From Bacteroidota bacterium (GTDB taxonomy: Bacteria; Bacteroidota; Bacteroidia; Chitinophagales; Chitinophagaceae), in the NCBI GenBank assembly GCA_025356235.1, contig JANXUL010000242.1, forward strand, positions 1 through 32,223: 32,223 nt of DNA. The letters run 5' to 3'. The translations under genes and the position numbers were made by a program. Below the pieces are notes generated by a model that searched no databases, was not told the DNA's origin, and saw only the letters and a list, made by a program, of their open reading frames with translations. This document shows positions 1 to 32,223 of this stretch, piece by piece. Positions within the stretch are counted from its first letter, which is position 1; each line of letters begins with the position of its first letter.

Positions 1-250
1 CCTTGGCCCCTGATCTCTTGAACCTTGTTGCGGCCCCCGGTTTTGCTGTGGAGGTCTTGGTCCCTGATCTCTTGGTCCTTGCTGCCTTGGCCCTTGGTCT
101 CTTGATCCTTGCTGCGGCCCACGGTTTTGCTGCGGTGGCCTTGGTCCTTGCTGTCTTGGCCCTTGATCTCTTGATCCCTGTTCCCTTGGTCCCTGGTTTC
201 TTGAACCCTGCTGCCTTGAACCTTGTTGCGGCCCCCTGTTTCCACGCTCC
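1..250 (-). repeat. In-frame degenerate 15-bp (5-aa) tandem repeats encoding the Q/G/P/R-rich tail of RicT
   Basis: Reverse-strand translation ...RGNRGPQQGSRQQGSRNQGPREQGSRDQGPRQQGPRPPQQNRGPQQGSRDQGPRQQGPRDQGPRPPQQNRGPQQGSRDQGPR. Confidence 0.9.
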
Positions 251-1371
251 TGGTCACGCCTGCGCCTGTCGTCTTTCTCTAATGTTTTTAAACTGATCTG
301 TCCAACTAAATCCACAAATGCCGGTTCTACTTCTTTGTTCTTACTGTTAACAATTTCTACGGGTTGCAACTCATCCACTTTTTGTCCCTGCTGGTTCAAA
401 CGCTTAATATCTTTCACGCGCTGAATGGTTAATGGGAAATGTTTACTGTTATTAGGCAGTATATACCACATCAGGTTCTTGAAAATATCTTTCTTGATCA
501 GGTGTGCCGTACCCATTGCCGTATCCAATGTTTCCGCATAATCCGGAAAATTTTGTAACGCATCTAAATAGGTATCCAGTTCATAATTCAAACAACATTT
601 CAAACGGCCACACTGCCCACTTAATTTGGTTTGATTGATAGACAGGTTCTGGTAACGGGCAGCAGTAGTATTCACACTTTTAAAATCATTCAGCCAGGTG
701 CTGCAACAGAGCTCACGGCCACAACTGCCGATGCCACCCACTTTCGCGGCTTCCTGGCGGATGCCTATCTGGCGCATCTCCACTTTTACTTTAAAATCGC
801 CGGCATACATTTTTATCAACTCACGAAAATCAACCCGGTCATCGGCGGTATAAAAGAAAGTGCCTTTTTTACCGTCGGCCTGTATCTCCACTTCACTCAG
901 CTTCATCTGTACATTTAATTGGCGGGCAATGGCGCGACTACGCGCCAGAATCTCATTTTCACGGCTTTTGCTGATTTTGAAAGTGTCAATATCCCTGTCG
1001 CTGCTGCGACGGAGGATTTTTTTCATATCCGGACTAAACTCATCCACCCCTTTTTTCTTCAGTTGCATGCGCACCAGTTCACCGGTAAGGCTCACTTCGC
1101 CAACATCAAATCCGCTAACGCCTTCAATGGTAACATAGTCGCCTTTTTCAAAATATTGTAAAGTTGTGTTACGGTAAAAATCTTTACGGCTGCCCTGCTT
1201 GAAACTGATTTCAACCACTTTGCAGGTGCTTTCAGGGTCGCTGAACGGAAGGTTCAGTAACCAGTCGTGTACATTCAAACGGTTACATCCGCCTGTGCTG
1301 CACCCGCCATTGCTTTTACAACCGCCCGGTTTGCCCCCGTCTTTTGATGAACTGCATGATCCACATCCCAT
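1..1371 (-). CDS. ricT: PSP1-domain protein, RicT/YaaT family; C-terminus truncated by window edge
   Basis: Reverse-strand reading from ATG at 1371: MGCGSCSSSKDGGKPGGCKSNGGCSTGGCNRLNVYDWLLNLPF...VVEISFKQGSRKDFYRN...; includes GGIGSCGRELCCSTWL and LSGQCGRLKCCLNYE motifs typical of the PSP1/RicT family; open to base 1. Not in the supplied ORF track. Directly downstream of holB on the same strand. Confidence 0.93.
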   Translation of the reverse strand, partial: MGCGSCSSSKDGGKPGGCKSNGGCSTGGCNRLNVHDWLLNLPFSDPESTCKVVEISFKQGSRKDFYRNTTLQYFEKGDYVTIEGVSGFDVGEVSLTGELVRMQLKKKGVDEFSPDMKKILRRSSDRDIDTFKISKSRENEILARSRAIARQLNVQMKLSEVEIQADGKKGTFFYTADDRVDFRELIKMYAGDFKVKVEMRQIGIRQEAAKVGGIGSCGRELCCSTWLNDFKSVNTTAARYQNLSINQTKLSGQCGRLKCCLNYELDTYLDALQNFPDYAETLDTAMGTAHLIKKDIFKNLMWYILPNNSKHFPLTIQRVKDIKRLNQQGQKVDELQPVEIVNSKNKEVEPAFVDLVGQISLKTLEKDDRRRRDQERGNRGPQQGSRQQGSRNQGPREQGSRDQGPRQQGPRPPQQNRGPQQGSRDQGPRQQGPRDQGPRPPQQNRGPQQGSRDQGPR

Positions 1372-1436
1372 ATCTCAATTGATAAATTGGTTAGAAAAAA
1401 ATAAACTAAAGAGAATGGTTGGGCGGGCTATAGTAC

Positions 1437-1482
1437 TGCTATGATGCTTTGGTTGTGTCACTCACTTCAGCTTCCTGTTCGC
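1437..1482 (-). repeat. Dispersed intergenic motif, copy 1 (core gaagtgagtgacacaac, 1452-1468 minus strand)
   Basis: 17-nt core identical to copies at 20507-20523 (+) and 30897-30913 (-); flanking GAAC-N8 and aaagcatcatag also shared with copy 2. Confidence 0.9.
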
Positions 1483-1661
1483 TGTTGTGCTGTGTAAAGA
1501 AATTATGTGTAATCGTAACCAGCATCGGTGCCTTCAAAATATATTGATAAGCGTATAACAGTTCATGTGCTTTCGTTGGTTTTCTTCATATAGCAAACCA
1601 ATTCCACACGTGCCACTCCAAAAATCCCCCTCACAGCCAACTGCCATTACCCGGCAAAGGC

Positions 1662-2861
1662 TTAACTGACCAAAATTAAGGTTTTGTTCTGAATGATGTG
1701 GTAGAGTTTAATGGTAAGTGCCTGGAACAGCATTTTGGCGTTGGCATTGCGTTCTACGTAGTAAGCGGCCCTGTCAAGTTCTTCAATAATGGCCTGTTGC
1801 TGGCTTACAGAGGCAATTTTATTAAGCCGTTGGGCAAAATCTTTCTCATTATCCCCCAGCATCACCTGTTCAGCTCCCAGCACTTTTATCCGTATGCTTT
1901 GTTCCAGCAGGTGGTTAAAATAGCGTAAAAATTGCTTTTGTTTCTCACGTCCCAGCTTACTGGTTTCTTCTACAAATTTTACCTGTGCAATAGGGCCACC
2001 TTTCAAAGTGGCATTCAGCCAGTCTCTCAAAAGGCTTTGCCAGTCTTCATCGGCATGTTGCAATAATTGCAACGCTTCACGGTAATTACCCTCACAAATA
2101 CCGGCTATCTGCCGGGCAGTATCTGGCGGCACATTAGCACGGGCGGTCAATGCCTGTTCTATTTCACTGTTCTCTAATTGCGGGATTTTTACCAATTGGC
2201 AACGGCTTAAAATGGTAGGCAGAATCTGCTCATCATTTTCTGCCACGAGAATAAATAAGGTATTGGGTGGTGGTTCTTCAATCAGTTTTAATAATTTATT
2301 GCCTTCCTTGCCCAGGTATTCGGGCATCCATAAAAGCAATACTTTGTATTCGCTCTCAAAACTTTTCAGGCTTAATTGGCGGATAATATCGTTGCACTCA
2401 TCTGCCGTAATATTGCCCTGTTTATTTTCTGCACCAATAAACTGCAACCAGTCGTAAACATTCCCATAAGGATAAGATTGAACAAACTCCCGCCATTCAG
2501 CAATATAATCGGTGCTGGTAGGTTTATCGCCCGGTTTTTTCGGAATAACCGGGTATGAAAAATGCAGATCAGGATGTATCAGCTGCCCTGCCCTTTGAAA
2601 AGCAGACTGCGAAGCAATATCGTCCGGATGGATATAGGAAGGGGTAGGTTCTAAAGAAGTCATCCCGCCAAACAAATCCTCCACAACTGGAGAAGGCTGC
2701 GGAAGTGAAACAATGTACTGCGCAAAAGCCATCGCCAATGGTAAAGCCCCACTGCCTTCTTTACCCAGAAAAAGCAAAGCATGGCTAAGGCGGTTTTGTT
2801 CTACCATTTCTGCTAAATGTTGCTTGGTTGCCTGCTGGCCTATCACATCCTTAAATAACAT
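1662..2861 (-). CDS. holB: DNA polymerase III delta' subunit
   Basis: MLFKDVIGQQATKQHLAEMVEQNRLSHALLFLGKEGSG..., later LLKLIEEPPPNTLFILVAEN and LPTILSRCQ; clamp-loader AAA+ motifs; adjacent to ricT as in many bacteria. Confidence 0.94.
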   Translation of the reverse strand: MLFKDVIGQQATKQHLAEMVEQNRLSHALLFLGKEGSGALPLAMAFAQYIVSLPQPSPVVEDLFGGMTSLEPTPSYIHPDDIASQSAFQRAGQLIHPDLHFSYPVIPKKPGDKPTSTDYIAEWREFVQSYPYGNVYDWLQFIGAENKQGNITADECNDIIRQLSLKSFESEYKVLLLWMPEYLGKEGNKLLKLIEEPPPNTLFILVAENDEQILPTILSRCQLVKIPQLENSEIEQALTARANVPPDTARQIAGICEGNYREALQLLQHADEDWQSLLRDWLNATLKGGPIAQVKFVEETSKLGREKQKQFLRYFNHLLEQSIRIKVLGAEQVMLGDNEKDFAQRLNKIASVSQQQAIIEELDRAAYYVERNANAKMLFQALTIKLYHIIQNKTLILVS

Positions 2862-2935
2862 CTCAGATTTTATGGATTTTTTTATGATTTTTCATCAATC
2901 CGTCGGTATCAAAAGTAAAGGATATAAAAAACAAA

Positions 2936-2965
2936 AAGAAGGATGTTTTATTAAACATCCTTCTT
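2936..2965 (-). terminator. Intrinsic terminator-like hairpin, distal copy
   Basis: aagaaggatgttt-tatt-aaacatccttctt, 13-bp perfect stem; on the minus strand followed by a tttttgttttttata U-rich tract. Confidence 0.8.
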
Positions 2966-3070
2966 CAAAAAAATCATGCCCAGATACGTGAAATCAAAAA
3001 TTATTTCACGTGTTTTTTATGATTTCTCATTAATTCTTGGGTATCAAAAACAAAGGGTATAAAAAACAAA

Positions 3071-3100
3071 AAGGAGGATGTTTTATTAAACATCCTCCTT
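3071..3100 (-). terminator. Intrinsic terminator-like hairpin, proximal copy
   Basis: aaggaggatgttt-tatt-aaacatcctcctt, 13-bp perfect stem; minus-strand U-tract tttttgttttttatacc; downstream of the minus-strand gene ending at 3136. Confidence 0.85.
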
Positions 3101-3135
3101 CAAAAAAATCATATCTAAATCCGTGAAATCAGCGA

Positions 3136-3669
3136 TTATTTCAGGTATTTCAAAATCTCTTCACTATCCGGAGTCACTTTACTTGGAAAATAAGCAATCA
3201 TCTTACCATTCTCATCCAATAAAAATTTATTAAAATTCCAGCCAATGGTAGCATCTAAAACGCCATTTTCCGTTTTGCTGGTCAGCCATTTATAAATAGG
3301 CGCAGTATCATCACCCTTAACGCTTACTTTGCTGGCCAATGGAAATTTCACGCCAAACCTTGCTTTACAGAATTCCTGTATCTCATTGTCGGCACCGGGC
3401 TCCTGTGCGCCAAAATTATTGGCAGGAAAACCCACGATCACTAATTTGTCTTTGTATTGCTCATAAACTTTTTCCAATGCTTCGTACTGAGGTGTATAAC
3501 CGCATTTGGAAGCAGTGTTTACCACCAATATTTTCTTCCCTTTGAATTTAGAGAAGTCAATCGTTCCCCCTTCAATGGATTTTACTTTAAAACTGTGTAT
3601 GGTTGGGTCGCCTGGCAAAGTAAATGCGCTTAGCATGCCCACAATGGCAATGGTTAAAAGGTATTTCAT
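3136..3669 (-). CDS. Glutathione peroxidase family protein (Cys-type) with N-terminal signal peptide
   Basis: MKYLLTIAIVGMLSAFTLPGD...FKGKKILVVNTASKCGYTPQYEALEKVYEQY...VIVGFPANNFGAQEPG...WNFNKFLLDENGK: GPx motifs. Confidence 0.96.
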   Translation of the reverse strand: MKYLLTIAIVGMLSAFTLPGDPTIHSFKVKSIEGGTIDFSKFKGKKILVVNTASKCGYTPQYEALEKVYEQYKDKLVIVGFPANNFGAQEPGADNEIQEFCKARFGVKFPLASKVSVKGDDTAPIYKWLTSKTENGVLDATIGWNFNKFLLDENGKMIAYFPSKVTPDSEEILKYLK

Positions 3670-3834
3670 AATTTTTATTTTTAGTAAATAACAGTTAAAT
3701 ATAGAAAAGGTTGGTTATATTTTGGTGAATGGAAAGGTTAAATCGGTGTTTACTTCCTGGGTTCGGTCAATATACTTTGTGTGACCTGGCATAAACCCCG
3801 CTTATCATTTTTAGTTATACCCTGCAACAATCGG

Positions 3835-4536
3835 CTATATCGTGTAAGCTGCTGCTGCGATACTCAACAAGACTCCTTCTGCTTTCAGGATGGTTGAACC
3901 ACAGGCTTCCAGGGTGGCCCCGGTTGTAATTACATCGTCTATAAGTAATATATGCCTGTTTTTTAAGGCGTTTTCATCTGTAAGGGCAAATACCCCGTCC
4001 ATATTCTGCCAGCGGCTGGCCCGGTTCTGGTGGGTTTGGGTTTCTGTAAATTTTATTCGCTCCACTGCGTCTTTTAAAACAGGCTTATGCCAGATTTCCG
4101 CTATCCCTTCACAAATAAGGGCGGCCTGGTTATAGCCGCGTATATGTTCTTTTTTCTTATTCAGTGGCAAGGGCACCAGTACATCTACATCTTTAAACCG
4201 TTGAGTCTTCATTAATGCATAAGCCATCATCCTGCCTAAAAAATAGCCGGCTTCTTTATTGCCCTTATATTTTAATTGAATGAGTAAATGTTGAAGCAAA
4301 GAATCTTTTGTAAAATAATAGGTGGCTGCTGCATGTGTAACCCGAAGCCTCCCATAAAATAATTTTTCAACGGGGTTAGCGGGTGATTGAAAAAAACGGG
4401 TCTCAGGTAAACGATGCAAACACCTTGCACAAAGAAAGTAGGCATCACCAATTATATCTGTACCACATCCCTCACAATTATGCGGATAGAACAGGTGTAA
4501 AAAATTAGCGAGATATTTTTCTGCGGAAAAAACCAT
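3835..4536 (-). CDS. comF: ComF family protein / phosphoribosyltransferase
   Basis: N-terminal CxxC...CxxC zinc motif (HNCEGCGTD...FLCARCLHRLP) and PRPP motif (HILLIDDVITTGATLEACG). Confidence 0.93.
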   Translation of the reverse strand: MVFSAEKYLANFLHLFYPHNCEGCGTDIIGDAYFLCARCLHRLPETRFFQSPANPVEKLFYGRLRVTHAAATYYFTKDSLLQHLLIQLKYKGNKEAGYFLGRMMAYALMKTQRFKDVDVLVPLPLNKKKEHIRGYNQAALICEGIAEIWHKPVLKDAVERIKFTETQTHQNRASRWQNMDGVFALTDENALKNRHILLIDDVITTGATLEACGSTILKAEGVLLSIAAAAYTI

Positions 4537-4597
4537 TCTGCAAATTTCGGAATGGATTTGTTTTGTTTGATTAGGTATTTACCGCAATGGAGGTTAG

Positions 4598-4684
4598 TGG
4601 TTAAAGAGGTTAAAATAGTTAAAAGGGGTTAAAAAAATTAAATAATGTGCGTACCCTTTTTAACTATTTTAACCTCTTTAACCC
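4598..4684. repeat. Long imperfect inverted repeat (32-nt arms, 30/32 matched) in the radA-comF intergenic region
   Basis: Left arm tggttaaagaggttaaaatagttaaaaggggt (4598-4629); right arm accctttttaactattttaacctctttaaccc (4653-4684). Confidence 0.9.
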
Positions 4685-4710
4685 TTCTCGCCAAATTAAC
4701 TTCTCCCTCT

Positions 4711-6081
4711 TCAAAACAATTGCTGATACACTTCATCCACCCTGCTCAATGCAGTTACATTTATCTTATACGCTTTCGGGTCGAAACTTTTTTTATTATA
4801 GCGGGATACAATTATTTTTTCAAAGCCTAATTTCTCGGCTTCGGCAATACGCTGTTCGATCCTGTTTACTGCACGTATCTCTCCGTTCAACCCAACTTCA
4901 CCTGCAAAACAAATATGTGCCGGTAAGGGAACATCTTCATACGATGAAAGCAATGCACAGATCACTGCAAGGTCTATCGAAGGGTCTTCTACTTTAATGC
5001 CGCCGGCAATATTAATAAACACATCTTTCATACCAAACTGGAAACCGCCACGCTTTTCCAATACGGCTAATAATAACTGTAGCCTTCGCAAATCAAAACC
5101 ACTAACAGTTCTTTGTGGCGTGCCATACACACTTTGTGTTACGAGTGCCTGTACTTCTATCAGTAAAGGCCGCATGCCTTCTAATGTAGCAGCAATGGCA
5201 CTTCCGCTCAATTGCTCTTCTCTTTGGGCAATCAAAATTTCTGAGGGATTGGATACGATCCGCATCCCTTCACCTGTCATTTCATAAATACCCAATTCGG
5301 CGGTACTTCCAAAACGATTCTTTAATGTTCTTAAAATTCGGTAAGCGTAATGTCGGTCTCCTTCGAATTGTAAAACGGTATCCACCATATGCTCCAATAT
5401 TTTCGGACCCGCAATCGCACCGTCTTTGGTAATATGACCGATTAAAAAAACAGGGGTATTTGTTTCCTTGGCAAACCGCTGAAATTCTGCAGCACATTCT
5501 CTTATTTGTGAAACACTTCCTGCAGAAGAATCTATCAGGTTAGATTGCAATGTTTGTATAGAGTCTACAATGACTAGTTGCGGCTTTAGTTTTTTTATCT
5601 CCTGGAAAATAGTTTGTGTAGCCGTTTCGGTTAGCAGGTAAAAATTATCATTGGGTATCTTTAAACGGTCTGCCCGCATTTTTATCTGTTGCTCACTTTC
5701 TTCACCGCTTATATATAAGACCCTTAGTTGTTCTATCAATAAACCATTTTGTAAAAACAAAGTGCTTTTGCCAATGCCTGGTTCACCGGCAACCAAAATA
5801 ATACTTCCGGGAACAATGCCGCCACCCAGTACTCTGTTCAGCTCAGGATCTTTGGTTACGATCCTTTTTTCTTTATTACTTACCACGTCACTCAGCGCAA
5901 CTGATTTGGTATTTCTTTTTTCAGGTGTATAGCTGTCCCAGTTTTCTTCTTTGTTATTTCCTTTATCTAAAATTTCTTCGGTAAATGTGTTCCATTCGGC
6001 GCAACCCGGGCACTTGCCCAACCACTTGGCATTTTCATACCCACAGTTACTACAAAAAAAAGCTGTTTTTATCTTGCTCAT
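4711..6081 (-). CDS. radA: DNA repair protein RadA/Sms
   Basis: MSKIKTAFFCSNCGYENAKWLGKCPGCAEWNTF zinc finger; GEPGIGKSTLFLQ Walker A; RadA KNRFG motif (LKNRFGST); Lon-like C-terminal domain. Confidence 0.97.
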   Translation of the reverse strand: MSKIKTAFFCSNCGYENAKWLGKCPGCAEWNTFTEEILDKGNNKEENWDSYTPEKRNTKSVALSDVVSNKEKRIVTKDPELNRVLGGGIVPGSIILVAGEPGIGKSTLFLQNGLLIEQLRVLYISGEESEQQIKMRADRLKIPNDNFYLLTETATQTIFQEIKKLKPQLVIVDSIQTLQSNLIDSSAGSVSQIRECAAEFQRFAKETNTPVFLIGHITKDGAIAGPKILEHMVDTVLQFEGDRHYAYRILRTLKNRFGSTAELGIYEMTGEGMRIVSNPSEILIAQREEQLSGSAIAATLEGMRPLLIEVQALVTQSVYGTPQRTVSGFDLRRLQLLLAVLEKRGGFQFGMKDVFINIAGGIKVEDPSIDLAVICALLSSYEDVPLPAHICFAGEVGLNGEIRAVNRIEQRIAEAEKLGFEKIIVSRYNKKSFDPKAYKINVTALSRVDEVYQQLF

Positions 6082-6979
6082 GCCTTAAAGGTAATGGGAG
6101 AAATGAAAGAAAAATAGTGGGCCAATCAGAAGCCGGCAGTTATTTTTTAAATGAATTTTAAACCGTCCTCAGCATAAAACATGTAATGAATTATATGGTA
6201 AATCCAGGTTGATGAATCCGCGGAAACACAGTCTTTACGGCACGTAAAAGGGCCAACATCGCTGTTGACCCTGTTTACTTACTAACCCATTAAATTCTTC
6301 CACTAAATTACAATAATGGGGCACATTCCAAAATTATTTTTTGGCCCTGTGCATAAATTTCCGTTCCCCGACAGGTTTAATTTTAAGCATTTTTTAATAC
6401 ATAAGTAACAGGTCTATTAAAGGGTTTTAAGCATTCTCTATATTACAATACCCATAAGTAGAAAGCACACGCCTTAAAATTGATAAATATCTGATTACAA
6501 ATTAGTTAAAAATAAAAAAATTATTGTATACTAAATATTTATATATATTTTTTCTAACCTGAATCAAGAATCTTCTCCTATTTATTAGTGATTAACTATA
6601 TTAGTTGTAGGGTTTTCTACAGCAGGCAGTTAAAAAAACATTTACAGGCTAATTCGGTAAAATCAGTTTCTGGATCGGCGAATTTCAATTAGCTTTTTTA
6701 ATTATTTCTTAAGTCGAAAACAGTGTTTTTTTGTTGAAGACCCATAGTTGCTGCTAAAAAAATATTCAAGGACTGTAAAAGCATTGTGATTGTTCATTTA
6801 TAAAATATTTTCATATATGATATTGGTCTTTTTTGCGTAAGTTGCAAACGATTGATAAGAATTTCCAACATTAAAAAAAGCTTAAAATTTAACATTTAAA
6901 AAGTTTTATGCGCAGCTTTTACCTTATTTAGGTGGTCAGAATGCCTGATAAACGGCTCACTTCCATAAAAAACAACAAC

Positions 6980-9900
6980 ATGAGAAAAAAACTGCTAATG
7001 AGCGTTTGTGCTTATGCTATGGCCATACTGGTCGGTTTCGCGCAAACATCCACCGTAACTGGTAAGGTTATGGACGACAAAGGGTCTCCCGTACCGGGAG
7101 CAACCGTAATAGAAAAAGGTACTAAAAACGGAGTAAGTGCCGGAAATGATGGTGCTTTTTCTATTAAAGTGAAAAACGGTGCAACGCTTGTTATCTCAGC
7201 TCTGGGATTTGAAAACAAGCAGTTGGCTGCCTCTAATTCTAATTTAATGGTTCAGCTCATTACTGATGTAAGATCATTAAGCGAAGTAGTTGTAACAGGT
7301 GTAGGTGCAGCTACCAGTAAAAAGAAACTGGGAATTGCCGTTGAGTCGGTAAACATTGCCAGCCAAACCAAAGTTACTTCAGGCGATGTGGGCCAGCAAC
7401 TGGTAGGCCAGATTGCAGGAGCACAAATTTCCAGTACTAATGGTAACCCGGGCCAGCCCCTCAACATCCTGTTGCGTGGTATTAATACAATCCAGGGTGG
7501 AACCTCTCCAATGATTCTGCTGGATGGTTTGCAGGTAGGCGCTACCGACCTTAACTCAATAGACGTAAATATCATTGAAAGGGTAGAGGTGGTGCAAGGT
7601 GCTGCTGCAGCTTCATTATATGGTGCACAAGGTGCCAATGGTGTAATCCAGTTATTTACTAAAAAAGCAAAAGCAGGCAAATTAAATATTGATGTAACCA
7701 GCAGTGCCACTACCAATGAGTTATTAAACATTGGTAATGTTCATAAAGCACAATTTCATGCTTTTGCAACTGATGCAAGTAATAATGTAATTAAGGCAAA
7801 TGGTCAACCGCTTATTTTTGACCCTGCCCTTAGTGTTTTTGATGCGAATGTGCAATACAGCGCATTAAGTGCTACCAGTTATGCAGAAAAAGCATACGAT
7901 CAGAATCTGAAATATTATGATCATAATAAAATGTTTTTCCAAAAAGGGTATGTTTTGAATAATTCAGTAACTATTTCAGGTAGCCGTGACAAAGTAGACT
8001 TCCTGTTATCAGCCTCTAACAATAAACAAAACTCAAACTTTAAAGACAATGGGGATTATTCACGTTCTAACCTTACTGGTAAGTTAGGTATAGAATTGGC
8101 TAAGAACCTGAAATTAACCAGCCTTACTCAATTGGTATACACTAAAAATACACTGAACGACCAAACCGGCCGTGGCGTAGTATTTAGCATAAACAATACC
8201 CGCCCATTTGCCAACTATGATTACAAAGATTTAGATGGTAATTATGGCGTTTATTTTGGAGATGCAGCTGGTGTTAACGGTGCCAATCCTAATTACATCA
8301 ATCAGTATACAAGTACTTTGATTAATAAAATTGATCTTATTCAAAGCTTAGACCTGAATTACCGGTTCGCTCGTTACCTGGAATTGGATGCGAAATATAG
8401 TTTGAATGTGCAGAATACGAATACAACGTATCGTTATGAAGACCAGGAATTCAATAAAAATGCAGTTTACAACCAATTCTTTTATAGCAATTACAACCCG
8501 AACTCTGCCGGAGATGGCAGTACTACAGGTGAAATAGATAATTATGTAGAACGTAGAACTTTCCAAAATTTTATTGGAACAGCAACAGTGCGTACTGATT
8601 TTGAAAAAGATTTTCATTTGAAAGTCCCAATCAAAACTACTACTACCGTAGCTTTTGATTATCGCAAGAGCTTGTACAAGCAATTTTCTGCATACGGCTA
8701 TGATGCACCGGGTTACTATCCTTGGAATGCAACCCAAGCAGCTGTGTATAAAGTGTTTTCTGATTATGTAGAGCCATTTATTACATATGGCTTCCTGGCA
8801 AACCAGCGTTTTGAGTGGTCTGATATTGCTGGTGTTGCAGTAGGCGTAAGAAGCGATTATTCATCTGCATTTGGAAGTGGTGCTACTGCACAAACTTTCC
8901 CTAGAGGTGATGCCTTTTTGAATATTTCAAAATTCAAATTCTGGGAAAGTTCAAAAATTTCCAATGTCCTCACTGATTTCAAAATCAGGGCGGCATACGG
9001 AGAAGCAGGTATCCAGCCAGGTGCATTTCAGCGTTTCCCTGTGTTAGGTGCTGCTAACCTTGGTGCAAACAGTGTGTTTAACTTTCCTACTTCCAGCCCT
9101 AATCCAAACCTGGCAGTTGAATTATCGAAAGAAACAGAATATGGCGTTGATTTAGGCTTCAACCTGTTAAAAGGTGCTTGGCTTAGAAATGCCGGCTTAT
9201 CATTTACCTATTGGAAAAGAAATACCGACAATGCTATTTACAGGGTTGATGCTGCACCTTCAACAGGTGTAGGAAGCGTACTGAACAATGCCTTTGGCTT
9301 AGGTTCCAATGGTATACAAGCCTCATTAAACCTGGGTATCCTGTCTAAGAAAGACTTTAGCTGGGATATGACCACCAATTTTTCTAAACAGACTTCTGAG
9401 ATCACCAGTGTAACAGGTGCAGATGTGGTGGTTACTTCGGCGGCAGGTAGTGTAGGTATCACTTTAAAAGCAGGTCAGAAAATTGGCCAGCTGTTTGGTT
9501 ACTTGATTTTGAAAAGCATAGATCAGGTTGATCCAAATACAGGGTTGCCATTTATTGCAAAAGCCAATCAGGGAAATTATGAAGTTGCCTCCAATGGGTA
9601 TGTAGTTGATAAAATTACCAAGCGCCCGGCGAATTCTCCCGGTAAATACAGCTTTGGTGACCCTAATCCAAAGTTCAATATGAGCTTTATCAATAACTTC
9701 AGTTACAAAGGATTCTTGTCGTTAAGTATGCAGTGGGATTGGGTAAATGGCAGTCACTTATACAATCAAACCAAAGGATGGATGTACCGTGACGGGATCT
9801 CTTCTGATTATACAAATCCTATCACCATTGGTGGTGTAACACATGCATATACTGCATTTTATCGTGGTATCTACCAGGCAGGTGCAAATAATGGCACGAA

Positions 9901-10165
9901 AGATTATTTTTATGAAGACGCTTCTTTTTGGCGCTTAAGAAATCTATCTGTTGGCTTGGATTTTGCTAAAGTATTTAAGATAAAAGCATTCCAGCGTTTA
10001 CAACTGGTTCTGTCTGGCCGTAATCTGGTTACTATTACTAAGTACACAGGATATGATCCTGAAATCAGTTCAGGTGCATCTAATTCTGCGTTTGATCGTG
10101 GGGTAGATCATAATTCCATTCCTAACACAAAAGCCTACACCATTGGTTTGAATGTTGGATTTTAA
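6980..10165 (+). CDS. SusC/RagA family TonB-linked outer membrane protein
   Basis: Preferred start ATG 6980 (MRKKLLMSVCAYAMAILVGFAQ signal peptide) rather than 6932; carboxypeptidase-like domain VTGKVMDDKGSPVPGATVIEKGTKNGVSAGNDGAFSI; plug LRGINTIQGGTSPMILLDGLQV; followed by a SusD gene. Confidence 0.97.
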   Translation: MRKKLLMSVCAYAMAILVGFAQTSTVTGKVMDDKGSPVPGATVIEKGTKNGVSAGNDGAFSIKVKNGATLVISALGFENKQLAASNSNLMVQLITDVRSLSEVVVTGVGAATSKKKLGIAVESVNIASQTKVTSGDVGQQLVGQIAGAQISSTNGNPGQPLNILLRGINTIQGGTSPMILLDGLQVGATDLNSIDVNIIERVEVVQGAAAASLYGAQGANGVIQLFTKKAKAGKLNIDVTSSATTNELLNIGNVHKAQFHAFATDASNNVIKANGQPLIFDPALSVFDANVQYSALSATSYAEKAYDQNLKYYDHNKMFFQKGYVLNNSVTISGSRDKVDFLLSASNNKQNSNFKDNGDYSRSNLTGKLGIELAKNLKLTSLTQLVYTKNTLNDQTGRGVVFSINNTRPFANYDYKDLDGNYGVYFGDAAGVNGANPNYINQYTSTLINKIDLIQSLDLNYRFARYLELDAKYSLNVQNTNTTYRYEDQEFNKNAVYNQFFYSNYNPNSAGDGSTTGEIDNYVERRTFQNFIGTATVRTDFEKDFHLKVPIKTTTTVAFDYRKSLYKQFSAYGYDAPGYYPWNATQAAVYKVFSDYVEPFITYGFLANQRFEWSDIAGVAVGVRSDYSSAFGSGATAQTFPRGDAFLNISKFKFWESSKISNVLTDFKIRAAYGEAGIQPGAFQRFPVLGAANLGANSVFNFPTSSPNPNLAVELSKETEYGVDLGFNLLKGAWLRNAGLSFTYWKRNTDNAIYRVDAAPSTGVGSVLNNAFGLGSNGIQASLNLGILSKKDFSWDMTTNFSKQTSEITSVTGADVVVTSAAGSVGITLKAGQKIGQLFGYLILKSIDQVDPNTGLPFIAKANQGNYEVASNGYVVDKITKRPANSPGKYSFGDPNPKFNMSFINNFSYKGFLSLSMQWDWVNGSHLYNQTKGWMYRDGISSDYTNPITIGGVTHAYTAFYRGIYQAGANNGTKDYFYEDASFWRLRNLSVGLDFAKVFKIKAFQRLQLVLSGRNLVTITKYTGYDPEISSGASNSAFDRGVDHNSIPNTKAYTIGLNVGF

Positions 10166-10189
10166 TCTTAATCTTAAAACTTAGAAGAC

Positions 10190-11833
10190 ATGAAGAATAA
10201 TAAAATTTTAATCGGGATATTGGGGGTTACGTTAGGTATCACTTCCTGCAAAAAGGATCTGGATATCAGTAACACCAACCAACCTACCCCGCAAAGTGCG
10301 CAAACCGAAACCGGTGTTGTATCGCTTGCACAAGGTTCTATTTATAGAAACGGTTTTTACGACCTTAAGTATTCTGATGGTGTTTTCGGTCGTTTTTGGG
10401 CTGGTGCCACTGGCTTTCAGGAAATAATGGGCGATATAATCGGTGCAGAAGCGGCCAATTCTTTTATGAACCAGATCGGTTGTCCTAATAAAGTCACATT
10501 GGACAATGGTACTGTGGTATTGAACCCAAGTGCTATTACTACTCAGTATGCACTTTTACGTGCTATCAATGTTAACGCGCAACAGGGTAGTAATCCCACT
10601 TATTATGAGTGGGCTTATATGTATAACATGATTACAGCTGCGAATTCAGTTTTGGCCATTACCGCCAATACTACTTTTACGGGCTCAGGAGCAGCTACTA
10701 AAAAAGCCACTATTCAGGCATGGGCTTACTGGTGGAAAGGGTTTGCTTATGCAAGGATCGGTTCTATTTATTATGCAGGCCTTATTCAAAATTCAGGTAC
10801 TACCGATGCAAGTACGAATGGTAATTATGTATCTAAAGAAGCTATTATCGCTGAGTCAAATGCTAATTTTGATAAGGCAGCAGCAGCTTTAGATGCAGCT
10901 ACTTCAACTACAGATTACTCAGCTATTCTGGGTAGTTTGATACCTTCTTTTTTGCAAAAAGGAAAGGGAGGCATCTTAACAACGGCTATGTGGAAAAGAA
11001 GCATCAATACCATGAAGGCACGTAATATACTGATAAATAACACCGTTGCTGCTATGACTGCCACACAATGGAACAGTATCCTTACTTTAACAAATGCAGG
11101 TGTAACATCTTCCGACCTGATTTTTACAGGACGTACTGATGCGAATGGTGACTTTCTGGGAACCACTGTTGCTGACAAAATCCAGTCTTCCGGAAGTGCT
11201 ACCGGTACCTACAAACTCAGTGAACGCTGGGTGCAGGAATTCAGGGCAGGTGATAAGCGAAAAGATAATAATGTTCGTACGCTGACCCAGGTAGGCATAT
11301 TCAATACAGATCGTGGTAATGTATTCAATACCCGCTACAGTTTAACAAATGGGGGTAGTGGTTTACCTGGCGTTATTACTTATTCAAACACCGCTGCTGG
11401 AGCTAATGAAATTACTCTGGCCAGTACATATGAAGAAAATGAGCTGATGAAAGCCGAAGCATTAATTCGTCTGGGTGGCCAGGCAAATATTGATAATGCT
11501 GTTGCTTCCATCAATGCTGTGCGTGTTTACCAGGGTGCCGGTTTAGCACCATTGGGTGCCGGAATAACACAGGCTGCTGCAGCAGAAGAATTGAGGAGCG
11601 AAAGAAGGATTGGACTGGCTTTCAAAGGCTTGTCTTTCTATGATGCCCGTCGTTTCGAAATTATTGCCCCTGATAAATCTCGTACCGGTTGTGTGGTATT
11701 ATCTGCTACAGGTGTTGTTAATACAAATGCCACTATAAATTACGGGTATCTTGATTATTGGGATGTTCCGGATAATGAATTGGCATACAACCCGGCAGCA
11801 TCGGGTAGTGCAGCAATAAAGAATCCTAAATAA
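10190..11833 (+). CDS. SusD/RagB family nutrient-binding lipoprotein
   Basis: MKNNKILIGILGVTLGITSCKKDLD lipobox; C-terminal ELRSERRIGLAFKGLSFYDARRFE typical of SusD; immediately downstream of susC. Confidence 0.95.
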   Translation: MKNNKILIGILGVTLGITSCKKDLDISNTNQPTPQSAQTETGVVSLAQGSIYRNGFYDLKYSDGVFGRFWAGATGFQEIMGDIIGAEAANSFMNQIGCPNKVTLDNGTVVLNPSAITTQYALLRAINVNAQQGSNPTYYEWAYMYNMITAANSVLAITANTTFTGSGAATKKATIQAWAYWWKGFAYARIGSIYYAGLIQNSGTTDASTNGNYVSKEAIIAESNANFDKAAAALDAATSTTDYSAILGSLIPSFLQKGKGGILTTAMWKRSINTMKARNILINNTVAAMTATQWNSILTLTNAGVTSSDLIFTGRTDANGDFLGTTVADKIQSSGSATGTYKLSERWVQEFRAGDKRKDNNVRTLTQVGIFNTDRGNVFNTRYSLTNGGSGLPGVITYSNTAAGANEITLASTYEENELMKAEALIRLGGQANIDNAVASINAVRVYQGAGLAPLGAGITQAAAAEELRSERRIGLAFKGLSFYDARRFEIIAPDKSRTGCVVLSATGVVNTNATINYGYLDYWDVPDNELAYNPAASGSAAIKNPK

Positions 11834-11857
11834 CAAGTGATATAATTTTATGTTAAG

Positions 11858-11887
11858 ATCAAGGCCCTTTGTATAAAGGGCCTTGAT
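11858..11887 (+). terminator. Intrinsic terminator of the SusCD operon
   Basis: atcaaggcccttt-gtat-aaagggccttgat, 13-bp perfect stem, followed by tgttttag. Confidence 0.85.
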
Positions 11888-11907
11888 TGTTTTAGAGAAG
11901 GTTGCAC

Positions 11908-11915
11908 TAACTTTA
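11908..11915 (+). promoter_or_regulatory. Candidate Bacteroidota -7 element (TAACTTTA, variant of TAnnTTTG) with TTG at 11883-11885
   Basis: ctaactttagt lies 18 nt before ATG 11934; TTG spaced 22 nt upstream; the same 11-mer precedes the DUF72 gene. Confidence 0.4.
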
Positions 11916-11933
11916 GTAAACAATATACAAGCC

Positions 11934-12641
11934 ATGCGCCAAAGATGCTGTCAGATTTTACTTGCTGTTATTTGTACAGGCACTCTGTGTGCACAAAATA
12001 ATGGGGTTGTTATAAATGGAAAATGGGCCAACCAGATATTTATTACCGATGTAAACGGAAGACCTTTTGAAAACAAGTATGCAGATGTAAGCGGTACACC
12101 CTTTTTTAATGCTGAATATAAATATGCCAATATTAAATTAAAACAAGGACGCACATTTGTAAATGTAAAAGCCAAAATTGACATGGTTTCCCAGGAAATC
12201 TATTTTATATCGTCCAATGGTATAGAAGGTTATATAGAGGCAGGCATGGTGAAAGAAATTACATATTCCGATACTACCACGGAAGGTATTCTGTTCTACA
12301 AATTTCAAACCGGTTTTCCGCCCATTGATATGAAAAACGGTAATACATTCTACCAGATATTATCTGAGGGCCGTTGCTTTTTTATAAAGTCAATCACTAA
12401 AAAAGTATCCGAAAGAAAAAATGAATTAAGTGGAGAGGTAGCCAAAGATTTCGAAACGTATGAAAACTATTACCTTTTTGTAAAAGGTGAAATGAAACGA
12501 TTGAAAAAGGACAAGGAGTTTATTCTCGCCGAATTGTCTGATAAACAGGCACAGGTTAACCAATTTGTTCTATCTAATAAAACAAACTTTAAGAATAATG
12601 ATCAGTTGATCAAATTGTTGAATTATTACAATGCTTTGTAA
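11934..12641 (+). CDS. Secreted hypothetical protein
   Basis: Start at ATG 11934 (MRQRCCQILLAVICTGTLCAQ signal peptide) preferred over 11883, which lies inside the terminator stem. No family recognised with certainty. Confidence 0.75.
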   Translation: MRQRCCQILLAVICTGTLCAQNNGVVINGKWANQIFITDVNGRPFENKYADVSGTPFFNAEYKYANIKLKQGRTFVNVKAKIDMVSQEIYFISSNGIEGYIEAGMVKEITYSDTTTEGILFYKFQTGFPPIDMKNGNTFYQILSEGRCFFIKSITKKVSERKNELSGEVAKDFETYENYYLFVKGEMKRLKKDKEFILAELSDKQAQVNQFVLSNKTNFKNNDQLIKLLNYYNAL

Positions 12642-12663
12642 GTAAATGTGGAAGCGCAAAAAA

Positions 12664-12692
12664 AAACCGGACTGTCTGGCCCGGCTTTTTTA
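12664..12692. terminator. Bidirectional terminator between convergent genes
   Basis: aaaaaccgg actgtctggc ccggctttttt: A-tract/GC stem/T-tract usable on both strands. Confidence 0.65.
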
Positions 12693-12701
12693 TGGTAAAT
12701 G

Positions 12702-14252
12702 TTAGAATTTTATTTCTTCCTCATGTTCATTAAAAAACTTAAACTCAATTAAGTGGTAATTGGTATTTGCCTGCGCCTTTAAATTGGTTTTGTACTTGCG
12801 TTTCCATTTTTTAATGATAGAAGTAAAGAATCCTTTGGTTAAATGAGAGTATAAGATCGGATGAACAACTAATGTAAGGTTCTTATGGCCATGCGTAACC
12901 AGGTAATACAAACGTTTCTCCATCTCATCTTCCAGTAACAGGGTAGAGGTAATTTTTCCGGTTCCGTTACAGGCAGGGCAGGCTTCTGAAGTGATTATGT
13001 TTACTTCTGGCCGCATACGCTGCCTGGTTATTTGCGATAGGCCAAATTTCGAAATGGGTAATACAGAATGTTTGGCCCGGTCTGTCTTCATAAATCCCTC
13101 CATGGCATCCTGCACTTTGCGCTTGTTATCAGGCAACTTCATATCAATAAAGTCAACCACAATAATACCGCCTATGTCTCTCAACCGTAACTGGCGCGCA
13201 ATTTCTTCAGCTGCTTCCAGGTTAGTTTCGAGGGCATTGTCTTCCTGGTTATTGCTTACACTTTTATAGCCACTGTTTACATCTACTACGTGCAGGGCTT
13301 CTGTATGTTCAATAATCAGATAGGCACCACTAGGTAAATTCACGGTTTTCCCGAAAGATGATTTTACCTGTTTTGTTACGCCAAACTGGTCAAATATGGG
13401 TAAGCCATTTTGATAAAAAGATACAATATCAATTTTATCAGGGGCAATACGTTGAATATAACTCTGCGTAACCTCGAAAAGATTTTTATCATTTACCACT
13501 ACCTTATTAAAGTCGGCACTTAATAGGTCGCGAAGTATGCTCGTTGTTTTGTTTTCTTCACTCAGTATCCTCACTGGAGCTACAGCACCTTTTAAATTTC
13601 TTTTGATGCTTTTCCAGGTTTCTTCCAGCGCCAACAGGTCCTGGTGAAGTTCGGCAGTACTCTTGCCTTCTGCTGCTGTACGGACAATTACTCCAAAATT
13701 TTTAGGACGAATGGCTTCAACAATCTTATGCAATCTTTTTCTTTCTTCTGAAGAATGGATCTTTTTTGAAACCGCTACAATTTCATTGAAAGGGGTGAGT
13801 ACCACAAATCTTCCGGGTAATGATAACTCGCAGCTTAACCTAGGTCCTTTGGCAGCTATCGGTTCTTTCAAGATCTGAACCAATACATGGGGTTTACCAT
13901 TCAATACATCGTTGATCTTACCTGTTTTCACAATTTCGGGTTCGGACTGGAATTTGGCAAAGTCAAACCCGTTAGCTTCCTTATCATGCATGGCTAACTG
14001 CGTGAATTTGAGTATAGATTTCACATAAGGGCTTAGATCCGTATAATGGAGAAAGGCATCTTTTTCAAAGCCTACATCCACGAACGCAGCATTAAGGCCC
14101 GGAATTAGTTTTTTTACTTTTCCAAGATAGAGATCACCCACGGCAAAATTGGCATCTGTTTTTTCGTTGTGCAGTTCTACCAGTTTTTTATCCTCCAGGA
14201 ATGCAATCTCAACGCCTGTAGGGCCAGCATTAATAATTAGTTCTTTGTTCAC
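12702..14252 (-). CDS. rng: Ribonuclease E/G family protein
   Basis: VNKELIINAGPTGVEIAFLEDKKLVELHNEK..., VGDLYLGKVKKLIPGLNAAFVDVGFEKDAFLH (S1 domain), DIGGIIVVDFIDM and CPACNGTGKI motifs. Start probably GTG 14252; ORF open to 14309. Confidence 0.93.
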   Translation of the reverse strand: MNKELIINAGPTGVEIAFLEDKKLVELHNEKTDANFAVGDLYLGKVKKLIPGLNAAFVDVGFEKDAFLHYTDLSPYVKSILKFTQLAMHDKEANGFDFAKFQSEPEIVKTGKINDVLNGKPHVLVQILKEPIAAKGPRLSCELSLPGRFVVLTPFNEIVAVSKKIHSSEERKRLHKIVEAIRPKNFGVIVRTAAEGKSTAELHQDLLALEETWKSIKRNLKGAVAPVRILSEENKTTSILRDLLSADFNKVVVNDKNLFEVTQSYIQRIAPDKIDIVSFYQNGLPIFDQFGVTKQVKSSFGKTVNLPSGAYLIIEHTEALHVVDVNSGYKSVSNNQEDNALETNLEAAEEIARQLRLRDIGGIIVVDFIDMKLPDNKRKVQDAMEGFMKTDRAKHSVLPISKFGLSQITRQRMRPEVNIITSEACPACNGTGKITSTLLLEDEMEKRLYYLVTHGHKNLTLVVHPILYSHLTKGFFTSIIKKWKRKYKTNLKAQANTNYHLIEFKFFNEHEEEIKF

Positions 14253-14399
14253 AAAATGGCAACTTTTAAATACAAAATCACAGCCGGTATGCGGCAAATC
14301 AAAATACACTTATAACTGTAACACTCGCCACCAGATCAGGAAGGATAAGGTAAAAGTTGCAGCGTAGAAAGACAGTGGCGAAATCCAGAAAAGTGTTAA

Positions 14400-14428
14400 A
14401 TACAGTCCTGCCATCAGCAAGACTGTAT
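14400..14428 (-). promoter_or_regulatory. Leader hairpin between the mS38-like gene and rng
   Basis: Minus strand atacagtcttgct-gat-ggcaggactgtat: 13-bp stem fully paired only on the minus strand, using G-U wobbles. Confidence 0.55.
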
Positions 14429-14457
14429 CTATATAATTTTAAATCAGTCTAAGAGAA

Positions 14458-14553
14458 TTACTTATTCTTTTTCTTATGACGATTCTTTCTTAAACGTTTT
14501 TTTCGTTTGTGAGTCGCAATTTTATGACGCTTTCTCTTCTTACCACAAGGCAT
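14458..14553 (-). CDS. 31-aa basic mS38/AURKAIP1/COX24-like ribosomal small protein
   Basis: Minus strand MPCGKKRKRHKIATHKRKKRLRKNRHKKKNK*; below the ORF-track cutoff; resembles the short KKRKRHK...KRLRKNRHKKK proteins of the COX24/AURKAIP1 family. Confidence 0.88.
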   Translation of the reverse strand: MPCGKKRKRHKIATHKRKKRLRKNRHKKKNK

Positions 14554-14583
14554 ACACGGAGTAATTTTAGTTAATTAATAATT

Positions 14584-15432
14584 TTATTTTTTCAATTCAG
14601 TAATCCTTTTGTCAAGTTCTTTCTGCGCTTCGGGCACTTTCACCAGTTTTTTGGCTGCTTCATACCAGGTAATAGCATTTTGTTTATCACCTTTCAAGTC
14701 GTAACACTCTGCGAGGTTAAACACAGCTTCAATATTACCCGGTTGCTTTTGTACAATAATATTGAAACGTTCAATGGCTTTATCGTACTGTCCGCTTTTC
14801 TTCCCGCCTAATCCTAATACCATCTGTGCGTAGATGTTATCTGGATTTTTCTGAACAATCTCCCTTACCGGAATAATTCCCTGCATCGGATTATCAGAAA
14901 TGTTTCCAAATATATAACAGGCACCTAAGCCAATTTTACTGGAATCATTCGCCGGGTTAAGGGCTATCGCTTTCTCAAAAAGAACTTTTGCATTACTTGC
15001 CAGCCAGTTTTGCATGGCCGGTTGCCCCTCTGTCATCAGGTTCTCTAAAAACAGATGGGCGGCAAAGGTGAGGCTTTTTTCAGAATTTTCCAACTTCGCG
15101 GCTTCTGCAGTGTAATAAGCATAGGTTTCGAAAATATGGGCCGAATCTCCCCAGAACCTTGCCAGCTGGTGATACACGTGTAATTGCTGCTCTTTTATAT
15201 CTCCCCTAACCACAGATGATTCGAGCTTTGTGAGGCGCTGGGATTGTTCCGGACTAATTTTCTCCTTGGCTTTGGTTAATAATTCTGCAAACGTAACTGA
15301 TTGATGATCATTTGGTTGAGTGGTAGAACGCAACTGCGTAGGAGACTTTTCGGGAACGGTTCTGCCAAAAACATATAGTAAGATACATAAGACGGATGCA
15401 ATGCCAACGACTAAAAATTGCTGTTTTTTCAC
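14584..15432 (-). CDS. Membrane-anchored tetratricopeptide repeat protein
   Basis: N-terminal TM (FLVVGIASVLCILLYVFG); TPR-like repeats KAIALNPANDSSKIGLGACY, YDKAIERFNIIVQKQPGNIEAVFNLAECYDLKGDKQNAITWYEAA. Confidence 0.88.
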   Translation of the reverse strand: MKKQQFLVVGIASVLCILLYVFGRTVPEKSPTQLRSTTQPNDHQSVTFAELLTKAKEKISPEQSQRLTKLESSVVRGDIKEQQLHVYHQLARFWGDSAHIFETYAYYTAEAAKLENSEKSLTFAAHLFLENLMTEGQPAMQNWLASNAKVLFEKAIALNPANDSSKIGLGACYIFGNISDNPMQGIIPVREIVQKNPDNIYAQMVLGLGGKKSGQYDKAIERFNIIVQKQPGNIEAVFNLAECYDLKGDKQNAITWYEAAKKLVKVPEAQKELDKRITELKK

Positions 15433-15454
15433 TTAGGGAACGCTTTCGGCAAAG

Positions 15455-15745
15455 TTAGCTAGGCTTATGCTTGCTTTTTACTTCACTTACAAATTCTTTG
15501 GCAGGTTTAAAGGCAGGAATATAATGTTCGGGAATTTCTACAGCCACATTTTTTTTAATGTTTCGGCCAATCTTGGCGGCCCTTTTCTTGGTAATAAAGC
15601 TGCCAAAGCCACGTATATATATGTTTTGACCATTGGAAAGGCTTTCTTTCACTTCTTTAAACATGGTTTCCAGGGTAACCAAAACATCCACTTTGGGAAT
15701 ACCGGTTTTATCTGAAATCTGATTGATGAGATCTGATTTTCTCAT
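15455..15745 (-). CDS. HU/IHF family DNA-binding protein
   Basis: MRKSDLINQISDKTGIPKVDVLVTLETMFKEVKESLSNGQNIYIRGFGSFITKKRAAKIGRNIKKNVAVEIPEHYIPAFKPAKEF; start ATG 15745. Confidence 0.95.
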   Translation of the reverse strand: MRKSDLINQISDKTGIPKVDVLVTLETMFKEVKESLSNGQNIYIRGFGSFITKKRAAKIGRNIKKNVAVEIPEHYIPAFKPAKEFVSEVKSKHKPS

Positions 15746-15965
15746 TAGTTGGGTTGTTTTAAGGTAGAAGACATTAAAATAAACTAAAAAGATTGAATAA
15801 TGCAAGAAAGATAGCACAAATATTATAGGCGTTACTAATTGATAGATAAAAGGTTCAGGCGAAAGGCATTTTTAAACATAGTTTCAGACCTGAATTATTC
15901 CCAATAGCAAGATCTGAACATAAAAATGGATTACCTGTTGTTTTGTTGAATATTTGCGCTACATA

Positions 15966-17039
15966 ATGGAAAAACAGTTTACGAGCATATTGATGAAATG
16001 GCACAAGCAAACCAATACTCGCGAAATGCCATGGAAAGGAGAGCCTGACCCCTATAAAATATGGCTGAGTGAAGTGATTCTTCAACAAACAAGGGTTGCG
16101 CAGGGGTGGCAGTATTATACCAATTTCATTAAGAAATATCCTACCATCACCCAACTGGCACGGGCAAAAGACCAGGATGTGTTTAAATTATGGGAAGGAC
16201 TGGGTTATTATAACCGTTGTAAAAACCTGTTATTTACCGCTAGGCAGATCGTTAACGAGCGGAAAGGTATTTTTCCCGATCAATACGAAGACATACTTGC
16301 TTTAAAGGGAATTGGACCGTATACCGCTGCCGCTATTGCTTCGTTTGCTTATAATTTGCCTTTTGCAGTAGTTGATGGTAATGTATTCCGTGTACTGTCA
16401 CGTTTTTTTGGTATTGCCGAAGCGATCGATTCTTCCAGGGGTAAAGCCCTGTTTACAGAAATAGCGGGAAAAGTATTGTCTAAAAAAGAAGCAGGATTAT
16501 ATAACCAGGCGATTATGGATTTTGGGGCCGTTGTATGCAAGCCCTTTTCGCCCTCTTGCCACAAATGCCCGCTGCAAAAACATTGTGTGGCCTTCAGAGA
16601 TGGGCGGGTGAACCAGTTGCCGGTAAAAGAAAAAACCCTGCAACGCAAACACAGGTGGTTGTATTACTTCCTGTTTGAACATGATAATAAGTTACTGGTA
16701 CACCAGCGGACCGGGAAAGATATCTGGCAAAATCTTTTCGAGTTTTATTTAGTAGAGAGTGATGCGGGTGTTGTCTGGGATGATAAATCTGTAAAAAACT
16801 GGCTGAAAGAACAGGTTGGAATTTCGAAAGCAAACTTATTATATGTATCACCCTTATCTGTTCAGCAATTAACGCATCAGCAGATAAAAGGGCAGTTTAT
16901 CAGGGTGCGGCTTGCTGCGGTTCCTGTTTTCCTGAAGAAATACCAATGGCAGCCAGTGGGTAGTTTGCGAAAACTGCCGTTCCCAAAATTTATCATACAG
17001 CATTTAGAAAGCCCTTTCCTGCAAAAAAGCCTGTTTTAA
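15966..17039 (+). CDS. mutY: A/G-specific adenine glycosylase
   Basis: MEKQFTSILMKWHKQTNTREMPWKGEPDPYKIWLSEVILQQTRVAQG, LKGIGPYTAAAIASFAY HhH, VDGNVFRVLSR, C-x6-C-x2-C-x5-C FeS motif; start ATG 15966. Confidence 0.97.
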   Translation: MEKQFTSILMKWHKQTNTREMPWKGEPDPYKIWLSEVILQQTRVAQGWQYYTNFIKKYPTITQLARAKDQDVFKLWEGLGYYNRCKNLLFTARQIVNERKGIFPDQYEDILALKGIGPYTAAAIASFAYNLPFAVVDGNVFRVLSRFFGIAEAIDSSRGKALFTEIAGKVLSKKEAGLYNQAIMDFGAVVCKPFSPSCHKCPLQKHCVAFRDGRVNQLPVKEKTLQRKHRWLYYFLFEHDNKLLVHQRTGKDIWQNLFEFYLVESDAGVVWDDKSVKNWLKEQVGISKANLLYVSPLSVQQLTHQQIKGQFIRVRLAAVPVFLKKYQWQPVGSLRKLPFPKFIIQHLESPFLQKSLF

Positions 17040-17144
17040 CCCGAAACAGGAGGAAAGCTAAATTTTAGGTTGCACTTCTTTTGTTTCTTAAAAAAAGTTA
17101 TTTTTAAGAGTAATTCAACCTGCGGCGAACTTAAAACCTATCAT

Positions 17145-17573
17145 ATGAGAGGAGTTAATAGAGTAATGCTGATCGGCAACCTGGGAAAAGATCCCGACGT
17201 ACAGCACCTGGAAGGAAATATTGGCGTAGCAAAATTTCCATTGGCTACTACTGAAACGTATAAGGACCGTTCCGGTAAACTGATCTCGCAAACAGAATGG
17301 CATACGGTTGTGTTATGGAGGGGATTGGCAGAGCTGGCACAGAAATACCTCCATAAAGGAAGTTTAATTTATGTGGAAGGCCGCTTGCGTACCCGTAGCT
17401 GGGAAGACAAAGAAGGCAACAAAAAATTTGCTACCGAAGTAGTCGGTGATAACCTAATAATGCTTGATAAACGTGGCGATGGGCATAGTCATGGTACGGG
17501 TGATTCAATAGAAGGGTATGGCGCAGATGATATTCCGCCATTGACAGATCCCGGTGAAACATTGCCTTTCTGA
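17145..17573 (+). CDS. ssb: Single-stranded DNA-binding protein
   Basis: MRGVNRVMLIGNLGKDPDVQHLEGNIGVAKFPLATTETYKDRSGK...TEWHTVVLWRGLAELAQKYLHKGSLIYVEGRLRTRSWED; start ATG 17145. Confidence 0.96.
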   Translation: MRGVNRVMLIGNLGKDPDVQHLEGNIGVAKFPLATTETYKDRSGKLISQTEWHTVVLWRGLAELAQKYLHKGSLIYVEGRLRTRSWEDKEGNKKFATEVVGDNLIMLDKRGDGHSHGTGDSIEGYGADDIPPLTDPGETLPF

Positions 17574-17591
17574 ACTTGTTGTCAGAAATAA

Positions 17592-17599
17592 TACTTTTG
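17592..17599 (+). promoter_or_regulatory. Candidate -7 element TACTTTTG (TAnnTTTG) upstream of gldE
   Basis: Match to the Bacteroidota sigma-ABfr -7 consensus in the ssb-gldE gap; no well-spaced -33 element seen. Confidence 0.3.
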
Positions 17600-17664
17600 T
17601 GAACAGGATTTTACAGAAAATACAAAGTTCTGAATGCCCTGATTGTTAATTAAAAATTTTTGTT

Positions 17665-18999
17665 TTGGATCATCACCCGGTTTTGTATTTTCTTTTCCAT
17701 CCTACTTTACTATCAGCCATACAGGCGCAGGGTACTACTGTTTTGGTTATGGTGTTGTTTATTCTGCTGTTCCTTTCGTTTGTGTTATCAGGATCGGAGG
17801 TTGCATTTTTTTCTCTTACTTATAAGGACATTAATTTATTAAAATCAAAGCAACAGCCACCTTATAAAAGAATTGTTGATTTGCTGGAAGAGCCTAAAGT
17901 GCTATTGGCTTCATTGCTGATTGCGAATAGTTTTATTAATATATCCATTATCATCATCTCTAATTTACTGATTGATGATATGTTTAATTTTGAACGGTTT
18001 AATGCAGTGTGGGTTGAATTTTTAATAAAAGTGGTTGCCGTTTCTTTCCTGCTTGTTTTGTTTGGTGAGGTGATGCCCAAGGTATTGGCTACGCAGAATA
18101 ATGTACGTTTTGCCAAAGACTTCGGCGGCATTGTACAGGCGGTTTCGTATGCCTGTGCTGGCTTGAGTAAGCGGTTGGTAAAATATTCCGATATCGTTGA
18201 GCGTAAACTGGCTAATAAAGGCAATGGTTCATACAGCCTGGAAGAACTGGATCATGCCATTGACCTGACCACTGAAAATACAGCTTCAGAAAACGAGAAG
18301 AATATTTTAAAAGGTATTGTGAAGTTTGGTAACATAACTGTGAAACAGGTTATGAAAACAAGGGTGGATGTGCATGGGATTGATTATGACATATCCTTCG
18401 GTGAACTGATCGCAACCTTTAGGGACCTGCGTTACAGCAGGTTACCTGTATATAAAGAAGACCTTGATAATGTGGTGGGTACCATACAGACCAAGGACCT
18501 GATTGCTTTTTTGAACCACCAAAATGATTACGACTGGCATGGGTTAATGCGGCAGCCGTATTTTGTACATGAACAGAAATTTATAGAAGACCTGTTGAAA
18601 GAGTTTCAATCCAAACGGATTCACTTTGCTGTAGTAGTAGATGAGTTTGGCGGCACCAGTGGTATTGTAACATTAGAAGACATACTGGAAGAGGTAATTG
18701 GCGAGATCAAGGATGAATTTGATGAAGAAGAAAGCGGGTACAAAAAAATAGACGACCACAATTATATTTTTGAGGGGCGTACCATGATCAATGATGTTTG
18801 TAAAGTGATGGAATTGCAGGCGGATACATTTGATCCGATAAAAGGAGAAAGTGATTCACTGGCTGGCCTTGTACTGGAACTTACCGGAGAAATACCCCAG
18901 CCCGCAAAAGTGGTAAACTTCGGTGAATTTGAATTTACGGTATTGGAAGTTGAGAAGAACAGGATACAGAAAGTTAAGGTAACTATTAAGCCACAGTAA
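17665..18999 (+). CDS. gldE: Gliding motility-associated protein GldE (CNNM/CBS/CorC_HlyC domain)
   Basis: LVLFILLFLSFVLSGSEVAFFSLTYKDIN...FGEVMPKVLATQNN...VDEFGGTSGIVTLEDILEEVIGEIKDEFDEEE; located between ssb and gldD. TTG start uncertain. Confidence 0.93.
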   Translation: MDHHPVLYFLFHPTLLSAIQAQGTTVLVMVLFILLFLSFVLSGSEVAFFSLTYKDINLLKSKQQPPYKRIVDLLEEPKVLLASLLIANSFINISIIIISNLLIDDMFNFERFNAVWVEFLIKVVAVSFLLVLFGEVMPKVLATQNNVRFAKDFGGIVQAVSYACAGLSKRLVKYSDIVERKLANKGNGSYSLEELDHAIDLTTENTASENEKNILKGIVKFGNITVKQVMKTRVDVHGIDYDISFGELIATFRDLRYSRLPVYKEDLDNVVGTIQTKDLIAFLNHQNDYDWHGLMRQPYFVHEQKFIEDLLKEFQSKRIHFAVVVDEFGGTSGIVTLEDILEEVIGEIKDEFDEEESGYKKIDDHNYIFEGRTMINDVCKVMELQADTFDPIKGESDSLAGLVLELTGEIPQPAKVVNFGEFEFTVLEVEKNRIQKVKVTIKPQ

Positions 19000-19004
19000 G
19001 TGTT

Positions 19005-19664
19005 ATGAGGAATGCAAACGGTAGTCGAAGGTTAATGGTGAATGGTCAATGGCTGATGCTGCGTGGAAGGGTTTGTTTATGGTTAGTTTTAGCTATTGTT
19101 TATGGACAATGCTTTATGACTTCTTCCTGCAACAGCAGCTACACGCCAAAGCCAAGAGGCTATTACAAAATAAACCTACCCGAAAAAAAATACCAGGTAT
19201 TTGAAGAGGCGGGTTACCCTTATTCATTTGAGTACCCTGTGTATGCCAAAGTAGTTAAAGACAGCACTTTTTTTGGCGAGGCCACCGAGAACCCATGGTG
19301 GATAAATGTTGATTTTCCGCAGTTTAACGGCAGGATCTATGTGAGTTATAAAGAGATAGGGAAGAATAAATTTGATACACTTATTAAACATGCTTTTGCG
19401 TTAACAGGAAAACATACTTCAAAAGCGTATTCGATAGATGATTCGTTGGTTACAACACCTAATCATGTACACGGTGTGTTTTTTACCGTGGGCGGGGATG
19501 TGGCTACTGCCAACCAATTTTTCCTGAGCGATTCCACAAAACATTTTTTACGCGGTGCATTGTATTTTGATGCGACGCCTAATGCCGATTCATTAGGTAT
19601 TGTAAATAAGTTCCTGGTAGCGGATATGAAACATTTGATCAATACATTCAAATGGCGGAATTAA
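19005..19664 (+). CDS. gldD: Gliding motility lipoprotein GldD
   Basis: CNSSYTPKPRGYYKINLPEKKYQVFEEAGYPYSFEYPVYAKVVKDS; follows gldE. N-terminus uncertain (starts possible at 19005, 19035 or 19056). Confidence 0.9.
   Translation: MRNANGSRRLMVNGQWLMLRGRVCLWLVLAIVYGQCFMTSSCNSSYTPKPRGYYKINLPEKKYQVFEEAGYPYSFEYPVYAKVVKDSTFFGEATENPWWINVDFPQFNGRIYVSYKEIGKNKFDTLIKHAFALTGKHTSKAYSIDDSLVTTPNHVHGVFFTVGGDVATANQFFLSDSTKHFLRGALYFDATPNADSLGIVNKFLVADMKHLINTFKWRN
19030..19057 (+). repeat. 7-bp tandem repeat tract at the gldD N-terminus
   Basis: GGTTAAT|GGTGAAT|GGTCAAT|GGCTGAT. Confidence 0.8.
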
Positions 19665-19723
19665 CTTTTTAAATCTTAAGGCGTTCTTAAAATTTAAAAG
19701 TTGAGCCACCCTGAAAAGGGCGG
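19661..19723 (+). terminator. Two consecutive hairpins at the end of gldD
   Basis: aactttttaaatcttaag-gcgtt-cttaaaatttaaaagtt (one bulge, one mismatch), then gccaccct-gaaa-agggcggc. Confidence 0.5.
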
Positions 19724-19856
19724 CTGTTAAGACAAACACTGATTAGCCATGCTTTTTTGGCAACAGGTTAACTATGGTACGCACGGCACTTGTTTTTGTT
19801 ACTTTATAATAGCCAAAAAATTATCAATACCCTTAACGCTTGCTGCCGTATTGGAT

Positions 19857-19864
19857 TATCTTTG
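19857..19864 (+). promoter_or_regulatory. Candidate -7 element TATCTTTG (TAnnTTTG) upstream of the DUF3109 gene
   Basis: Exact consensus match 29 nt before ATG 19894; TTG at 19840-19842 is slightly too close for an ideal -33. Confidence 0.45.
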
Positions 19865-19893
19865 ATCCAATTAATACAGAATAAGACAGAAAT

Positions 19894-20481
19894 ATGATAG
19901 CGATAGATAATGTACTGGTGAGTGAGCATATTATTGAAGAGCAGTTTGTCTGCGACCTGAACAAGTGTAAGGGGGGCTGCTGTGAGGATGGAGACGCCGG
20001 TGCCCCCATGGAAAAATGGGAACTTGACAAACTGAAAGAACATTATGAGGTGATTAAACCTTATATGACGGAAGAGGGAATTAAAGAAGTGGAGCGACAA
20101 GGCAAATATTTGTACGACCAGGAATTTGGCTGGGTTACACCTACCATTAATGGGCAAATTTGCGCGTATGGTTACCGGGATAAATGGGGGATTATTAAAT
20201 GCGGTATAGAACAGGCTTTTAATGATGGGAAACTGGATTGGAAAAAGCCAGTGAGTTGCCACCTTTTTCCGATAAGGATACAGAAAAGTAAACTTGATCC
20301 GGATATTGAATATGTAAATTATGAGCCAAGAGAAGACTTATGCCAGGCTGCCTGCAGTTTGGGTAAGAAATTAAAAATGCCTGTATATATTTTTCTAAAA
20401 GACTCGATTACCCGGAAATATGGAGAAGTATTTTATGAAACACTGGCGGCAACGGCCATGCATATGAAAGAGCAGGGATAA
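19894..20481 (+). CDS. DUF3109 family cysteine-rich protein
   Basis: MIAIDNVLVSEHIIEEQFVCDLNKCKGGCCEDGDAGAPM...CAYGYRDKWGIIKCGIEQA...KPVSCHLFPIRI. Confidence 0.92.
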   Translation: MIAIDNVLVSEHIIEEQFVCDLNKCKGGCCEDGDAGAPMEKWELDKLKEHYEVIKPYMTEEGIKEVERQGKYLYDQEFGWVTPTINGQICAYGYRDKWGIIKCGIEQAFNDGKLDWKKPVSCHLFPIRIQKSKLDPDIEYVNYEPREDLCQAACSLGKKLKMPVYIFLKDSITRKYGEVFYETLAATAMHMKEQG

Positions 20482-20494
20482 CCTGCTGAATAGT

Positions 20495-20535
20495 GAACAA
20501 GGTGCCGAAGTGAGTGACACAACAAAGCATCATAG
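20495..20535 (+). repeat. Dispersed intergenic motif, copy 2 (core 20507-20523)
   Basis: gaac-aaggtgcc-gaagtgagtgacacaac-aaagcatcatag. Confidence 0.9.
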
Positions 20536-20568
20536 TAGCCATATCGTTTGTTAAAAACAAAACACATC

Positions 20569-21945
20569 ATGAAAGATACCGCAGCATCCTTCATTGCCAA
20601 AAGCACCATTAAAGCCGCCGACCTGGAACACAGGCGGAAGATCAATTTTAATATTAATAAATATAATGCAGTAGTGCCTCTGGGTAAGAGCCAGTTTTCG
20701 GATGTGATGCTGGCCCGTGAAAAAGCAAAGAATAAAAAATGGGATGCCATTGAGCACCTAGACAGGTACCTGGAAGAATTTGAAAAAAAGATTACTGCCC
20801 GCGGCGCCAAAGTAATCTGGGCCGAGAATGCGCAGGAAGCTTTGGATGAGATAGGAAAAATATGCAAAGAGAAAAACTGCAAAACACTCGTGAAAAGTAA
20901 GAGTATGGTGACAGAAGAAATTCACCTGAACTCTTATCTTGAATCAATAGGTGTTGAAAGCGTGGAAACCGATCTGGGTGAATATATTCAGCAATTAGAT
21001 GGCGAAGCACCTTATCACATTGTTACACCGGCCATGCACAAAAGCAAAGAAGATGTAGCAAGGTTGTTTGCAGAAAAATTAGGTACGCCTTCCGGCTTGT
21101 CACCCGAAGAGTTAACATTAGTTGCGCGTAAAATCTTACGGGATAAATATGTACAGGCAGAAGTGGGTGTTACCGGTGCCAATTTTATTGTTGCCGATGT
21201 TGGTGGAATAGCTGTTACAGAAAATGAAGGGAATGCGAGGTTAAGTTGCGCCTGGCCTAAAACACATATTGTAGTAGTAGGCATTGAGAAGGTGATACCT
21301 TCCATACAGGATCTCTCTTTATTCTGGCCATTATTAGCCACCTATGGTACAGGGCAAAAAATAACTGTGTACAATACAATTGTTTCCGGTCCGAAACAGG
21401 CGAATGAAGCAGATGGCCCGGAAGAAATGTATGTAATATTATTAGACAACGGGCGCACTAACCTGTTGGCTAACCCTACTGCAAGGGAAGCTTTATACTG
21501 CATTCGTTGTGGTGCTTGTTTAAATGCCTGCCCTGTTTATAAGAATATTGGCGGCCATGCTTATGAAACTACCTATAGCGGGCCAATCGGCTCTGTGATC
21601 ACACCATATATGAGTGGCATAGATGAATACAAGCACCTGAGTTATGCATCTTCTTTGTGTGGAAACTGTACCGAGGTTTGTCCGGTTAGAATTAATCTCC
21701 ATGAATTGTTATTGGATAACCGGCACGAAGCAGTGCTGCAGGGCTCTAGCACATTAGCCGAACGTATTGCCTGGAAAGTGTGGAAAACTGCCAGCCTGAA
21801 CCGGGCAATGATGAATATGGGCAGTGGAAAAATGAAGAACTGGGTGGTGAATAAAGTTTTTAAAGGCTGGACAGCGCATAGGAGCGACCTGGATTTTAGC
21901 CAGAAAACTTTTAATGAACTGTGGAAAGAACGGGATGCCAATTGA
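20569..21945 (+). CDS. lutB: LutB/LldF family L-lactate oxidation iron-sulfur protein
   Basis: MKDTAASFIAKSTIKAADLEHRRKINFNINKYN...YCIRCGACLNACPVYKNIGGHAYETTYSGPIGSVITPY...CGNCTEVCPVRINLHELLLDNR; ATG 20569 preferred. Confidence 0.95.
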   Translation: MKDTAASFIAKSTIKAADLEHRRKINFNINKYNAVVPLGKSQFSDVMLAREKAKNKKWDAIEHLDRYLEEFEKKITARGAKVIWAENAQEALDEIGKICKEKNCKTLVKSKSMVTEEIHLNSYLESIGVESVETDLGEYIQQLDGEAPYHIVTPAMHKSKEDVARLFAEKLGTPSGLSPEELTLVARKILRDKYVQAEVGVTGANFIVADVGGIAVTENEGNARLSCAWPKTHIVVVGIEKVIPSIQDLSLFWPLLATYGTGQKITVYNTIVSGPKQANEADGPEEMYVILLDNGRTNLLANPTAREALYCIRCGACLNACPVYKNIGGHAYETTYSGPIGSVITPYMSGIDEYKHLSYASSLCGNCTEVCPVRINLHELLLDNRHEAVLQGSSTLAERIAWKVWKTASLNRAMMNMGSGKMKNWVVNKVFKGWTAHRSDLDFSQKTFNELWKERDAN

Positions 21946-21986
21946 TAGCTGCAGGAAAGGCGTAATTAATTATTAATCATTCATCA

Positions 21987-23303
21987 TTGGAAAGTTCCCA
22001 TACAAATTCACTGCTTGTATATGCGAAGCATATTACTCCCCGGCTTTCCTATATAGTCAGTACACTTTTTAGTAACGCTACTGTTACTGATTCACAGGAT
22101 CGATTTTTTTTGCATAAGGGGATAAAAATTAATTATTCGGCGGATAAAATTAATTCGGATGAATTATGGGTAGTGCCTTACGGATTGCTGACTGAGCAGG
22201 GGATTCGTAAACAGGCGATAGATTGTTTTGAATGGGCCGGTATGAACTTTTTTTTTGCTACAAACGGTGACCTCCCTTTTGATATTTTTTCTGCCTCTTT
22301 TTACCTGCTTACCCGGTATGAGGAGTACCTGCCACATGAACTCGATCAATACGGAAGATATTCGCATACCAACAGTCTCGCTTACAAAGAAGGATTTCTG
22401 AAATTACCATTGGTTAATTTGTGGATACAAATGTTTGAGGGATATCTTACAAAAAGAAATCAAAATTCGGCAATCAGAAATCAGAATTCAAAATTCAATT
22501 TCGTTCCCACTTACGATATTGATATTGCCTACAGCTATCTGCATAAACCTGTTTGGAAAAATGTAGCTGGGTTTTACCGGGATTTATTACAGGGAAAATT
22601 CGAGCAGGTGATGGAAAGGGGCAATGTATATAGCGGAAGAAAAAAAGATCCGTTTGATGTGTTCGACTGGATGGACTCGTTACATGAAAAATACAGGCTG
22701 CAACCGATCTACTTTTTTTTAACCATTCTTAAAAGGGGCAAATTCGATAAAAATTTATTAGCGCGGTCAAAAGCCTTGCAGCAGCTGTATCAACGCCTTT
22801 CAAAAATATATATTACAGGGCTGCACCCTTCCTGGCAAAGTGGAACGGATGAATGGTTATTGGGGAAAGAGCTAAAGACTTTAGAAAACATTATTCAAAA
22901 ACCTGTTATAATTTCACGCAACCATTATCTGCGGTTTACCGTTCCACATAGTTATCGGAGGCTGATGGCTGCAGGGATAAAAGACGATTATTCGATGGCA
23001 TACGGAACCATCAATGGTTTCAGAGCTTCTTATACTTTACCATTTAGTTGGTATGACCTGGAGCAGGAGTCTGTAACTGGGCTTGTAATCCACCCTTTTT
23101 GTTTTATGGAAGCCAATTCTTTTTTTGAACAGGGCTATTCCGCGGAAGAAGCAGGTGAGGAAATTCAATACTATTTTGATGTAGTTAAAAAAGTGAATGG
23201 GGAATTCATTACACTTTTTCACAACCATTTTCTTACAGAGCAGCCAGAATGGATTGGGTGGAGAAGGATGTATGAAGACTTTTTGGAGAAAAATTTCGGA
23301 TAG
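21987..23303 (+). CDS. DUF7033-type N-terminal domain + polysaccharide deacetylase-like protein
   Basis: YLLTRYEEYLPHELDQYGRYSHTNSLAYKEGFLKLPLVNLWI, then FNFVPTYDIDIAYSYLHKPVWKNVAGFYRDLL; TTG start uncertain. Confidence 0.8.
   Translation: MESSHTNSLLVYAKHITPRLSYIVSTLFSNATVTDSQDRFFLHKGIKINYSADKINSDELWVVPYGLLTEQGIRKQAIDCFEWAGMNFFFATNGDLPFDIFSASFYLLTRYEEYLPHELDQYGRYSHTNSLAYKEGFLKLPLVNLWIQMFEGYLTKRNQNSAIRNQNSKFNFVPTYDIDIAYSYLHKPVWKNVAGFYRDLLQGKFEQVMERGNVYSGRKKDPFDVFDWMDSLHEKYRLQPIYFFLTILKRGKFDKNLLARSKALQQLYQRLSKIYITGLHPSWQSGTDEWLLGKELKTLENIIQKPVIISRNHYLRFTVPHSYRRLMAAGIKDDYSMAYGTINGFRASYTLPFSWYDLEQESVTGLVIHPFCFMEANSFFEQGYSAEEAGEEIQYYFDVVKKVNGEFITLFHNHFLTEQPEWIGWRRMYEDFLEKNFG
22457..22498 (+). repeat. 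Six in-frame 7-bp units between the two domains of the deacetylase protein
   Basis: AAATCAA|AATTCGG|CAATCAG|AAATCAG|AATTCAA|AATTCAA; encodes RNQNSAI RNQNSKF. Confidence 0.92.
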
Positions 23304-23346
23304 ATATTTTTTTTGTTAGGTTCTGGCCGCTTTAAGGTCCTTACCG

Positions 23347-24270
23347 TTACATGGCATCGGCATCAGCGGAAGTCATGGGTTGCTTTTGTTTCATACTCCT
23401 GTTTACAAGGTATACACCAATTAAGGTGATTACTGATCCAATAAGAATATTAAACGTGAGCTTTTCATTCACGACCAATGAGCCTACCAGGATAGCTACA
23501 ATGGGATTGATATAGGCGTATAAAGAAGCAATGGCAGGTTCCAGGTGTTTCATAGAATAAATGAAAGCAACAAATGTGAAGATAGATCCTGCTAAAACGA
23601 GATAGGTTAATGCCCCCCAGGTTTGGGCAGGAATATTTGCCAAAGGGATATGGTCTCCTGTGATGATGACTATTGAAAAAAGTATTGCGGAACTGGTTAG
23701 CATTTGCCAGCCGGTTGCATAGTAAGGGTTGATATCTGCTTTTTTTCTGGCGATAAAAATGGTGGCAATGCTCCATGTAATCATGGCTATCAATGACAGA
23801 ATAACACCCAAAGCAAATCCTCCTGTATGACTGTGAAATGCATTATCATAAAATACTACGGCAATACCACCAATGCCCAATATAATACCGATGAAAGTAA
23901 GAAAATTGATGTTTTTATTTTTAAAGAATATGGCTTCAATCAATACTACACAAAGAGGATACAAGGCTGCAATGAGTGCGCCCAGACCACTTGATATATG
24001 TTTTAATGCCATTGTTGCAATACCATTAGCCGATACAAACATGAGGATACCCATGATGGTTAACCATCCCAGTTGTTTAAGCGTAGGTAAAGGTTGCTTT
24101 TTGATAAAGATGAAAAACAGCACATATAAGCTGCCGCCAATGAACTGGCGGATGCTTGCCACTTCGAGAGCCGGGGCTTTTTGAACACCTATTTTACTGG
24201 CTACCCATGTTGTACCCCATATGATGCTGGTAGCACTTAATGCGATATAGGCTTTTTGTTTGGTGGTCAA
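23347..24270 (-). CDS. EamA/DMT family transporter
   Basis: Ten hydrophobic segments; SATSIIWGTTWVASKIGVQKAPALEVASIRQFIGG...; ORF opens at 24303 but the first ~11 residues (MPEGRRGKTTK) derive from a palindromic GC-rich repeat. Confidence 0.9.
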   Translation of the reverse strand: MTTKQKAYIALSATSIIWGTTWVASKIGVQKAPALEVASIRQFIGGSLYVLFFIFIKKQPLPTLKQLGWLTIMGILMFVSANGIATMALKHISSGLGALIAALYPLCVVLIEAIFFKNKNINFLTFIGIILGIGGIAVVFYDNAFHSHTGGFALGVILSLIAMITWSIATIFIARKKADINPYYATGWQMLTSSAILFSIVIITGDHIPLANIPAQTWGALTYLVLAGSIFTFVAFIYSMKHLEPAIASLYAYINPIVAILVGSLVVNEKLTFNILIGSVITLIGVYLVNRSMKQKQPMTSADADAM

Positions 24271-24282
24271 TTTTGTGGTTTT

Positions 24283-24326
24283 ACCCCTCCGCCCTTCAGG
24301 CACCTCCCCTTTTTAAGGAGGAGGAA
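24283..24326. repeat. Palindromic intergenic repeat-like sequence
   Basis: acccctccgcccttcaggcacctccccttttt aaggaggaggaaa: cctccccttttt/aaggaggagg near-palindrome. Confidence 0.5.
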
Positions 24327-24344
24327 AGTTTGGTGGTGGTTAGG

Positions 24345-25850
24345 TTAGTGTTTAAAATGGCGCATGCCTGTCATAACCATGGCTAACTTATTATCAACGC
24401 AATATTCAATGCTATCTTTATCCCTGACCGAGCCTCCTGGCTGAATGAATGTTTCGATACCTGCCGTATGGGCTATTTGTACACAATCATTAAACGGAAA
24501 AAATGCATCTGAAGCCAAAACAGCACTATGCAGATCGAAATTAAATTGCTTTGCTTTTTCAATTGCCTGGCGTAATGAATCAATCCGGCTGGTTTGCCCG
24601 CAACCTTTGCCTACCAATTGTTTATTTTTTATCAAAGCGATAGCGTTGCTTTTTAAATGTTTGCAAACGAGGTTGGCAAATACCAGGTCTTCTTTTTCTG
24701 CTTGTGTGGTTTCCCTCCCACCTACTTCTTCCCACTTGGTGTAGTTGCTTTCATCAGAATCCTGCTCGAGTACGCCATTTAATATTGACCGGCTTGGGGA
24801 TTTGCGTTTTGCGTTTTGGGTTTTAAGTTGCAGAAGAATCCGGTTCTTTTTACTTTTTAATACTTCGAGCGCATCTGCATGGAATGATGGCGCGATCAGG
24901 ACCTCAAAGAATATTTCGTTGATAGCGAGAGCCGTGGCTTTATCAATGGTATTGTTACAAACCAATACACCACCAAAAGCACTTTCAGGATCGCCGGCAA
25001 GTGCGGTATCCCAACTTTCTTTTACTGTTTTGCGTGAAGCGATGCCGCAGACATTTGTGTGTTTGATAATGGCAAAAACAATCTCATCCAGATTACCCTG
25101 CGATGGAGAGAATTCTTTTATAAGCTGGACAGCCGCATCAACATCTACCAGGTTGTTGTAAGAAAGTTCTTTGCCGTTTAGTTGTGTAAATAATTCTGCA
25201 AGGTTACCATAGAAAACAGCCTGCTGATGTGGATTTTCGCCGTAACGTAAAGATTGCTGGTGGCCGGGATTAAAGTAATTACTGATGGCAATATCATACT
25301 GCATGACTACTGCAAAAGCTTTGGCGGCAAATACTTTTCGTTGTTCTAAAGAAGTTTCCCCTTTTTGATCGGCCAGTAATTGTTCAAGCGCCGAATAATC
25401 ATCTTTGGCAGCTATTACTACTATATCACTAAAATTTTTTGCGGCGGCACGGATCATGGATGGTCCGCCGATGTCTATTTTTTCAATGATCAGTTTTTCT
25501 TCTGTAGTTGTACGCAGTGTTTCTTCGAAAGGATAGAGATCAACAATTACGAGGTCTATTTCAGGAATATTATATTGTTTCATTTCCACCAAATCTTGTG
25601 GCTCATACCTTCTTCCCAGAATACCACCAAATACAGCAGGGTGTAATGTTTTTACCCGGCCACCTAAAATGGAAGGATAGGTAGTGAGGCCCTCTACTGC
25701 TACACAGGGAACCTTCAGGTCTTCTAAAAACTTTTGTGTGCCACCGGTTGAGTAGATGGTGATTCCCAGTTCGTGTAATTTTTTGGCGATAGGTTCCAGG
25801 CCGTCTTTATAAAAAACGGAAATAAGGGCAGATTGAATTTTTTTTTGCAT
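24345..25850 (-). CDS. purH: Bifunctional AICAR transformylase / IMP cyclohydrolase
   Basis: MQKKIQSALISVFYKDGLEPIAKKLHELGITIYSTGGTQKFLEDL...LRYGENPHQQAVFYG...SDAFFPFNDCVQIAHTAGIETFIQPGGSVRD; start ATG 25850. Confidence 0.97.
   Translation of the reverse strand: MQKKIQSALISVFYKDGLEPIAKKLHELGITIYSTGGTQKFLEDLKVPCVAVEGLTTYPSILGGRVKTLHPAVFGGILGRRYEPQDLVEMKQYNIPEIDLVIVDLYPFEETLRTTTEEKLIIEKIDIGGPSMIRAAAKNFSDIVVIAAKDDYSALEQLLADQKGETSLEQRKVFAAKAFAVVMQYDIAISNYFNPGHQQSLRYGENPHQQAVFYGNLAELFTQLNGKELSYNNLVDVDAAVQLIKEFSPSQGNLDEIVFAIIKHTNVCGIASRKTVKESWDTALAGDPESAFGGVLVCNNTIDKATALAINEIFFEVLIAPSFHADALEVLKSKKNRILLQLKTQNAKRKSPSRSILNGVLEQDSDESNYTKWEEVGGRETTQAEKEDLVFANLVCKHLKSNAIALIKNKQLVGKGCGQTSRIDSLRQAIEKAKQFNFDLHSAVLASDAFFPFNDCVQIAHTAGIETFIQPGGSVRDKDSIEYCVDNKLAMVMTGMRHFKH
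24797..24824 (-). repeat. Four in-frame 7-bp units inside purH
   Basis: Minus strand AAAACCC|AAAACGC|AAAACGC|AAATCCC; encodes KTQNAKRKSP. Confidence 0.92.
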
Positions 25851-25898
25851 GATAGGTTGTTGAAAACTTTTCCAAATAAAACAGAACGGCAATAATTG

Positions 25899-27989
25899 TC
25901 AGAGATCCACTTCAAAAGCGCCTTGTTCTGAGGTAGAATGATGGCGCAAATGTAGGTTGTCGGCATCTTTTTTCCAGTACTGTATTTTCCACAATGGATT
26001 GCTGCTGTCGAACACGTATTGTTTGCAGTCAAATGCCGCTGCCAGCTGGGTTAGGAAGATTTTTGGGCTGCCACTGAGGATAATGATATCCACCGGAATC
26101 CGATGGGAAAGCCGGGGGATAGCCAAATATTTATCTATGATCAGCACCGAAACATGACTGGAAGCAATGAGATGCCCTGTAATAATTGTATTTTGCAACG
26201 CATCCCCCGGCACCACTCCATGTAAAATCCTGGAAGGTTGTAAATGAAAATTCCGTAAAAAGCCCTTTTGCTGTAAAAGCGTATCTCCCAGGAACTGGTA
26301 AGTATTCCCCTCCAATATATCTATGGATGCGTGTTGGGGGATATTATAAACGATTAATTTGTGTTGTTGTTTTTGTTGAAGTAGGAAAAAGCAGCGTAAA
26401 ATAACAAAACCACCCATACAGGTAAGGCCGATAAGTAAAGCCCGGGGCTTTTTGGTCAGTAACCACACCGCAAGGTAACAGATGGCGAAATATAAAATAA
26501 TAGTTTGCCACAAGCTAACGTGGATATTATCCGTTACCGCATAAGGCAGCCTGTCTGTTCTTTCAATAACGCTGTTCATTTGTGATACGAGAAAGGAAAC
26601 CAGCTTGCCGGTAAGTTCATTGATAAGCGGAAGTTTGACAAAAACCAGTAGTAGCAGTTCCCCGTATAAAATAAATCCGGATAAGGGTACTGCTATAAAA
26701 TTGGTGAATACAAAGAGATTGGGAAACTGGTGAAAATAATACAGGATGATTGGCAAAGTAAGCACTTGTGCAGATAAGGTTACGGCGTTTAATTGCCAGA
26801 TAGTATTTAATGATTTATTTGAAAAATAGCATTGCTTGTAGATTGGTTTCATAAACAATACAATGCTAAGAACAGCAGTATAGGATAATTGAAAGCCTAC
26901 ATCCCAAAAGAAATAAGGGTTATATACCAACAGACAGAAGGCAGATGCCGCCAGTGTATTATAGATATTTGTTTTTCTCCCAAGGCTTTCACCAATCACA
27001 ATAAAGGAGAACATTACGGCTGAGCGAAGGATAGAAGCGGCAGCGCCTGCTAATAAACTAAACCCCCATAATACAAACAGTATGAGTAAAGGCTTTACCC
27101 AACGGATCCATCTTTGTTTATGGAATGGTTTTAACAACAATACCAATAATCCATAGATCATACCTAAATGCAGCCCGCTGATGGCGATGATATGTACCAC
27201 ACCTGTATTGCTGTAAGATTGTACAAGGTCCTTATCAAGGTCATCCCTGTAACCAATCAGCAAAGCTTCTGCTACACCGGTTTCTTTTTCGCCGGGAATG
27301 AATTTTCTGAGAATGGATAAAACATTATTGCGCATGTCAATCAAAAGCCCTGTAAAAACATGGGTATGTATTTGACCTGATAGCTTGTAATCTTTTGGTT
27401 GAAGATAAACCTGGAAATGAATATCCTGAAAGGCACAATATTGTTTATAATCAAAGCCACCGGGATTACCGGCGTTGGTAATAGGTTGCAGTTTTTTTTG
27501 AATGATCAGTTGCGAACCATAAACTAATGGAGGGAGCGTGCTGTCTTTCTTACAATAAACGAGGATGTTTCCTTTAACGGTCTTCCATTCATGATTTACC
27601 AGGATCGCTTCTGCTTTGGCTAATGCTTTGTAAGAACTGGCCTTTTCTACTAATGGTTCCTGTAGGGTAACGATGACCAGTTGATTGCCTGAAAGATAAT
27701 GGCCTATCCAGGTTTTGTCATGTTCTATTTTTTGAAAATAAACCAATACAGCCCCGAGACAAAAGAACAGCAGGTTAAAGAATACGCCATTCAACCAGCG
27801 TATGGTAAACTTAACTGAAGACGGTAAAAAACGGATAGCAAGAAGAGAAATGCCAGCTATCGCTGCAGTTATAGATAGTAATTGTAAGGGCACATCAAGG
27901 TAGAAAGCAATAAGGATACCCGCCGTTAAAGGGATCAGTAAACGGATAAAAGGTATTGGCCTCCAGAAATGTTTTCCATAATGGCGCAT
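25899..27989 (-). CDS. comEC: ComEC/Rec2 family competence protein
   Basis: Multi-TM; EALLIGYRDDLDKDLVQSYSNTGVVHIIAISGLHLGMIYGLL; FSLLAGAAASILRSAVMFSFIVIGESLGRKTN. Confidence 0.94.
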   Translation of the reverse strand: MRHYGKHFWRPIPFIRLLIPLTAGILIAFYLDVPLQLLSITAAIAGISLLAIRFLPSSVKFTIRWLNGVFFNLLFFCLGAVLVYFQKIEHDKTWIGHYLSGNQLVIVTLQEPLVEKASSYKALAKAEAILVNHEWKTVKGNILVYCKKDSTLPPLVYGSQLIIQKKLQPITNAGNPGGFDYKQYCAFQDIHFQVYLQPKDYKLSGQIHTHVFTGLLIDMRNNVLSILRKFIPGEKETGVAEALLIGYRDDLDKDLVQSYSNTGVVHIIAISGLHLGMIYGLLVLLLKPFHKQRWIRWVKPLLILFVLWGFSLLAGAAASILRSAVMFSFIVIGESLGRKTNIYNTLAASAFCLLVYNPYFFWDVGFQLSYTAVLSIVLFMKPIYKQCYFSNKSLNTIWQLNAVTLSAQVLTLPIILYYFHQFPNLFVFTNFIAVPLSGFILYGELLLLVFVKLPLINELTGKLVSFLVSQMNSVIERTDRLPYAVTDNIHVSLWQTIILYFAICYLAVWLLTKKPRALLIGLTCMGGFVILRCFFLLQQKQQHKLIVYNIPQHASIDILEGNTYQFLGDTLLQQKGFLRNFHLQPSRILHGVVPGDALQNTIITGHLIASSHVSVLIIDKYLAIPRLSHRIPVDIIILSGSPKIFLTQLAAAFDCKQYVFDSSNPLWKIQYWKKDADNLHLRHHSTSEQGAFEVDL

Positions 27990-28008
27990 ATTTAAACGTA
28001 ATAAAAAA

Positions 28009-28030
28009 AGTCACCGTTTTAACGGTGACT
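28009..28030 (-). terminator. Intrinsic terminator downstream of the carB C-half, 20 nt before the comEC start
   Basis: Minus strand agtcaccgttaaaacggtgact followed by tttttttatt. Confidence 0.85.
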
Positions 28031-28139
28031 GGTTAAATAAGGTATAAATACGCGTGAAAAGCCGCGAGATTTTAGCTGTGATCTATGAGTAGTATATTAT
28101 TATGATCTCTTTATAAAGAATAAAGTTTGTAGCTTTTTT

Positions 28140-29333
28140 CTACTTACTCAAATTCATACTCCGCTCCTTATACAAAGTACGGAAATAGGGATCGCGCAGG
28201 TCTTTAATAAAACGGATGGCTTCACCGGTACTTTTCATCTCTGGTCCCAGTTCTTTATTTACACCGGGAAATTTATCAAAACTGAATACGGGTTCTTTGA
28301 TGGCGTAACCTTCTAATTTTTTGTCCATGGTAAAATCAGTCAGCCTGGCTGCACCTAACATGATTTTGGTGGCGATGTTCAGGTAAGGTATCTGGTAAGC
28401 TTTTGCAATGAACGGTGTGGTGCGTGATGCCCTGGGATTGGCTTCAATTACATATACTTTATCATTCTTGATCGCGAATTGTATATTGATCAGTCCTTTT
28501 ATACTCAATGCCCTTGCAATCTTCTCAGAATAATATTTCATCGTTTCTATTACCAGCGGTGTAAGGTTGAAAGCAGGAAGTACAGCATTACTATCTCCAC
28601 TATGTATACCTGCCGGTTCAATATGCTCCATCACGCCCATAATATGAAAAGTTTCACCATCGAAAATGGCATCCACTTCGGCTTCCTGGCAACGGTCGAG
28701 GAAATGATCTATCAATATTTTATTGCCGGGTAAATGTTTCAATAAACTGATCACCGCTTTTTCTACATCTTCATCGTTGATCACGATACGCATCCTTTGT
28801 CCGCCAATTACATAACTGGGCCTTACCAAAACGGGATAACCTACCCGGTTGGCTACTGCTATTGCTTCATCGGCATTTAATGCGGTTCCATATTCAGGAT
28901 AAGGAATATCCAATTCTTTCAGCCTGTCGCTAAAACGGCCTCGATCTTCGGCCACATCCATATTTTCAAAAGAAGTACCAATGATCTTTACGCCGTTTTC
29001 ATGCAAGCGTTTGGCTAATTTTAAAGCGGTTTGCCCGCCCAGCTGCACAATTACCCCTTCTGGTTTTTCCAGTTCGATAATCTCCCATAAATGCTCCCAG
29101 TAAACAGGCTCGAAATAGAGTTTATCGGCCATATCAAAATCTGTGGAAACGGTTTCGGGGTTGCAATTCACCATAATAGCTTCGTAACCACATTCTTTTA
29201 TGGCTAATAAACCATGTACGCAACAATAATCAAACTCAATACCCTGCCCGATCCTATTAGGGCCACTGCCTAAAACGATGATCTTTTTCTTTTGCGATGG
29301 GATTGATTCGTTGGAATTAAGTGTAGGGTTCAT
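28140..29333 (-). CDS. carB: Carbamoyl-phosphate synthase large subunit, stand-alone C-terminal synthetase half
   Basis: KKKIIVLGSGPNRIGQGIEFDYCCVHGLLAIKECGYEAIMVNCNPETVSTDFD...VIVQLGGQTALKLAKRL...VRPSYVIGGQRM...IEANPRASRTTPFIAKA...KFPGVNKELGPEMKSTGEAI; corresponds to the second ATP-grasp half of CarB, with no N-half upstream. Confidence 0.93.
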   Translation of the reverse strand: MNPTLNSNESIPSQKKKIIVLGSGPNRIGQGIEFDYCCVHGLLAIKECGYEAIMVNCNPETVSTDFDMADKLYFEPVYWEHLWEIIELEKPEGVIVQLGGQTALKLAKRLHENGVKIIGTSFENMDVAEDRGRFSDRLKELDIPYPEYGTALNADEAIAVANRVGYPVLVRPSYVIGGQRMRIVINDEDVEKAVISLLKHLPGNKILIDHFLDRCQEAEVDAIFDGETFHIMGVMEHIEPAGIHSGDSNAVLPAFNLTPLVIETMKYYSEKIARALSIKGLINIQFAIKNDKVYVIEANPRASRTTPFIAKAYQIPYLNIATKIMLGAARLTDFTMDKKLEGYAIKEPVFSFDKFPGVNKELGPEMKSTGEAIRFIKDLRDPYFRTLYKERSMNLSK

Positions 29334-29517
29334 TTCTGCGAGGAATTGCGCAAAATTAGGTGTACGGGGGAATTTCGAAAGATTTTTTTTACAAAGCTGA
29401 CCAAACCCTTTGGCAGGTTATATTTAGGGGTTATGTATGGCCACAGATGACATAGATTTTTCTGCTGTTCTGGCGCCATTTATTTAGCTAACATTAGTTC
29501 GTTTTTGCCCCGATAGC

Positions 29518-29733
29518 TTAATCTTGTAATTCCTCACAATAATAACCGGCGTTTTGAAGCACAATTTCTACCGAGCGGGGAGATAGTTGGATGGCTTCAA
29601 TCCGCAATACATTATCGCAATCATGCATATCAACATTCCAGCGTTTGATGCCCTTAATGTTTTGGATAAAGGGCTCTACCTGATTAATAAGCTCGGGGTT
29701 GTTAAGGTTGGTTTTGAAGATGAGAATATCCAT
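29518..29733 (-). CDS. Small HMA-like (ferredoxin-fold) protein lacking the CxxC motif
   Basis: MDILIFKTNLNNPELINQVEPFIQNIKGIKRWNVDMHDCDNVLRIEAIQLSPRSVEIVLQNAGYYCEELQD; beta-alpha-beta-beta-alpha-beta pattern. Confidence 0.7.
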   Translation of the reverse strand: MDILIFKTNLNNPELINQVEPFIQNIKGIKRWNVDMHDCDNVLRIEAIQLSPRSVEIVLQNAGYYCEELQD

Positions 29734-29748
29734 GAATGTTAGTTTTAG

Positions 29749-29863
29749 TAACCGCTTTGGGTGCTAAAGCAACCTTGGCGGTTACTTGTTCTGATTATTC
29801 TTTTCGAGCTTTTTTAACTGACCTGCTTACCGTTCAGGTTGCTTTAGCGCCCCGACCGGTTAA
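29749..29863. repeat. Inverted pair of ~37-bp imperfect palindromes (REPIN-like)
   Basis: taaccgctttgggtgctaaagcaaccttggcggttac (+, 29749-29785) versus taaccggtcggggcgctaaagcaacctgaacggtaag (-, 29863-29827). Confidence 0.8.
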
Positions 29864-30216
29864 TCGACACCCACATTCGGGTCGGTATCGGCTTTCTTCC
29901 AAACTCGGCAGCGGTTCCGCCATTCCTGTTTGATCTTTTCTCTTTCTTCAGACGTCATGCCATGCCATTTTTCCTGCATCTCTTTTTTCCAATGGCCCCC
30001 ATTGTGACGGCCGCATCCACCTTTAAACCCACCAAATAAAATCTTGCTCAGCACTAAAATGCCCAGGGCCTGCCAGAAAGTGATGACAGATATATGTAGC
30101 ACAACCGCTAAAATATTGTTCCAGAGGCTCATCACTACAAAACTCAGCAAGGCAGCCATAACAATGGCGAATACGGTAAAACCAACGATTTTTTTGATCC
30201 AGAATTTCTTATTCAT
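29860..30216 (-). CDS. Small inner-membrane protein with Cys/His-containing cytoplasmic or periplasmic tail
   Basis: MNKKFWIKKIVGFTVFAIVMAALLSFVVMSLW...(two TM segments)...GGFKGGCGRHNGGHWKKEMQEKWHGMTSEEREKIKQEWRNRCRVWKK; ORF open to 30249, which would overlap the sigma gene. Confidence 0.75.
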   Translation of the reverse strand: MNKKFWIKKIVGFTVFAIVMAALLSFVVMSLWNNILAVVLHISVITFWQALGILVLSKILFGGFKGGCGRHNGGHWKKEMQEKWHGMTSEEREKIKQEWRNRCRVWKKADTDPNVGVD

Positions 30217-30229
30217 GGTATTTTTTTTG

Positions 30230-30811
30230 TCAATTATGTAATAGCTCATCCCGCAGAATGCTTAGCCGTTCCCTCAAATGAAGTACTGCATAGCGCTTAC
30301 GGCTGAGTAAAGTATTAATGGTTTCGCCTGTTTGTTCGGCGATGGTTTTAAATGGTATACCCTCTATCTCGTTTAAAATAAATGCTTCCCGTTGTGCTGC
30401 CGGCAACTCGGTTAATGCGCTATTGAGTGCTTCCCAAAAAAGTGAACGGAGGTATTCGGTTTCAGGGTTGTTCGATTCATCAAAAAACATTTCTGTCCAG
30501 TCAAAATTCGATTCCCCGTCTGCATCGGTGTACACATCTTCCAGCAGGTTGGGTTTGTGTTTGCGCTGGCGGTCAGTAATTTTATTGCGGGTAACGGTAA
30601 ACAACCAGGCAGTCAGCTGTTCAATAGGTTTGGTATTGCCAATAAACTGGTAGAATACATCCTGCAGAATATCTTCCGCATCAGCCTCATTGTTCACCCG
30701 TTTGCGTATAAAACCCATCAGCCTTTTGCTATACGTATTGATGACCTCGGTAATATTGTTCTTACGGGTGGTTTCAGCCATGTTAGTTGGTATCGTGAGC
30801 ACCTTATCCAT
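30230..30811 (-). CDS. RNA polymerase ECF-type sigma-70 factor
   Basis: YSKRLMGFIRKRVNNEADAEDILQDVFYQFI (region 2), LTELPAAQREAFILNEIEGIPFKTIAEQTGETINTLLSRKRYAVLHLRERL (region 4). Alternative start ATG 30781. Confidence 0.93.
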   Translation of the reverse strand: MDKVLTIPTNMAETTRKNNITEVINTYSKRLMGFIRKRVNNEADAEDILQDVFYQFIGNTKPIEQLTAWLFTVTRNKITDRQRKHKPNLLEDVYTDADGESNFDWTEMFFDESNNPETEYLRSLFWEALNSALTELPAAQREAFILNEIEGIPFKTIAEQTGETINTLLSRKRYAVLHLRERLSILRDELLHN

Positions 30812-30896
30812 TATAAAGGGTAGACGGGTAAGGGGAAAGAATATTTTAAAGTAGGTATTTTTTTCGGACGAACGGGAGAATGTCTATTGAACACCG

Positions 30897-30920
30897 GTTG
30901 TGTCACTCACTTCACCGTTC
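30897..30920 (-). repeat. Dispersed intergenic motif, copy 3 (core 30897-30913)
   Basis: Minus strand gaac-ggt-gaagtgagtgacacaac; same 17-nt core as copies 1 and 2. Confidence 0.88.
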
Positions 30921-31021
30921 GGCGCAAGGCCCGGCAAATAGCTTTGAAAAGGGAATAACAGGCAATCATATTTTCACATATTAAGTTACCGTAAGTACAA
31001 AAATTCCTTATAATAACGGCC

Positions 31022-31029
31022 TAACTTTA
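31022..31029 (+). promoter_or_regulatory. Candidate -7 element TAACTTTA upstream of the DUF72 gene
   Basis: ctaactttagt 20 nt before ATG 31050; same 11-mer and spacing as before the gene at 11934. Confidence 0.35.
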
Positions 31030-31049
31030 GTGTCATATAAACCAAGCAT

Positions 31050-31970
31050 ATGGAATTTGGCCGTGTACCCGAGTCGGAATTGAACAATATCAACTTTACT
31101 TTACCTGCAGAGCCTGCTAATAATAAGCAGGTGTTGCCGGGTAAGAAGGCGACTAATCCAAAAATATATCTTGGTTGTGCCAAATGGGGGAGAACGGAAT
31201 GGGTTGGTAAAATATATCCCCCCAAAACAAAGGAAAAAGATTTTCTCGACCATTATGTAAAGCATTACAATAGCATTGAACTGAACGCCACCCATTACAA
31301 AGTATATGGCGCGGCAGGTGTAGCTAAATGGGCAGCTAAGGCGGGAGACAAGGATTTTATGTTTTGCCCGAAAATGTACCAGGGCGTTACCCATCGCGGG
31401 AGTTTATTAAACAAAGAATTTATCACTACCGAATTCCTGCGTGGTATTGTAGCTTTTGAAAAACATTTAGGGCCAACTTTTGTACAGGTTAGTGATGCCT
31501 TTACTGCTAAACGGAAAGAAGAGTTGTTTACATTCCTTCGTTCATTGCCAACCGATATGCAGTTCTTTTTAGAAGTACGCCACCCCGATTGGTTTGGCAA
31601 GGAAGACATAAAGGCTGAATTATTTGATTTCCTCCGGTCTATCAATATGGGTATTGTTATTACGGATACCAGTGGGAGAAGGGATTGCGCGCATATGCAT
31701 GTGACAGTGCCTAAAACATTTATAAGATATGTAGGTAACAGTTTACATCCTACAGATTATACAAGAGTGGATGACTGGATCAACCGGATGAAATATTGGT
31801 TAGACAACGGAATAGAAGAAATATATTTTTTCATGCACATGCATGATGAAGCCTTTTCTCCGGAACTGACGGTGTATATGGTAGATAAAATGAATGTCGC
31901 CTGCGGATTAAATTTGATTAAACCGAAATTTATTGATCCGTCTCAAACGGATCTGTTTGGTGGCAAATAA
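31050..31970 (+). CDS. DUF72 domain-containing protein
   Basis: PKIYLGCAKWGRTEWVGKIYPPKTKEKDFLDHYVKHYNSIELNATHYKVY...FFLEVRHPDWF...; DUF72 TIM-barrel motifs. Confidence 0.93.
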   Translation: MEFGRVPESELNNINFTLPAEPANNKQVLPGKKATNPKIYLGCAKWGRTEWVGKIYPPKTKEKDFLDHYVKHYNSIELNATHYKVYGAAGVAKWAAKAGDKDFMFCPKMYQGVTHRGSLLNKEFITTEFLRGIVAFEKHLGPTFVQVSDAFTAKRKEELFTFLRSLPTDMQFFLEVRHPDWFGKEDIKAELFDFLRSINMGIVITDTSGRRDCAHMHVTVPKTFIRYVGNSLHPTDYTRVDDWINRMKYWLDNGIEEIYFFMHMHDEAFSPELTVYMVDKMNVACGLNLIKPKFIDPSQTDLFGGK

Positions 31971-31973
31971 ATA

Positions 31974-32223
31974 TCAGCGTGCGTAGGTTTTTGCATTAGC
32001 CGTAAACTGGGCATCAGCTGCTTTCGAGTCGGGAAAGGTTTCTATTTTAATATGGGTATCATCCATCATTTGAACGATCATTAAACCTAACTGAAATGGA
32101 TTTTGATTGGTGCCACCCGCGGCGTACAACTGGTAGGCTATTTTACCATTCGCTACACTTACCTGCGATGGCAATGGCGCACCGGCCCCGATCGTCCATT
32201 TGCCTACCATACCAATCGTGCCG
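31974..32223 (-). CDS. C-terminal part of an uncharacterised protein, N-terminus beyond the window
   Basis: Reverse strand ...GTIGMVGKWTIGAGAPLPSQVSVANGKIAYQLYAAGGTNQNPFQLGLMIVQMMDDTHIKIETFPDSKAADAQFTANAKTYAR*; frame open to the window edge. Confidence 0.7.
   Translation of the reverse strand, partial: GTIGMVGKWTIGAGAPLPSQVSVANGKIAYQLYAAGGTNQNPFQLGLMIVQMMDDTHIKIETFPDSKAADAQFTANAKTYAR

Follow-up and report, generated by a model that had tools for sequence, protein, structure and literature searches.

A 17-nt motif upstream of ricT, lutB and an ECF sigma gene is very probably the conserved core of an interspersed repeat of Chitinophagaceae

REP elements are defined as palindromic stem-loops of 20-40 bp with an unpaired GTAG/GGAG or CGTC tag at one end, those of the CGTC type requiring stems of 8-9 bp that start with AT (PMC3733652; PMC3116915). 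REPs and their BIME and REPIN arrangements occur in hundreds to thousands of intergenic copies, are over-represented near the 3' ends of genes and where neighbouring genes run in tandem or converge, and form inverted dimers and almost no direct ones (PMC3733652; PMC3116915). The repeat described here shares all of these properties of number, place and pairing, while it has neither the stem-loop nor the tag.

The window, as we call the whole stretch of 32,223 nt analysed here, contains three exact matches to the 17-mer GAAGTGAGTGACACAAC and no fourth copy with up to 3 mismatches; dinucleotide shuffles of the window gave a mean of 0.02 matches and never reached three. The cores and the longer units that surround them are the following.

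1416..1491, minus strand: copy 1 of the ~80-nt repeat (model R1 46.3 bits, E 9.9e-12; nhmmer with the other-genera profile E 6.5e-8)
1452..1468, minus strand: 17-nt core of copy 1, GAAGTGAGTGACACAAC, exact match
20482..20568, plus strand: stretch of 87 nt from the DUF3109 stop to the lutB ATG, with the inserted copy 2 (junction ~65-90 nt shorter in eight relatives)
20484..20562, plus strand: copy 2 of the repeat, model match (R1 41.7 bits, E 2.9e-10; nhmmer E 4.4e-8)
20507..20523, plus strand: 17-nt core of copy 2, exact match
30856..30937, minus strand: copy 3 of the repeat (R1 39.1 bits, E 1.8e-9; nhmmer E 3.1e-8)
30897..30913, minus strand: 17-nt core of copy 3, exact match

Copy 1 lies between a DNA-pol-III-delta-like gene (1662-2861, minus strand) and ricT/PSP1 (start about 1374, minus strand), copy 2 between a DUF3109 gene and a LUD-domain/4Fe-4S LutB-like gene (ATG at 20569, plus strand), and copy 3 in the divergent gap between an ECF sigma gene (start 30811, minus strand) and a DUF72 gene (31050-31970, plus strand), with neighbour identities assigned by Pfam. 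A first-pass annotation of the window had reported three identical cores far above chance in non-coding gaps, sense to the next gene, and in these particulars it was accurate: all three are outside called genes and point in the direction of the next one, the distances to the ricT, lutB and ECF sigma starts are 78, 45 and 85 nt, in line with its figures, and GAAC-N8 does precede the core in copies 1 and 2.

When the copies were aligned, conservation extended far past the core, with GAAC upstream and GATGC/GTTGATA and GCCGG blocks downstream; judged by sequence, the 17-mer is the best-conserved part of a non-coding repeat of ~80 nt. A gapped pattern from the end of the core to GCCGG retrieved 30 copies in G113, a genome from another genus of Chitinophagaceae, and the contexts of the G113 copies revealed a sister core, GTACAAGWGTGCGACGCAAC. 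Exact copies of the sister-core 12-mer GTGCGACGCAAC numbered 10 in the window genome, 241 in G113 and 147 in G072 (reversed control, 0). A profile built from G113 and G072 copies only had 179 matches in their 800 kb and none in reversed DNA, and each of the three window copies aligned to the greater part of it (E 3e-8 to 7e-8). Within G072, separate copies align across one common stretch of ~79 nt, and the approximate consensus reads GCTGAATAG-N8-GAAC-GTACAAG-(WGTGCGACGC or TGAGTGACAC)-AAC-N-GATGC-N15-GCCGG-TACATAAAA. The motif of the window thus represents one subtype within a larger family.

The core is a near-perfect dyad of 7-9 nt with a one-base centre, GCG-A-CGC or GTG-A-CAC, and 242 copies have C/G at the two positions flanking the centre, 84 have T/A and 3 are mixed, a split that is largely a difference between two subfamilies. 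Across genera, conservation of the core far exceeds that of the remainder of the unit, a point against a dispersed repeat in so far as plain neutral decay would not produce it; recent spread or recognition by an enzyme would give such a pattern. RNAalifold predicted no pairs on 56 copies, consensus RNA folding of 56-61 copies yielded no conserved fold, and the Rfam covariance models had no match in the window at gathering score, with chance-level matches only at the loci under relaxed thresholds.

In the whole window genome (3.55 Mb, 317 contigs) GAAGTGAGTGACACAAC had 15 matches at up to 2 mismatches (reversed control, 0), and the complete unit was found in at least 29 copies by model R1, which was built on sequence only and with which part of the candidates was scored. 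The same model, with up to 30 candidates scored per genome, recovered the family in 98 of 150 sampled Chitinophagaceae genomes and 73 of 103 genera. Public records carrying the 20-nt sister core belonged, among the matches listed, to Chitinophagaceae (Segetibacter, Foetidibacter and Lacibacter included) or to less finely named Bacteroidota bins, and plasmid and phage collections had no match to the repeat. Copies were counted at 92 per 200 kb in G278, 72 per 200 kb in G195, 140 per 400 kb in G113 and 32 per 400 kb in G072, which extrapolates from the sampled stretches to ~2,500, ~1,900, ~1,900 and ~400 per genome, respectively. By a rough estimate, which takes ~85 nt for each of 118 intergenic copies in 50 kb, the repeat fills about one fifth of the intergenic DNA of G113, and a pattern search detected almost no copies in the same-genus relatives of the window. 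G278 also holds several copies of another repeat set, of ~120-140 nt (L335:2313-3446).

From 13 kb onward the window is syntenic with eight same-genus genomes. In all eight, DUF3109 and lutB either overlap or lie a few to some tens of nt apart, as compared to 87 nt in the window genome, and the piece missing there (~65-90 nt) is the unit. Read from these alignments, copy 2 is a lineage-specific insertion of ~80 nt between two adjoining genes, and its empty sites are the strongest evidence for an inserted element over an ancestral leader. At the copy 1 site, G011, G017 and G006 have a short gap without the unit, while G010 has alignable sequence with a broken core (score 39; 1 shuffle in 500 scored as high) that is probably homologous to copy 1; with such a damaged homologue in G010, copy 1 seems older. 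At the copy 3 site G010 shares the ECF-adjacent sequence up to ATATTTTAAA...GTAGG and diverges at the unit start, for which a rearrangement is a possible alternative cause. The ATATTTTAAA... block between the ECF sigma gene and copy 3 (30811-30860), whose conservation extends to G010 and, in part, to G120, is possibly the ECF gene's own promoter region. Comparisons between G278 and G195 gave no empty site, synteny being too short, that of G072 with its congener G241 gave no match, and public 8-kb contigs had no useful orthologous overlaps.

In four sampled genomes the copies are intergenic and on both strands. Counted against long open reading frames rather than curated annotation, 90 copies in tandem gaps were sense and 110 antisense, with no net sense bias, while convergent gaps held 66 copies and divergent gaps 51. 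The unit's outer end fell within -6 to +10 nt of a gene end at 77 of 176 3' ends as against 11 of 141 5' ends. This tandem and convergent 3'-end placement is clear in G113 and G278 and weaker in G195, and is absent from G072 and the window genome, which have 0 and 1 convergent copies, respectively. Among neighbouring copies no more than 250 bp apart, 55 pairs are inverted outward ('-+'), 2 inward ('+-') and none on the same strand. Adjacent copies alternate in orientation over longer distances too, with direct pairs depleted below ~2 kb and as frequent as opposite ones by 2-4 kb (L104-L143, L366-L385); the shortage could be explained if DNA between direct repeats is deleted, or if the unit spreads in pairs. 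In the G072 pairs at L139 and L141 other palindromic repeats, of the GCGCCTGACGGCGC and GGCTCCTGCGGAGCC types, occupy the spacer between the inverted copies.

The copies thus constitute one family with a defined unit, intergenic on both strands, often in outward inverted pairs and often with the outer end at stop codons. We consider it very probable that the motif marks the most strongly conserved block in a dispersed ~80-nt repeat of Chitinophagaceae that spread through intergenic DNA by insertion. A non-coding, non-autonomous element of the REP/MITE kind would account for this, moving as single units of ~80 nt, its dyad core G-Y-G-A-C-R-C recognised by a putative enzyme supplied in trans; effects on neighbouring genes, such as operon spacing or effects at RNA 3' ends, would be secondary. 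As no RAYT link, consensus hairpin, fit to the published REP classes, enclosed transposase or target duplication was seen, this mechanism of movement is one that we infer; examination of RAYT linkage and of enclosed transposases identified no mobilising enzyme.

Two narrower versions of this explanation name the enzyme. According to the first, the repeat would be a true REP/REPIN family, and its mobiliser a RAYT, a tyrosine transposase of the HUH type, carried by Chitinophagaceae genomes. Copy number, intergenic sites, 3'-end preference and inverted dimers match REP descriptions (PMC3733652), RAYTs are common in Chitinophagaceae (117 of 150 genomes), the window genome carries a broken one, and subclass 2.6 TnpA-REP genes of Bacteroidetes are reportedly flanked by atypical structures with copies elsewhere (PMC6006769). 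We nevertheless regard it as unlikely, because RAYT genes are not flanked by the repeat: among 19 RAYT loci from Chitinophagaceae genomes, most of them copy-rich, a set that may not cover every RAYT subclass, 4 had a copy within 150 bp, as compared to 29 of 146 other genes, with no enrichment. Moreover, the copy-rich genomes G164, G189, G198, G208 and G209 have no RAYT match, and the unit is ~80 nt instead of 20-40 and carries no GTAG/GGAG- or CGTC-tagged hairpin of 8-9 bp. The RAYT gene of the window genome (NF047646; G000:C162:9955-10419, L102:1243-1833, minus strand) is interrupted by a stop codon or frame break. G113 has an intact IS200/IS605-type TnpA (L101:1396-1857, minus strand) with outward-facing copies on both sides, ~300 and ~800 nt away, which may be due to chance at this copy density.

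The second version, which we hold to be distinctly less probable, sees a MITE, that is, a DDE insertion sequence reduced to its ends by deletion, with the inverted pair as its terminal inverted repeats. The outward-facing pairs do have a variable interior, which speaks for it, but copy 2 was inserted alone as a single unit and most copies are single in G113, G072, G278 and G195. The long '-+' pairs, searched for autonomous copies with a transposase inside, enclose ordinary housekeeping genes only. Target-site duplications at a constant offset were not seen either: outside 54 pairs no k-mer was shared in this way, though such duplications may be too short or decayed.

The first-pass annotation had left the choice between an intergenic selfish repeat and a regulatory leader, and had named strand and position bias as the means of deciding. 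The leader reading takes the 17-mer for a cis-regulatory leader or operator, either a riboswitch-like RNA or a transcription-factor site, of a regulon including ricT, lutB and the ECF sigma gene. The near-perfect dyad resembles the site of a dimeric protein, and each of the three window copies is sense to the downstream gene, as are 18 of the 23 copies that could be classified in the window genome (binomial p 0.011), a share that differs from that of the other genomes (Fisher p 0.002, in a small sample and a post hoc comparison). An early impression that all copies were sense leaders, drawn from strict copies and the window alone, was dropped. With 18 sense copies to 5, a lineage-specific preference for 5' positions, or retention there, is possible in the window genome; a lineage in which few copies are left may have kept, or made use of, those at 5' positions. 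As a general account, however, a regulon is highly improbable: net sense bias is lacking in four other genomes, where many copies sit in convergent gaps or next to the 3' ends of genes; the distance to the start codon varies (about 32-85 nt); the downstream genes are unrelated to one another; the unit is not conserved with its gene, copy 2 being absent from the eight relatives that keep the DUF3109-lutB pair adjoining and the ricT gap having no unit in G011, G017 and G006 and a broken core in G010; and neither a known RNA family nor a conserved fold was recovered. Of the two readings, the regulon is therefore not supported, while strand and position counts, together with the insertion of copy 2, support the dispersed repeat.

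The literature we searched contained no paper with the core sequence in this sense and none on such a repeat in Chitinophagaceae, although a paper or supplement beyond that search may name it. A REP/MITE-like repeat is known in kind, and for the size, the absence of a hairpin, the missing RAYT link and the family-wide spread we found no description there. A more far-reaching proposal, which we put forward tentatively and consider doubtful as a whole, is that of an unnamed class of interspersed repeats, present family-wide and reaching ~2,000 copies per genome in some members, with a strict dyad core, alternating orientation and docking of the outer end at stop codons, which spreads without a RAYT by an undescribed enzyme and has been co-opted as a 5' leader in some lineages, for instance that of the window. 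In a single genome, repeats of this sort can readily pass for regulons, as happened with this motif, and annotators of Chitinophagaceae genomes could mask this one. What moves a family-wide repeat that fills a sizeable intergenic share with no transposase to be recognised is a testable question, and its insertions form a set in which the tolerance of bacteria for repeats at gene ends can be followed.

Among known systems, REPs resemble the repeat further in that CGTC/TGTC occurs within the present core on the other strand, and differ in unit length, tagged stem, consensus fold and RAYT link, as set out above. The atypical repeats of TnpA-REP subclass 2.6 reportedly share with it the phylum, the lack of a GT[AG]G tag and the copies elsewhere in the genome (PMC6006769), whereas the present repeat is unlinked to RAYT in the 19 loci, the two being compared by description and not by sequence. 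Bacterial MITEs such as that of Porphyromonas gingivalis are likewise short, non-coding and mobile, sometimes with inverted ends (PMC4596501), while here single units insert alone and neither a target-site duplication nor a parental transposase was found. Integron attC sites and the classical CGTC REP were dropped on sequence grounds. DNA uptake sequences (Neisseria DUS, Haemophilus USS) also have a short core, very many copies and frequent inverted pairs after genes; they are common inside genes as well, whereas the present repeat is almost exclusively intergenic and its core lies within ~80 nt of flanking conservation.
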